DNA of 57,599 nt from Saprospiraceae bacterium (GTDB taxonomy: Bacteria > Bacteroidota > Bacteroidia > Chitinophagales > Saprospiraceae). The position numbers and the translations under genes are program-made. The notes below the pieces were generated by a model, which had not been told where the DNA came from, did no database searches, and saw nothing but the letters and a program-made list of their open reading frames with translations. How positions within the stretch are numbered: the stretch's first letter is position 1; the number at the start of each line of letters is the position of its first letter. This document shows, in pieces, positions 1 to 57,599 of this stretch. The stretch is taken from positions 2,501 to 60,099 of the forward strand of contig WFXH01000095.1 of NCBI GenBank assembly GCA_015490715.1, in the 5' to 3' direction.

Positions 1-1427
1 TTCCCGTACTGGGACTCGATCGTCAAACGCTCTACTTCACCCGACGTCAGGGCCCTGCGGAGTACTTACACTATACCGTACGCAAGGATTCCTCATGGGG
101 TGCTGTCCAGCGCCTCTTCCCGCCCAATGTCCCCTTTACTCAGGGCGCCTATACCATTTCACCCGATGGCAAGCTCTTGATCTTTTCGTCGTGCACCCCG
201 CACCGCGGCCTGGGTAGTTGTGACCTGTACAGCATAACTCGCACGCGCGATGGCCAGTGGAGCAAGCCGCACAATCTAGGCCCCCCGATCAACACCTCCG
301 CCTGGGAATCTCATCCTTGTCTTGCACACAATGGCCAGGCACTCTACTTCGCCTCCAACCGCAGTGGGGGGCTGGGCGGAAAGGACTTGTGGGTGAGCTA
401 TCGCCTCCCCAACGGCAAGTGGTCGGTACCCCAAAACTTAGGCCCGCATATCAACACGCCGGAAGACGATTTTGCTCCCTTCGTGCACCCCGACGACTCG
501 ACACTGTACTTCAGCTCCTACGGCCATCCCGGCATGGGCGATGTCGATATCTTCGTCTCGCGCAGAGATTCCACCGGGGCATGGTCCGTACCCATCAACC
601 TCGGTCCACCTTTCAACACAAAGGGACACGACGCCTGCCTCTCCGTCGATTGGTCGGGGCAGGAGGCCTATTTTATCTCCGATCGAGCAGATTTTTCGTC
701 GTATGAAATGTTGGGCCATACGGATATTTTCCGCGCATCGCCCTTGCCCCCGCGCGTACGACCCAAACCCGTCACGTACTTTCATTTTATCACCCGTTCT
801 GCCGATGATACTCCTTTATCAGGTGTAACCATCGCCCTATACCTCACCGACGAAAACCACCCCTACTTGACCACTCATTCCGATGCAGAAGGGCAAGCAT
901 GGGTCTTTGTGCCCTATGCCCATCAGTATGCAATCCACATCGGTCATCCGGGATATGTTTTTGTTTCCGATTCGGTACGGCTGCCCTTGCCGGATACCGC
1001 ATCGAACTTTTACACCTTGCGTTATACCCTAACTCCACTATCGGAAATCCCGTTTGACTCCTCGCATCGCCAACGGCCCATTGTATTGAAAAACCTCTAC
1101 TTCGCTTACAATTCGGACACCTTGGACACTCGTTCGCACTTTGAGCTGGACAGCATTGCCGCCTTTTTATGTCGCAATCCGCGACTCATGGCAGAAGTAA
1201 GTGGGCACACCGACAGTGTGGGCAGCTATGCGTATAATATGGAGCTATCTCTTCGGCGAGCGCAAGCCGTGTGCGCGTATTTGATACGGCGGGCGCCGTG
1301 CAGCCTGCAACACCGGTTGCGATGTCGCGGTTACGGTTTTACAAGACCGCTTACCGACAATACCACTCCAGAGGGGCGAGCGCGCAATCGCCGCGTGGAA
1401 TTGCACTTGTGGAGGAGCAAACGATAA
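1..1427 (+). CDS. PorE-like OmpA-family protein with PD40 propeller (5' truncated)
   Basis: The reading frame is open to the left edge of the window, so the N-terminus is missing; 474 residues are visible. The first two thirds hold PD40/WD40-like propeller blades (YTISPDGKLLIFSS, LYFASNRSGG, LYFSSYGHPGMGDVDIF, AYFISDRA). A carboxypeptidase-regulatory-like beta domain follows (TPLSGVTIALYLTDE to HPGYVFV). The C-terminal part is an OmpA-like peptidoglycan-binding domain (LKNLYFAYNSDTLD, GHTDSVGSYAYN, RARNRRVEL). The order propeller, regulatory domain, OmpA matches PorE of the type IX secretion machinery, which also carries an N-terminal TPR that would lie outside the window. The likely role is an envelope protein tethered to peptidoglycan. 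Other Bacteroidota OmpA-PD40 proteins share this layout, so assignment to secretion is an inference. Confidence 0.8.
   Translation, partial: PVLGLDRQTLYFTRRQGPAEYLHYTVRKDSSWGAVQRLFPPNVPFTQGAYTISPDGKLLIFSSCTPHRGLGSCDLYSITRTRDGQWSKPHNLGPPINTSAWESHPCLAHNGQALYFASNRSGGLGGKDLWVSYRLPNGKWSVPQNLGPHINTPEDDFAPFVHPDDSTLYFSSYGHPGMGDVDIFVSRRDSTGAWSVPINLGPPFNTKGHDACLSVDWSGQEAYFISDRADFSSYEMLGHTDIFRASPLPPRVRPKPVTYFHFITRSADDTPLSGVTIALYLTDENHPYLTTHSDAEGQAWVFVPYAHQYAIHIGHPGYVFVSDSVRLPLPDTASNFYTLRYTLTPLSEIPFDSSHRQRPIVLKNLYFAYNSDTLDTRSHFELDSIAAFLCRNPRLMAEVSGHTDSVGSYAYNMELSLRRAQAVCAYLIRRAPCSLQHRLRCRGYGFTRPLTDNTTPEGRARNRRVELHLWRSKR
701..709 (+). repeat. Dispersed motif GTATRAAAT (1 of 27)
   Basis: First of 27 exact copies of GTATRAAAT on the two strands; the fuller consensus is GTATRAAATYGTR. 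This copy is followed by GTTG and lies in the PorE-like gene, read as Tyr-Glu-Met. Confidence 0.75.
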
Positions 1428-1439
1428 AGAGTTTTTTGC

Positions 1440-1447
1440 TATCTTTG
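1440..1447 (+). promoter_or_regulatory. -7 box TATCTTTG
   Basis: Exact match to the Bacteroidota TAnnTTTG element, 20 bases before the DUF6438 lipoprotein ATG. No good -33 TTTG was found. Confidence 0.55.
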
Positions 1448-1467
1448 ACAATCCTAATACGAATGAA

Positions 1468-2049
1468 ATGTTACCACTTGTGCGACTTTTTTGCATTGGA
1501 ACGATTCTCCTTGCCGTAGCCTTTGGATCGGGTAGCTGCCATCGAAAGGGGGCTAAAATCGTAGAAAAGGGCAAAGAGGGGGTTTTACAAGATTCGCTGC
1601 TCGACACTTTCAATGTCCTGGCGCAAAAAGAGGATTCGCTCAGACTCGACACCACTATTTTACTCTTTTTTTCGAAGGGACCTTGTTTTGGCTATTGTCC
1701 TGTGTACGACCTTGAGGTGTATTTGAGTGGTCGGATGCGCTATCACGCCAAGCAATTTACCGAGCGTATGGGGCTGTACGAGGGCAAGTTGGCCGATGAG
1801 GAGTTAGAGCAGCTGGTACAGCGGATCGATCGCCTGCGCTTTGACACCATGTCTCCACGCTATCCGAAGGACCCCAAGTTGGTCATCGTCGATTTGCCGA
1901 GTACGACGATCGAAGTGCTCTATCGTGGCAAGTACATTCGCATAGTAGACAATCACTCGGCACCGCCCTCGCTCAAGAAATTTGAAAAGGAGGTCGAAAC
2001 AAAATTGCGCTTCCATCCTTCGCTACAGGCAGTAAAAACGGCAGAATAA
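1468..2049 (+). CDS. DUF6438-type lipoprotein
   Basis: A 193-residue protein with a short hydrophobic N-terminus ending in a lipobox-like SGSC at residues 21-24, so probably a lipoprotein. The core contains LFFSKGPCFGYCPVYDLEVY, matching the GPCFGxCPxY signature I associate with DUF6438, a Bacteroidota family of unknown function. The two cysteines in PCFGYC could form a disulfide or bind metal. A TATCTTTG box lies 21 bases before the ATG. The stop codon abuts the GTG of gpsA with no gap, so the two genes are probably co-transcribed. No biochemical role is known to me. Confidence 0.7.
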   Translation: MLPLVRLFCIGTILLAVAFGSGSCHRKGAKIVEKGKEGVLQDSLLDTFNVLAQKEDSLRLDTTILLFFSKGPCFGYCPVYDLEVYLSGRMRYHAKQFTERMGLYEGKLADEELEQLVQRIDRLRFDTMSPRYPKDPKLVIVDLPSTTIEVLYRGKYIRIVDNHSAPPSLKKFEKEVETKLRFHPSLQAVKTAE

Positions 2050-3102
2050 GTGCCGCAAGGTACCTCTTCGGAAGTCGTCGGTGTGATCGGAGCGGGCAAG
2101 TTTGGCACAACCATCGCCCAGCTCCTGTCGTACAATGCCCCTGTCTTGCTCTATGCGCGTAGGCCCGAGGTGGCCGAACGCATTAATCACGAGCATCAGC
2201 ACTTGGGGTATACCCTGTCTCCGAACATTCGAGCCACTGCACAATTAGCGGAAGTAGCCGAGCGATGTCGCCTGCTCTTTCCCATCGTGCCGTCGCAGTA
2301 TTTCCGTCAGATGATGCGCGCACTTGCAGATTACCTGACACCGGATCACTTTATCATCCACGGTACGAAGGGTTTGGACATTCCCCTCCAGCAGGGCAAG
2401 GACATCTTTGATCAGGAGATCAGTCGCAGCGATGTGCGGACGATGAGTGAAGTCATCCGAGAGGAGACGGTTGTTCGTCGTATTGGATGTTTGGGTGGTC
2501 CCAATCTCGCCCGTGAGATCATGGACGGCCAACCCGCTGCCACGGTGTTGGCCAGCCCGTTTGACGAAGTTTTTGAAGAGGGCCATCGCTTCCTGAGTTC
2601 AGAGCAGTTTTTCGTCTTTCAGTCGTACGACATCATCGGTACTGAGTGGGCGGGTGCGCTCAAAAACATCATCGCCATCGGCTCGGGCTTATTGGCCGGC
2701 TCGGGCTACGGGAAAAACGTCCAGGCACTGTTGATCACGCGGGGCTTGCGCGAGATGATATACATTGGTAAGGCCATGGGTGCCAATGCGAAGAGTTTTT
2801 TAGGCACCGCAGGGATAGGAGATCTCGTAGCTACTGCGACGAGTACGGACAGTCGCAATTACAGTCTTGGCTACCAGATCGCCCAGGGCAAATCCCTTGA
2901 AGACGTGCTGGCCGCCACGACGGAAGTCGCCGAAGGCGTGCGCACTTTGAAAATTGTGCACCAGCTCGCGCGCTATTACAGGTTGCACCTACCCATCATG
3001 CGCGCCATTTATGAAGTCGTCTTCGAAAGACTGCCCATCGAAAAGGCCATGCACCATTTAATGCGCTATCCTTATTCGGTCGACGTCGATTTTATCGATT
3101 GA
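2050..3102 (+). CDS. gpsA: NAD(P)-dependent glycerol-3-phosphate dehydrogenase
   Basis: Cytosolic enzyme reducing dihydroxyacetone phosphate to sn-glycerol 3-phosphate for phospholipid synthesis. At 350 residues it is close to the usual GpsA length. The N-terminus shows the Rossmann dinucleotide loop VIGAGKFGTTIAQ. The catalytic-domain motif is present as EWAGALKNIIAIGSG, with the Lys expected to be catalytic, followed by YGKNVQALLITRGLREM and TAGIGDLVAT. The start is a GTG placed directly after the TAA of the upstream lipoprotein gene, consistent with translational coupling. Only one base separates its stop from the stop of the converging cysteine desulfurase gene. Confidence 0.95.
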   Translation: MPQGTSSEVVGVIGAGKFGTTIAQLLSYNAPVLLYARRPEVAERINHEHQHLGYTLSPNIRATAQLAEVAERCRLLFPIVPSQYFRQMMRALADYLTPDHFIIHGTKGLDIPLQQGKDIFDQEISRSDVRTMSEVIREETVVRRIGCLGGPNLAREIMDGQPAATVLASPFDEVFEEGHRFLSSEQFFVFQSYDIIGTEWAGALKNIIAIGSGLLAGSGYGKNVQALLITRGLREMIYIGKAMGANAKSFLGTAGIGDLVATATSTDSRNYSLGYQIAQGKSLEDVLAATTEVAEGVRTLKIVHQLARYYRLHLPIMRAIYEVVFERLPIEKAMHHLMRYPYSVDVDFID

Positions 3103-3103
3103 G

Positions 3104-4243
3104 TTACCGCGTGCGAAGGATTCGCACAGCTTCTGTGATATAGTCCACGGCCTGGTTGATTTGTTCTTGGGTGGTGAATCGGCCGACACTGATGCGTATG
3201 GAGGAGAGGGCCTCGTCATCGCTGAGACCCATGGCTTTCAGTACGTGTGAGGGCCGTATTTCTGCGGCATTGCACGCCGAGCCTGCCGACAGGGCAACCT
3301 TGGTGCTCAGCGCTAATAGCAGATCTTCCGAATACACACCGCGAATGGCTACATTGCTGATGTGGGGAAGTCGTTCTGCCACACCACCGTGTACGGCCAG
3401 GCCGTCTATGCGCTCGACGAGCTGGCGCTCGATGGTGTTGCGCAGGCGCTCCAAGCGCTGGGATTCCTCCGCTCCTTCTTGAGCGAGTATTTCGATAGCC
3501 CGTGCCATTCCAACAATGGCCGGCACGTTGAGTGTGCCCGACCGACGTCCCTTTTGTTGACCGCCTCCCGAAATCAGGGGATGCAACTCCACGCCCCTGC
3601 GCACGTACAAGATGCCCACGCCTTTAGGTCCGTACATCTTATGACTCGAAAGCGCCAACATGTCCACTCCCACATCGCGAGGGCGCATCACGCACTTTCC
3701 CGCCGCTTGGGTGGCATCACTCATGAGGACAATGCCCCGCGAACGACAAATTTCCGCAATGGCCGCAATGGGATGTAGGACTCCCGTCTCGTTGTTCCCC
3801 CACATGAGGATGACCATACGGGTATTGGGCTTTATAGCGGGGAGGACATCCTCAGGGCGCACGCGGCCTTGTGCATCGACGGGGAGATAATCCACTTCCA
3901 ATCCGTAGTTTTCCTCCAGATACGAAAGGGTTTCCAGTACGGCCTTGTGTTCGGTCGGTGCGCTGATAAAATGGGGGTTGTCCTCCCTATGGCGGAAGAA
4001 AAATCCGCGCAGGGCCATATTGATACTCTCGGTAGCCCCCGAAGTAAAGACAATTTCATCGGGCGACACGCCCAGCCAGTCGGCGATACGCTTTTGGGCT
4101 GCATCGACGGCCTCCTGCGCCTGCCATCCGTATAAGTGGGATCGACTGGAGGGATTGCCGAACACCGCATCAAAATACGGCAACATGGCTTCAAGCACAC
4201 GGGTATCCACCGGGGTGGTAGCGCAGTAATCCAAATAAATCAT
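3104..4243 (-). CDS. Cysteine desulfurase, NifS/IscS type (copy 1)
   Basis: PLP enzyme that takes sulfur from cysteine for Fe-S clusters and thio-cofactors. The start is the ATG at 4243 (MIYLDYCATTPVD), because family members begin just before the DYxATTP motif; the frame runs further upstream, but that part has no family resemblance and would overlap the divergent gene. The PLP lysine is K202 in SSHKMYGPKG and the sulfur-accepting cysteine is C324 in SAGSACNAAE. FTSGATESIN and WGNNETGV are also present. Length is 379 residues, normal for the family. No scaffold (IscU/SufU) or tRNA-thiolation gene is adjacent. A second copy lies at 22961-24145. The upstream gap to the divergent MocA-like gene is only 40 bases. 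Confidence 0.93.
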   Translation of the reverse strand: MIYLDYCATTPVDTRVLEAMLPYFDAVFGNPSSRSHLYGWQAQEAVDAAQKRIADWLGVSPDEIVFTSGATESINMALRGFFFRHREDNPHFISAPTEHKAVLETLSYLEENYGLEVDYLPVDAQGRVRPEDVLPAIKPNTRMVILMWGNNETGVLHPIAAIAEICRSRGIVLMSDATQAAGKCVMRPRDVGVDMLALSSHKMYGPKGVGILYVRRGVELHPLISGGGQQKGRRSGTLNVPAIVGMARAIEILAQEGAEESQRLERLRNTIERQLVERIDGLAVHGGVAERLPHISNVAIRGVYSEDLLLALSTKVALSAGSACNAAEIRPSHVLKAMGLSDDEALSSIRISVGRFTTQEQINQAVDYITEAVRILRTR

Positions 4244-4283
4244 TTCCACTTGCGTTGAAAAGGTGCTTATACCTTTCTTTATC

Positions 4284-4889
4284 ATGTATAAGTACCCCAT
4301 CAGTGCGATTGTTCTCGCCGCGGGCAGCTCCAGGCGCATGGGCAAGACCAATAAGCTCCTCCTTCCCTGGAAAGAAAAACCGCTACTACGGCACGTCGTC
4401 GACCAAATCCTCGCCATACCCGTGATGGAAGTAGTTGTCGTCACCGGCCACCAACATGCTACTATTTCTTCCTGCTTAAAGGGATTGCAAGTGCGGCTGG
4501 CGCACAATTCCCGCTACCATCGCGGTATGACCAGCAGCATCCAGACGGGCGTGGGACATGCCCAATCGAACTCTATGGGCTACCTCATTTGCTTATCGGA
4601 TATGCCCTTGCTCACCACTGAAGATTACCGACATTTTCTCAGTCGTCTACACGTCGAGAGGATGGAGCCGCGCATCGGTATTCCCATTTATCGTGGACAA
4701 AGGGGCAATCCAGTGTATTTCTCTCGCTTTTTCCGCCAATCTATCCTCCAGCACTTTCACCCCGAGGGTTGTAAGCACATCGTCCGTTCGCACCCGCAAT
4801 ACATCCGACAGGTGGAAATGCCCTCTGAGAGCGTGCTCATCGATATCGATACCTTAGAAGATTACAACCAATGGACACAGCGCTCATGA
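4284..4889 (+). CDS. MocA/MobA-like nucleotidyltransferase (molybdenum cofactor type)
   Basis: A 201-residue NTP-transferase of the MobA-like family. The nucleotide-binding signature LAAGSSRRMGKTNKLLLPW lies at residues 11-29, and ICLSDMPLLT supplies the metal-binding Asp region. RGQRGNPVYF and the C-terminal DIDTLEDY also match the MocA/CTP:molybdopterin cytidylyltransferase group. Such enzymes attach CMP or GMP to molybdopterin for xanthine dehydrogenase or CO dehydrogenase-type enzymes. Its stop overlaps that of the converging CoxE-like VWA gene by 6 bases (TCATGA), and these two families often occur together in molybdenum hydroxylase maturation clusters. The hydroxylase itself is not in this window. 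ATG at 4284 is chosen over 4263 because homology begins there. Another sugar-nucleotide or CTP transferase role is possible. Confidence 0.75.
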   Translation: MYKYPISAIVLAAGSSRRMGKTNKLLLPWKEKPLLRHVVDQILAIPVMEVVVVTGHQHATISSCLKGLQVRLAHNSRYHRGMTSSIQTGVGHAQSNSMGYLICLSDMPLLTTEDYRHFLSRLHVERMEPRIGIPIYRGQRGNPVYFSRFFRQSILQHFHPEGCKHIVRSHPQYIRQVEMPSESVLIDIDTLEDYNQWTQRS

Positions 4890-6059
4890 GCGGATGACGA
4901 TCTGCCTTTTCGACCGCCCTCGCGGTATTTGACGAAACACTTTGATCAGCGTATGCACATTGTGTGCCGATGCAAATACATCGACATAGGGCATGGCGGC
5001 TTTCATGCCGATTACATCGGGTCGAAATTGAGGATTGCCCGCCAGAGGGTTGAGCCAGATAATTTTTGCAGCCGATCGGTGCAACAGCTGCATGGCTCGA
5101 GCGAGTGCTTCACGATCCCCACAATCCCAGCCATCGGAGAGGATGAGCACCACCGTGCGCTTGTCGACGTAGATATGGCGATACTGCCGTATAAAATGCC
5201 ACAGACAGGTGCCGATATCCGTTCCTCCCGACCACTGAGGCACTTCAGCAGAGATGCGTTGAAAGGCCTGTCGTATATGGTACTGCTTGAGTAAGTCCGT
5301 AATGCGGTACAATCGGGTACTGAATACAAAGGTTTCGATCTTGTCGTAGGCTCCTTGAAAGGCATAGAGAAAATGCACTACAAAGCGGCTGTAGATGTCC
5401 ATGGATCGGCTGACGTCACAGAGCAGCACGATGCGCAGGGGTTTTTCCTTGGGCGTGCTAAACACAAAGCGATCCAGAGTACCGCGTCGAAGTCGGCGTT
5501 GCACCGTACGCCGCAGATCAAAGCGCGAGACTCGCTTGGTCACCTTACGCAGTCGACTCCGCCTGCGTATCCACCGCTGCACGTGCCTCCGCAGCAAGCG
5601 CTCCAGGCGGCGGACCTCCTGTTCGTCAAGCAATCGAAAGTCCTTCCTCGTCCATGTATCCACAGGACTATAGGCCGGCAACTCCTCTTCCGAACTCTCG
5701 ACGCGATACCAAGACTTGAGCTCCTCCCAGGAATGCGATGGCAAAGACAAGGTTTGCCTATCCCTGGTCGGATCGCTGCGCTCCTTCCGCCTCGACTGCT
5801 GTTCTTTCTCATGGTAAAAGGCAAAGGTGTCGTACCACTCGTCGAAGTGCTCAAAGCTCCGTCGATCTCGAGCTAACAGCGCCTTCAACACCCGCTTAAA
5901 ACGTCGCTCATCGCGAAAGGGCACCAGGCGCAGGGCTTCGAGGAGGTCAACGATTACCGCCGTACCGACAGGACAGGATTTCGTGCGTAAAAATTGGCAA
6001 AAGCGAAGCACATACTCCACCAGCGAACGCTCCTGCGGTATGGCATTCCGCTCTTCCAC
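4884..6059 (-). CDS. CoxE-like VWA-domain protein
   Basis: A 391-residue cytosolic protein with a basic, helical N-terminal half and a C-terminal von Willebrand A domain. The MIDAS metal site is complete: DVSRS at residues 215-219, GGTDIGT for the threonine, and SDGWDCGD for the second acidic loop. The arrangement matches the VWA containing CoxE-like family. In CO dehydrogenase and xanthine dehydrogenase systems CoxE works with the MoxR-type ATPase CoxD in active-site maturation. No CoxD partner is visible here. The gene follows the metal-efflux adaptor by 28 bases on the same strand, but converges on the MocA-like gene, which is the more plausible functional partner. Confidence 0.8.
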   Translation of the reverse strand: MEERNAIPQERSLVEYVLRFCQFLRTKSCPVGTAVIVDLLEALRLVPFRDERRFKRVLKALLARDRRSFEHFDEWYDTFAFYHEKEQQSRRKERSDPTRDRQTLSLPSHSWEELKSWYRVESSEEELPAYSPVDTWTRKDFRLLDEQEVRRLERLLRRHVQRWIRRRSRLRKVTKRVSRFDLRRTVQRRLRRGTLDRFVFSTPKEKPLRIVLLCDVSRSMDIYSRFVVHFLYAFQGAYDKIETFVFSTRLYRITDLLKQYHIRQAFQRISAEVPQWSGGTDIGTCLWHFIRQYRHIYVDKRTVVLILSDGWDCGDREALARAMQLLHRSAAKIIWLNPLAGNPQFRPDVIGMKAAMPYVDVFASAHNVHTLIKVFRQIPRGRSKRQIVIRS

Positions 6060-6087
6060 TTCCTCTTAGCATTACACAATGCCGAAT

Positions 6088-7395
6088 TTAATGCGAATGC
6101 TCGAGTTCGCCCGATTTTTCGACGACTTTTAGGAAGAAACTCCCACTCAAGACTACGTACATCGAGTCGTCGAGGGGTTCGAAAAACGAGACGATGGCTT
6201 CTCCTCCGGGTTTTTCATTGAGAAGGCGGATGGGTTCGGGTATGAAATGGTACATCCCGTTCTTGCGTTTGCCATCGGTCAAGTAGACGAACCACTGCTC
6301 ATCTTTTCGCACGATAGCATCTTCAGGCAAGGCATCGGCCGTTTGGTCATCGAGGATGATGCGCGCCGAGACGGTAGCGCGCGTAAAGATGGCAGGCCGC
6401 TCGCCCGTCAGATGCCCGTGTACGCGTACGGTTCTTCGGTGTCTGTCGGAGCCCTTGGAAATGAGTTCCACTTCGGCGGTGTAGTACTCGTCGGGCTCGG
6501 TCGTCAGCGAATAGATGATTTTCTGTCCCTTCTTCACTAAATGGATTTGACTTTCGGGCACATCGAGTTCGAGGTGTACATGCGGATCCGATATGGTCTC
6601 GAGCAGCACATCACCCTGTTGGACCGGCATTCCTTCCGAGAGGTGGCTTGTGATGACTTCTGCGTGTTTTTCCGAGCGTATGGGCACCGAATAGCGAATA
6701 TTCGACTCCTGGATTGTCTGCCCGTCGATACCGAGGTATTGGAGCTTTTTCTGCACGGATTGGAGCGCCGAGCGCGTACTGGCGAGTTCCATCTCGGTAC
6801 GTTGGAGCTCGCGCAACATGCCCCGATCGGTCTTGTAAAGGGCCTGCAGTCGCTGGAGTTCTTTTTCCAAAAAGTCGATGCGCGCGCGGTATTCCAGGTA
6901 TTGGCCCTGCCACTCGGCTATTTGCGGATTTTTGATGTAGGCGATGACCTGTCCCCTGCGGATCGTACTTCCTGGGATGTGCTTGCCCACTTTGAAGAGA
7001 ATGCCGTCGATGGGTGCGCTGATGAGATAGCGCGATTCTGGAGGCAAGTCGAGTACACCGGTTACATCGACCGATCGCCCCACGGGCTGACGCGACGGCT
7101 TGCCCCAGCGGATACCTCCGCTGCGCACCTGCTCTTCGGTGAGCTGTATGACCTCATTTTCACCGTGCTGATGACCGTGTACGTGATCACCGTTGGCTTC
7201 GTGATCGTGATCATGGTCTCCGTTGTGATCATGATCGCCATTGTGGTCGTGGTCGTGCTGCTCGTGCATGGGCTTTTCCTCATCACCACTGGAGGGTTGA
7301 TCACAGCCCAACAACAAGGTGCCTCCTATGAGGAGCACACTCCACAGTACTGTAGCTGAGAAGATTGCATGCATAGTTTTCATATTCAAAGTCAT
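6088..7395 (-). CDS. His-rich RND efflux periplasmic adaptor (CusB/CzcB type)
   Basis: Membrane fusion protein linking an inner-membrane RND pump to an outer-membrane channel. A signal sequence ends in the lipobox LLGC, so it is probably a lipoprotein. It is followed by a low-complexity metal-binding tract of repeated HDHNGD units (roughly residues 42-77), then the barrel/lipoyl region (SAPIDGILFKVGKHIPGS), a coiled-coil hairpin (QYLEYRARIDFLEKELQRL) and a second lipoyl/barrel half (GMPVQQGDVLLETISDP). The His-rich tract suggests Zn, Co, Cd or Cu binding. The gene begins 9 bases after the pump gene, forming an operon. The start may be 7395 or the internal ATG at 7383, which gives a tidier signal peptide. 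Confidence 0.9.
   Translation of the reverse strand: MTLNMKTMHAIFSATVLWSVLLIGGTLLLGCDQPSSGDEEKPMHEQHDHDHNGDHDHNGDHDHDHEANGDHVHGHQHGENEVIQLTEEQVRSGGIRWGKPSRQPVGRSVDVTGVLDLPPESRYLISAPIDGILFKVGKHIPGSTIRRGQVIAYIKNPQIAEWQGQYLEYRARIDFLEKELQRLQALYKTDRGMLRELQRTEMELASTRSALQSVQKKLQYLGIDGQTIQESNIRYSVPIRSEKHAEVITSHLSEGMPVQQGDVLLETISDPHVHLELDVPESQIHLVKKGQKIIYSLTTEPDEYYTAEVELISKGSDRHRRTVRVHGHLTGERPAIFTRATVSARIILDDQTADALPEDAIVRKDEQWFVYLTDGKRKNGMYHFIPEPIRLLNEKPGGEAIVSFFEPLDDSMYVVLSGSFFLKVVEKSGELEHSH
6240..6248 (+). repeat. Dispersed motif GTATRAAAT
   Basis: Extended form GTATGAAATGGTA, antisense to the metal-efflux adaptor, read there as His-Phe-Ile. Confidence 0.8.
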
Positions 7396-7404
7396 TTTAT
7401 GAAA

Positions 7405-10400
7405 TTATGGATTAAAGTCGCGATAAAATGCTGCCACTTTTTGATTGTACTGCAGTACGGTATCGAAGTAGTGCATTTTCGCCTGGAGGTATTCGGAGCG
7501 CATTTGATACAACTGTTGGTAATCGATGATCCCTTTTTCGTACTGGTCTTCTGCTTCGCGTGTCCAGGAGCGCAGTTTGTCGAACACCCACTCTTCCTCG
7601 CGCTGCATGGCTTGTTGGAGCTGTTCGATTTCGTTTTGGTACTGTTGTTTGAGGTTTTCCGCATCGGTCATGAGCATATGGATTTGCCAGTCCAGGGCCT
7701 TGCGCTCGGCGCTGAGTTGGCGTATGCGCGAGCGAAAGGTCGTGTTAAAGATGGGAGCGCTAATGCCAAACCCCGCCGTGCCAAACCAGCCGAGCTCTCG
7801 CAAGTATTCCGCCCCATATTGCAAGCGCACATCGGGCAGACGCTGACTTTTGGCCAGTTGGATTTCGGCATCGGCAATCTTAGATTGCGCTTGTACGAGC
7901 TGCACGCGATAGGCGGTTTGCGGAACTTGTATCGGCGGAGGTAGGACATACAATTGTGTATCGACGGTCGCCTGGGGCTGCCCGGTCAGCTGACGTAACT
8001 CGTACTCGAGCGAGTGGATATTGGCCTGTCCGGCCTGGATTTGATTGACGAGAGTGACGCGTTTGAGCTCCAGTGCATTAAGGGCGATGTGCGACAATGC
8101 CCCTTGCGTTACAGCAGTCCGCGCAATATTGAGCACTTCATCGGTATAGGCAAGCCAGCGTTGACGCTCGGCCTGCTTGAGCACTTCATTTTGAAGTCGA
8201 AAGTATACGTCTCGCACGCGATACTCGAGTTGGGCAAGGCGCATACCCTTCTCTACTTGGAGTGCTTCACCCCGTGCATTCCATAGCCCTTTGATTGCTT
8301 TGGTCTTCGAAGGTACGGGAATCTGCTGTTGTACCGCGTATTGCCACCGTCGCTCCGGGCTATCTCTCCACAATCCTTCACCATCGGCAAAGACCTCCGT
8401 ATTGCCCAGCGAAATGCGAATATCGCGAAACGCCTCTGCACCTTGGATACGTGCATCGTAGTAGTGCCCAAGGGGATAGTGCTCCTTAGTGTATTGAATG
8501 GCCTCTTCCAGAGTCAGTATTTGCTGAGCACGAGCTGGTGCGGAAATCCCGACGAGCGACACCACTGCGATCCACAATACATTGAAGCGCTGGAAGTACC
8601 GCAGCCAGCGCCTTTGCAAGCCGCGCTCGATGTAGTAGTAGAGTACAGGCAAGACAAAAAGCGTCAGTATAGTCGCTGTGATCAACCCGCCGATGACAAC
8701 TGTAGCCAGCGGTCGTTGTACTTCCGCCCCTTGTGAAGTAGAAAGTGCCATCGGAAGAAAGCCCAGCGACGCTACAGACATGGTAATGAGTACGGGGCGG
8801 AGACGCTCGTGTGTACCGCGGTAAATGATGGTCATCAGATCGCTCACGCCTTCCCTCTTCAAGCGATCAAATGCACCGATCAACACAATGCCATTGAGCA
8901 CCGCCACACCAAATAGCGCAATAAAGCCTATGCCCGCCGAGATACTAAAGGGCATATCCCGCAAGGTAAGGGACCAAATACCGCCTATGGCTGCCAAGGG
9001 AATGACAAAGAAGATTAAAATCGACTTAATAATGGAGTGAAAAGTAAAATACAACATCACCAGTATGAGTAACAGGGCTAAGGGCACGACTAAGGCAAGG
9101 CGATTGCGCGCTCGTATGAAGTTTTCGTACTGACCTCCAAAGCTGACGGAATAACCTTCGGGCAGGGGCAAGTAACGGTCAAACTGCGCGCGAATGTCGT
9201 CGACCACCGATTTGATATCCCTACCCGCCGTATTGACGCCGATCACTGTGCGGCGCATACCATCGGAGCGGCTCACTTGCATCGGTCCTTCCGAAATTTT
9301 GACATTCGCTACGTCGCGCAATTGAATATACGAACCATCCGGCTTTTTAATCCACAAATCTTTCAACTGATCCAGGCGACTCTGGTAAAGCGAGTCAAAG
9401 CGCACCACAAGGTCAAAGAAGCGCTCTCCTTCGTAAAACACTCCAGCAGGAATACCCGATACGACGGCCTGTACGGTCTTGTTGACATCATCGGCGCGCA
9501 ATCCATGTAGGGCAAGGGCTTGACGGTCGACGCGTACTACGATCTGCGGCAAGCCCACCGTCTGCTCTTCTACTACAGAGCCCACGCCTTCAATGCCCTG
9601 AATGAGCTGTTTTGCGCGTTGAGCCAGCTTGTTGAGTGTCTGGAAGTCTTCTCCGCGAATGAAGATCGAAATCTCGGCCCTCGACCCGCTCATCATCTCA
9701 TTGAAGCGCAGCTGGACGGGCTGGCTAAACTCTAAGCTGATGTTCTTTATGTTGCGGTGGATGAGTGCTTCGATTTTTTCGAAAAGTTCAATGCGATCTT
9801 CGGCATAGGTCCACTCTTTCTTCGGCTTCATTATGACGACGTAATCCGCAATTTCGACCGGCATGGGGTCCGTGGGGATTTCCGCCGTGCCGATGTTGGC
9901 CACGACTTTCACCACATCTGGAACGCTATCCAGGAGAAGTTTTTGGATCTTCATGGACACCTCCAGAGATTTTTGCAGAGATGTCCCCGGTGGCAATATA
10001 TGTTGAATGGCGATATCCCCTTCTTCAAGCGTGGGGATAAACTCGCCGCCCATGCGCTGAAAGCGCACGAACGAGATGATGCCCAGACCTATGATGACTG
10101 CTAAAAAAGCCAGCTTGTACCGCATCACCCAGCGCAATGCTCTGTCATAATGGCGGTGCAACACTTCCATGACGCGATCGGCAAAGCTCCATTCCGTGCC
10201 CTTGGTATTGCGCAACAGTGCTGCACTCATCGCCGGCACATAGGTCAACGAAAGCACAAGGGCCCCGAAGATGGCAAACATAATGGTCGAGGCCATGGGC
10301 TTAAACATGCGGCCCTCAATGCCTACCAAGGCCAATATCGGCAGGTACACCATCAAGATGATGAGCTCGCCAAAGGCGGCGCTCTTTCGAATGCGCACAG

Positions 10401-11715
10401 CTGCCTCGTAAATATCTTCTTCCACATCGGTCGTCACCCGTGGAGCGAGATAGCGCTGATGCAAGCGCGTCACGATCGCCTCTGTCACAATCACAGCCCC
10501 ATCGACGATGATTCCAAAGTCGATTGCACCGAGACTCATTAGATTGGCCGATACTCCCGTCAAATACATCATCGTCACCGCAAACAACATCGAAAGCGGT
10601 ATGACCGAAGCCACGATGAGACCAGCGCGGAGATTGCCCAAAAACAATATGAGCACGAAGATGACGATGAGACCCCCCTCGATGAGGTTTTTGCGCACCG
10701 TCTTAATCGTTTGATCAATGAGTTTTTCGCGATTCAAATAGGGCACCACCTGGACGCCGGCTGGCAAAATCTTGTTGATTTCCTGGACGCGCTCATGGAC
10801 ACGACGCGCTGTGGCATAGGAGTTTTCGCCGATCAGCATCTGAACGCGCCCTCCGACGACCTCTTCGCCATTCTTCGTGACGCCCCCATAACGCGGGGCA
10901 TGCGAAAGGCGCACCTGAGCTACATCCTTGACACGGATCGGCGTGCCTTCCACATTGGCCAACACCGTATTCTCAATGTCCTCAAGGTCTTTATAGAGTC
11001 CTTCAGTGCGGATGTAAAACGCGTTGCTAAACTTTTCGATGTAGGCGCTCCCTATGTTGGCGTTGCTTTGCTCAATGGCTTCTAAGATTTCATACAGACT
11101 CAAATTGTAGTTCTTCATCTTAATGGGGTCGACGGCGATCTCGTATTGCTTGAGGTACCCACCCATGGTGTTGACCTCTACCACTCCTTCGATCCCAGAG
11201 AGATGGCGCCGGACCACCCAGTCTTGTAGGGTGCGAAGATCCATCAAACTATAACGATCCTTGACCGAATCGGCAACTTCAAGAGTGTAGAGATACACCT
11301 CCCCCAGACCAAGCGACATCGGCGCAAGGCGTGGCACACCGAGCCCTTCGGGTATCATCTCCTTGGCCTCTACCAGCTGCTGCGATACCAATTGGCGCGC
11401 CAGATACTTGTCGACGTGATCCGGAAAGACTACCGATATCACCGAAAGGCCAAAACGCGATATGGAGCGTATCTCTTTGATGTTTGGAAGATTGCGCAAC
11501 GACCACTCCAGCGGTACCGTGATGTAGCGCTCCACATCGACGGTAGCAGTACCTGGGCTCAGGGTATACACCTGAACGATGTTGTCCGTAATATCCGGCA
11601 AGGCATCCAGCGGTATGCGCAACAAAGAGTACACCCCGCCCACAGCCATCAAAAAGGTCAACACAAATATGACCGCCCGATTGTATATCGAAAAGCGAAT
11701 GATGCGATCAATCAT
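7405..11715 (-). CDS. CusA/CzcA heavy-metal RND pump fused to TolC-type outer membrane channel
   Basis: A 1436-residue protein. Residues 1 to about 1040 form a complete HME-type RND proton/metal antiporter: first transmembrane helix IYNRAVIFVLTFLM, proton-relay region DFGIIVDGAVIVTEAI, and paired periplasmic domains. The DFGIIVDG sequence resembles the Co/Zn/Cd (CzcA) subgroup. A basic stretch and hydrophobic helix follow (FNVLWIAVVSLVGIS), ending in ARA-QQ with the Ala at residue 1063, which looks like a signal peptidase I site. Residues 1064-1436 are a TolC-like outer-membrane factor (LTLEEAIQYTKEH, long coiled coils). Pumps alone are about 1030-1050 residues, so this is a genuine in-frame fusion of two parts of the efflux complex. 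No frameshift is seen. It lies upstream of its adaptor. Confidence 0.93.
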   Translation of the reverse strand: MIDRIIRFSIYNRAVIFVLTFLMAVGGVYSLLRIPLDALPDITDNIVQVYTLSPGTATVDVERYITVPLEWSLRNLPNIKEIRSISRFGLSVISVVFPDHVDKYLARQLVSQQLVEAKEMIPEGLGVPRLAPMSLGLGEVYLYTLEVADSVKDRYSLMDLRTLQDWVVRRHLSGIEGVVEVNTMGGYLKQYEIAVDPIKMKNYNLSLYEILEAIEQSNANIGSAYIEKFSNAFYIRTEGLYKDLEDIENTVLANVEGTPIRVKDVAQVRLSHAPRYGGVTKNGEEVVGGRVQMLIGENSYATARRVHERVQEINKILPAGVQVVPYLNREKLIDQTIKTVRKNLIEGGLIVIFVLILFLGNLRAGLIVASVIPLSMLFAVTMMYLTGVSANLMSLGAIDFGIIVDGAVIVTEAIVTRLHQRYLAPRVTTDVEEDIYEAAVRIRKSAAFGELIILMVYLPILALVGIEGRMFKPMASTIMFAIFGALVLSLTYVPAMSAALLRNTKGTEWSFADRVMEVLHRHYDRALRWVMRYKLAFLAVIIGLGIISFVRFQRMGGEFIPTLEEGDIAIQHILPPGTSLQKSLEVSMKIQKLLLDSVPDVVKVVANIGTAEIPTDPMPVEIADYVVIMKPKKEWTYAEDRIELFEKIEALIHRNIKNISLEFSQPVQLRFNEMMSGSRAEISIFIRGEDFQTLNKLAQRAKQLIQGIEGVGSVVEEQTVGLPQIVVRVDRQALALHGLRADDVNKTVQAVVSGIPAGVFYEGERFFDLVVRFDSLYQSRLDQLKDLWIKKPDGSYIQLRDVANVKISEGPMQVSRSDGMRRTVIGVNTAGRDIKSVVDDIRAQFDRYLPLPEGYSVSFGGQYENFIRARNRLALVVPLALLLILVMLYFTFHSIIKSILIFFVIPLAAIGGIWSLTLRDMPFSISAGIGFIALFGVAVLNGIVLIGAFDRLKREGVSDLMTIIYRGTHERLRPVLITMSVASLGFLPMALSTSQGAEVQRPLATVVIGGLITATILTLFVLPVLYYYIERGLQRRWLRYFQRFNVLWIAVVSLVGISAPARAQQILTLEEAIQYTKEHYPLGHYYDARIQGAEAFRDIRISLGNTEVFADGEGLWRDSPERRWQYAVQQQIPVPSKTKAIKGLWNARGEALQVEKGMRLAQLEYRVRDVYFRLQNEVLKQAERQRWLAYTDEVLNIARTAVTQGALSHIALNALELKRVTLVNQIQAGQANIHSLEYELRQLTGQPQATVDTQLYVLPPPIQVPQTAYRVQLVQAQSKIADAEIQLAKSQRLPDVRLQYGAEYLRELGWFGTAGFGISAPIFNTTFRSRIRQLSAERKALDWQIHMLMTDAENLKQQYQNEIEQLQQAMQREEEWVFDKLRSWTREAEDQYEKGIIDYQQLYQMRSEYLQAKMHYFDTVLQYNQKVAAFYRDFNP
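11087..11095 (-). repeat. Dispersed motif GTATRAAAT
   Basis: GTATGAAATCTTA on the coding strand of the RND pump, read as Tyr-Glu-Ile. Confidence 0.75.
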
Positions 11716-11818
11716 AACTGCTTTTTATTTTTTGAATAAAATCGTGTACGACCTCATATAGGCACAGTCGTAGACCCTAAAGCAAGTGCCCAAAAAATCT
11801 TCGAGAAGGAAAGTGAAG

Positions 11819-12145
11819 TTATGCTCGCTCCGGCGGGCGCCAGATGTTGACTGCTATATCCTTTCCGTATAAAAGGCTGTCTTCATAGTAAATCCCCTCT
11901 CCACGGTGAGAGGTCAAAGGCAAATCCTCCTCACTGTCTTGCTCGACGACCACATAGGTGTGACACCCCACACAAATGCACATCCCACAGTGGTGTGCTG
12001 TATTTTTCTGGTCTGAAGAGTCAGGCTGCTCGTGCTGGCAATGGGCTACATAGAGATGGCTGTCCTCATCGACATGCATTCTGTCCCAGGTGATGATCAT
12101 CACCGACAAGATCCACAACGCTATCCACCAATACGCCCCTTTCAT
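11819..12145 (-). CDS. Small Cys/His-rich secreted protein of metal-efflux locus (DUF6660-like)
   Basis: A 108-residue protein starting MKGAYWWIALWILSVMIITW, a single signal or anchor helix. The middle has many potential metal ligands (HCQHEQPDSS, HHCGMCICVGCHTYVV), and the C-terminus reads NIWRPPERA. Small proteins of this build, with a cysteine cluster and a terminal IWxPP motif, are often encoded just upstream of cusA/czcA genes in Bacteroidota (DUF6660). I infer a periplasmic metal-binding or sensing role in the same efflux operon; the pump gene starts 103 bases downstream. The frame also allows a start at 12184, but the later ATG gives a clean signal sequence. Confidence 0.7.
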   Translation of the reverse strand: MKGAYWWIALWILSVMIITWDRMHVDEDSHLYVAHCQHEQPDSSDQKNTAHHCGMCICVGCHTYVVVEQDSEEDLPLTSHRGEGIYYEDSLLYGKDIAVNIWRPPERA

Positions 12146-12220
12146 GCCTTCCCTTGTACCACTTTTATCGCATTCATACGGCAAAAATCAACATCCCAAA
12201 CGCATATCGCACAGTATGTA

Positions 12221-12229
12221 GTATGAAAT
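12221..12229 (+). repeat. Dispersed motif GTATRAAAT
   Basis: GTATGAAATGTTT, intergenic, upstream of the metal-efflux operon. Confidence 0.75.
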
Positions 12230-12319
12230 GTTTCTTATCTTTTATTAACACGGGCTAAACTCCCCCCTTATCGATGATATCAGAATACACATCCTTTCTA
12301 CTTGCTCACTCCAACAGGG

Positions 12320-12327
12320 CAAAGATA
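12320..12327 (-). promoter_or_regulatory. -7 box TATCTTTG
   Basis: Exact TAnnTTTG match on the minus strand, about 175 bases before the small Cys/His-rich protein of the metal-efflux operon. It would imply a long leader, which could host metal-responsive control. Confidence 0.4.
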
Positions 12328-12372
12328 GTTTTTGGCGGGTGTAACTTTTAAGTGGAATGTACGTATTACCTT

Positions 12373-12380
12373 TAGCTTTG
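12373..12380 (+). promoter_or_regulatory. -7 box TAGCTTTG
   Basis: TAnnTTTG match 39 bases before the beta-barrel protein ATG at 12420. Confidence 0.5.
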
Positions 12381-12419
12381 GAAAACGATCATTAAAAATC
12401 ACCATTAAAACTATCGACT

Positions 12420-13508
12420 ATGAAAGGGTACATCAGCTTTTTCATGATTGCAGGACTGTTGGTATCCATACAGCCCATGGCCAGTGGACAGGATACCCTG
12501 GTCGAAATCGATACGACCAATATCCAGCTCGGCAATTACAAGCTCATCGTCGTCCAAAAAGGCGACGAAACCCATGTCCAACTCTTCGTCCACAACGACT
12601 CCACTATGGACACTATTAGCCTTATAGACATCTCCCGCCCCGAAAAGGGAGACGTAAAAGCTGAAAAGCCCCAGGACGAGGAAAGCCTCAAAGAGCTCCA
12701 GCAAAAACTCGAGGAAAAACTCAAGGAGCTCGATGAAAAACTCGATTCAATCGAAATTTTACAAGATGAAGACGAATATTCTATGGAATACCCCGACGAA
12801 TCGTACGAGCCCGAGGATTCCCACAATAATCCTTTAAAACTCAAGCGCAAGTGGCGAAGAAAAGCGCGCATCCACTCCAACTGGGGCGGTTTTAGCTTTG
12901 GATACGCAAGCTTCTCCGATCTGCAAAACGGCGAGCTCGTCGACCAACTCTTCGAGGGGCGAGGTAGTACCTTCCGCTTTGAGTTTTTCCGCGCCTCGGC
13001 GCACCTCGGCACACCGTACATCGCATTGACCACAGGGCTTGATATCAGCAGCAGCACCTATCAACTGAAACCCAACGGATACCTCGATTTCAACGACGAA
13101 GAGGTCTTCCTCGATCCCAATGTCTTCACCCAAACGACACGCAATCAGCTCAAGGTCAGCCACATCGGCGTGCCCCTTTTGTTAGAGCTCACCACCAGCA
13201 AGCACCGCAAGCGCGCCATTGTCCTCAGCGCAGGCCTCTATAACAAGTTTGTCACCGAAGCACAGACAATCTACCACTACGTAGAAAACCAAAAAAAAGT
13301 AGAGAGGATCGAAAAGGCATCCTTCCAAATCGCACCTTATCAACCTGAATTGATGTTCCGGCTGGGATTCAGATGGCTCTCACTCTGGGTAAACCTGGGC
13401 TCCAATCCGTTTTTTAAGCCCAATGTGCGTCCCGAACTCAGCTCGTACAATCTCGGCATCGGAATCATTGCACCGCTGGTCAAAATAGATCTGCCCAAGC
13501 GCTATTGA
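12420..13508 (+). CDS. Outer-membrane beta-barrel protein with coiled-coil insert
   Basis: A 362-residue protein with an N-terminal signal peptide (cleavage near MASGQ). After a short beta-rich segment there is a strongly charged coiled coil (ESLKELQQKLEEKLKELDEK, about residues 89-108) and an acidic linker. From about residue 155 the alternating aromatic and polar pattern (WGGFSFGYASFSD, FRFEFFRASAHLG, YIALTTGLDIS, LGIGIIAPLVKIDL) fits a PorT-like outer-membrane beta-barrel. The exact family is not recognised. A TAGCTTTG box precedes the ATG by 39 bases. Its stop overlaps the stop of the convergent ligase gene by 7 bases. Confidence 0.65.
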   Translation: MKGYISFFMIAGLLVSIQPMASGQDTLVEIDTTNIQLGNYKLIVVQKGDETHVQLFVHNDSTMDTISLIDISRPEKGDVKAEKPQDEESLKELQQKLEEKLKELDEKLDSIEILQDEDEYSMEYPDESYEPEDSHNNPLKLKRKWRRKARIHSNWGGFSFGYASFSDLQNGELVDQLFEGRGSTFRFEFFRASAHLGTPYIALTTGLDISSSTYQLKPNGYLDFNDEEVFLDPNVFTQTTRNQLKVSHIGVPLLLELTTSKHRKRAIVLSAGLYNKFVTEAQTIYHYVENQKKVERIEKASFQIAPYQPELMFRLGFRWLSLWVNLGSNPFFKPNVRPELSSYNLGIGIIAPLVKIDLPKRY

Positions 13509-14746
13509 ATGCCTCTGGTTTGTATAAAATAGTGCGTGCGCAGTGCCACCAGCGTAAAAAAGGCATACATCATCACGCCGAGAGAGACCTCAAAGGGGTG
13601 TTCTACAAGGCCCGACAGCAGCATACCTCCCTGAATGGAGGCCGAAGGGAAGTATCGCCAGGCCGAGCGATGCAAAAAAAGGTACAGCCACACACCTACG
13701 AATATGACAAAGCCGATAAGGCCGACCGTCATTAAGGTGAAGATATACTGATTGTGGGGCAATAACCATTTCTTCGAGCCCTCTAAGGGATGTTCCGAAA
13801 AGTAATGCACGATTTCCCTTTGCACATCTCCGATGCCCACGCCCAATATGGGATGCTTTTGAAAGATTTCCCACCCAGCTTGGATCGAGAGGAGGCGCTG
13901 ACTGTCGGAGCCTTGGGGATGTCTTCCCTTTTGCAGCTGTTCGATTTCCCAGCGCATATAGGCCCATCGCTTGTGCAAGCTCGGTATTTGCTGCACCGCG
14001 ACGACTATCACTACTATCATGCACAGGAGTATCCCAATAGCCGGCCAGCGATACTTGCCGCGCACCATTTCATACAAAAGCACACCCACAGCGACTGCAT
14101 AAAAAAAGGCAATGCCACTGCGCACCGCCAGGTAGTGCAAGAACACCGTCAACACCAGACCACTCACTATCCCCATCCAACGCACTGTACCGCTTCGTGC
14201 TGTCCACGCCAAGTACCACGACATCAACGCAGCATAGGCCGTCAACAGGCTGTAGCGAATGTGATTGACCGGTGTCCACATGGCCTTACCTCGACCTATG
14301 GCATCCAAGATTTTACTCGATCCCCAACCGTTTTCCCAAAGCACCAGCGGCACTGTGCTCAAAGCCCCCAATACCAGAGCCCACCATACCACCTTGGCCA
14401 TAGAAACCCTCCACGGCAGCACACTAAAGGCCACCGGCAAGGCCAGAAAGGGGAGTTTGATGCGCACAAAATTCCACCACGTCGCCAAATCATCCGACCA
14501 CAATCCCGACACAAAGGGCACCCAAAACAACAGCGTCATCCATCCAAAAGCCGGATATCGCTTCAAGGCTTCCCAAACTGCCCCAAACCCTCGCAGCCCT
14601 CCAAAACCACGTTCGCCATCTGCTGGGCGAAGCAACGACCAGACAAACAGCAAAAAGATTCCAATGGCCGGCACGCTTCGCGAATAAAACATGCCCACTA
14701 CCGTGATGACCAATACTCCTCGAAGTACGTAATCATAATAACGCAT
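13502..14746 (-). CDS. O-antigen ligase/polymerase family membrane protein
   Basis: A 414-residue, strongly hydrophobic multi-pass protein with the Wzy_C-type late loop: GWEIFQKHPILGVGIGDV followed by LLPHNQYIFTLMTVGLIG. In this family the protein joins or polymerises surface glycan on lipid carriers at the periplasmic face of the inner membrane. The start is placed at the ATG at 14746 (MRYYDYVLRG), because a TACCTTTG box lies just upstream at 14777-14784 and would sit inside any longer version of the gene. It is divergent from pheS. No sugar transferase cluster adjoins it, so its substrate is unknown. Confidence 0.8.
   Translation of the reverse strand: MRYYDYVLRGVLVITVVGMFYSRSVPAIGIFLLFVWSLLRPADGERGFGGLRGFGAVWEALKRYPAFGWMTLLFWVPFVSGLWSDDLATWWNFVRIKLPFLALPVAFSVLPWRVSMAKVVWWALVLGALSTVPLVLWENGWGSSKILDAIGRGKAMWTPVNHIRYSLLTAYAALMSWYLAWTARSGTVRWMGIVSGLVLTVFLHYLAVRSGIAFFYAVAVGVLLYEMVRGKYRWPAIGILLCMIVVIVVAVQQIPSLHKRWAYMRWEIEQLQKGRHPQGSDSQRLLSIQAGWEIFQKHPILGVGIGDVQREIVHYFSEHPLEGSKKWLLPHNQYIFTLMTVGLIGFVIFVGVWLYLFLHRSAWRYFPSASIQGGMLLSGLVEHPFEVSLGVMMYAFFTLVALRTHYFIQTRGIQ
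13522..13530 (+). repeat. Dispersed motif GTATRAAAT
   Basis: Extended form GTATAAAATAGTG, at the 3' end of the ligase-like gene. Confidence 0.8.
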
Positions 14747-14776
14747 GTGGTATCCCTCAATATCCTTCTCAGCCCG

Positions 14777-14784
14777 CAAAGGTA
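14777..14784 (-). promoter_or_regulatory. -7 box TACCTTTG
   Basis: Drives the O-antigen ligase-like gene and fixes its start at 14746. Back-to-back with the pheS box 13 bases away. Confidence 0.6.
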
Positions 14785-14797
14785 GAGGGAAAATCCC

Positions 14798-14805
14798 TAA
14801 TTTTG
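14798..14805 (+). promoter_or_regulatory. -7 box TAATTTTG
   Basis: TAnnTTTG match 38 bases before the pheS ATG; likely promoter of pheS-hisS-scpA. Confidence 0.6.
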
Positions 14806-14843
14806 CCCCTTACAGTCCATCCAATAGGTCAAACACAACGCAC

Positions 14844-15875
14844 ATGTCCGTATACGACGAAGTCCAGGCTCTCCTCTCGGAAGTGCGCTCTTTTGAGACC
14901 CAGTCGGAAGAAGAGCTCGAGCAGTTTCGACGCAAGTTTTTGGGCAGTAAAAACATCATCAAGCCGCTGTTTTCTGAGATGAAAAACATCCCCCCCGAAA
15001 AGCGACGGGAGTTTGGCATGCTGCTCAATACACTTAAGAGAGAAGCCGAGCAAAAGTACAATGCCTTGCGCGCTGCATTGATTTCGCAACAGCAGCAACG
15101 GCGAGAGCACCTGGATTGGTCCCTACCCCCCCTCCCCATGGGAGGTGGCAGCATGCATCCAATCACCATTGTCCTGCAAGAGGTGATCGACATCTTTAAG
15201 AGTATCGGCTTCGAGGTGGCCGAAGATCGTGAAATCGAGGACGACTGGCACAATTTTACCGCCATGAACACTCCCGAAGACCATCCCGCACGAGATATGC
15301 AAGACACCTTTTACACCGTCCACAATCCCCATTGGTTATTGCGCACGCATACCTCCTCGGTGCAAGCTCGCGTAATGGAGCGTCAAAAGCCACCCATCCG
15401 CATTATTGCACCCGGGCGCGTATATCGCAACGAAACGATTTCGGCACGCTCGCACTGTCAATTCCATCAGGTAGAAGGGCTGTACATCGCCGAAAACGTC
15501 TCCATGGCCGACCTAAAGCAAACGCTGTGGTATTTTGCCCGTCGCATGTACGGCCCCGATGTGCAAATACGCTTTCGTCCTTCGTATTTTCCCTTTACGG
15601 AGCCCAGCGCAGAGATGGACGTGTACTGGGGCCTTGAGACGGAAGCCGACTATCGCATCACCAAGGGCACGGGCTGGCTTGAAATCCTCGGCTGTGGCAT
15701 GGTCGATCCCGCCGTGCTCGACAACTGCGGTATCGACCCCGACAGGTACACGGGATTTGCCTTCGGCATGGGTATCGAACGCCAGGCTATGCTGAAGTAT
15801 AAAATCGACGACATCCGCCTGTTTTTCGAAAACGACCTGAGGTTCTTGCGTCAATTTTCACCCGTCATACACTAA
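14844..15875 (+). CDS. pheS: Phenylalanyl-tRNA synthetase alpha subunit
   Basis: A 343-residue catalytic subunit that charges tRNA-Phe as an alpha2-beta2 enzyme. It has the usual N-terminal coiled-coil arm, then class II motifs: HPITIVLQEV, motif 2 as APGRVYRNETISARSHCQFHQVEG, and motif 3 as GFAFGMGIERQAMLKY. FPFTEPSAEMDVYW and WLEILGCGMV line the amino-acid pocket. The start at 14844 (MSVYDEVQALLSEVRS) follows a TAATTTTG box at 14798-14805. hisS starts 10 bases downstream. pheT is not in the window, so the subunits are encoded apart. Confidence 0.97.
   Translation: MSVYDEVQALLSEVRSFETQSEEELEQFRRKFLGSKNIIKPLFSEMKNIPPEKRREFGMLLNTLKREAEQKYNALRAALISQQQQRREHLDWSLPPLPMGGGSMHPITIVLQEVIDIFKSIGFEVAEDREIEDDWHNFTAMNTPEDHPARDMQDTFYTVHNPHWLLRTHTSSVQARVMERQKPPIRIIAPGRVYRNETISARSHCQFHQVEGLYIAENVSMADLKQTLWYFARRMYGPDVQIRFRPSYFPFTEPSAEMDVYWGLETEADYRITKGTGWLEILGCGMVDPAVLDNCGIDPDRYTGFAFGMGIERQAMLKYKIDDIRLFFENDLRFLRQFSPVIH
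15797..15805 (+). repeat. Dispersed motif GTATRAAAT
   Basis: GTATAAAATCGAC near the end of pheS, read as Tyr-Lys-Ile. Confidence 0.75.
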
Positions 15876-15885
15876 TTGTACACCT

Positions 15886-17241
15886 ATGCAGATCCAGGCC
15901 TCGACATTGAAGGGAACGCGCGACTACCATCCCGAACAGGTAGTGCGACGCCGATACATCTTCGACACCATCCGCGGCGTGTTCGAACTGTACGGATTCC
16001 GCCCCCTCGAGACGCCTGCCATGGAAAAACTCGAAACCCTCACCGGTAAATACGGCGATGAGGGCGATCGCCTGATTTTTAAAGTGCTCAACAACGGCGA
16101 TTTTCTCGCCAAAGTACCCGATGAAATCCTGCAGCAGCGAGATTATCGCGCTATGATTCCGTGGATTGCACGGCGTGCTCTTCGTTACGACCTCACCGTG
16201 CCCTTTGCCCGCTATGTCGTCCAACACCGACACCAGCTCCAATTCCCCTTTAAGCGCTACCAGATTCAACCCGTTTGGCGTGCCGACCGCCCACAAAAGG
16301 GACGCTACCAGGAGTTCTACCAATGCGATGCCGATGTCGTCGGCCCCATCTCCGCCGCCAGCGAAGCCGAGCTCATCGAAATCTACGCCGAAGTCTTCCG
16401 CCAACTCCAACTCGACGTACGCATCCGCATCAACAACCGCAAAGTCCTCGAAGGCATCGCCGAAATCGCCCAGGTACAAGACCGCTGGCAGGAGATGACT
16501 ATTGCCATCGACAAACTCGACAAGATCGGTACCGAAGGTGTCCGCCACGAGCTGTTCAGTAAGGGCTTCACCTCCCAGCAAATTGAGACCATCTTCGACC
16601 TCCTCCTCACCGAAGATATCTACATCCTTGCCGAAAAACTCAAGGTCTCCGCCATCGGCAGTCAGGGTGTAGAAGAGCTCCTCGCACTGTTGCCGTATTT
16701 CGACGAGCAGCGGCTGCCACCCAACGCAGTGTTTGACTTTACCCTGGCGCGCGGTTTAAACTACTACACGGGCTTTATCGTCGAAGTCGTACCCACTGAG
16801 GTGCAGCTCGGCAGTATCGGAGGGGGGGGACGCTACGACGACCTCACCGGCGTATTTGGACTGCCCAATCTGCCGGGGGTAGGTATCTCCTTCGGCGCCG
16901 AACGCATCTACGACGCCCTCGAGACGCTCGATCGCTTCCCCAGCCACCTCCAATGGGACATCAGCGTGCTCCTGCTCAGCATGGATGCGGTATCGCTCCA
17001 GCACGCCTTCCACCTGGCCCGCCAGCTTCGACGACATCACATACCCGTAGACATCTATCCGCAGGTTGCAAAGTTTAAAAAGCAGATGAAGTACGCCAAT
17101 CAGCGCAAAGTGCCCTACGTGCTGATCATCGGCGAAGACGAGCGCATCCAAAAGCGCTACACCCTCAAAAACATGGCGACAGGCGAACAGCAAAGCCTCG
17201 CCTTAGACGAACTCATCGACTTCTTTAATACACACTCATGA
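15886..17241 (+). CDS. hisS: Histidyl-tRNA synthetase
   Basis: Class II synthetase of 451 residues, normal for the family. Motif 1 region appears as GTRDYHPEQVVRRRYIFDTI, motif 2 as YQIQPVWRADRPQKGRYQEF, the His-specific loop as LARGLNYYTGFIVEV, and motif 3 as GVGISFGAERIYDAL. The C-terminal anticodon-binding domain follows from about residue 360. It is co-directional with pheS, 10 bases upstream, and overlaps scpA by 4 bases (ATGA), so the three are probably one operon. Confidence 0.97.
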   Translation: MQIQASTLKGTRDYHPEQVVRRRYIFDTIRGVFELYGFRPLETPAMEKLETLTGKYGDEGDRLIFKVLNNGDFLAKVPDEILQQRDYRAMIPWIARRALRYDLTVPFARYVVQHRHQLQFPFKRYQIQPVWRADRPQKGRYQEFYQCDADVVGPISAASEAELIEIYAEVFRQLQLDVRIRINNRKVLEGIAEIAQVQDRWQEMTIAIDKLDKIGTEGVRHELFSKGFTSQQIETIFDLLLTEDIYILAEKLKVSAIGSQGVEELLALLPYFDEQRLPPNAVFDFTLARGLNYYTGFIVEVVPTEVQLGSIGGGGRYDDLTGVFGLPNLPGVGISFGAERIYDALETLDRFPSHLQWDISVLLLSMDAVSLQHAFHLARQLRRHHIPVDIYPQVAKFKKQMKYANQRKVPYVLIIGEDERIQKRYTLKNMATGEQQSLALDELIDFFNTHS

Positions 17242-17993
17242 CGACAGTGCCTAAAAAGCAGACCTTCCGCATACATTTACCTCAATTCGAGGGGCCTTTC
17301 GACTTGCTCCTCTTCTTCATCGAACGCGACGAAATCGACATCTACGACATACCCATTGCAAAGATCACAGAGGATTTCCTCGCCTACCTGCGCGCCATGG
17401 AAGAACTCGACATCGAAGTGGCGGGCGAATTCATCTTAATGGCCGCCATGTTGATGCGCATCAAGGCCAAGATGCTCCTCCCCCGCCCCGAACTCGACGA
17501 AGAGGGCAACGAAATCGATCCCCGCGAAGAGCTCGTCCACATGCTCATCGAATACAAACGCTTTAAAGAGCTTCTGCCCGAACTCCGACAGCTCGAACAG
17601 GCGCGGGCAAAACAGCTCGAACGCGGCAATGTCGAAGAAGACCTTCTCCGCATCGCCCAGCACGCCATGATACAGGCCGACTACGAGCCCACCTCGGTGT
17701 ACAAGCTCTTTGCAGCTTTTCAACGCATCGTCGAAAAGGAGCAATTGCGCCAACAACGGCCCCAACACACCATCATCCGCATACCCTACACCGTCAAACA
17801 CACCAAAGCGCAGTTGCGTCAACACTTCTCGCACTCCCCGCGTGCCCACTTTCGAGACCTTTTTCGTCGGTGCGCCGACCGATTTCAAGCCATTGTGACC
17901 TTCCTCAGCATCCTCGAACTCCTCAACGAAGGCTTCCTGCGCCTCATCGAAGCGAAGGGCACCAACGATTTCACCCTCGTCAAAGCCGCTTAG
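17238..17993 (+). CDS. scpA: Segregation and condensation protein A
   Basis: A 251-residue kleisin that bridges the heads of the SMC dimer in chromosome condensation and segregation. The N-terminal signature FEGPFDLLLFFIERDEIDIYDIPIAKIT is typical, followed by EFILMAAMLMRIKAKMLLP and a C-terminal winged-helix region (FLSILELLNEGFLRLIEAKG). The start codon overlaps the hisS stop. The partner scpB and smc are not in this window. Confidence 0.95.
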   Translation: MTTVPKKQTFRIHLPQFEGPFDLLLFFIERDEIDIYDIPIAKITEDFLAYLRAMEELDIEVAGEFILMAAMLMRIKAKMLLPRPELDEEGNEIDPREELVHMLIEYKRFKELLPELRQLEQARAKQLERGNVEEDLLRIAQHAMIQADYEPTSVYKLFAAFQRIVEKEQLRQQRPQHTIIRIPYTVKHTKAQLRQHFSHSPRAHFRDLFRRCADRFQAIVTFLSILELLNEGFLRLIEAKGTNDFTLVKAA

Positions 17994-18046
17994 CAGTATT
18001 TCGCCACTTGTGTGCATTTTTCACAATTGAGAAAGGCCCTTGCTGG

Positions 18047-18055
18047 GTATAAAAT
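18047..18055 (+). repeat. Dispersed motif GTATRAAAT
   Basis: Extended form GTATAAAATCGTA, intergenic, just upstream of the amidohydrolase -7-like box. Confidence 0.8.
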
Positions 18056-18069
18056 CGTAGTCGGTGTGT

Positions 18070-18077
18070 TATCTTCG
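18070..18077 (+). promoter_or_regulatory. -7-like box TATCTTCG
   Basis: One mismatch to TAnnTTTG, 20 bases before the amidohydrolase ATG. A GTATAAAAT copy ends 14 bases upstream. Confidence 0.4.
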
Positions 18078-18097
18078 CAGGAGCAAAGCGATCGATT

Positions 18098-21055
18098 ATG
18101 AAAAAATGGGCTATTGCGCTGATGTGGGTTTGTTCGGGATGTGCATCATCCGTCGTGGGGCAAGTCACTTTTCCCCAGCTTCCTGTCCGCCATCATCCCC
18201 ACCACTACTACGCCCTACAAGGGGCCACCATCATCCGCCAGGCGGGCGATACTGTAAAAGACGGCACCCTCATCGTGCGCGACGGAAAGATTCTCTATGC
18301 CGGCAAACGAACGGTTACCCCCGCGGGTGCAGTCGAAGTGCCCTGTGAAGAGCTCTACATCTATCCGTCGTTTATCGACCTCTACAGCGACTATGGGTTG
18401 AAAAAATCCAGGGGGGATGAACGCAAGGAGGAGGGTGGCCCCATCAGCTGGAATCCCGCATTGCATCCTCGCTATGATGCATATCGGCATTTGCGTGTCG
18501 ACAGTGCGCGTTTGGCACGTTACCACCGCGCAGGCTTCGGTCTCGTGCTCACCCACCGCCAAGACGGCATTTCAAGGGGCAGCGGAGCCCTGGTATTTCT
18601 ACTCAACGACAAGCCGCATCTCACCCTCCTCAAATCACAGGCTGCGCATCATCTGTCGTTTAAGAAAGGCAGTTCGAAACACCCCTACCCTGGCTCCCTG
18701 ATGGGCGTCATTGCCCTGTTGCGTCAGACTCTTTACGACGCCCAATGGTACAAGCGTTACGGACACCAAGAGGAAGTCAACGCAGACTTAGAAGCGCTAA
18801 ACCAACTACTCTCTCTACCGCAAATCTTCGAAACGAGCGAGTGGCTCGATATCTTCAGGGCACATCGCATAGGCGAAGAGTTTGGCATCGACTTCATCTA
18901 CAAAGGCAGCGGTACCGAGTACCGTCGAGCTGCCGATATCGCTAAAATTGCCGATAAGATCATCCTCCCCCTGCAGTATCCCCTGCCGTACGACGTCACC
19001 GACCCCCTAAAGAGCCGTTACATTCGCTACGAAAAGCTCAAACACTGGGAATGGGCTCCCTTCAACGCGGCCTATCTCACCCAACACGGCATAGAAGTCG
19101 CCCTTACGATGCAGGGCTTAAAGGGAGCAGGGGATTTTTTCGACGCCGTCCGGAAGACCATCGAAAGCCAGTGGAGTGAGGAGGAGGCCCTACGCGCACT
19201 GACCCTCACCCCAGCACGCTGGCTCGGCATCGACGACGTCGTCGGCACCCTCGAACGAGGCAAATGGGCCAACTTCCTCGTCACGGATGGCCCACTTTTT
19301 CACGAAAGAACTACCATCCTACAAAACTGGGTCAAGGGACGCCCCCACCTGTTGAGCCCACTCTACCCCGTAGACATACGCAGTACCTACGATTTCATAC
19401 TCGACACCCTACAGGGTAAGCTCAACATTCGCTCGACCTCCAGGGGCAAGCTCCAACTGTTTTTGTCCCACGACACCTTTTCCACGATGGTGAGCGTACA
19501 ATACCGATATCCCTCTATCGGCCTTGGGTTTGTAGGCCCGGATAGTCTACTCTGGCAGCTTGAAGGCACAGTGTCAAGGGATAGTCTCTTCGGTAGTGCC
19601 TATGTGGCGGGCGAGAAAGTGATGTGGAAAGCCCAACGCATCCACCAGCTGAAGAAGACAAAGCCCTTTAAGAGCAGGCCCTATCCGCCGGCTTTTCGCT
19701 TTCCCTTTGTGGCATACGGATGGAAACAGCTGCCCACGGCCGATGACTACCTCATCCGCAATGCTACTGTGTGGACCAACGAGGAGGAAGGTGTCCTACC
19801 CGAAACAGATGTCCTCGTCATCGACGGCGTCATACGCAAGGTGGGTAAGGACCTGCCATTACCCCCTAAGGGCGTCGTCGAAATCGATGCTACAGGGCTC
19901 CATCTGACATCGGGGATTATCGACGAGCATTCCCACATAGCCATCCGCCGAGGCGTCAACGAATGCACGCACAATGTCACTGCCGAGGTGCGCGTCGGCG
20001 ATGTGATCAACTCCGAAGATGTACACATCTACCGCCAGCTGGCCGGTGGAGTGACAGCCGCACAGCTCTTGCACGGCTCCTGTAACCCCATCGGTGGCCA
20101 ATCCGCCATCATCAAATTTCGCTGGGGACGCCTGCCCGAGGAGCTGAAGATACGGGATGCCGATCCCTTTATCAAATTTGCTCTTGGCGAAAACGTCAAG
20201 CGAAGCCGCGTGGCCCACAACAAGCGCTTCCCCAACACGCGCATGGGCGTCGAACAGACCATCGAAGATGCCTTCAACGCTGCCCTGCAATACGAACGCG
20301 ATCGCCAGCGCAACCCCGACACCACGCGCAAAAACCTTCAACTCGACGCACTGGTGGAAATACTCCACTCCAAGCGATTCGTCACCTGCCACTCCTATGT
20401 GCAGAGCGAAATCACCATGTTGATGCGCCTCGCCGAACGCTTAGGATTTCGCATTAATACCTTTACGCACGGGCTTGAGGCCTACAAGGTGGCCGACAAG
20501 ATCAAGGCCCATGGCGCCGGCGTGTCGTCCTTTTCCGATTGGTGGGCGTACAAGTACGAAGTAAAAGACGCCATCCCCTACAACCCCGCTATCTGCACGA
20601 AAATGGGCGTCATCACCGCTGTCAACTCCGACGACGCTGAAATGGGACGCCGCCTCAACCAGGAAGCCGCCAAGAGCATTAAATACGGCGGCCTCTCCGA
20701 AGAAGAAGCATGGAAACTCGTCACCCTCAACCCCGCCAAACTCCTCCACCTCGACCACCGAACCGGCAGCATCCGCCCCGGCAAAGATGCCGACCTCGTC
20801 CTCTGGTCTGCCAATCCCCTCTCCATCCACGCCAAAGCCCTCAAAACATGGGTCGACGGCATACTGTACTACGATGCCGAGCGCGATAAAGAACTCCAAC
20901 AACAACTCCAACGTGAGCGACAGCGCATCATCGACAACATGCTCCGCGAAAAGCTCCGCACCGGAAAGAGCCAGCCTCCCGATACCAAACCTGCTCGCAA
21001 GCCCTATCACTGCGACGATGCCGAAGACGAAGGCAATGGCGAAGCGCTCCCGTAG
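18098..21055 (+). CDS. Tandem amidohydrolase-family protein, first domain degenerate
   Basis: A 985-residue exported protein with a signal sequence (MKKWAIALMWVCSGCASS, perhaps a weak lipobox). Two amidohydrolase units follow. The first (about 40-430) keeps the family fold markers (GATIIRQAGDTVKDGTLIVRDG, LTPARWLGIDDVVGTLERG), but where the metal-binding HxH is expected it has FIDLYSDYG, so it is probably inactive. The second (about 555-950) has SGIIDEHSHIAI with H611 and H613, GGVTAAQLLHGSCNPIGGQS, FTHG, and NPAKLLHLDHRTGSIRPGKDADL, close to imidazolonepropionase-like hydrolases. The substrate is unknown; a periplasmic peptide or cyclic amide is plausible. A TATCTTCG box and a copy of the GTATAAAAT motif lie just upstream. 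The 3' end overlaps the converging DUF4105 gene by 49 bases. Confidence 0.85.
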   Translation: MKKWAIALMWVCSGCASSVVGQVTFPQLPVRHHPHHYYALQGATIIRQAGDTVKDGTLIVRDGKILYAGKRTVTPAGAVEVPCEELYIYPSFIDLYSDYGLKKSRGDERKEEGGPISWNPALHPRYDAYRHLRVDSARLARYHRAGFGLVLTHRQDGISRGSGALVFLLNDKPHLTLLKSQAAHHLSFKKGSSKHPYPGSLMGVIALLRQTLYDAQWYKRYGHQEEVNADLEALNQLLSLPQIFETSEWLDIFRAHRIGEEFGIDFIYKGSGTEYRRAADIAKIADKIILPLQYPLPYDVTDPLKSRYIRYEKLKHWEWAPFNAAYLTQHGIEVALTMQGLKGAGDFFDAVRKTIESQWSEEEALRALTLTPARWLGIDDVVGTLERGKWANFLVTDGPLFHERTTILQNWVKGRPHLLSPLYPVDIRSTYDFILDTLQGKLNIRSTSRGKLQLFLSHDTFSTMVSVQYRYPSIGLGFVGPDSLLWQLEGTVSRDSLFGSAYVAGEKVMWKAQRIHQLKKTKPFKSRPYPPAFRFPFVAYGWKQLPTADDYLIRNATVWTNEEEGVLPETDVLVIDGVIRKVGKDLPLPPKGVVEIDATGLHLTSGIIDEHSHIAIRRGVNECTHNVTAEVRVGDVINSEDVHIYRQLAGGVTAAQLLHGSCNPIGGQSAIIKFRWGRLPEELKIRDADPFIKFALGENVKRSRVAHNKRFPNTRMGVEQTIEDAFNAALQYERDRQRNPDTTRKNLQLDALVEILHSKRFVTCHSYVQSEITMLMRLAERLGFRINTFTHGLEAYKVADKIKAHGAGVSSFSDWWAYKYEVKDAIPYNPAICTKMGVITAVNSDDAEMGRRLNQEAAKSIKYGGLSEEEAWKLVTLNPAKLLHLDHRTGSIRPGKDADLVLWSANPLSIHAKALKTWVDGILYYDAERDKELQQQLQRERQRIIDNMLREKLRTGKSQPPDTKPARKPYHCDDAEDEGNGEALP
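19392..19400 (-). repeat. Dispersed motif GTATRAAAT
   Basis: Extended form GTATGAAATCGTA, antisense to the amidohydrolase gene, read there as Asp-Phe-Ile. Confidence 0.8.
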
Positions 21056-22182
21056 CGCTTCAGGCGATGAAGCTTCAAAGCAGTCACTCCCATCAACACA
21101 TAGGCTTCAAGGGGAAAGGATTGTATGCCCCAATGCGGCATCGACACTAAAACAGCAGCCAACATCAGAGCTAACGCAATGCGCACCACCCTTCCAATAC
21201 ACCGACAGGGCCTCCACCGCAAATACGCCATCACCAAATACAGCGGATGCAACCACAGCAAATTCCAATTCCACTTCGTCACCCAGTGCTCCGTACCAAA
21301 CCACATGAAGGCAATGAGCACCCCCGCCCCAGCCAACAACACAAACCACAGCACATCGTACCACCGCAACCATAGTGTCTCCCCATGATGACGCATCATC
21401 AGGAAAACCTCCACGACCAACAATAAGATAAATACCACCAGCGGTCGCAGCCACGGGGGCACAGACGGTTTCGGCGCAGGAAAGGTTAACAGCGCTCGCT
21501 CCTCCACCACGGCAGGCCGACCATCGACCGCACTACGCGACAAATACTCCTTTAGCTGCATCGGCAAGAACATCTGATGCCATGGCTCGACGGGCCGATC
21601 CACCGCCGTGCCGAGCAGGAGATCAATGCCCAAATTGGCCCACGGTTTTACCGACTGATATCGCCGCAGTAGCATGCGATAGCTCACCTGAGGAGTGTCG
21701 GGCACCACCCAGTGTTGTCCCCACACCCTACGGAGTACGTCGCGTGGCCTGGTGGCACAATTGTCGCGTATGAAATCGTACAGGTATCGGCGATTTTCGG
21801 GCCTGTAGTTTTCCTGTAACAGCTGAAAGAGTTGCTCCGTCTCCGCTGAGTCCAGACGAAGTGCGCTCTCCCACATGCTGCGGCGTTCGCGCACAGAGCT
21901 CTCATGCAAGAGATCAAACGGCACCGCACCCATTTTATACCACAAAAACCCGCGCAAGAAATTGATATAAAACCCCGGCGCTTCGAAGTCAAAAAGTCCC
22001 CAGTGAAAAACGTAATCCCAATCGGCATCGAGTCGCTGCACCCTCAAGCCCGAATGCCCGTAGACCGAATAGAGCTCCTCCCCCGGCGCCTGCGTGATGA
22101 GGCTGATTCGCAGGTGGGGATGTGTGTGGGCTGAAATCCCTACGGACCACAAAATACACCCAAAGAGGATACAACGCTTCAT
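21007..22182 (-). CDS. DUF4105 membrane protein (copy 1)
   Basis: A 391-residue protein with an N-terminal signal peptide (MKRCILFGCILWSVGISAH). The DUF4105 domain shows GEELYSVYGHSGLRV, VFHWGLFDFEAPGFYINFLRG, and YLYDFIRDNCATRPRDVLRR, with His and Cys positions that suggest an NlpC/P60- or LapG-like hydrolase fold. The C-terminal third contains about five hydrophobic helices. The function is not established. A TACTTTTG box lies 24 bases upstream of the ATG. A paralog is at 42033-43253. Confidence 0.82.
   Translation of the reverse strand: MKRCILFGCILWSVGISAHTHPHLRISLITQAPGEELYSVYGHSGLRVQRLDADWDYVFHWGLFDFEAPGFYINFLRGFLWYKMGAVPFDLLHESSVRERRSMWESALRLDSAETEQLFQLLQENYRPENRRYLYDFIRDNCATRPRDVLRRVWGQHWVVPDTPQVSYRMLLRRYQSVKPWANLGIDLLLGTAVDRPVEPWHQMFLPMQLKEYLSRSAVDGRPAVVEERALLTFPAPKPSVPPWLRPLVVFILLLVVEVFLMMRHHGETLWLRWYDVLWFVLLAGAGVLIAFMWFGTEHWVTKWNWNLLWLHPLYLVMAYLRWRPCRCIGRVVRIALALMLAAVLVSMPHWGIQSFPLEAYVLMGVTALKLHRLKRYGSASPLPSSSASSQ
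21768..21776 (+). repeat. Dispersed motif GTATRAAAT
   Basis: Extended form GTATGAAATCGTA inside DUF4105 copy 1, antisense, read as Asp-Phe-Ile. Confidence 0.8.
21932..21940 (-). repeat. Dispersed motif GTATRAAAT
   Basis: GTATAAAATGGGT on the coding strand of DUF4105 copy 1, read as Tyr-Lys-Met; 156 bases from the previous copy, in opposite orientation. Confidence 0.75.
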
Positions 22183-22205
22183 ATCATGACGGCGATAGCT
22201 CTGCT

Positions 22206-22213
22206 CAAAAGTA
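22206..22213 (-). promoter_or_regulatory. -7 box TACTTTTG
   Basis: Minus-strand TAnnTTTG match 23 bases before the ATG of DUF4105 copy 1. Confidence 0.55.
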
Positions 22214-22327
22214 ATATTTTCTTTCCTTCAGAGGGAAACAGTAGCTGTCTCACCACAGAGCAGAAGCTCGGGGGAGACCCTCACCTCATTGATGATTGAA
22301 ATTTTTACTAATTTTAAGAAAAAAACT

Positions 22328-22849
22328 ATGGGTATTTATGAGATTAGGGAATTTATCATGGAGGTATTGGACCCCATCGGCGTGGTACTGGGGCTGATCA
22401 TTTCCATTCCGGTCTTTCTTTCGTGGTACTACCTGTGGCAGGAGCGTCGGTATAAGAGGCGCATGTACAAACAAATCCTCAAAAAACCCGGCAAACGCCC
22501 CTGTGTATTGATCATCGATGTACTGCCCAAAGCCGACATCTACAACCAGGTCTTGCACTATTGCCAATCCAACCCCGCGCTCAAGGACATTCCAAAAGAG
22601 CGCTATTTCAAGCTCAACCACAGCAGCATCTTTACGCCAGAGCAAATGGCACAGTTTCAAAGGTCCCTCGATGCGAAGTTTCAACGCATCACGCAGTCCG
22701 GTGCCGATGCCATCCATCTGTTTTTTGCAGGCCCCTTGGCCGCAGCAATGGTCGTCGGCGCAGAGTTTGCCAATGTGCTGACCTACATCTACCAATACGA
22801 CCGAAACAAAGGTACCTACATCCCCTTTGGTCCGCTCAACATTCTTTAA
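22328..22849 (+). CDS. Membrane-anchored SAVED-like domain protein
   Basis: A 173-residue protein with one transmembrane helix (about residues 18-37, GVVLGLIISIPVFLSWYYLW), then a basic stretch and a cytosolic Rossmann-like domain. The end of that domain (IHLFFAGPLAAAMVVGAEF at about 129-147, then YIYQYDRNKGTYIPFGPL) resembles the SAVED domain, which binds cyclic oligonucleotides in CBASS defence and CARF-like signalling. Only one Rossmann unit is present, while many SAVED effectors have two. No nucleotide cyclase, CRISPR gene or nuclease is near, so it would be an orphan sensor. I prefer the ATG at 22328, preceded by an A-rich stretch; ATG at 22292 in the same frame is possible. Family assignment is by motif memory and needs a profile search. 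Confidence 0.6.
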   Translation: MGIYEIREFIMEVLDPIGVVLGLIISIPVFLSWYYLWQERRYKRRMYKQILKKPGKRPCVLIIDVLPKADIYNQVLHYCQSNPALKDIPKERYFKLNHSSIFTPEQMAQFQRSLDAKFQRITQSGADAIHLFFAGPLAAAMVVGAEFANVLTYIYQYDRNKGTYIPFGPLNIL

Positions 22850-22856
22850 AGGTGCC

Positions 22857-22865
22857 ATTTCATAC
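22857..22865 (-). repeat. Dispersed motif GTATRAAAT
   Basis: GTATGAAATGGCA, intergenic, 8 bases after the SAVED-like gene stop. Confidence 0.75.
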
Positions 22866-22931
22866 AATACTCGAGGCAGCTTCGGCAACAGACGATGTTG
22901 GGATAGAACAATTCCTGCGGGTAACCGTAGT

Positions 22932-22939
22932 TATTTTTG
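22932..22939 (+). promoter_or_regulatory. -7 box TATTTTTG
   Basis: TAnnTTTG match 21 bases before the second cysteine desulfurase ATG. Confidence 0.55.
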
Positions 22940-22960
22940 CCGACGATAATTAGTGTGTAA

Positions 22961-24145
22961 ATGCACAAAGGCGAAGGTATTCCCATCTATCTCGACTATG
23001 CGGCGACCACGCCCGTTGCGGAGGAGGTCGTCGAGGCGATGCAACCGTACTGGAGCTTCCATTTTGGTAACCCATCCAATACATTGCACTATTACGGTCG
23101 GAGTGCAAGGGAAGCTATCGAACGAGCACGTGTACAGGTCGCCTCATTCCTCGGAGTTACAAAGGAGGAAATAGTCTTCACTTCGGGCGCCACCGAAGCC
23201 ATCAATTTCGCCATCAAAGGTGTCTTTTGGCGCTACAGACAGGTCAAAGGCAAGCATTTCATCGTCGGCGCCACCGAACACAAAGCTGTTCTCAAGGCCT
23301 TTGAGACGATTGAGCGCCGTGGAGCGGAAATCAGCATCGCTCCTGTGCTGCCTGACGGCACCGTCGACATGGAAGCCCTGCAAAGTCTCATCCGTCCCGA
23401 TACGGTGATGATCGCCCTGATGTACGGCAACAACGAAACCGGCGTCATCCATCCCGTGTCTGAAATCGGTGATCTCTGCCGCAGGCGAGGTATACTCTTC
23501 CTCTGTGATGCCACGCAGAGCCTGGCCTATGAAGACATTCGACCTCGTCAGCTGGGCATCCACCTCATGCCCCTGTCTGGGCATAAGCTCTACGGGCCGA
23601 AGGGTGTAGGTGCCCTCTTTGTCAGTAGGCGCAATCCGCGTGTGCGACTTATCCCCTTGATAGACGGTGGCGGTCAAGAGCAGGGGCTTCGCTCGGGCAC
23701 GCACTTCGTACCGGGTATTGTGGGATTGGGCGCTGCCTGTGAGCGCGCTCGTCAAAAGCTTCGACCTCAACGAGATCAAATCGCCCAGCTACGGAATCGT
23801 TTCGAAGAGCTACTGCATGCCAAAATCCCCGAAGTGGTGTTCCATGGGCAGACTGCCCCGCGACTGGCGCACATCTCCAACTTCAGCTTGCCTGCTCAAA
23901 TCGACATGAAGGCCTTGCTCGAAGAGCTCACTCAATACGTGGCACTGAGTACCTCTTCGGCATGCACAACTGCTGATCTGCGCCTCTCCCACGTCCTCAA
24001 AGCAATGGGCGTCCAACCCTCACTTGCCCATACAGCCCTTCGCGTGAGCCTGGGCCTACCAACTACCACCAGCGAAATCGAAGAAGCTGTGGAACACATC
24101 TACCGATGCTACCACCAACAAACCGAGGCCTCTCTCTACAAATAA
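22961..24145 (+). CDS. Cysteine desulfurase, NifS/IscS type (copy 2)
   Basis: A 394-residue PLP enzyme with the same fold as the copy at 3104-4243. IYLDYAATTPV and FTSGATEAINFAIKG are present; the PLP lysine is K209 in LSGHKLYGPKG and the active cysteine is C335 in SSACTTADLRLSHVLKAMG. A TATTTTTG box at 22932-22939 gives it its own promoter 21 bases before the ATG, although the SAVED-like gene lies on the same strand 111 bases upstream. No scaffold or thiolase partner adjoins. It could supply sulfur for a different acceptor than copy 1. Confidence 0.92.
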   Translation: MHKGEGIPIYLDYAATTPVAEEVVEAMQPYWSFHFGNPSNTLHYYGRSAREAIERARVQVASFLGVTKEEIVFTSGATEAINFAIKGVFWRYRQVKGKHFIVGATEHKAVLKAFETIERRGAEISIAPVLPDGTVDMEALQSLIRPDTVMIALMYGNNETGVIHPVSEIGDLCRRRGILFLCDATQSLAYEDIRPRQLGIHLMPLSGHKLYGPKGVGALFVSRRNPRVRLIPLIDGGGQEQGLRSGTHFVPGIVGLGAACERARQKLRPQRDQIAQLRNRFEELLHAKIPEVVFHGQTAPRLAHISNFSLPAQIDMKALLEELTQYVALSTSSACTTADLRLSHVLKAMGVQPSLAHTALRVSLGLPTTTSEIEEAVEHIYRCYHQQTEASLYK

Positions 24146-24161
24146 ACGGCTATGCAGGGCT

Positions 24162-27100
24162 TCATTCGACGACGACCAGCGAAGTGTAATGACTCTTATC
24201 TGTCTTTATCCACAGCACGTACATGCCCCTCGGCACCTGGGCTAAGGAGATACGCCATACATTTTGGGCGCCTTCCTGGCGTTGCGGTGAAGGAGATTGT
24301 TGGATAGACCATCCTTGAAGGTCATACAGGTGCAGATCTTCAACAATTTCATACGGATTGGGAAGTCGGAAGTACAAAACATCTGTAGAGGGGTTGGGAT
24401 AGATCTCGAAGTCTGCGAGTGTGTCCAAAGGCTTACGCGTAGAGACTTGCAACTTGCGCTTACCATTGGCAAAGAAGACCCCCCAATGGCCGCCATCGAG
24501 AAAGACTCGTTCCGACCCCTTGGGATTGATCTTCGACGACTGGAGCTCTAAGATGGCGATGTGGTTTTGGCCGCCACTGGTGTTGTCAAAGCAGAGCGCT
24601 TGATCACTGATGAAATAATTGGGAAATCCTAAAGTATTGGTGAGGGCTATACGTTGTAAGTCGATTTTTTCGATGTTGGCCCCGAGAATGCCGTATTGAT
24701 CGTAGCCGGAAGTCTGGTCTAATACATCAAAGGCGATGATGTAGGGCGAATTTTTCGAAAAAGTTGGGTTGCCGATGCTTATTCCCTCGGGCAGATTGGA
24801 GACGAGTTTGAAGATAGCACCGTCACCCCAGCTATTGTCGCGGTTGTTCCACACGCGTAGGAAGCCGATATCCCAATACTCATACTCATAGCCTTGGGCG
24901 GATTGGATCTTACTCAGTGCATCGTACATCAGGTATTGTCCGGAATAGTCGAATTCGATGGCATCGGCATAGAGCACATTGCCGGTCTTTTCGCCCTGAG
25001 CCGTGGTGGGATTGTACAGATCAAAGGCTCGTAAATCTTTTAGTGCATTACTGTAGATGTACACCTTGGGCTGTGCCTGATCGGTGAGCAAGGCAAACAT
25101 CGAACCGTCTTTGGCCACACAGATATTGCGCCAAACAGCTTGATCAGCCAGTGCATATCTCGTGTACTGGCCGTTTTCGAAGAGCAGGGCGTACGGTATT
25201 TTATCCTTGCCGACGAAGACGATGAGCAGTCCATTGTCTGTGACGCTCGGCTTAGACAACAACCCACCATCGTAGATGATCTGAGCTTGCGGGTTGTTCT
25301 GGCTGAGGTCATACAGATAGAGTTGCTCCTGGTCTGCTGCTGTAGCTAAGAAAAAAGGCGTGCCGGGATTGATGGGAAGGTCTTGCTGGTATTTGTCGCT
25401 GGGGTCCGTATCGTCGTCTTGGCCTCCTCCGCCACCTCCACCAGCGGGTTGGCCGATGCCTACGGCGGCAAAGGCATTTTTAGCGGCATTGGCTGCGCTA
25501 TTGCCATACAAGTCCATAGCCGCTTTAATCACCGAAACGCGCAGATCGACAAACTGCGAGCTACGCGTCAGATAGTACGTCATAGCGCGGTACCACACTT
25601 GTTCACCCATTTCCTTGGCGCGACTTTCGCCGTGCTGGGTTTTCAACTCCTGGACGAACAAGTAAAAGGCGTGATTGGGTATGCCGCTGTTGATGTGCAC
25701 TCCGCCGTTGTCGTTCTCGCCATGGTACTGTTCGTTGACGTGTTTGGGCTGCCAAGCTGGGTGGCCGAGGCCCGTGCCGCCGTTGTGGGGATCGCTCATG
25801 TCGCGCATGGCACCGGAAGGAAATACATCCCTTCGGACGACGTCTTCCCCCAATTGCCAATCCTCGCGATCAATCATCACGCCAAAGACATCGGCCAGAT
25901 GCTCATTGATGGCCCCCGGCTCGTACTGATAGATAAGCCCTGCCGTATTTTGGATGACGCCGTGCGTCATTTCGTGACCAGCTACATCGAGCGCCTTTGC
26001 AAGCGGCAAGAGAATATCCCGACCATTGCCGTAAAACATCGCCTTGCCGTTCCAAAATGCATTGTCCAGACCGCCTCCATCCGGCGCTGTGACGTTGTAA
26101 ATCGAGATGATGTTCCCTCCCTGCCCATTGATACTCACGCGTTGATGGGTGTTGCGGTAATAATCGTAGCAAAACGATGCATTGTAGTGCACGCTGACTT
26201 GCATGGGCGCCCACTGATTATCGGTCGTGACGGGCAACGAAACCGTGAAATTGGTATTCTCCGGACTGGTCCACTGCGCATCCAGGGTAATCAAAGCCCC
26301 CACAGGGTTGGTCGGCATCGACGATTGCGCGGCGTCAAACATATCCTTAGAAGCGTCGATTAAAAAGTACTGGCCTCCCTGTTCCCATACGTGGATAGTG
26401 CGTGTCGCGTCGTTGAGGTCTCTGCCTGTAAAGGTCACATCTCCTTGCGGATCATAGCAATGCTCTCGGACAGGTACATGCACCTCCATCTGAATATTGG
26501 GAAGCGATGCCTCATCAAAATGCGGCAAAAACGTACAGGTCAAGAGCAAATCGCGCTCAATCGCTCCCGTATGAGCATTGATCCACGCTTCGCGTCGCTC
26601 CAACAGGCTTTTGTAATACACCACTCTCCAGCACAAGGTCCACCGCTCTTCTTCAAAGGGAATGTACACCAGCTCTCCTTCACACGGGGCGAGCAAGCTC
26701 TCTCGCGATACCTCCGTCAAAGGCGTAGCGAGGAGCCTTCCATGACGCTCTTCCAATAGCTCTATCGCCTGCTCAAGGGTCAGTGCAGGATTGGGCGTGG
26801 GAATCGCGCTCGGTGGCACATAATAGCGGCCATTGAGAAAGGTCAACTCTTCAGTTTCTCCGGAGATGCGCAATTCAGAGCCGTAGACCTTTACACCGTT
26901 TTCGTAATGCTGCAGGCGTATGTGCAGCTTGCCTAAGGCATCCCTTTGTACGCCTTCCACCACAAACTTTTCCGACGCCTCTGGGAAAGCGAGCAGCTCT
27001 TCGACCTCTCTTAAGAACGGGCGCACTTGAGCTTCCACGCTGGAGCGAAATTGCACCCCGTCTGAGGAGATTTTTTTATGGTATGAAATCGCTGTCGGAC

Positions 27101-27386
27101 GGCCGTCGCGAGCACGCTCTACCACGTAGGGATGACCGAGGGCTTCCATCAGCTGAGCCAATGAAACGGTCTGTGGCGTGAAAGCAATGCCCTGATGGGC
27201 ATCTTCGGCAGAGCGAAACATGGCGCTCCGCACAGCTTCGGGCACATGCAATTGGATCTCACCAACAGTCTCCCCCTCCCGTGTGAATGGTACTTCCTTG
27301 AAGACGCCCTTTTGAGCATACACTGCGGGCACATAGGTCATTGCCAGTGCCATCCAGTAGACACACCACAAGAGGTACCGTTTCAT
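24162..27386 (-). CDS. M4 (thermolysin-like) metalloprotease with propeller and T9SS sorting domain
   Basis: A 1074-residue secreted protease. A signal peptide ends near VYAQKG. An FTP/PepSY-type propeptide (to about 290) has VEGVQRDALGKLHIRLQHYENGVKVYGSELR. The catalytic domain has the zinc motif HEMTH (H471, E472, H475) and the third ligand E495 in GAINEHLADVFG. After a run of seven glycines comes an unusual region of about 300 residues with PD40/TolB-like propeller blades (LSKPSVTDNGLLIVFVG, IEFDYSGQYLMYDA). A C-terminal type IX sorting domain ends the protein (FEIYPNPSTDVLYFRL, VPRGMYVLWIKTD). A TAATTTTG box lies 24 bases before the ATG. Expected to be surface-attached or released and to digest extracellular protein. 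Confidence 0.92.
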   Translation of the reverse strand: MKRYLLWCVYWMALAMTYVPAVYAQKGVFKEVPFTREGETVGEIQLHVPEAVRSAMFRSAEDAHQGIAFTPQTVSLAQLMEALGHPYVVERARDGRPTAISYHKKISSDGVQFRSSVEAQVRPFLREVEELLAFPEASEKFVVEGVQRDALGKLHIRLQHYENGVKVYGSELRISGETEELTFLNGRYYVPPSAIPTPNPALTLEQAIELLEERHGRLLATPLTEVSRESLLAPCEGELVYIPFEEERWTLCWRVVYYKSLLERREAWINAHTGAIERDLLLTCTFLPHFDEASLPNIQMEVHVPVREHCYDPQGDVTFTGRDLNDATRTIHVWEQGGQYFLIDASKDMFDAAQSSMPTNPVGALITLDAQWTSPENTNFTVSLPVTTDNQWAPMQVSVHYNASFCYDYYRNTHQRVSINGQGGNIISIYNVTAPDGGGLDNAFWNGKAMFYGNGRDILLPLAKALDVAGHEMTHGVIQNTAGLIYQYEPGAINEHLADVFGVMIDREDWQLGEDVVRRDVFPSGAMRDMSDPHNGGTGLGHPAWQPKHVNEQYHGENDNGGVHINSGIPNHAFYLFVQELKTQHGESRAKEMGEQVWYRAMTYYLTRSSQFVDLRVSVIKAAMDLYGNSAANAAKNAFAAVGIGQPAGGGGGGGQDDDTDPSDKYQQDLPINPGTPFFLATAADQEQLYLYDLSQNNPQAQIIYDGGLLSKPSVTDNGLLIVFVGKDKIPYALLFENGQYTRYALADQAVWRNICVAKDGSMFALLTDQAQPKVYIYSNALKDLRAFDLYNPTTAQGEKTGNVLYADAIEFDYSGQYLMYDALSKIQSAQGYEYEYWDIGFLRVWNNRDNSWGDGAIFKLVSNLPEGISIGNPTFSKNSPYIIAFDVLDQTSGYDQYGILGANIEKIDLQRIALTNTLGFPNYFISDQALCFDNTSGGQNHIAILELQSSKINPKGSERVFLDGGHWGVFFANGKRKLQVSTRKPLDTLADFEIYPNPSTDVLYFRLPNPYEIVEDLHLYDLQGWSIQQSPSPQRQEGAQNVWRISLAQVPRGMYVLWIKTDKSHYTSLVVVE
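27081..27089 (+). repeat. Dispersed motif GTATRAAAT
   Basis: GTATGAAATCGCT, antisense inside the M4 protease propeptide, read as Ile-Ser-Tyr. Confidence 0.75.
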
Positions 27387-27410
27387 GCTGGGTAAAATTT
27401 AGTCCGCAGA

Positions 27411-27418
27411 CAAAATTA
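27411..27418 (-). promoter_or_regulatory. -7 box TAATTTTG
   Basis: Minus-strand match 24 bases before the M4 metalloprotease ATG. Confidence 0.55.
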
Positions 27419-27455
27419 CACAAAATTCCACATCCACTCGGTCGCTGCGTATTTC

Positions 27456-27463
27456 TACTTTTG
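27456..27463 (+). promoter_or_regulatory. -7 box TACTTTTG, near-leaderless start
   Basis: Ends 4 bases before the GTG of the flippase gene, so transcription would begin at or next to the start codon. Confidence 0.5.
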
Positions 27464-27467
27464 TGCA

Positions 27468-28748
27468 GTGTTTGGCTTGCAAGATATCCGGGGTACCCTC
27501 CGTGATTTTACGCGGATTTCAGGTCCGTGGGTGGTGCTGGGAGTGGCCACAGCACGGATATTGTCCTTTTTTGCTTCGTGGTTGGCCTATCGCCTCGTCA
27601 GTCCGGAAGCACTGGGCAAAGCCATCTATGCTCTGCAGATCATTGCTTTCATACTGCCCTTCATGGGCATGGGACTCTACCACAGTGCGGCGAAATACGG
27701 CTCAGCATTGAGAGATAGAGCACAGCGCCTGGCCTTCCTGCACAGTCTTTGGCGAGCCGGCAGACGATGGTCCCTATTCATGAGCGTGATTCTGAGCGCA
27801 TGGAGCGGCTTGTTTCATGCCGACTGGGGGCTTGCAGGGGCATCGAGCTATGTGGCCATGCTCTGCTGGATGCTCTGGACAACTTTTGAATACGAGATGT
27901 GGCGGACGGGATTTCGGCTGATCGGTAAAAATCAGCTCTACGCGCAAGCTGAAATTCTGCACTGGCTGTGGCTGTGTACAGGTGTGATCGTCTTTGCCCC
28001 TCTCTGGGGAGCAAAGGGATACGCGATGTCCTATGTGCTCGCACCCGCCATGACCGCGATCACTATGCGCATGCTGTGGGGAGCCTCCCTACCACACCCC
28101 CGGACTCGTTCATCTACGGTGCATGTTTCGACAAAGCAGCTCTATCGATACGGAATATTCACCTCTCTGGCCAACTTACTGGGGCGATTGCTCATAGCGG
28201 TGGATCTCCTTTGGATAGGCCTCTTGCTCGCCGACCCTCGACTGGTGACCTTCTACAAGTACATCGGATTGATTCCCTTGAGTATCTTGTTTTTGCCTGC
28301 AGCATATATGACTGCTCATTTCGTGCAGCTGTCCGAGCGCTGTGGGCAAAGGGACTATATCTACGATTTCATACGGCGCTATCACCGACTCTTTTTCTGG
28401 ATTGCACTACTCTTTTTGAGCGTTGCCATTCCCTTAGGTCCGCTCTTCTTGCGCCTTTTTGGCACGGAGCTGTTGACGTATTACGATGCCTACGTAGTTT
28501 TGTGCATTGGAGTGACGGGTATTCTCGTGGTACGCGGGCTGTACGGCAACTTGTTGTCGGCGATAGGGCGTTCGGATCTGGCGGCCTATGCGGTGCTGAT
28601 TGGCTTGATCCTCAATGGGATAGCCAACAGTCTGCTCATTCCGCGCTTTGGGCTCTTGGGCGCTGCATGGACATCGTGTGGGGTGATGTGGCTGACGGGG
28701 CTATTGAGCATGTGGTTTTTTCACCGCAGCTATCGACACTGCTCATAG
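27468..28748 (+). CDS. Polysaccharide flippase-like membrane protein (MATE/MOP superfamily)
   Basis: A 426-residue protein with about 12 hydrophobic segments and the Wzx/oligosaccharide flippase pattern: [20 protein letters not shown] at the start, then [19 protein letters not shown] and [19 protein letters not shown] near the end. It would move lipid-linked sugars across the inner membrane. The start is a GTG at 27468, only 4 bases after a TACTTTTG box, so the transcript may be almost leaderless. Its last bases overlap the stop of uvrB. No glycosyltransferases adjoin it. Confidence 0.8.
28366..28374 (-). repeat. Dispersed motif GTATRAAAT
   Basis: Extended form GTATGAAATCGTA, antisense inside the flippase gene, read as Asp-Phe-Ile. 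Confidence 0.8.
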
Positions 28749-30776
28749 TGCTGCTTTGAGTTTCTTTTTCAACAGAGCGATGTCGTCGCGGTATTTGGCT
28801 GCGGTGAGAAAGTCGAGTTCTTTAGCAGCCTTTTTCATCTTGCGCTCCAGAAGGCGGATTTGTTTTTCGATTTCTTCGGCGGAGCGGTACTGTGGCGAAT
28901 CATCTTCAGCTACGCGGCTCGAACTTTGGGCCTCGATGCGGTAGGTGGTGCGGCTTTTTCGTCCGCGCACATCGAGGATAGAGCGCTGGTTGAGGATTTC
29001 TTCGCGGGAGCGGTGGAGGGTTTTGGGCGTGATATTGTGCTCTTTGTTATAGGCCATTTGGATGGCGCGACGGCGTTCGGTTTCGTCGATGGTGCGCTGC
29101 ATGGACTCGGTGATGTGATCGGCATAAAAGATGACCATGCCGTTGGCATTGCGGGCAGCACGTCCTGCCGTCTGTGTCAAGGAGCGCTCGTTGCGCAAAA
29201 ACCCCTCCTTGTCGGCGTCGAGGATGGCGACCAAGCTGACCTCCGGCAAGTCGAGCCCTTCCCGCAACAAGTTGACCCCTACCAGGACATCAAATTCGCC
29301 GAGGCGCAAATCCCGAAGGATTTCCACTCTTTCCAGCGTGTCGATCTCGCTGTGCAAGTATTTGCAGCGCACGTTCATCTTGGCCAAGTACTTTGCGAGC
29401 TCTTCGGCCATGCGCTTGGTCAAGGTCGTGACGAGGACGCGCTCGTCTTTTTCGACGCGCTTGCGTATCTCCTCCAGCAGATCATCGATTTGATTGGCCG
29501 TAGGGCGCACTTCTATCTTGGGATCGAGTAGTCCCGTGGGACGGACGATCTGCTCGACGATCACACCCCCTGTCTTTTGCAATTCATACTCCCCCGGCGT
29601 GGCGCTGACGTAGATGACCTGGTTGACCAATGCCTCAAACTCCTCAAAATTCAACGGCCGATTGTCGAGGGCGGAGGGAAGCCGAAAGCCGTAATGCACC
29701 AAGTTGAGCTTGCGCGCCCGATCCCCACCCCACATGCCGCGTATCTGCGGAATCGTCACATGACTCTCATCGATGACCATCAAATAGTCGTCTGGAAAGT
29801 AATCCAATAGGCAAAAGGGTCGTGTGCCGGGCTTACGCCCATCGAAATAGCGCGAATAGTTTTCTATCCCGTTGCAATAGCCCAGCTCCCGAATCATCTC
29901 CAAATCCAGGCGCGTGCGCTCTACGATCCGTCGCGCCTCTTCCATCCTGCCCTGTTGGATGAAATATTTCTCTTGTTCGTACATGTCGTGCTCGATTTGA
30001 GCTACGATGGTCTCCAGTCGGTCTTTTGGGGCGATGTAAATGTTGGCGGGAAAGATGGTCACCTGTTGAGTGGTCTCTATGACATAGCCCTTGTCGGGTT
30101 TGATGATCTCGAGTTCTTCGATTTCATCATCCCAAAAGCTGATGCGGTAAGCTAAGTCGAGATAAGGGGGGAAGACCTCGACCGTATCGCCGCGCACGCG
30201 AAAGGAGGCCGGCTCAAGCGCCCCCTCGGTGCGGTAGTACAGGCCATTGACCAGGTCGTAGAGGAAAGTCTCCAAGTTGTACTTGCGGCCTCGATAGAGA
30301 CGGATGATGGAGGTAGCATAATCTTCGGGGTTGCCCATGCCGTAGATACACGATACCGAAGCCACAATGATGACATCGCGCCTACCGGACAAAAGGGCCG
30401 ATATCGCTCGCAAGCGCAGCTTGTCGATCTCTTGATTGATCTGCAAATCCTTTTCTATATAGGTGTCCGTTTCGACGAGGTAGGCCTCGGGCTGATAGTA
30501 GTCGTAATAGGAGACGAAGTACTCGACGAGATTGTCGGGAAAAAACTCCTTAAACTCGCTGTATAGCTGAGCCGTCAGCGTCTTGTTGTGCGAGAGGATT
30601 AAGGTGGGTCGCTGGAGTCGTTCGATGACGTTGGCGATGGTAAAAGTCTTGCCCGAACCCGTCACGCCGAGCAATACCTGGTGCTTCTCGCCACGCAATA
30701 CACCCTGCACGAGCTCCTCAATAGCGCGCGGCTGATCACCAGTGGGCTTAAACTTCGAGTGTAAGGTGAATTTCAT
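28743..30776 (-). CDS. uvrB: UvrABC excinuclease subunit B
   Basis: A 677-residue DNA repair helicase that verifies damage after UvrA loading. Walker A is GVTGSGKT at residues 37-44. The beta-hairpin reads [14 protein letters not shown] (about 88-101). Helicase motifs include [30 protein letters not shown] and TAGRAARN. The C-terminal UVR motif that contacts UvrC ends the protein ([20 protein letters not shown]). The ATG is itself part of a dispersed GTATGAAAT motif. No promoter box was recognised upstream, and no other uvr gene is nearby. Confidence 0.97.
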
Positions 30777-30778
30777 AC
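30770..30778 (-). repeat. Dispersed motif GTATRAAAT
   Basis: GTATGAAATTCAC contains the uvrB start codon, read as Met-Lys-Phe. Confidence 0.75.
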
Positions 30779-30847
30779 CTTACAATAACACCAAAACCAA
30801 TGGTGAAGTTGCACCGCAAGCCGCCCTCCAAAACACTCCGTCCCCAA

Positions 30848-31591
30848 TCAGTCGAAGCGGAAAAAGCTCATCCGATCGCTACAAGCTGTCTTGGCAAAAT
30901 ATCCGATGGCGTAATTGGCCTCTAAGACGAAGAGTAACGAGATGGGACGCGTAGGGGCATAAGTCTCATAGGGACGACCTGCACTAAAGGGATTGGGAAA
31001 GTGCGACTGCTTACCGTCTTCGCTAAGCACATCCGTCAAGCTGTAAATGGCCCGCATGCCAAACATCAGTGTAAAAGTCCCCGCCGAAAGCAAATAACCA
31101 CCCACACCTGCTACTACAGAGGGATACTGACTGAGGTAATACTTGCTGGCATCATGCGTGGACTCTACCTCATTGATGACGTACACATCGCGAATGCTCG
31201 AGACAAAAGAAAGCATGGGCCCCAACTCAAAATACGTGCTCGGACTTTGAAACCGATAAAGCAATCCCACGTCAATAGTCGTCCATTGTACCTTGTGGGA
31301 GGACTCCACTTGGCCGAGGGGGAATTCAAAATTCTGAACCCCACGGCTCCACATCACATCGACATTGACGCCGTTGTACAGACCGTAATACACGCCAAAC
31401 TTCCCTCCTAAACTGAAACCCGTAGACAGCAGATAATCGTATTGCCGATCGTTCCACACGTTTTGATTAAACAGGGTCGTAAGACCGTATCCCCCTTGAA
31501 GGCCACTGTCAAACCAAAAACCGATCTTCTGCGCGTGCAATACGGTGGCACCAACTATCAGTGCGACAATAGCGAATACTCTGCGTTTCAT
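30848..31591 (-). CDS. Outer-membrane beta-barrel protein
   Basis: A 247-residue protein with a signal peptide (cleavage near LHAQK) and alternating beta strands with glycine and aromatic residues: GFWFDSGLQGGYGLTT, GFSLGGKFGVYYGLYNG, TTIDVGLLYRFQSPSTYFEL, FVLEANYAIGYFA. This matches the PorT-like/OMP_b-brl type of Bacteroidota outer-membrane protein. The exact role is unknown. A TACCTTTG box lies 28 bases upstream of the ATG. It is transcribed away from the esterase gene. Confidence 0.7.
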   Translation of the reverse strand: MKRRVFAIVALIVGATVLHAQKIGFWFDSGLQGGYGLTTLFNQNVWNDRQYDYLLSTGFSLGGKFGVYYGLYNGVNVDVMWSRGVQNFEFPLGQVESSHKVQWTTIDVGLLYRFQSPSTYFELGPMLSFVSSIRDVYVINEVESTHDASKYYLSQYPSVVAGVGGYLLSAGTFTLMFGMRAIYSLTDVLSEDGKQSHFPNPFSAGRPYETYAPTRPISLLFVLEANYAIGYFAKTACSDRMSFFRFD

Positions 31592-31619
31592 ACGATGGTC
31601 ATTTTTCTACTTAGAAAAA

Positions 31620-31627
31620 CAAAGGTA
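31620..31627 (-). promoter_or_regulatory. -7 box TACCTTTG
   Basis: Minus-strand match 28 bases before the beta-barrel protein ATG at 31591. Confidence 0.55.
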
Positions 31628-31714
31628 AAAAAACTGCTGAAATGTCGGCGAAAATGTCGAATTTCGCAGCTTGTGAAGACGATCTTCCAACACATTGAAG
31701 TTTAAGTCGAGCAA

Positions 31715-32959
31715 ATGAAGGCAATTGGCTGGTTGATTTTGTCGGTGTTTGTATTTCCGATCCCCTCCGCTGGACAATGTCTCTTAGACAACGAAGATGT
31801 GCCTTTTACGGTCCAGCGTTTCATCACCTACGGCCGCGATACAACTTATGACGGTAGGGTAGTGGACCTCTATCTGCACTTGTACCGTCCTCAATTGGAC
31901 AGTCCAGCCCGCAAGCCCTTCATCTTGTGGGTACATGGTGGTGGGTTTTTTGGCGGCAATCCGGAAGATATGGATGCCCTGTGTCGCGGCTACGCGGCCA
32001 AGGGATTTGTCACTGCATCGGCATCGTATCGACTCGGATTTTTTAGCCCTCCGGGGTTTGAGCCCCCTGCGGCCTACGATGAGGCTGAGATCATCCGCGC
32101 GGGATATCGTGCTGTGCAGGACATTCGCTCTGCGCTGCGGTTTTGCATGGCCCATGCCGACGAATGGCAGATCGACACCAATAGGATCATCATTGGCGGT
32201 GGTAGCGCAGGAGGCATCACCGTGCTGGCAGTTGCCACCATGCGCCAACCTTGGCTGCGCCCCATCAAAACGCACGCCATCGATCCCGTCATCATCCATG
32301 GTGATACCTTTCCGCGTCCTGACCTCGGCCCCATCGAGGGAAAATTTTATCGCAACTACCGCGACACCGTGCACGCGGTGATCAACATCTTCGGCGCCCT
32401 GCCCGACACCGCCTTCCTCCACGTGGCCCCTCCCCTACATTACTTCCTCTATCACCAGACTTTAGACCCCGTCGTGCCCTGTGATAAAAACAAGGCCTAC
32501 TGGCCATTACCGTACGTGCGCGACAACTACCCCTCTCTGACGGGAAGCTGTGCCATCGCCGAATTCTTCCACCGCCATCCAGACCGATGCCTGTCGTACA
32601 TGCCCTTTCTTTATCCCGGCGCACAACACGGCGTGCACGACACCAGAGCCTTTGTCGACAGCTTAAATGCCTTCCTGCGCAGCATCGTATGCAATAAGAT
32701 CACCAATACAAAAAACCGCGCGACTCCAAAGACCGTCGAAGTACAATTTTATACTTCCAAACACCCATTTGTCGTAAAGATTCCGGTAGCGTTTCAACCG
32801 CAATATTGGGCTTTGTACGACTTACAGGGGTATTGCCACGGTCGAGGCGTGCTGCACGACGCAAAGGCACTCTTGCCGTCCACCCATCACCCAGGGCTCT
32901 ACCTCCTCGTGCTGTTCAACGACAGGGGACAAACGCACGCCCACAAAATCTGGCTATAG
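31715..32959 (+). CDS. Secreted carboxylesterase-like alpha/beta hydrolase with C-terminal sorting domain
   Basis: A 414-residue exported hydrolase with a signal peptide (MKAIGWLILSVFVFPIPSAGQ). The oxyanion motif HGGGFFGG and nucleophile elbow GGGSAGG (Ser164) are clear; D251 in TLDPVVP and H305 in GAQHGVHD complete a plausible catalytic triad. This places it in the carboxylesterase/lipase group. The last 70 residues (ALYDLQGYCHGRGVLHD to GLYLLVLFNDRGQTHAHKIWL) look like a type IX secretion C-terminal domain, so the enzyme is probably released or held at the surface. The substrate is not predictable. No clear promoter box is seen in the 123-base upstream gap. Confidence 0.82.
   Translation: MKAIGWLILSVFVFPIPSAGQCLLDNEDVPFTVQRFITYGRDTTYDGRVVDLYLHLYRPQLDSPARKPFILWVHGGGFFGGNPEDMDALCRGYAAKGFVTASASYRLGFFSPPGFEPPAAYDEAEIIRAGYRAVQDIRSALRFCMAHADEWQIDTNRIIIGGGSAGGITVLAVATMRQPWLRPIKTHAIDPVIIHGDTFPRPDLGPIEGKFYRNYRDTVHAVINIFGALPDTAFLHVAPPLHYFLYHQTLDPVVPCDKNKAYWPLPYVRDNYPSLTGSCAIAEFFHRHPDRCLSYMPFLYPGAQHGVHDTRAFVDSLNAFLRSIVCNKITNTKNRATPKTVEVQFYTSKHPFVVKIPVAFQPQYWALYDLQGYCHGRGVLHDAKALLPSTHHPGLYLLVLFNDRGQTHAHKIWL
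32746..32754 (-). repeat. Dispersed motif GTATRAAAT
   Basis: Extended form GTATAAAATTGTA, antisense in the esterase gene before its sorting domain, read as Gln-Phe-Tyr. Confidence 0.8.
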
Positions 32960-32978
32960 ATCCTAATGGTTTTTTCGC

Positions 32979-32987
32979 GTATGAAAT
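32979..32987 (+). repeat. Dispersed motif GTATRAAAT
   Basis: Extended form GTATGAAATGGTG, intergenic, between the esterase and M20 genes. Confidence 0.8.
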
Positions 32988-33023
32988 GGTGCGCCTTAGG
33001 GATCTCTTTTGCGTTTCAATGAG

Positions 33024-33031
33024 TATCTTTG
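33024..33031 (+). promoter_or_regulatory. -7 box TATCTTTG
   Basis: Exact match 29 bases before the M20 hydrolase ATG; it decides that start at 33061. TTTTG lies 12 bases upstream, closer than the usual -33 spacing. Confidence 0.6.
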
Positions 33032-33060
33032 TAAGGAAAACATTGAAAAACAATTGGATT

Positions 33061-34401
33061 ATGCTCAGGAATAGCTTGATGCGATTGCTACGCCATAGTT
33101 GGTCTTTGCTCTTTTGCCTAACGATCTGGAACGGTGGGCTCTTTGCTCAGGTCTCTGTTGAGCCGCTCTCTCCCGAGGCCTTGCAAAAGCTGGAAGCTCT
33201 CTACAAGCATCTCCATCAAAACCCCGAGCTGTCGTATTATGAGCACAACACCGCTGCGCGTCTTGCACAGGAAATGCGCACCTTGGGCCTGGAAGTGACC
33301 GAAGGAGTCGGAGGTACGGGCGTAGTAGCCGTGTTGAAAAATGGCGAAGGGCCGACGGTCATGGTGCGCACCGACATGGATGCCCTGCCCATCATTGAAA
33401 AGACCGGCGCACCGTATGCGAGCCGCGTACGGGTAAAGACCCAGAGCGGTGAGGAAGTGGGGGTGATGCACGCCTGTGGGCACGACATTCACATGACAGT
33501 ATGGGTGGGGACGGCCAAAAAGCTCCTGCAGGAGCGCAATCGATGGCGGGGCACGGTGGTGTTTATCGCCCAGCCGGCAGAGGAGCGCGGCGGAGGTGCA
33601 AAAGCCATGCTCGAAGATGGCTTGTACGAGCGCTTCCCCCTGCCCGACTACGTCATCGCCCTCCACGTCAACAGCCAATTGCCCGTCGGAAAGATATCTT
33701 ATGTGCCCGGCTACGCCATGGCCAACGTCGAATCGATGGACATCACCGTCTTCGGTAAGGGTGGTCACGGTGCCTACCCCCACACCACCATCGACCCCAT
33801 CGTCCTGTCGGCTAAAATCATTATGAATCTCCAGACCATCGTCAGCCGCGAAATTGCACCCATCGACCCGGCTGTCGTCACTGTAGGGTCCATCCACGGG
33901 GGGACAAAACACAACATCATACCCGATAGGGTGCACATGCAGCTGACCCTGCGCAGCTATTCCGACGAGGTGCGCCATGCATTGGTCGACAAAATTCGGC
34001 GCATCTGCAAAGGCGAAGCCATTGCAGCAGGCCTCCCCGATTCGCTCCATCCCGTCATCACTACCAGCGAATTCACCCCAGCAGTCTACAACGACCCCAA
34101 ACTCGTCCAAACCGTCGTCGACGCCTTCAAAGCGCGCTACGGAGAAGAAAACGTATTGCACACCAAACCCGTCATGGGCGGCGAGGACTTCTCCCACTAC
34201 GGGCGCACCAAAGAGCGCATACCCATCTTTATGTTCGGCTTAGGCGTGGTCAACCCCGAGTTTTACGAGAGTTGCCAACAACAGGGCATCGCACCCCCTT
34301 CGGCGCATTCGCCGTTCTTCCTGCCCGATTACAAGCCCAGTATCCGCATGGGCATCGATGCCATGAGTACTGCCGTCATGACACTGCTGCATCCCCAATA
34401 G
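33061..34401 (+). CDS. M20-family amidohydrolase/peptidase
   Basis: A 446-residue metal-dependent hydrolase of the aminoacylase/carboxypeptidase (M20D) group. Metal ligands appear in TDMDALP, HACGHDIHM (H137, C139, H141), QPAEERGGGAKAM and, near the end, MGGEDFSHY. The dimerisation domain includes GKGGHGAYPH. The start at 33061 (MLRNSLMRLLRH) is chosen because a TATCTTTG box at 33024-33031 lies just upstream and a signal peptide follows (cleavage near LFAQV); the frame is open further back but that part is not family-like. The protein is therefore exported and may deacylate peptides or amino acids outside the cytosol. Confidence 0.9.
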   Translation: MLRNSLMRLLRHSWSLLFCLTIWNGGLFAQVSVEPLSPEALQKLEALYKHLHQNPELSYYEHNTAARLAQEMRTLGLEVTEGVGGTGVVAVLKNGEGPTVMVRTDMDALPIIEKTGAPYASRVRVKTQSGEEVGVMHACGHDIHMTVWVGTAKKLLQERNRWRGTVVFIAQPAEERGGGAKAMLEDGLYERFPLPDYVIALHVNSQLPVGKISYVPGYAMANVESMDITVFGKGGHGAYPHTTIDPIVLSAKIIMNLQTIVSREIAPIDPAVVTVGSIHGGTKHNIIPDRVHMQLTLRSYSDEVRHALVDKIRRICKGEAIAAGLPDSLHPVITTSEFTPAVYNDPKLVQTVVDAFKARYGEENVLHTKPVMGGEDFSHYGRTKERIPIFMFGLGVVNPEFYESCQQQGIAPPSAHSPFFLPDYKPSIRMGIDAMSTAVMTLLHPQ

Positions 34402-34416
34402 GACACTCCGTAGACA

Positions 34417-36495
34417 ATGAAGCTCATGCGCACCGACCCGAATGTATGGGTGTGGCTGGCCATTTTCCTACTGCTTGGGTATTTTCACCACAGCGATATA
34501 ACGAACTTCCCCGCTCGACCCCATACCTGGGCACAATCGGATCAATTTGCGCTGACGCTTGGCTTTAAACACAACGGCCTCCACTTCTTCCGACCCGAGA
34601 CGTATGTGCTCAACAAGCAATTTCCCCATGGTTTTTTGCGCCCCGACACTACCTCCGTCACTGCTGTCGACTTCCCCATCCACAATTTTATACCCGCCAT
34701 CTTCATGCGCCTCTTCGATTCCGAACACCCCGCGTGGTTTCGACTTTACTCCTTTCTCTTGAACCTACTGGGATTGTGGTACCTCTACAAACTCGCCTTG
34801 CTGCTGACCGACGACCCCTGGAAAGCTGCCATCGTATTTGGATTGAGCGCCACGGTGCCCGTATTCATACTCTTCCAAGTCAGCTTCATGCCTTCTTCGC
34901 AGTCGCTGACCCTTGTCGTAATGGGCATGTACTACTATTTCACCTATCTCCAACACGGTAAACGGATGCCCTTCTTCCTGTCCATACTGTTGCTGACCGT
35001 CGCTGCCCTGACGCGAAAGACGCTGTTGGGAGTGTTGCTCTGTATATGGCTGTATGAAATTGCGGGCAATGTCTTTAAAAATCGCTCTGTACAGTTCCAG
35101 CACACAGTCATTCTCTTGTTTCTCGCCCTCTTTATCGGCTACCAACTCTACTTTCAGCAGCTGTACAACCGCCACGGGTCGATGTTTTTGAGCTACTTCC
35201 TCATGCCGCAAAACTGGGAAGAGGCAAAGCGGTTATTGACGGTCATATTCACTAAATGGCCGGCGACTTTTGGCTCTGCCGTGCACTACATCGCCTTGTT
35301 GGGGGCGCTCATCATCGTACTCTACCGGCTGCCGGAGATCCTGCGCTCAGATGACCGCATCGCTCGAGCGGCGAGTTTTTTTACGGTGTGCATGTTTGTG
35401 GGCTATGCCTTCTTCTTTGTCGTCATGATGAAACAGTGGGAACACCACGATTACAATCTCCTGGACACGTTCTATTTGCCCTCATTTTTGTTGCTCAGCT
35501 TGGGTGCGCGCTTCGTCCCCAGGCGATGGACTGCACCGTCCTTTCGGGCAGCGTGGAGAATCGCAATTGTTCTTGTGTTGATCTATGCACTGTTTCATGC
35601 CCACAAAATCCAGAGCGAGCGCTTGCGCATCGAAGGTCGCGGTGATCCCTACCGCATGCACCTGTACTACCAAAACACAGCGCACCTGCTGGACTCACTG
35701 GGGATACCTGCAGATGCGCGCATACTCGTACTCGACGCCTACGCCCCTAATCTGCCCTTTATCCACATGAAGCGCAAGGGATATGCTATACTGACGACCT
35801 CGTCTAAGCACCTTGGTACTGCGCTGGGTTGGGATTACGACCTCATCAGCATCCCCGACAGCACCCTCATCAGCGATGTGTATCCCAATTTACCCTCCAT
35901 ATCGCGCCACTTAACTCCTTTTGCCACCAATGGAAAGGTGAGCTTCTACCGAGTAAAGGCAGACAGAGGTCGATCGACACTGCTGGATCTTTTAGGTATC
36001 GACTCCAGTCAGGTAATCTTTCAGGACAGCATCGCGTTCGATACGCAGGTCGTCCAACCCTCATCGGCTTGGGAGTTTCGCCGTATCGTCCAGGACAGCT
36101 TCGACTACAACAACTACCACATGGCACTCTATATCGGTGAGGAGTTTGGCTTGAAATGGGAGCGCCCTTGTCCGAAGAGTTGGAGCAAGCCCTTACGCAT
36201 CCTCATTACGGCACGCGTCAAGGCCTACGAGCCCGGCACCCTATACCTCGCAGCCGCCTATGGCGACCCCTCTACCGGCGAGCTCACCTACCGTCAAACC
36301 AGCGTCAGCAAACAGCTGTATCCCTATCGCCAATGGCGAACCGTCGCCGCCCTCCTCACTTTAGATTCTCCGCCTTCGACCGAACACTGCCTTTTGCGCG
36401 TGTACTTCTGGAATTACGACAAGCGACAGGTATTTTTTGATGATGTGAAAATCACGGGCTATTTGGCAAAAGACACCGCTTCTTTCTTTCGTTAA
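34417..36495 (+). CDS. Glycosyltransferase family 39/83-like membrane protein
   Basis: A 692-residue protein whose first 390 residues are multi-pass membrane segments and whose C-terminal 300 residues are a soluble, probably periplasmic domain. The early loop HTWAQSDQFALTLGF holds the acidic position expected of the PMT/ArnT-like glycosyltransferases, which use polyprenyl-phosphate sugars. The C-terminal part (residues 540-690) has a beta-sandwich look, ending in FFDDVKITGYL, like carbohydrate-binding modules. It starts 15 bases after the M20 gene and may share its transcript. Donor and acceptor are unknown. Confidence 0.65.
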   Translation: MKLMRTDPNVWVWLAIFLLLGYFHHSDITNFPARPHTWAQSDQFALTLGFKHNGLHFFRPETYVLNKQFPHGFLRPDTTSVTAVDFPIHNFIPAIFMRLFDSEHPAWFRLYSFLLNLLGLWYLYKLALLLTDDPWKAAIVFGLSATVPVFILFQVSFMPSSQSLTLVVMGMYYYFTYLQHGKRMPFFLSILLLTVAALTRKTLLGVLLCIWLYEIAGNVFKNRSVQFQHTVILLFLALFIGYQLYFQQLYNRHGSMFLSYFLMPQNWEEAKRLLTVIFTKWPATFGSAVHYIALLGALIIVLYRLPEILRSDDRIARAASFFTVCMFVGYAFFFVVMMKQWEHHDYNLLDTFYLPSFLLLSLGARFVPRRWTAPSFRAAWRIAIVLVLIYALFHAHKIQSERLRIEGRGDPYRMHLYYQNTAHLLDSLGIPADARILVLDAYAPNLPFIHMKRKGYAILTTSSKHLGTALGWDYDLISIPDSTLISDVYPNLPSISRHLTPFATNGKVSFYRVKADRGRSTLLDLLGIDSSQVIFQDSIAFDTQVVQPSSAWEFRRIVQDSFDYNNYHMALYIGEEFGLKWERPCPKSWSKPLRILITARVKAYEPGTLYLAAAYGDPSTGELTYRQTSVSKQLYPYRQWRTVAALLTLDSPPSTEHCLLRVYFWNYDKRQVFFDDVKITGYLAKDTASFFR
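34685..34693 (-). repeat. Dispersed motif GTATRAAAT
   Basis: Extended form GTATAAAATTGTG, antisense in the glycosyltransferase-like gene, read as Asn-Phe-Ile. Confidence 0.8.
35052..35060 (+). repeat. Dispersed motif GTATRAAAT
   Basis: GTATGAAATTGCG on the coding strand of the same gene, read as Tyr-Glu-Ile. Confidence 0.75.
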
Positions 36496-36528
36496 ATCTA
36501 CTGTTTTATACGCCAAATTTTTGCCTTA

Positions 36529-37230
36529 GTGAAGCGAGAACAGTGGATTGCCCTTGGTGTAAGTACAATCTTATTCGCCCTCCTCGGATGGTGGGTGGCA
36601 GGGCCCCTAATGCCGGAGATATCTTTTGATTCCATGCTCGCATGGAGGCACATATCCACAGCTTCAAAAGGCGATTCAAAAGGAGCAGCGCACCGACGCG
36701 CTGCCACAACGACAAAGGCTCGTCGGGGCAGGCCGCGTCCCGGCACCGTCATCGATCGCTTTGAAGGTATAGCGGTGTATTACAACGGTCCTATACGACG
36801 CGTGTGGGGACGCAATCGCGCACCCGATGGTTACAACCTCGGCTTGAAGTATCAGTGTGTCGAATTTGTCAAGCGGTACTACTATTATCGCTTGCACCAC
36901 CGCATGCCCGATGCCGGGGGCAATGCCGCGGATTTTTTCGACCCTCAACTGACCGATGGAGCTTGGAATCCGCGTCGAGGGCTCTACCAGTTTCGCAACG
37001 GCAGTAGCACCCCACCTCGCAAACGCGATATACTTGTCTTTGGCGGCAGTGGCGACAACCCCTTCGGACATGTGGCGCTCGTCGCTCAGGTCTTTCCCGA
37101 TGCCATTGAGATGGTCCAACAAAACGGTGGCCCCAACGCTCCGACGCGTGTGCGCATACCCCTCTTACACCGCGAGGGAAAGTGGTACATCCATGCTGAA
37201 GATATCCTGGGCTGGCTCGGCAAGCGCTAA
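36529..37230 (+). CDS. CHAP-domain cell-wall hydrolase-like protein
   Basis: A 233-residue protein with one N-terminal hydrophobic helix (WIALGVSTILFALLGWWVAG), a basic linker (KARRGRPRPG), and a CHAP domain. The nucleophile is C110 in YQCVEFVKRYYYY and the histidine is H181 in FGHVALVAQV, with the family spacing. CHAP enzymes cut peptidoglycan peptides or act as amidases. The start is a GTG at 36529; the gap to the upstream gene is 33 bases. The stop overlaps that of the converging proline dehydrogenase gene by 3 bases. Confidence 0.85.
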   Translation: MKREQWIALGVSTILFALLGWWVAGPLMPEISFDSMLAWRHISTASKGDSKGAAHRRAATTTKARRGRPRPGTVIDRFEGIAVYYNGPIRRVWGRNRAPDGYNLGLKYQCVEFVKRYYYYRLHHRMPDAGGNAADFFDPQLTDGAWNPRRGLYQFRNGSSTPPRKRDILVFGGSGDNPFGHVALVAQVFPDAIEMVQQNGGPNAPTRVRIPLLHREGKWYIHAEDILGWLGKR

Positions 37231-38438
37231 CGCAATAGCCCCCTGCGCTTGAGCTCCCTGCGCAAGTATTTCAGCTCTCGACTCATGTCGCCCGTGACGG
37301 CCGTATTTTCACGCGCACGGCGGATGAGGTAGGGCAGCACCTCCTCGACAGGGCCGTAAGGCAGGTACTTGGCCACATTGTACCCACGCGCCGAGAGATT
37401 GAAGGTGATGTAATCGGCCATACCGTAGAGCTGCGAAAAATTGAGATGATCGTGATTCTTGACGATGCCCCGCTCCTCGATGAGTTTGGCTTGAAGCGCG
37501 TTGCTCTTCAAATTGTGCGATGCATTACAGGAAGCCATGGTCTCAAAATGCTCCACACAAAACAGTATCGCTTCGTCGTACGCTCGGTCGGTAGCCTCCT
37601 TCGTGGGATGGATAGGCGAAGGGTACCCCATCTCTTTGGCGCGTTTGCGCTCCTTGTCCATATATGCCCCGCGCACGAGCTTCGCCCCAAAGACATATCC
37701 CTCGCTATGGATGACGTGATAGTCGTCTTTCAGCCGCTGCAGGCCGTCTACCCTGTAGAGCTGATAGGTGTTGTATAAAATTGCTCGCCGCGTGTTGTAG
37801 CGGCGCATGCGCTCCAAAACCAGCGCATCAATGGCATCTTGCATCCACGACTCCTCCGCATCGATGAAGAGGGCAATGTTGTGCTCATATGCCGTCTGAC
37901 AGATGTCGTCAAAACGGCGCAAAAAGCGCTTCCAATACACCTCTTCCTGCTCGGAAAACACCTCACCCCTCTGCTTTTTCTCCAACAGGGCATTGTCCAC
38001 AAGGCCCGTGAGCTTTAAGCTCACCACAGGCACGGAATCACTCGATGCGGCAAAGCGTATCGTATTGAGCACGATATCCCGGGTAGTGTCCAGCTCTTCC
38101 TCCCGGCTCTTCCCCTCCGCCCCGTATTCCAGGATGCTCGAACACTGGTACTTGCGCAGCTTTTCGATGACGGGTTCGCACTCCTGAAGCGTCTCCCCCC
38201 CGACAAATTGCCTGAAAATCGTGTGCCGCACAAGGCGCTTGACAAGAGGTAGACGCAGCTTTATGGCGGCAACGAGTAAAGAGGAACCCACATTGACCAG
38301 CGCAGGACTATTCATCAAGCGAAATAAATAGTACATGCGCTTGAGCTCGCGATCCGAAAGGTGGGCAAAGGCAAACTCTGTGTTGTGGAAATCAATATGC
38401 CCCGGCAAGGGATCAGTAGCTTCACTGTCTACGGCCAT
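37227..38438 (-). CDS. Proline dehydrogenase
   Basis: A 403-residue FAD enzyme that oxidises proline to pyrroline-5-carboxylate, the first step of proline use as carbon source. Motifs seen are VSLKLTGLVDN, LFIDAEESWMQDAID, GAKLVRGAYMDKERKRAKEMGY and the conserved late ARG region (YNVAKYLPYGPVEEVLPYLIRRARENTAV). It is the stand-alone PutA/ProDH form, without the aldehyde dehydrogenase half. The start is the ATG at 38438 (MAVDSEATDPL), because a TATATTTG box with a TTTG element 17 bases further up lies at 38460-38488 and would be inside a longer gene. Confidence 0.93.
   Translation of the reverse strand: MAVDSEATDPLPGHIDFHNTEFAFAHLSDRELKRMYYLFRLMNSPALVNVGSSLLVAAIKLRLPLVKRLVRHTIFRQFVGGETLQECEPVIEKLRKYQCSSILEYGAEGKSREEELDTTRDIVLNTIRFAASSDSVPVVSLKLTGLVDNALLEKKQRGEVFSEQEEVYWKRFLRRFDDICQTAYEHNIALFIDAEESWMQDAIDALVLERMRRYNTRRAILYNTYQLYRVDGLQRLKDDYHVIHSEGYVFGAKLVRGAYMDKERKRAKEMGYPSPIHPTKEATDRAYDEAILFCVEHFETMASCNASHNLKSNALQAKLIEERGIVKNHDHLNFSQLYGMADYITFNLSARGYNVAKYLPYGPVEEVLPYLIRRARENTAVTGDMSRELKYLRRELKRRGLLR
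37773..37781 (+). repeat. Dispersed motif GTATRAAAT
   Basis: GTATAAAATTGCT, antisense in proline dehydrogenase, read as Ile-Leu-Tyr. Confidence 0.75.
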
Positions 38439-38459
38439 AGAAGCGTGCCAATTTTCAAA

Positions 38460-38488
38460 CAAATATAGTGTCCTTGTAACAATTCAAA
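38460..38488 (-). promoter_or_regulatory. -33/-7 promoter TTTG-N17-TATATTTG
   Basis: Both Bacteroidota promoter elements are present on the minus strand: TTTG at 38485-38488 and TATATTTG at 38460-38467. They lie upstream of the proline dehydrogenase ATG at 38438. Confidence 0.65.
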
Positions 38489-38528
38489 GATTATACCTAA
38501 CTTTAGCATTGCGCAATCGCATCGCAGG

Positions 38529-39485
38529 ATGACCCAAATGCCCCATTGCCCCCACTGCAAACAACCCATCACCGAGTGTCCCAAATGCCACCGCCCACTG
38601 ACCAATAGCCCAACTCCCACCCTGCGCGACTTCCTCGCTTCCGCCGTCGACACCCTCGTGCATTTCAACCAATCCCTCTTCGGCGCCTTAAGAGACGTGT
38701 TCCTCCCCGCCGCACTGGCAGTGCAATTCTTCTCTCCTCACAGTAGACCCTCCTACCCCCCCTTCCGCCTCTTCTTCCTCTCCACATTGGTCTACTTGAG
38801 TACCGTATTTTACACCAATCAATACTCCCAACAGCAACAGGAAGTACAAAAAGCTCTTTGGGCACAGGAACACATCCATTGGCTAGAAAACTGGGCGAGG
38901 TCCCACTTGCCCCCCGAGATGAAACCTCACATCCAAACGATGATCGACAGTATACAAACCCGCTACCAAAGCACAGCTCGCCTCGGGCAATCTTCCTCCA
39001 ATATCGTCTTACATATCACGCCCATCCTGCAGTTTAAAATCAATATCCCCATACCTCGTACACCTTCCGCGGATAAGACCATCGCACATTTCACACAGCT
39101 ATTGGGCGAATATTTCATCGCACTGTTTATCGTATTGCTTCCACTCTATGCGTTGATATTGCACTTGCTGTTTCGAAAGAGGGCCTTCAGCTATCTCCAT
39201 CATCTGATCCTCACAACCCAAATGCTCAGCGCGTGTTTTTTAGCCCTCACCTTCGAATTGTGGCTTTATCAGCTGCTGCCCCAATCTCTTGAGGTACTCA
39301 AAATGGTGGTTTCGTTTACACTCTACACTGCTCTCCTCACCTATCTTGTACTGTCGTTGCGTAGATTTTACGCGATTGGGTGGAAGAGGGGCATCGTACT
39401 ATCCTTAGCCTTTGTATTTTTTAGCACATTCGTTACAGCGTTGGCCACCTTGGCTTTTCTCCTGCTCTTATTGTTGCTGAGCTGA
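38529..39485 (+). CDS. Zinc-ribbon multi-pass membrane protein (DUF3667-like)
   Basis: A 318-residue protein opening with a CPHC...CPKC zinc ribbon (residues 6-21), then a segment PFRLFFLSTLVYLSTVFYTNQ and about five membrane helices, ending in a leucine run. The combination of an N-terminal ribbon and the PFRxxFFxS helix resembles the DUF3667 family of Bacteroidota, with unknown function. It is divergent from the proline dehydrogenase gene across 90 bases. A TAACTTTA sequence just upstream could serve as its -7 element. Confidence 0.55.
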   Translation: MTQMPHCPHCKQPITECPKCHRPLTNSPTPTLRDFLASAVDTLVHFNQSLFGALRDVFLPAALAVQFFSPHSRPSYPPFRLFFLSTLVYLSTVFYTNQYSQQQQEVQKALWAQEHIHWLENWARSHLPPEMKPHIQTMIDSIQTRYQSTARLGQSSSNIVLHITPILQFKINIPIPRTPSADKTIAHFTQLLGEYFIALFIVLLPLYALILHLLFRKRAFSYLHHLILTTQMLSACFLALTFELWLYQLLPQSLEVLKMVVSFTLYTALLTYLVLSLRRFYAIGWKRGIVLSLAFVFFSTFVTALATLAFLLLLLLLS

Positions 39486-39491
39486 GGGTTT

Positions 39492-39602
39492 CTACGACTC
39501 GTCGTCCTTGCGGTATTTAGAATAAGCGCGCAATACCATGGGCAAGAGGATGAGTAATACGAGTGCCCAAAAGAGGAGCTCTTGAAGGAGGAATTTCAGC
39601 AT
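39492..39602 (-). CDS. 36-residue single-helix membrane protein coupled to HMG-CoA reductase
   Basis: A very short frame starting ATG at 39602, overlapping the HMG-CoA reductase stop by 7 bases (ATGCTGA). The product has one hydrophobic helix (FLLQELLFWALVLLILLPMV) and a basic then acidic tail (RAYSKYRKDDES). The start-stop overlap suggests translational coupling. It could be a small conserved membrane peptide, or a chance frame in the 110-base convergent gap. No function is known. Confidence 0.45.
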   Translation of the reverse strand: MLKFLLQELLFWALVLLILLPMVLRAYSKYRKDDES

Positions 39603-40936
39603 GAGTTTTTGAATTGTCGTATAAAATCTGCAACGGCTCGATAGGAGACGGTTTTGTCCTTAAAGTATTCGACAGCTGCTCTGGATTGCTCTTCGGTAGC
39701 TCCCAGTTCGAGGAGGATGTTGTTGAGATGCATTTTCATATGTCCTTTTTGGATGCCCGTGGTGATGAGGGAGCGCACGGCGGCGAAGTTTTGCGCAAGG
39801 CCTACAGCAGCGATGATCTGCATGAGCTCTTTGGCCGAGGGAAATCCAAGCAGCTCGAGCGAACGACGCGCGATGGGATGCAGGCGCGTCAATCCGCCCA
39901 CCGTACCCACCGCCATGGGCAACTCCAGCCAAAATCGAAAGGTGCCATCATCGAGCGAGCACTGGCTCAGCCCCCTGTATAACCCATCTTGGACGGCATA
40001 GCTATGTCCACAGGCCTCTACGGCTCTGAAGTCGTTGCCCGTGGCGATGACCACGGCATCCACGCCGTTGAAGATGCCCTTGTTGTGGGTCACAGCACGG
40101 TAGATATCGTGCCGAGCAATGTCGATAGCCATTTTAAACCGACGCGCAAACTCCTCGGCCGAATACCCCTCTATCTCGCCAAGCTCCTCAATGGCACAGC
40201 GAACCTCCGCATGCACTCGCGACTGAGGAGTGTAATTCGAAAGGATCGCCATCAGTATTTCCACATCCCGCTCCGCATCGCTGAAATGGGGCGCCGTCAA
40301 AAAATACTGCCGCAGAATCCTCGCAAACGCTTCGAGGACGGTATTGATGAAATTGGCACCCATCGAGTCGCAAGTGTCAAAAGTGACGACGAGCTGGTAG
40401 TAGTGTGCAATGGGCACTTCCACCACCGTCCGCAAGTCAATGTCGCGAATCCCACCTCCTCGCTTGCGCATATTGGCTGTCAGCTCAGCCGTCTGCTCCA
40501 GCAGCAGAGCCTTGAGCTCGTCAAAATGCTGGCGCAACTTCGCCTCCTCGCCCCTCCACACGAAATGCACATGTCCCACCTTTTCTACATCGATGAGCTC
40601 GGTGTGAAAGCCCCCGCGCGTCATCCAAAACTTGGCCGCAGAAGACGCCGCAGCCACTACTGAGCTCTCCTCCGTGACCATCGGCACGCAATACGTCCTG
40701 CCGTTGATGATGAAATTGGGCGCCACACTGTACGGCATGGGAAACGTCGTAATCGTATTCTCGCTGATGGCATCGAGAATCTTCTGGTCCTCCTCGCGGT
40801 GGAGCCAGTACTGTTTCAACTCCTGCATCACTCGCTCGGGATCCTTAAAGAAATTCTCCACGATCCAGCGGATCTTCCCAAGCTTCGACATCTTCGAAAA
40901 TCCCGATATGGTCTTCGGTGGCAAGGACTTATTCAT
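39596..40936 (-). CDS. Hydroxymethylglutaryl-CoA reductase, class II
   Basis: A 446-residue enzyme converting HMG-CoA to mevalonate, the committed step of the mevalonate isoprenoid route. Family motifs include PMVTEESSVVAAASSAAKFW, GANFINTVLEAFA, THNKGIFNGVDAVVIATGNDFRAVEA, ELPMAVGTVGGLTRLHPIA and the late QKGHMKMHLNNI with the catalytic His. Its length and sequence fit the soluble bacterial class II rather than the membrane-bound eukaryotic form. Its ATG overlaps the stop of the upstream isomerase gene by 8 bases, so the two are one operon. Confidence 0.95.
   Translation of the reverse strand: MNKSLPPKTISGFSKMSKLGKIRWIVENFFKDPERVMQELKQYWLHREEDQKILDAISENTITTFPMPYSVAPNFIINGRTYCVPMVTEESSVVAAASSAAKFWMTRGGFHTELIDVEKVGHVHFVWRGEEAKLRQHFDELKALLLEQTAELTANMRKRGGGIRDIDLRTVVEVPIAHYYQLVVTFDTCDSMGANFINTVLEAFARILRQYFLTAPHFSDAERDVEILMAILSNYTPQSRVHAEVRCAIEELGEIEGYSAEEFARRFKMAIDIARHDIYRAVTHNKGIFNGVDAVVIATGNDFRAVEACGHSYAVQDGLYRGLSQCSLDDGTFRFWLELPMAVGTVGGLTRLHPIARRSLELLGFPSAKELMQIIAAVGLAQNFAAVRSLITTGIQKGHMKMHLNNILLELGATEEQSRAAVEYFKDKTVSYRAVADFIRQFKNSC
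39619..39627 (+). repeat. Dispersed motif GTATRAAAT
   Basis: GTATAAAATCTGC, 20 bases from the HMG-CoA reductase stop, antisense, read as Asp-Phe-Ile. Confidence 0.75.
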
Positions 40937-41945
40937 AGGCGCGAAAATCTGGATTTATCCGCAAAAATCGGCTTGCCAGGGCTATGCCCTCCAACAGATC
41001 GCGTACAAATACCCTAAGAGCTTCCTCCCCCTCCAGTGCGTGCGGCAACAACGCCGATGCCAAGCCACACAGCACGGGCATCTCCAGCTTCTCCAAAAAG
41101 TAATAGCAATCCAAGCTGTCGGTCAACCCCCCTGAGACAATCACCCAGCGCGTGCGTACCTCCTCGGAATGCCGACGCACCATTTCATTGACCCATTCCG
41201 CCATTTGATAGGCGTCGTGGCCGACGTAGATAAACGATTCTTGCGGTTTTTGCTGTACTTGTCTGCGGCGGTATTCCAGCTTGGAAAAGTTCGTCCCCCC
41301 AGCTGCACCAAACTCGATGGCCTCCAGGGGCATGCGCAAAAGCTTGCGCACACTCATCGGACCCATACCTTGACCCACCTCCTTGACCACAATGGGCAAG
41401 TCCACCGCGCGCACCATGCGATCGATGGTATCGATGGGAGGATGTTTTAAGCGATCCCCCTCGCGCTGAAACCACTCCTGCAGGGGATTGACGTGGACAA
41501 CCACGCCGTCAGCGCGCAGCAAATCCACGATTTCATACAGCTGCTTCCAATCTCCAGCCCACGCCCACTGCTCTACCTGCGCAATGCCAAAGTTGACCGC
41601 CAACGGCAGCTCGTCGCCGAGTAAATCGCGCACGTCAAAATCCCCCACCCGCTGCGGCTCCTCAAGCAAAATGCGACAGGAGCCAAGACCCATGCCCAGA
41701 CCAAATGCAGCAGCCACCTTTGCCAAACTGCGATTGATGTGCGCAGCCTTTTCCGTGCCTCCCGTCATACTCGAAATCCACAGCGGCGCGTGCATGCGCT
41801 TCCCCATAAAAGCAATCTCGCGCACATCCCACGTCTCCGGGTGTATTCCCCACAGCGGCTCGTAGACAAAACGCGCATCCAACATCCCTCGCGCTACGCG
41901 CGAACCCAGCGCCATCGCAATGTGATCCCTTTTACGCTCTTCCAT
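40929..41945 (-). CDS. fni: Isopentenyl-diphosphate delta-isomerase, type 2
   Basis: FMN- and NADPH-dependent enzyme interconverting IPP and DMAPP, here 338 residues. The FMN-binding motifs are APLWISSMTGGTEKA, GMGLGSCRILLE, LPIVVKEVGQGMGP and IEFGAAGGTNFSKLE; HVNPLQEWFQREGDR is the substrate-side motif. It precedes HMG-CoA reductase with an overlap, so entry into and use of mevalonate are encoded together. The start at 41945 (MEERKRDHI) is chosen because the family begins with a KRKxDHI motif and a TAAATTTG box sits 8 bases upstream; the frame continues to 41981. Confidence 0.95.
   Translation of the reverse strand: MEERKRDHIAMALGSRVARGMLDARFVYEPLWGIHPETWDVREIAFMGKRMHAPLWISSMTGGTEKAAHINRSLAKVAAAFGLGMGLGSCRILLEEPQRVGDFDVRDLLGDELPLAVNFGIAQVEQWAWAGDWKQLYEIVDLLRADGVVVHVNPLQEWFQREGDRLKHPPIDTIDRMVRAVDLPIVVKEVGQGMGPMSVRKLLRMPLEAIEFGAAGGTNFSKLEYRRRQVQQKPQESFIYVGHDAYQMAEWVNEMVRRHSEEVRTRWVIVSGGLTDSLDCYYFLEKLEMPVLCGLASALLPHALEGEEALRVFVRDLLEGIALASRFLRINPDFRAYE
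41530..41538 (-). repeat. Dispersed motif GTATRAAAT
   Basis: Extended form GTATGAAATCGTG on the coding strand of fni, read as Tyr-Glu-Ile. Confidence 0.8.
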
Positions 41946-41953
41946 AGAATGAA

Positions 41954-41961
41954 CAAATTTA
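41954..41961 (-). promoter_or_regulatory. -7 box TAAATTTG
   Basis: Minus-strand match 8 bases before the fni ATG at 41945; promoter of the fni-HMG-CoA reductase operon. Confidence 0.5.
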
Positions 41962-42009
41962 CTCAATATTGACAAAGCCAAATGCCGATATCGTGCATTG
42001 CCGAATTAC

Positions 42010-42017
42010 TACTTTTG
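42010..42017 (+). promoter_or_regulatory. -7 box TACTTTTG
   Basis: TAnnTTTG match 15 bases before the ATG of DUF4105 copy 2 at 42033. Confidence 0.55.
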
Positions 42018-42032
42018 CACAAATCCACGGCC

Positions 42033-43253
42033 ATGCAGCGCAGCCTTCAGCGATGGTTTGTCCTCTTCCTCGCCGCGCTCTGCAGCACAGGGCAACTCCA
42101 CGCTAAACGCCTCCCCATCTTCTATCGCCCCGGCGACAGCGTGACCCTCTCGCTACTCTACATCAGCCCTGTACCCGGCTTGCAAACCGCCTTCGGCCAC
42201 AGCCAAGTTCGACTGATCAATCACAACCTACACACCGATCAAGTCATCGACTTCACGGGTTACTCCTACGAAAGTACGCTGCACTTCCTGTGGCAATTCC
42301 TCTACGGCGACATCTACTACGACATCTTCTCCAAGCCCACCGAAGCCATGTACAAGGAAGAACGCACCATCTACGAGCTGCCCCTCCTGTTGACCAAAGA
42401 CCAAAAAGACACACTCATCGAATACCTCAAGGGCAAGTACTTCTTCCAGTCCGGCGGCAGCTACCTGTACGACTACCTCAAAAAAAACTGCAGCACCATC
42501 ATGCGGGATATCCTCAAGAAAACCTATGGCCCGGACTTGCGCTTTCCCCCAAAAATCGACTCTACTAAGACCTTCCGCCAGATTTACCGCGACGGCCTAA
42601 TCCGAAACCCCTGGATACGCTTCTTCAGCGACATCGTCCTCGGTCCCTACAACGACCGCATACCCACCAAGGAAGAACAGATGTTTGCCCCTAAATACCT
42701 CTACCTCTACTTCAAAGATGCTACCGTAGGCCAGCGTCCTGCCACGGGCCACCCCATACGCCTCATCGCCTTTCCAGAACGGCCGCTCCCCAAATGGTAC
42801 CACTATCCCCATGTCTACACATGGGCACTTCTGCTGATCGAAATTTTCTACAGCATTTACCTCTTACGGTGTCGCATCTACACCCTTCGGCTCTTCGACC
42901 GCCTGTGGTTTGGCATCGCCGGCGCCTTTGGCGTGTTCATCCTCTCCCTGTGGGTATTTTCCAACTACAGCTATCTCAGCGTGGGCAACATTAACCTCCT
43001 CTGGCTCAACCCCCTCATGCTCCTCTTGGCTTTTGCCCCAGCCAAAGATACCAAACTGCGCCTCCTGCTCCTCCTCCTGTGGCAACTCTCCCTGATCGTA
43101 CTTGTCGGTATGCCATTCTTTACCCAGCGCCTCCACGAGGCCTTCATCCCCCTCATACTGGTCAATCTCATCAAGTTAACGCGGCTACTGCTCGGCCTAC
43201 GTCACCAGGCCAACACTGCCAATATCATCACCCATGACGACACTGCTGAGTAA
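42033..43253 (+). CDS. DUF4105 membrane protein (copy 2)
   Basis: A 406-residue paralog of the protein at 21007-22182. A signal peptide (LQRWFVLFLAALCSTGQLHAK) precedes the DUF4105 domain, which shows GLQTAFGHSQVRLINH, FTGYSYESTLHFLWQFLYGD and YLYDYLKKNCSTIMRDILKK. About five C-terminal membrane helices follow, as in copy 1. The conserved His in YGHS/FGHS and Cys in NCxT suggest a cysteine-hydrolase-like site. The start at 42033 follows a TACTTTTG box at 42010-42017; the frame is open from 41982 but the box would then lie inside the gene. Confidence 0.82.
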   Translation: MQRSLQRWFVLFLAALCSTGQLHAKRLPIFYRPGDSVTLSLLYISPVPGLQTAFGHSQVRLINHNLHTDQVIDFTGYSYESTLHFLWQFLYGDIYYDIFSKPTEAMYKEERTIYELPLLLTKDQKDTLIEYLKGKYFFQSGGSYLYDYLKKNCSTIMRDILKKTYGPDLRFPPKIDSTKTFRQIYRDGLIRNPWIRFFSDIVLGPYNDRIPTKEEQMFAPKYLYLYFKDATVGQRPATGHPIRLIAFPERPLPKWYHYPHVYTWALLLIEIFYSIYLLRCRIYTLRLFDRLWFGIAGAFGVFILSLWVFSNYSYLSVGNINLLWLNPLMLLLAFAPAKDTKLRLLLLLLWQLSLIVLVGMPFFTQRLHEAFIPLILVNLIKLTRLLLGLRHQANTANIITHDDTAE

Positions 43254-43298
43254 TTAGCCACGAGTATGCGCCATCATAGTTCTTCTCCTCCTTTTTGT

Positions 43299-43307
43299 GT
43301 ATGAAAT
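43299..43307 (+). repeat. Dispersed motif GTATRAAAT
   Basis: Extended form GTATGAAATCGTA, intergenic, between DUF4105 copy 2 and the radical SAM gene. Confidence 0.8.
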
Positions 43308-43325
43308 CGTACTCCAAGCGGCCAT

Positions 43326-44369
43326 TTAGAGCCACACCCGTACGCCTTCACTGCAGTTTTTACACATGGCAAAATGATGGCGCGAATCGATGAGCCGACG
43401 GCGAAAAGCCCGATACGATGCGCCACGCCAAATGTCTTTAAATGCACTCTGTGAAATGGTGCCAAGCACGTGTTCGGCATCTTTGTCAAAACAGCAAGGC
43501 ACTACGCGGCCATCCCACGTGACGACAGCCGAATGCCACATCCTCCAACAGTGACGGTGCCGGCGATAGCGGTACTTCACTTCATAGCTACCGTCCGGGC
43601 GGCGACGATATCGACTGTACCGCTCGTCCCTGGGAATGAGCGGATTGCCCCTGACGTAGTCGTATACCTGGGCTGTCTTGATGGCCAAATCGTCCGCACC
43701 CCACGACTTGTAAGCCCTCCGTATGGCCGGCAACTCATGCTCATTGGTGCCAAAGACGATAAACTGCACCACAATGCGCGGATTGGTCCTGCCGAGCCTC
43801 TTGCGCACGGCATGCATCGTGCGGATACCCTCTATGACCCTTTCCAAATCGCCCTGACGCCGATAGCGCGCATAGCTCTCCTGTGTCACTCCATCGACCG
43901 AGATGATGAGGCGATCCAATCCCGCTTCGATCACGGCCTTACAGCGCTCAGGGGTAAGAAAATGACCGTTGGTCGACGTGATGGTATACACACCATAGCG
44001 ATGCGCCGCGGCGATAAAACGCTCAAAATCCGGATGCAAAAACGGCTCCCCCTGAAAATACAGTATTAAATATATGAGCTTCCGATGCACCTGCTCGAGC
44101 AGCGCTTCAAACTCCTCCAGTCTCGCCTTCCCCGTCGGACGCGAAAAACTGCGCATCCCACTCGGACACTCCGGACAACGCAAATTACAAGCCGTTGTAG
44201 GTTCTACCGAAAGCGTCATCGGATGAGTCGGCTGCACCGGCCGCCTGCTCCACAAACTGATATAAAACTGTACGACTAACGCCACGGCATTGTAGAGCTT
44301 GGGCACACTCAACTTGCCTAAAAACCGCACCACATCGGCCCATCGATACCTCCAGTGATGAAAATTCAT
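43326..44369 (-). CDS. Radical SAM/SPASM-domain protein
   Basis: A 347-residue enzyme with the radical SAM cluster motif CNLRCPEC (C61, C65, C68) and downstream motifs YFQGEPFLHPDF and STNGHFLT. A C-terminal SPASM-like domain (VTWDGRVVPCCFDKD, then CKNCSEG) would hold an auxiliary Fe-S cluster. The family modifies peptides, cofactors or lipids; the target here is unknown. The N-terminus has a short hydrophobic stretch (LYNAVALVVQFYISLW). The ATG overlaps the upstream isomerase stop by 4 bases, implying joint expression and possibly a role in envelope sugar or lipid metabolism. Confidence 0.87.
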   Translation of the reverse strand: MNFHHWRYRWADVVRFLGKLSVPKLYNAVALVVQFYISLWSRRPVQPTHPMTLSVEPTTACNLRCPECPSGMRSFSRPTGKARLEEFEALLEQVHRKLIYLILYFQGEPFLHPDFERFIAAAHRYGVYTITSTNGHFLTPERCKAVIEAGLDRLIISVDGVTQESYARYRRQGDLERVIEGIRTMHAVRKRLGRTNPRIVVQFIVFGTNEHELPAIRRAYKSWGADDLAIKTAQVYDYVRGNPLIPRDERYSRYRRRPDGSYEVKYRYRRHRHCWRMWHSAVVTWDGRVVPCCFDKDAEHVLGTISQSAFKDIWRGASYRAFRRRLIDSRHHFAMCKNCSEGVRVWL

Positions 44370-45331
44370 GTCAGCCCTTCGCGTATTAAATCGTGAAAGT
44401 GCACCATGCCGATATAAGTCCCCTCCCGGAGCACGATGAGCTGCGAAATCTTGTACCTGCGCAAGGTTTGAAGAATCTCCACAGCAGGCGCATCATGCGC
44501 AATCGTCTTGGGTGGTGCCGTCATGATGTCCCGGGCACAGAGCTGATCCAAATCGCTGTGCCGCTCAAGCATACGTCGCAAATCCCCGTCCGTGATAATA
44601 CCTATCACCGCATTTCGCTCCAGTACGGCAGTTGCTCCGAGGCGCTTCGACGATATTTCATAAATCACCTCGCGAATAGAGGCCGACGGTCCCACTGAGG
44701 GCGCCTCGTGCTGAGCAGCAAAATCCTCCGCCTTGAGATGATAGTATTTGCCTAAGGTGCCGCCAGGATGAAAGCGCGCAAAATCAACGGCTGTAAACCC
44801 TCGTAACTGACTAAGTACGACCGCCAAGGCATCGCCCACCGCCATCTGCGCCGTCGTACTGGCCGTGGGCGCTAAATTGTTCGGTTCCGCCTCCCGCTCG
44901 ATGGGTATATAAATCACCGCTTGCGCCTTGCGCGCTAACGACGACCGACGATTGGACACCACCGCCACGTAGGGATTGCCCATCGCCGCAATGATCTGGT
45001 GTAATACCGTGATCTCCGGCGAAGTCCCGCTCTTGGAAAAAAACACCAACACATCCCCCCCAGTGATCACGCCTAAATCACCGTGCACAGCATCGGCCGC
45101 GTGCAAAAACACCGACGGCGTGCCCATAGAGTTTAAGGTGGCAGCAAACTTCTGCCCCACCAATGCACTCTTGCCCACCCCCGTCACAATCACTCGCCCC
45201 GCACAGCGATACAACAACTCCACAGCCTGCACAAAGCCCTCATCCAATGCACCTTCCAGCGCCCCAAGCGCCTCGCATTCCCGGCGTATGACCTCCCTCG
45301 CTTTGGTTAAAATCTCCGTCGTCGATATCAC
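44366..45331 (-). CDS. Arabinose-5-phosphate isomerase-like protein (KpsF/GutQ/KdsD)
   Basis: A 321-residue protein with an N-terminal SIS domain (GKSALVGQKFAATLNSMGT, HAADAVHGDLGVI, VLVFFSKSGTSPEI) and two C-terminal CBS units (SIREVIYEISSKRLGATAVL, VEILQTLRRYKISQLIVL). It should convert ribulose 5-phosphate to arabinose 5-phosphate for KDO in lipopolysaccharide. The start is a GTG at 45331, with a TAACTTTG box only 4 bases further up, so the message may be leaderless. It overlaps the downstream radical SAM gene. Confidence 0.9.
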   Translation of the reverse strand: MISTTEILTKAREVIRRECEALGALEGALDEGFVQAVELLYRCAGRVIVTGVGKSALVGQKFAATLNSMGTPSVFLHAADAVHGDLGVITGGDVLVFFSKSGTSPEITVLHQIIAAMGNPYVAVVSNRRSSLARKAQAVIYIPIEREAEPNNLAPTASTTAQMAVGDALAVVLSQLRGFTAVDFARFHPGGTLGKYYHLKAEDFAAQHEAPSVGPSASIREVIYEISSKRLGATAVLERNAVIGIITDGDLRRMLERHSDLDQLCARDIMTAPPKTIAHDAPAVEILQTLRRYKISQLIVLREGTYIGMVHFHDLIREGLT

Positions 45332-45335
45332 AGCC

Positions 45336-45343
45336 CAAAGTTA
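45336..45343 (-). promoter_or_regulatory. -7 box TAACTTTG, near-leaderless start
   Basis: Minus-strand match only 4 bases before the GTG of the arabinose-5-phosphate isomerase-like gene. Confidence 0.5.
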
Positions 45344-45582
45344 AACCTACTACCAACTACCCATTAAAAAAATCTCAACCACAATTTTATTTCAAATTTT
45401 TTTCATAATTTTGATTGCCAATCGGATCCCATGAACTAATCATCTGGCTTTAGTGTTTAGATGCACGCAACATTCGCATCAAGTGTTCGGCTTATGGACA
45501 TGGAGTTGAAATTTCACCCCGCATTACCCACCGCAATAAACACTATTTCATCAAAACTGTTAATACCTTCGCATGTACACTC

Positions 45583-45596
45583 GATGCATGTGCATC
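45583..45596. repeat. Dyad GATGCA-TG-TGCATC
   Basis: Perfect inverted repeat with 6-base arms in the recQ upstream region. Confidence 0.45.
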
Positions 45597-45695
45597 ACTC
45601 AGCCCATGTCCCAGACCAACACGGAAAATTTTTTAACTTCAACGTATAAAACAGTGCAGTGCATTTCATCGTCATCATAAAATGCCTTCTCAGAA

Positions 45696-47924
<2,229 letters not shown>

Positions 47925-47936
47925 CCATCCACCACA

Positions 47937-48383
47937 GTGAAAAAACGCACCATCTGGATCATCAACGGCCCCAATCTCAATCTACTACACCGACGACCCG
48001 CATCCCTGTACGGAGGTCAACCCTTTGAAGACTTCCTACAAGTTCTTCGCACAAAATTCTCCCAACTCCATCTGCCGTATTTCCAATCCAATAGCGAAGG
48101 TGCTCTCATCGATCAGCTCCACTCCGTGGGCTTCTCCGCCGACGGCATCGTATTCAACCCCGCCGCCTATACGCATACCTCCATCGCCTTAGCCGACGCC
48201 GTCGAACTCATCACCTCCCCCGTCGTAGAAGTCCACATCACCGACATCACCCAACGCCAACCACACCGCCATACCTCCTTCCTGCGACCACACTGCATCG
48301 ACTCCATCACCGGCCACGGACTCAAAGGCTATGAAATGGCCATCGAAAAGCTCTTACAATACCTCGAAGCACACAACCCTTAG
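47937..48383 (+). CDS. aroQ: 3-dehydroquinate dehydratase, type II
   Basis: A 148-residue shikimate-pathway enzyme. NGPNLNLLHRRPASLYGG carries the catalytic Tyr, and SNSEGALID, FNPAAYTHTSIALADA (catalytic Asn and His region) and EVHITDITQRQPHRHTSF are all typical. The start is a GTG (KKRTIWIINGPNLNLL follows). It lies 12 bases after recQ and is probably co-transcribed with it. Confidence 0.95.
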   Translation: MKKRTIWIINGPNLNLLHRRPASLYGGQPFEDFLQVLRTKFSQLHLPYFQSNSEGALIDQLHSVGFSADGIVFNPAAYTHTSIALADAVELITSPVVEVHITDITQRQPHRHTSFLRPHCIDSITGHGLKGYEMAIEKLLQYLEAHNP

Positions 48384-48480
48384 CGCCCAACAAAATGCCC
48401 AAATCTCGATAAAATAGACCCCTCTTTAAGAACATTGTAGCACCTTATGCCCTCACACAATCATCCAAAGCACTGATCCA

Positions 48481-49677
48481 TCACTCCAGTCCAACTTCTC
48501 GATATAAGGTGTAATCCTCCATCGGCGAGGGAAACGAATTCCGACGACGACTGTCCATCTGCACAATCCTCCAGTAGCGCTTCCTTCGGTTGGTCTGAAT
48601 AAAAGCCGTCAACATCAGACTGCCATCCACATCCTTGCGAAGCGAGGCAATCCGATACGACTCTAAAAACGTAATGGGCCTGTACGAACGCATCGACTCC
48701 GCAAAGCGCTTCATCACCCGCTCCGAAAGCGTATCGGCAAAAACCACATCTTCGTCCATAAGCCCGATAAACTTCCACATGCCCTTTACGGGTAAGGTCA
48801 AAGGATGCCCCTTTTTGGAAGCCGGTATTTCGCCGTGTAAATAAGGCGGATTTAACTCGCGAATGACCTCAAGGCGCACCCCACTCCGCTGCGCAATCTC
48901 CTCAAAAGTCAAATGCTCGTACACCACAATCGTCGCCGTATTCCAATACTCCTCCTCCAAAGGCATCGGCTCAATGCCATAGTACTGATGATGACTAAAC
49001 ACATAAGAGGCGGCGATAAACTTCGGTACATAGCTGCGCGTCTCCCTCGGCAAATACCGCCGAATGACCCAATAATCGCGCGAACCAGCCCTGCGAATAG
49101 CTCTCCGGACGCGCGCCGGCCCGCTGTTGTACGCCGCTAAAGCCAATGTCCAATCTCCAAACTCCTCATACAGCGACTTCAAATACCGCAAAGCTGCATC
49201 CGTCGATTGGTGCGGATCGCGACGCATATCTACCCGATGGCTAATGTGCAATCCCAACATGCGCGCCGTGCGCTTCATCAACTGCCACAATCCCACCGCA
49301 CCCGATTTCGACCGCGCCTCGGGATTGAGCGACGACTCAATGACCGCTACATACTTGAGCGCCTCGGGCATCTCATACTTCTTCAAATACATCTCAAATA
49401 TGGGGAAAAACCGCTCCTTGCGGGCCAGTATCTCTGCCGTCTCTCGCTCCACCTCTATATACTGCCGTATGCGGCGTTTGACCTCCGACGTCACCCGCAC
49501 CGATACCGGCCCACTCGACCATCGCAAGCGCTCCTCCAAATCATCACTTTCGTACCCCACTGCCACATACCCTTCATTCGCCCGATCTACAGGCTTGGCC
49601 ATCACCGAAAGTGTTCCCACTACACTCCACAGTGCGACGAAAGCACACAGTGCTCCCTTGATGCTCATCAGACTCAT
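48481..49677 (-). CDS. Lytic transglycosylase (MltD-like, SLT domain)
   Basis: A 398-residue murein hydrolase. A signal peptide (MSLMSIKGALCAFVALWSVV, cleavage near VMAKP) precedes the SLT domain, whose catalytic glutamate is E114 in VAVIESSLNPEARS, with SGAVGLWQLM, HQSTDAALRYL and WTLALAAYNSGPARVRRAI. A LysM-like segment follows (YEHLTFEEIAQRSGVRLEVIRELNP). It cuts peptidoglycan glycan strands in the envelope. The ATG at 49677 gives the best signal peptide; the same frame extends to 49809, but a TATGTTTG box at 49807-49814 argues against that start. Confidence 0.9.
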   Translation of the reverse strand: MSLMSIKGALCAFVALWSVVGTLSVMAKPVDRANEGYVAVGYESDDLEERLRWSSGPVSVRVTSEVKRRIRQYIEVERETAEILARKERFFPIFEMYLKKYEMPEALKYVAVIESSLNPEARSKSGAVGLWQLMKRTARMLGLHISHRVDMRRDPHQSTDAALRYLKSLYEEFGDWTLALAAYNSGPARVRRAIRRAGSRDYWVIRRYLPRETRSYVPKFIAASYVFSHHQYYGIEPMPLEEEYWNTATIVVYEHLTFEEIAQRSGVRLEVIRELNPPYLHGEIPASKKGHPLTLPVKGMWKFIGLMDEDVVFADTLSERVMKRFAESMRSYRPITFLESYRIASLRKDVDGSLMLTAFIQTNRRKRYWRIVQMDSRRRNSFPSPMEDYTLYREVGLE

Positions 49678-49806
49678 TCTTTTTTGCTTAGCTCCTTCTA
49701 CACGCCTTACGGCATCACTGACGGACAACCTCTCCATGGCATTACTCTTGCGGCATCGATTCATATTGCGTTTTTTTACTAACCGTATAGGCCGCAAAAT
49801 CAATGC

Positions 49807-49814
49807 CAAACATA
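49807..49814 (-). promoter_or_regulatory. -7 box TATGTTTG
   Basis: Minus-strand match; argues that the lytic transglycosylase starts downstream of 49800. Confidence 0.45.
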
Positions 49815-49948
49815 TACCCGCACTATAAAATATCTACCCACACCACAGTTGTCCGCCTTTTCAACGGACTATATAACACCAAAATCCGCTTTTTGATTCT
49901 GCATTTAAGACTTCCTTAACGCTTTTTACTCCCACTTTAACATCCATC

Positions 49949-49967
49949 TATTCGCATTTTGCGAATA
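49949..49967. repeat. Dyad TATTCGCA-TTT-TGCGAATA
   Basis: Perfect inverted repeat with 8-base arms and 3-base loop, 153 bases before ftcD. Possible operator or hairpin. Confidence 0.6.
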
Positions 49968-50014
49968 TCCCATCCCCCATATCCAGCACCCCCATACCGA
50001 CAATCTTAATCGGA

Positions 50015-50029
50015 ATATCGTACCGATAT
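50015..50029. repeat. Dyad ATATCG-TAC-CGATAT
   Basis: Perfect inverted repeat with 6-base arms and 3-base loop, between the first dyad and the ftcD -7 box. Confidence 0.5.
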
Positions 50030-50077
50030 CCAATGCTTTATTCGCACTAACCACTTACGGTTTTGAGGCAGAATACG

Positions 50078-50085
50078 TACTTTCG
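50078..50085 (+). promoter_or_regulatory. -7-like box TACTTTCG
   Basis: One mismatch to TAnnTTTG, 34 bases before the ftcD ATG, with TTTTG at 50061-50065. Confidence 0.45.
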
Positions 50086-50119
50086 CAATGCAAACGACAG
50101 CGGGTAAACATCTAAGCCG

Positions 50120-51805
50120 ATGCAAGAAAAAATTCTCGAATGCGTCCCCAATATCAGCGAAGGTAGGGACCAACAGATCATCGACGATATTGCCGCACAG
50201 GTAGAGACGGTAGAAGGCGTGCGCTTACTCGACGTCGACCCCGGGCATGCGACCAACCGCACCGTCATTACCTTCGTAGGTCCACCCGAAGCCGTCATCG
50301 AAGCGGCCTTTCGGCTGATCAAGCGCTCCAAAGAACTCATCGACATGCGACACCACAAGGGCGAGCACCCGCGCATGGGCGCCACCGACGTCTGCCCCCT
50401 CATCCCCGTAGCAGGTCTGACTCTCGAAGAAGCCGCCCAGTGGGCCCACACCCTCGCCAAACGCGTCGGAGAAGAATTGCAAGTGCCCGTCTATATGTAC
50501 GAAGCTGCCGCCACGCGCCCAGAGCGCAAAAACCTCGCCGACATCCGCGCCGGCGAATACGAAGCCCTGCCCGAAAAACTCACCAAACCAGAATGGAAAC
50601 CCGACTACGGACCCGCCCGATGGGTGCCTGAGTTCGGCGCCATCGCCATCGGCGCCAGAGACTTCCTCATCGCCTACAACGTCAACCTCAACACCACCTC
50701 CGTGCGTCGCGCCAATGCCGTGGCCTTCGACATCCGCGAAAAGGGACGTGTCCTGCGCAAAGGTCACCCCCTCACGGGTGAAATCGTGCGCGACGAAAAG
50801 GGAAACCCCGTCCGCATCCCCGGCAAACTCAAAGGCGTCAAAGCCATCGGCTGGTACATCGAAGAATACGGCATCGCACAGGTCACCATGAACATCACCG
50901 ACATCCATGCCACTCCACTCCACATGGCCTTCGAAGCCTGTAGAGAGTCCGCCCGCCAACGGGGCATGCGCGTCACCGGCTCCGAACTCGTGGGCCTCGT
51001 GCCCAAAAAAGCCCTCCTCGACGCCGGCAAGTACTATCTCCGCCAACAACAGCGCTCCACAGGCATACCCGAACGCGAAATCATACGCATCGCCGTCAAA
51101 AGCCTCGGGCTCGACGAACTCGCCCCCTTCGACATCGATAAAAAGATCATCGAATATCGGCTCCAAAATCCCGACCGTGATCCCTTAGTGCGACTATCGG
51201 TACGAGACTTCACCTACAAAACAGCGTCGGAAAGTCCCGCACCCGGCGGCGGTTCCGCATCCGCACTCGCCGGCGCCCTCGGCGCCGCGCTCGGCACCAT
51301 GGTCGCCAACCTCTCCGCCCACAAACGCGGATGGGACGAGCGATGGGAATACTTCTCCCAATGGGCAGAAAAGGGCCAACAGCTCGTCGACGCCCTCCTC
51401 CAGCTCGTCGACGAAGATACCCGTGCCTTCAACGCCATCATCGACGCCCTACGCCTGCCTAAGGGCACCGACCAAGAACGCCAGGCAAGAGATCAAGCCA
51501 TCCTCCGCGCCACCAAAGGCGCCGTAGAAACACCCCTGCACACCATGCAACGCGCCGCAGAAGCCCTGCCCCTCATCCGCGAAATGGTCAAAGAGGGCAA
51601 CCCCGCCTCCATCACCGACGCCGGCGTCGCCGCCGTCCTCCTCCGCGCAGCCGCCCTCGGAGCCTGGCTAAACGTGCGCATCAACCTCCGCGATATCCCC
51701 GACGAAGAATACAAAACCCAGATCAACCAACAAGGCCAAACCCTCCTCGACCAACTCCAACAGGCCGAAAGCGAAATCATCGATTTCATACTCCAAAAAA
51801 TCTGA
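50120..51805 (+). CDS. ftcD: Bifunctional glutamate formimidoyltransferase/formimidoyl-THF cyclodeaminase
   Basis: A 561-residue fusion. Residues 1 to about 330 are the formiminotransferase (ECVPNISEGRD, HHKGEHPRMGATDVCPLIPV, NTTSVRRANAVAFDIREKGR), which transfers the formimino group from formiminoglutamate to tetrahydrofolate. Residues about 360-561 are the cyclodeaminase (ASESPAPGGGSASALAGALG), which releases ammonia to give methenyl-THF. Together they complete histidine degradation and feed one-carbon units. No hutH, hutU or hutI is in the window. lysA begins 6 bases downstream. A TACTTTCG box and two dyads lie upstream. Confidence 0.95.
   Translation: MQEKILECVPNISEGRDQQIIDDIAAQVETVEGVRLLDVDPGHATNRTVITFVGPPEAVIEAAFRLIKRSKELIDMRHHKGEHPRMGATDVCPLIPVAGLTLEEAAQWAHTLAKRVGEELQVPVYMYEAAATRPERKNLADIRAGEYEALPEKLTKPEWKPDYGPARWVPEFGAIAIGARDFLIAYNVNLNTTSVRRANAVAFDIREKGRVLRKGHPLTGEIVRDEKGNPVRIPGKLKGVKAIGWYIEEYGIAQVTMNITDIHATPLHMAFEACRESARQRGMRVTGSELVGLVPKKALLDAGKYYLRQQQRSTGIPEREIIRIAVKSLGLDELAPFDIDKKIIEYRLQNPDRDPLVRLSVRDFTYKTASESPAPGGGSASALAGALGAALGTMVANLSAHKRGWDERWEYFSQWAEKGQQLVDALLQLVDEDTRAFNAIIDALRLPKGTDQERQARDQAILRATKGAVETPLHTMQRAAEALPLIREMVKEGNPASITDAGVAAVLLRAAALGAWLNVRINLRDIPDEEYKTQINQQGQTLLDQLQQAESEIIDFILQKI
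51783..51791 (-). repeat. Dispersed motif GTATRAAAT
   Basis: GTATGAAATCGAT, 14 bases from the ftcD stop, antisense, read as Asp-Phe-Ile. Confidence 0.75.
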
Positions 51806-51811
51806 CCAACT

Positions 51812-53047
51812 ATGCCCTTTACCTATCCCGACGACTCCACACGCACCACCCTCCTGCGTGCCGCCGAAAGCCACGGACTCCCGCTCTATGCCTACGACAT
51901 GGCAACCATCCGCAGTCAACATCAGCGCTTTGTGCGCGCATTCAACACGCCCAAACTGCGCATTCACTACGCCATGAAGGCCCTGAGCAATTTTACCATT
52001 CTCCAGCACATGCGCAAGCTCGGCCTGCGCATCGACGCCGTGTCCATCGGTGAAGTGCTCAAAGCCCGTGCTGCCGGCTTCCCACCCGATGAAATTCTCT
52101 TCACCCCAAGCGGTGTGTCGCCCGACGAATACGAACGCGCCATCCGCGAAAGAGTCCGTATCAACATCGACAACCTCGACGCACTCGAATACTTCGGCGT
52201 ACACCATCCCAACATCCCCGTAGGCATCCGCATCAACCCCCATGTCATGGGCGGAGGCCACAGCAAGATCTCCGTGGGACATATCGACTCAAAGTTCGGC
52301 ATCAGCATCCACCAATTGCCACTGGTACGCCGATTAGTGCAATCGCTCCATATGCGCATCGCAGGCATACACATGCACACGGGATCCGACATCCTCGACA
52401 CCCAGGTGTTCCTGCGCGCATCCGACATACTGTTTGACGTGGCTCGCCAATTCGAAGACCTCCAATACCTCGACTTCGGCAGCGGATTCAAAGTGGCCTA
52501 CCACCCCAACGACATCGAAACCGATATCGAAGAACTCGGCAGGCATTTTACCGATAAATTCGAAGCATTTTGCTCCTCCTACGGCAAAGAACTCGAATTG
52601 ATCTTCGAACCCGGCAAATTCCTCGTCAGTCAGGCAGGCTACTTCCTCGTGCGCGTCAACTGGATCAAACAGACGACCAGCACGCGCTTCGCCCTCATCG
52701 ATAGCGGCTTCAACCATTTCATCCGCCCCATGTTCTACGGCGCCCATCACGAAATCGTCAACCTCACCAACCCCGATGGCAAGCCAAGAGTATATACTGT
52801 AGCGGGATACATCTGCGAAACCGACACCTTTGCCGTCAACCGACTCCTCCCCGAAGTACGCCCAGGCGACATACTCTGCTTCCTCAACGCAGGAGCCTAC
52901 GGCTACGTCATGGCCTCACAGTACAATACACGACCACGACCCGCCGAAGTACTCATCGACCGCGATGAAATCAGCCTCATCAATCCGGCCGAATCCTGGG
53001 AAGAGCTCTGGCAACGCGAAATGCAGGCCCACGTAAATTCCTCCTGA
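51812..53047 (+). CDS. lysA: Diaminopimelate decarboxylase
   Basis: A 411-residue PLP enzyme making L-lysine from meso-diaminopimelate. The PLP lysine is K56 in HYAMKALSN; further motifs are GIHMHTGSDI, DFGSGFKV, EPGKFLVSQAGYFL, and ICETDTFAVNRLLPEV with the catalytic Cys of the neighbouring subunit, and GAYGYVMASQYN. It may instead act on a related D-centred amino acid, but the match to LysA is good. It lies 6 bases after ftcD. Confidence 0.93.
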   Translation: MPFTYPDDSTRTTLLRAAESHGLPLYAYDMATIRSQHQRFVRAFNTPKLRIHYAMKALSNFTILQHMRKLGLRIDAVSIGEVLKARAAGFPPDEILFTPSGVSPDEYERAIRERVRINIDNLDALEYFGVHHPNIPVGIRINPHVMGGGHSKISVGHIDSKFGISIHQLPLVRRLVQSLHMRIAGIHMHTGSDILDTQVFLRASDILFDVARQFEDLQYLDFGSGFKVAYHPNDIETDIEELGRHFTDKFEAFCSSYGKELELIFEPGKFLVSQAGYFLVRVNWIKQTTSTRFALIDSGFNHFIRPMFYGAHHEIVNLTNPDGKPRVYTVAGYICETDTFAVNRLLPEVRPGDILCFLNAGAYGYVMASQYNTRPRPAEVLIDRDEISLINPAESWEELWQREMQAHVNSS

Positions 53048-53098
53048 TATACTAAATTGCCCTTTTGCTCGTCCTATCTGTAAGTGGATACAGCTCCT

Positions 53099-54394
53099 AT
53101 GACACGGGTAGCAATCATCGGCAACGGAGTGGCAGGAGCAACGGCCGCCCTCCACATCGCCCGCCATCCCAATTACTCGGTTACCCTCATCTCCGACGAA
53201 ACCCCCTATTTCTTCGCTCGTACGGCACTGATGTACGTATACATGGGCCATATCCGCGCCTCCGACCTCAAGCCCTACCCCGATACCCTTTGGGATAAGT
53301 ACCACATCCAACGCATCCACGACCGGGTCACCGATATCGACTTCCAGCACAAGCATCTCCACCTCGCTGAGGGAAACACCATACCTTACGACATACTCAT
53401 CCTGGCGACGGGCTCCATTCCCCACCGCATCGACTGGCCCGGCATCCACCTCGACCGCGTGGGATACCTGTACCACCTGCAGGACCTCCATCGCCTCGAA
53501 CACTGGACGCCCCACATCCGCCATGCCGTCATCGTCGGCGGCGGCCTCATCGGTATCGAGCTGGCCGAAATGCTCCGATCCCGCCACAAACAGGTGACCT
53601 TCTTAGTACGCGAATCCCACTTCTGGAACATCGTCCTCTCCGATAGCGAAGCCCAACTCATCGACCAACACATCCGCGAGCACGGAGTGGACCTGCGGCT
53701 CAACACCGAGCTGGAAGAAATTGTCGATGACGGCAGTGGAAAAGTCGGCGCCGTGCGCACCTCCTCAGGAGACCTCATCCCCTGCCAATACGTCGGCATC
53801 ACCATCGGCGTCAAACCCAACGTCCAATGGCTCCGCGATAGCCACCTCCACATCGATACCGGCATCGTCGTCGACGAGTTCTTGCGCACCAACATCGAAG
53901 ATGTCTACGCCATCGGCGACTGCGCCCAACTCCAACACACAGCCCCCTACCGCCGCCCCATCGAACCCGTGTGGTACACCGCCCGCGAAATGGGACAATG
54001 CGTCGCCGCCACCATCACCGGTAACCCCACCCCCTACCGCCAAGGGCTCTGGTACAATTCCGCCAAATTCTTCGACATCGAATACCAAACCTACGGATAC
54101 GTGCCTCCCCACCCCGACCCCGAGACCGACGATTTCCTGTGGCAAGATCCCCCACACTACCGCAGCCTGCGCATCCATTACCGAAGAGACAACCACGCCA
54201 TCCTCGGAATCAACGCCCTCGGCCTGCGCCTCCGCCAAGAGCAGTGCCACCAATGGATCCAGCAAGCCACTCCCCTGCCCGAGGTGATTTCCCAACTCCC
54301 TCTCGCCGCTTTCGACCCCGAAGGCAATACCTCCTACCTCCGCGACATCCAACAATACTTTCAAGCACAATTTTATACCACAAACTCCCCTTAA
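53099..54394 (+). CDS. NAD(P)/FAD-dependent oxidoreductase
   Basis: A 431-residue flavoprotein of the pyridine nucleotide-disulfide (class I) type, like rubredoxin or nitrite reductases. It has an FAD-binding loop (AIIGNGVAGATAAL), ILATGSIP, an NAD(P) loop (AVIVGGGLIGIELAEM) and the second FAD motif VYAIGDCAQLQ. No redox-active CxxC is seen, so it should pass electrons to another carrier. A 120-residue C-terminal extension is present. It ends 1 base before the 4Fe-4S membrane protein, a likely electron partner. GTG at 53084 is an alternative start. Confidence 0.88.
   Translation: MTRVAIIGNGVAGATAALHIARHPNYSVTLISDETPYFFARTALMYVYMGHIRASDLKPYPDTLWDKYHIQRIHDRVTDIDFQHKHLHLAEGNTIPYDILILATGSIPHRIDWPGIHLDRVGYLYHLQDLHRLEHWTPHIRHAVIVGGGLIGIELAEMLRSRHKQVTFLVRESHFWNIVLSDSEAQLIDQHIREHGVDLRLNTELEEIVDDGSGKVGAVRTSSGDLIPCQYVGITIGVKPNVQWLRDSHLHIDTGIVVDEFLRTNIEDVYAIGDCAQLQHTAPYRRPIEPVWYTAREMGQCVAATITGNPTPYRQGLWYNSAKFFDIEYQTYGYVPPHPDPETDDFLWQDPPHYRSLRIHYRRDNHAILGINALGLRLRQEQCHQWIQQATPLPEVISQLPLAAFDPEGNTSYLRDIQQYFQAQFYTTNSP
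54370..54378 (-). repeat. Dispersed motif GTATRAAAT
   Basis: Extended form GTATAAAATTGTG, 16 bases from the FAD oxidoreductase stop; left arm of the inverted pair. Confidence 0.8.
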
Positions 54395-54395
54395 C

Positions 54396-55889
54396 ATGGC
54401 ACCTACGCATACCTCATATCGGTATAAAATCGTGCGTCACATAGCCGACGGCATTATCTTCCTATTATTAGCAATGCTGGCTCTCCGCTGGATGGACATA
54501 CGCGTCCTCCCCGACACACTGAGCTCCTGGGGCATACCGCTTGCCTTTGTCCTCGCCATGGCATTGCGCGCCTGGGCCCAATACGCCCACCGCCCTCCCG
54601 GCATCCACAACAACGGCGTGTGGTTTCGACCACTGACTTCGCGAAAATGGCCCGCATTGACGCTCAGCCTCTTGCTCACTTCCTTCTACGTAGTGCTGTA
54701 CTTCTACCCCCAATACCTCGGACTGGGTTCCGACGGCGCCCCTAATCGAGGGCTCATCGCCATGTTCGACCCATTGAGCAAAGCCCTCTCGGGCAATCCC
54801 GCAAGCCAGTGGTTTGTCTACGGCGTTTTTTACACCACGGCGATTTTGGGTTTTGGTATAAAATTTTTGATGAAATACCGTCACAACCGCTACCAGAGGT
54901 GGCGAACACTCTCCGTCATGTTCTTCCAGCTCGGCTTCGCCTTTCTGCTGCCCGAATTGCTCATGGCCTTGAACAAGCCGTATTACAACTTTGCTACCTT
55001 TTGGCCCCTGCACTACTACTACTTCGACCAATGGCACGTCGATCAACTCTTAAGGGCAGGCCTCCTCGGCAAATGGATGTTCTTTTGGGGGCTGGCCATG
55101 ATTTTTATCCTTTCCCCCTACCTGACCTATCGGTTTGGCAAGCGCTGGTTTTGTTCGTGGGTGTGCGGCTGTGGAGGTCTTGCTGAGACCGCCGGCGACC
55201 CCTTTCGCCATCTCTCCAGTAAAAGCCTTCGCGCCTGGCAAATCGAGCGATACCTCATCCACAGCATCCTCGTCGTAGCCGTGGCTATGACGATCGGCGT
55301 GATCGAATCGTACCTCCGCACAGGTCAATACTGGCTCACGCCGCGCTCCTTCGTCGTACTCAGTCTGCTGGTCGTAACGCTGCCCTCCGCATGGCTCCTC
55401 TTCACACAAAGAGAGCAACTCGCACGCGATGCGCGCATCCTCCTCGCAGCCGTAGCCCTGCTCTTCTCCATCGTGCTGGTCAACCACCTCTTCTCCCCCA
55501 ATGGCGAAATCTTCTTCGTCGATGCCGGGACCGTGCGAAAGTGGTATGGCTTCTTTATCGGGAGCATCTTCTCCGGCGTCATCGGCGTGGGCTTCTATCC
55601 CATTATGGGAAGCCGTGTGTGGTGCCGCTTCGGCTGCCCCCTCGCCGCCATCCTCGGCATCCAACAAAAGTTCTTTTCGCGCTTCCGCATTACCGTCAAC
55701 GGTGGCCAGTGCATCTCTTGCGGCAACTGCTCCGTGTACTGCGAAATGGGTATCGACGTGCGCGACTACGCCCAGCGCGGCAAAAACATCGTCCGCGCAT
55801 CCTGCGTCGGTTGCGGCATCTGCGCCGCCGTCTGTCCACGCGGCGTCCTCCGCCTCGAAAACGGACCGAGCTATAAAAACAAAGCCTAA
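54396..55889 (+). CDS. NapH/NosR-like membrane protein with two 4Fe-4S clusters
   Basis: A 497-residue protein with about 10 hydrophobic helices and a C-terminal ferredoxin domain. The NapH-type cysteine loops appear as CSWVCGCGGLAETAGD and CRFGCPLAAILG. The 4Fe-4S ligands are C439, C442, C445, C449 (CISCGNCSVYC) and C470, C473, C476, C480 (CVGCGICAAVC). It should carry electrons across or along the inner membrane. It is preceded by an FAD oxidoreductase with a 1-base gap, forming a two-gene electron-transfer unit. The terminal acceptor is not in the window. Confidence 0.88.
   Translation: MAPTHTSYRYKIVRHIADGIIFLLLAMLALRWMDIRVLPDTLSSWGIPLAFVLAMALRAWAQYAHRPPGIHNNGVWFRPLTSRKWPALTLSLLLTSFYVVLYFYPQYLGLGSDGAPNRGLIAMFDPLSKALSGNPASQWFVYGVFYTTAILGFGIKFLMKYRHNRYQRWRTLSVMFFQLGFAFLLPELLMALNKPYYNFATFWPLHYYYFDQWHVDQLLRAGLLGKWMFFWGLAMIFILSPYLTYRFGKRWFCSWVCGCGGLAETAGDPFRHLSSKSLRAWQIERYLIHSILVVAVAMTIGVIESYLRTGQYWLTPRSFVVLSLLVVTLPSAWLLFTQREQLARDARILLAAVALLFSIVLVNHLFSPNGEIFFVDAGTVRKWYGFFIGSIFSGVIGVGFYPIMGSRVWCRFGCPLAAILGIQQKFFSRFRITVNGGQCISCGNCSVYCEMGIDVRDYAQRGKNIVRASCVGCGICAAVCPRGVLRLENGPSYKNKA
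54422..54430 (+). repeat. Dispersed motif GTATRAAAT
   Basis: Extended form GTATAAAATCGTG at codons 9-12 of the 4Fe-4S protein; right arm of the inverted pair. Confidence 0.8.
54856..54864 (+). repeat. Dispersed motif GTATRAAAT
   Basis: GTATAAAATTTTT inside the 4Fe-4S protein gene, read as Gly-Ile-Lys-Phe. Confidence 0.75.
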
Positions 55890-56187
55890 ATCACGAAATC
55901 CTCCGTACACCAAGTGCTCCACCAACCATGCTTTTTTCTAACTAAAACAGTGAATCAATTCTTATATCCAACCTCTTTTCATGCCCACACGCACTCTTGA
56001 ATGTACACTATGGCTGCCAGAGACTTATCTCTCTTCCGTATACACGATCGTCGTACAGCTGCCCGTTGGCAAGATCCTCCCATCCATAAAGGATTACTGA
56101 CTGATCCGTCGCACCATCCTGCCCATTGTATCATAAAGGCGCATAGCTATCCCCACCTTTCACCTTCTACCTCACCACAACATCCCC
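55890..56187. other. Convergent intergenic region
   Basis: A 298-base gap between the converging 4Fe-4S protein and secreted-protein genes. A 65-codon frame at 56001-56198 shows no family-like or start-region features. I see no RNA gene, clear terminator hairpin or repeat here. Confidence 0.5.
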
Positions 56188-57599
56188 TCACTGCTTGACC
56201 ATCCTCACCTGGTGCACCATACCTCCCTCGTCGAGCAAGCGCACCAGGTACACCCCGGAGGATAGACCACCGACCTCGATGGTACTGCGGTAGCGCTCCC
56301 TCAATACCACGCGACCCATCAGATCACACACCTCTACGTAGGCATACCGCCGATCCGCCTCGATCTGCAGCACTCCATCTACGGGGTTGGGATACACCCG
56401 TACCCCCTCCTCCACAAGCTCTACATCACTCGTGGAGGTCTTCAGTCCAAGCTTCCTCCCATCGATCAACATCCATGTGTGGGGGCTAAACGACTCGGCA
56501 TCGCGATCCTCATAGTAGTAGTTTGTGCCAAGACAAAGTAATATATTCTTATCGGGCGTTTCAGCAATATAATCAGGTCCATTGCTATCCAACAAATGAT
56601 TCTCCCCCATCTGCTGCGAAAACTTCTCCACCCACTCGCCATCCTCATATAGGTAATACCGCACCGTCTGAGGCAACTCCCTCGGATAGCTATCATCCCA
56701 ACTATACGTCATCATCAACGGCTTTTGTGAGTACTTCAAAAATCTCATACCCTGGTCAAAAACGTACTCATTTTCTTTTGGCTTGTAACTTGACCATGCC
56801 AGTATGCGCCCATCGTAATCGATTATCACATGATAATCTTTTCGCTTCGGCAGTCTATAGCCATCTATGACATAAAGTGTTATAGATTCATCATCGGCAT
56901 GTTTAATAAATACGTTATTCACCTCTTTTAATGTATCCACCAACGCTCCAAGACTGACCCGCTTGATCAAATTCAAGTCCTTGTCGTATAACTGCATATA
57001 AATCAAATCCCGCTCCGTCAACCATAATTGATCTCCCTTATATTGCGTATATGCATAAACATTTACGATCGTATCGTTGTCTCCAATAAATACCTTCGAG
57101 TTATCAATGCCCAGCCTTAATGAATCCAAATCGTACTTTTCCGCAGGATAGTACAGCGTATCGACCCGTTGGTATTCCAAATGACCCTCCTTGTCGAGTA
57201 ATTTCAATTCCAAGGTCTTTTTATTCCTCCAGATCCGCACGTACACGTATTTCCCATCCTCGCGTTTCTCCAATACATTATCCCCAGCTATCCTCGGCCA
57301 AACAATAAACAAGGTGCTGTCCTCTCGATCCCAACAGTCGTAACCCAACAGCCTGCCGTCTGCCTTGTGGTATTTGCGTATACAGACATAAGAACTATCT
57401 CCAAAAAAATTGTATTTCGCAGGAACAATGTCTTTCTCAGGTCCAGCATATCGCTTCATCGTCACCAGCTCTACGGTGTCGTCCCGCAGCTTGATGCGCA
57501 CCGCAAACTCCTGCCGATCCAGATGACGGTGGTCAAACACCTGCTTCCACACCTCCCGGCCCGTGCGCAAGTCGATCTTGTAGACGATCGCCCCGTAAA
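56188..57599 (-). CDS. Secreted repeat protein with T9SS sorting domain (5' truncated)
   Basis: The frame is open to the right edge, so the N-terminus is missing; about 470 residues are visible. The visible start reads YGAIVYKIDLRTGREVWKQV, like a PQQ/WD-type propeller blade, and similar strands continue (YVYVRIWRNKKTLELKLLDK, YHVIIDYDGRILAWSSY). The C-terminus is a clear type IX secretion sorting domain (VRVYPNPVDGVLQIEADR, VCDLMGRVVLRERY, GLSSGVYLVRLLDEGG). It is therefore a secreted or surface protein of unknown function. Confidence 0.75.
   Translation of the reverse strand, partial: YGAIVYKIDLRTGREVWKQVFDHRHLDRQEFAVRIKLRDDTVELVTMKRYAGPEKDIVPAKYNFFGDSSYVCIRKYHKADGRLLGYDCWDREDSTLFIVWPRIAGDNVLEKREDGKYVYVRIWRNKKTLELKLLDKEGHLEYQRVDTLYYPAEKYDLDSLRLGIDNSKVFIGDNDTIVNVYAYTQYKGDQLWLTERDLIYMQLYDKDLNLIKRVSLGALVDTLKEVNNVFIKHADDESITLYVIDGYRLPKRKDYHVIIDYDGRILAWSSYKPKENEYVFDQGMRFLKYSQKPLMMTYSWDDSYPRELPQTVRYYLYEDGEWVEKFSQQMGENHLLDSNGPDYIAETPDKNILLCLGTNYYYEDRDAESFSPHTWMLIDGRKLGLKTSTSDVELVEEGVRVYPNPVDGVLQIEADRRYAYVEVCDLMGRVVLRERYRSTIEVGGLSSGVYLVRLLDEGGMVHQVRMVKQ

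Follow-up and report, generated by a model that had tools for sequence, protein, structure and literature searches.

The DNA stretch analysed here, 57,599 nucleotides of a Saprospiraceae bacterium (the window), encodes an RND metal pump and a TolC-type channel on a single chain. We consider it highly probable (about 0.86) that this chain is a polyprotein, which signal peptidase I would cut at an internal signal peptide, leaving the pump with a 13th membrane helix and releasing the channel for the outer membrane. Of the two outcomes offered for the channel in a preliminary description of the sequence, release by cleavage is strongly favoured by sequence comparisons, namely by the conservation of an Ala|Gln step at the junction, by its agreement with the Q-rule of Bacteroidetes signal peptides and by the split relatives of the gene.

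A pump and a channel in one open reading frame

The fused open reading frame (7405..11715, (-) strand) starts with ATG, has no internal stop and encodes 1436 aa. Its residues 1-1031 (8623..11715, (-)) form an RND pump of the CusA/CzcA type: Pfam ACR_tran covers residues 5-1029 with 891.5 bits, and the entire pump part matches the CusA/CzcA family, both as NCBIfam TIGR00914 (1084.8 bits; curated cut-off 701.45) and as ZneA and CusA. Unlike the pumps of that family, it carries a TolC-type channel at its C-terminus, whose predicted mature form is residues 1064-1436 (7405..8526, (-)). The Pfam OEP domain (PF02321) was found at residues 1271-1432 with 43.4 bits, for a cut-off of 22. A single-sequence search with the channel alone returned no solved relatives up to E 10; an AlphaFold2 model of residues 1030-1436 (mean pLDDT 91.7) was matched by Foldseek to OprN, TolC, CusC and SilC, with E values of roughly 1e-14 to 1e-16. 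The channel thus shares domain and predicted fold with the outer-membrane factors TolC, CusC and OprM; unlike them, it has no gene of its own and its signal peptide would lie inside another protein. Since the family profile meets CusC only from CusC residue 46, the stretch bearing the lipid anchor of CusC seems to be absent.

An assembly artefact or a missed stop could be ruled out, as the frame is intact in a second genome of the same genus (L007, 97% identity) and in single-contig genomes (for example, G059 and G129), and as 106 distinct fused junctions were assembled in all. The preliminary description was right that pump and channel are one 1436-residue chain and that such fusions exist in Bacteroidota, where many members of the phylum carry one, annotated simply as "CusA/CzcA". 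It had also called either fate of the channel unusual for the assembly of a tripartite pump. Within Bacteroidota the arrangement is not unusual, and the idea of a rare oddity was rejected.

Nine bases after the stop of the fused gene lies the gene of a periplasmic adaptor of HlyD/CzcB-like type (6088..7395, (-)), with a His-rich N-terminus behind a probable lipoprotein signal. An adaptor gene occupies the same place in Haliscomenobacter, Runella and Spirosoma. The nearest solved relatives of the pump part are ZneA (649.9 bits), then CusA (532.6 bits), and residues E565, D616 and R670 align with E567, D617 and R669 of CusA. The copper-binding methionine triad of CusA is M573, M623 and M672 (PMC11213822). 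Transport of Cu(I) is unlikely, because these methionines are replaced in the window pump by Q571, I622 and E673; a copper pump of the CusA kind was rejected on these residues, and the gene was not filed in the copper branch. The residues of the metal site point to divalent cations in preference to Cu(I).

A probable internal signal peptide and its conservation

Between pump and channel, the window gene has the features of a signal peptidase I substrate: a basic n-region, a hydrophobic core and small residues at -3 and -1. The n-region (residues 1031-1045, RGLQRRWLRYFQRFN; 8581..8625, (-)) has a net charge of +4 as counted by script, its basic stretch running from R1035 to R1043. The h-region (residues 1046-1057, V1046 to I1057, VLWIAVVSLVGI; 8545..8580, (-)) belongs to a 16-residue run without charge or N, Q or H. 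It is followed by the c-region (residues 1058-1063, SAPARA; 8527..8544, (-)), with Ala at -3 and -1 and Gln at +1, so that the junction reads A1061-R-A1063|Q1064-Q1065. The cut is predicted between A1063 and Q1064, that is, bases 8527/8526. A site finder blind to +1 chose APA|R in this gene, two residues before ARA|Q. The signal-peptide-like stretch that the preliminary description had placed here, basic, then hydrophobic and ending in ARA-QQ at residue 1063, was thereby recovered in the same position.

In Bacteroidetes, Gln directly follows the signal peptidase I site in an average of 71% of substrates, the Q-rule (PMC5837995), and Q1064 of the window gene agrees with it. Gln at +1 as the phylum's own signal-peptidase mark was not mentioned in the preliminary description. 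Among the window proteins with a likely signal peptide, judged by eye and lipoproteins left out, five of eight follow the rule. Signal peptidase I is encoded in the genome of origin, which also has another metal pump of the split kind; the channel of that pump has a signal ending in ...SLWA|QQEP. A plant-type glutaminyl cyclase was not found in this genome; its eight Peptidase_M28 matches may include animal-type glutaminyl cyclases as well as aminopeptidases.

Conservation of the junction was assessed on 106 distinct fused homologues, which are mutually related and were mostly chosen by hand from match tables, so that the counts overstate independence and give no prevalence. Of the stretches analysed, 58 had likewise been picked by hand (38 fused-looking, 20 split-looking) from match tables, one of which lists the stronger matches, its further rows being weaker. 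A small-x-small|Q site 9-25 residues past the point where the core begins was present in 100 of the 106 junctions, and near other hydrophobic segments of the same pumps in only 50 of 1166 cases. Random windows of the channel parts had it in 761 of 5300 cases, and shuffles of the same junction residues in 6707 of 21200 (32%), a rate due to the richness of the junction in small residues and Gln. Even a finder ignoring +1 placed Gln at +1 in 89 of the 106 junctions. The Gln site persisted after thinning (13 of 14 sequences at less than 60% pump identity, 37 of 41 at less than 70%), and A|Q was found in all three junctions examined from named plasmids outside the set (Haliscomenobacter, Phocaeicola, Runella). 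The n-region was net positive in 102 of the 106, with a median of +3. When 84 channel parts were aligned with their junctions, nine of the 476 columns were invariant or close to it, and A1063 and Q1064 were two of these.

Four of the 106 junctions (L112, L116, L137 and L139) lacked the Gln site, three of them (L112, L137, L139) keeping A-x-A nonetheless; in two others (L121, L132) Gln was present only at a non-standard site. Conservation of the linker had been proposed as a test of the fusion's processing, and here the answer is divided. The letters are poorly conserved, columns other than -1 and +1 having pairwise identities of 0.02-0.32 among 12 thinned sequences; what persists is the set of signal-peptide features, together with the A|Q step. 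To read the variable letters as a refutation would be misleading, as free letters with kept features are what a working signal peptide would be expected to have.

Split relatives and alternative readings

Among 23 split Bacteroidota loci, a channel open reading frame was found directly downstream on the same strand in 16; in the other seven, none was found within the sequence stretch examined. The signal of 15 of these 16 split channels ends in a |Q site of the same kind, with Met also allowed at -3. Fused and split forms can be close relatives, as in the split locus L155 and the fused L029, with 89% identity between pumps and 79% between channels. A pump tree with 143 rows, built by FastTree (supports are local only, and the program warned of long branches and uneven composition), required 13 changes between fused and split, at least 11 of them forced by starred branches; excluding Planctomycetota from the count did not alter the number. 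The distance from the last charge to the site had a median of 19 residues in internal signals, compared to 16 in split ones, also after thinning to 37 fused sequences. By another measure, the median hydrophobic core was 16 residues in internal signals, between the 13 of split signals and the 19 of pump segments. These comparisons are based on just 15-16 split signals, some from one family. That internal signals are longer and slightly more like a membrane helix is suggestive only.

This greater length is what one would look for if the segment were simply one more transmembrane helix, the 13th, with the channel working while still attached to the pump, the other outcome offered in the preliminary description; the AlphaFold model likewise has a helix there, with block means of 61-78, a low confidence. 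Such a tether does not predict, however, that A|Q should be conserved in an otherwise freely varying stretch, nor the 11 or more switches with split genes. A docked TolC-type channel starts in mid-periplasm. In the model, its first helix begins at residue 1069, and the five or so residues that separate it from the predicted cut would be too few to span the distance from the inner membrane. We therefore regard the uncleaved tether as very unlikely. Even less probable is translation from an internal start in the linker, which would yield a separate channel with an N-terminal signal and make the full-length chain a by-product. An in-frame ATG does occur in 36 of the 106 linkers, sometimes behind a purine-rich stretch (L029, L059 and L060, for example), and the window linker, though devoid of ATG, has in-frame alternative start codons. 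Internal starts cannot be general, because 70 linkers have no ATG, and 27 have none of ATG, GTG and TTG. Met is not enriched either: with a background of 2.65% and linkers averaging 21.5 codons, about 0.57 Met would be expected in each. Where such starts occurred, the full-length chain would carry the signal all the same. Least probable of all is a cut by another protease, whether signal peptidase II or a periplasmic enzyme. Junction L112 reads AEA|C and could pass for a weak lipobox, but it is the only one of the 106 with Cys at +1, and 100 agree with a signal peptidase I site followed by Gln.

The preferred reading, a polyprotein cut by signal peptidase I, can be laid out on the topology of known RND pumps. 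Once inserted into the inner membrane, the pump part would have its C-terminus on the cytoplasmic side; the basic segment would stay there, and the hydrophobic segment after it, acting as an internal signal peptide, would restart Sec translocation. On the periplasmic side, signal peptidase I would then cut between A1063 and Q1064. The channel thus released, its N-terminal Gln probably cyclised, would proceed to the outer membrane, and the pump would retain the cut signal helix as its 13th in the membrane. This would yield pump and channel in a 1:1 ratio; joined by the adaptor, which has a gene of its own, they may constitute a divalent-metal efflux pump. A bolder proposal, which we find rather doubtful, is that of assembly in cis at this fixed ratio: the short-lived uncut chain would be a real intermediate in Bacteroidota, letting a pump trimer bring its own channel trimer, and the signal, tuned to exceed the usual length, would persist after cleavage as a functional 13th helix.

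Known systems and significance

The window junction shares the small-x-Ala|Gln end of the Q-rule signal peptides; unlike them, its signal is internal, after the membrane helices of a pump. A comparable case is FbcH of Bradyrhizobium, a cytochrome b/c1 polyprotein whose two parts are parted by signal peptidase at a signal within the chain. In both, a multi-pass protein of the inner membrane shares its chain with a partner destined for export. Unlike in FbcH, this partner is here predicted to reach the outer membrane, and within one phylum the gene alternates between fused and split forms; this interchange indirectly supports a two-product status like that of FbcH.

No fused form that could serve as a contrast without the Q-rule was found outside Bacteroidota among the plasmids and genomes searched. 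In plasmid records, 27 of 3557 matches covered at least 80% of the query; those listed at this coverage (H1-H27, plus H41, which rounds to 80%) have genus names that we take to belong to Bacteroidota. The match in Cupriavidus campinensis (H40) came in two pieces and reached query residue 1123. In seven genomes (by record titles, five Planctomycetota and two Prevotella-type), none of 37 matches extended past query residue 1036.

The fusion itself is known. Among the papers listed in the literature searches, which include PMC5837995, PMC10653852, PMC11213822, PMC10434189 and PMC8277102, we found no prior description of the junction with its internal signal or of signal-peptidase processing of RND-channel fusions. 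The available main texts of two Q-rule papers mention neither RND nor TolC, and that of the first does not mention efflux.

If the polyprotein reading is true, many Bacteroidota records of a "CusA/CzcA transporter" would be precursors of two proteins in two membranes, and their current annotation conceals the channel. It would be a widespread bacterial case in which the general signal peptidase processes a polyprotein encoded by the cell itself, and would explain how equal numbers of pump and channel can be maintained. The natural fused and split pair described above is suited to testing whether linkage matters for assembly. The Q-rule could then also serve to reveal hidden internal cleavage sites.

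The fused gene and its neighbours

The fused gene (7405-11715, minus strand) is an uninterrupted frame of 1436 residues. A Pfam search of its product matched ACR_tran at residues 5-1029 (891.5 bits) and OEP at residues 1271-1432 (43.4 bits), and the score against the CusA/CzcA family TIGR00914 was 1084.8 bits, compared to a cut-off of 701.45. The junction reads ERGLQRRWLRYFQRFN-VLWIAVVSLVGI-SAPARA↓QQILTLEEA, where the arrow marks the predicted cut, A1063↓Q1064. Frame, family matches and junction sequence confirm the preliminary description of an RND pump and a TolC-type channel in one 1436-residue chain, with ARA↓QQ at residue 1063. The draft genome of origin measures 2.45 Mb, and the window is part of its contig 95; a Saprospiraceae metagenome bin encodes a 97% relative of the fused protein (L065).

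Nine bases downstream of the fused ORF lies a HlyD/CzcB-like adaptor (6088-7395, minus strand) with a His-rich N-terminus, in which a probable lipoprotein signal (LLLGC) is followed by a long His/Asp-rich repeat that suggests divalent-metal binding. Upstream, a small Cys/His-rich ORF (11819-12145, minus strand) with an N-terminal hydrophobic stretch had no Pfam match at E 0.5, whereas the Spirosoma linguale plasmid pSLIN01 has, at a comparable position, an ORF that matches DUF6660. The small ORF may encode a metal-binding partner. The best solved relative of the pump part was ZneA, with CusA second. CusA residues M573, M623 and M672 (numbered as in PMC11213822) are Q571, I622 and E673 in the window pump, whereas E567, D617 and R669 of CusA are retained, and E625 and K678 are replaced by D and R, respectively. 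To judge from its residues, this is likely a divalent-cation pump.

Conservation of the junction site

The 166 loci collected for comparison yielded 111 fused chains, 106 of them distinct at the junction. Length beyond the pump was bimodal in full-length chains (about 375-475 residues, or at most 47); the fused L019 and L046, with 214 and 210 residues because the pump match had extended into the channel, were set by motif instead. With a site finder blind to residue +1, 89 of the 106 junctions had Gln at +1 and 101 had Ala at -1; for the window, this finder chose APA↓R, two residues ahead of ARA↓QQ. Under a looser rule, which counts any small-x-small site 9-25 residues past the core start, 100 of 106 junctions had Gln at +1, and 94 of these had Ala at -1. 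Controls under the same rule gave 50/1166 for the remaining hydrophobic segments in these pumps, 761/5300 for random windows from channel parts, and 6707/21200 for shuffles of the junction residues. Six junctions were missed (L112, L116, L121, L132, L137 and L139); L121 and L132 do carry the Gln, but at a non-standard site. The L112 junction is AEA↓C, and its channel may have been switched to a lipoprotein. Long extra linkers precede the internal signal in the fused L121, L144, L145 and L146, still ending in the ↓Q step.

Since kinship inflates such counts, loci were thinned by pump identity, after which 13/14 junctions had Gln at +1 at <60% and 37/41 at <70%. The preliminary description took a non-conserved linker as a refutation, a criterion that would mislead. 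The letters of the linker vary: among 12 Gln-bearing sequences <60% alike, column identity was 0.02-0.32 over the junction stretch, compared to 0.83 at -1; at +1 it was 1.00, a value that follows from the choice of Gln-bearing rows. The predicted cut site itself is nearly invariant: when 84 channel parts were aligned with MAFFT, regardless of Gln, A1063 and Q1064 were two of the nine invariant or nearly invariant columns out of 476. The A↓Q step was also present in each of three named plasmid junctions from outside the set of 106.

How a free channel could arise

Cleavage exposes Gln in the majority of signal peptidase I substrates of Bacteroidetes (mean 71%, according to PMC5837995), and this Gln becomes cyclised (PMC10653852). 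Five of the eight window proteins with signal peptides, judged by eye and excluding lipoproteins, obey this rule. The source genome contains a signal peptidase I gene and eight Peptidase_M28 matches; no plant-type glutaminyl cyclase was found in it. That cleavage would free the channel, one of the two outcomes first considered, is well supported by the comparison of junctions and split relatives, and signal peptidase I is the predicted enzyme. The distance from last charge to cut had a median of 19 residues in internal signals (n = 100), compared to 16 in split channels (n = 15), and the longer internal signals persisted after thinning to 37. This possibly fits a helix remaining on the pump, the split set being small.

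An AlphaFold2 model of residues 1030-1436 had a mean pLDDT of 91.7 (61-78 in the signal stretch), with the first channel helix starting at residue 1069. With Foldseek, the channel model matched OprN, TolC, CusC and SilC, the E values being about 1e-14 to 1e-16. By sequence, the window channel alone matched no solved structure up to E 10; a channel family profile had SilC (1.1e-18) and CusC (3.6e-14) among 28 sequences matched, and its alignment to CusC begins at CusC residue 46. The mature chain would therefore begin about where the first TolC-type helix does. In the docked pump, the beginning of this helix is far from the inner membrane. If the channel stayed uncleaved and tethered, five residues, the span from cut to first helix, could not bridge that distance. 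Internal re-initiation in the linker may contribute in some lineages: 36/106 linkers contain an in-frame ATG and 43/106, that of the window included, have GTG/TTG without ATG; but 27/106 have neither, and Met is no more frequent in linkers than in the rest of the chains, so that re-initiation cannot account for free channels in general.

Fused and split forms in Bacteroidota

Searching with the fused protein gave matches in 90/149 genomes of the class (E <= 1e-200) and 214/296 of the phylum (E <= 1e-150). Open frames of 1430-1530 residues made up most rows among the matches listed, with shorter, split ones mixed in, which bears out the earlier statement that fusions of such length exist in Bacteroidota; the phylum-level rows listed are the stronger matches of that search, and frame lengths there are no basis for prevalence. 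The fusion is common in the phylum and already known from annotation, public records naming the product merely 'CusA/CzcA family heavy metal efflux RND transporter' or 'heavy metal efflux pump, CzcA family'. Among the papers listed in searches of the open-access literature, no description of an internal signal peptidase site common to these fusions was found. Bacteroidota plasmids (L175, L177 and L178) carry fused genes near metal P-type ATPases, and Runella pRUNSL02 was typed conjugative. The only non-Bacteroidota record among the matches listed with a match beyond the pump end was a Cupriavidus campinensis plasmid (H40, NZ_CP043441.1), in which it reaches residue 1123 in two pieces.

In the stretch around the pump, 16 of 23 split Bacteroidota loci had a channel ORF just after it on the same strand; in the remaining 7 none was found in that stretch. 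The split channel signals ended in small-x-small↓Q in 15/16 cases, Met being also allowed at -3. The source genome has a second, split metal efflux operon (positions 1911-8316 of locus L167, contig 3), encoding an RND pump of 1238 aa, a channel of 413 aa and an adaptor that combines a heavy-metal-binding domain with a Cys-rich tail made of GKCG repeats; the channel gene begins three bases past the pump stop, and its signal ends ...SLWA↓QQEP. Fused and split forms can be close relatives: L155 (split) and L029 (fused) are 89% identical in the pump and 79% in the channel. On a FastTree phylogeny built from the pump parts of 106 fused and 37 split chains (143 in all), which has local supports only and drew program warnings of long branches and uneven composition, 13 fused/split changes were required, no fewer than 11 being forced by starred branches; leaving Planctomycetota out of the count did not lower the 13. 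The repeated exchange of fused and split states makes most sense if the fused form, too, gives a free channel.
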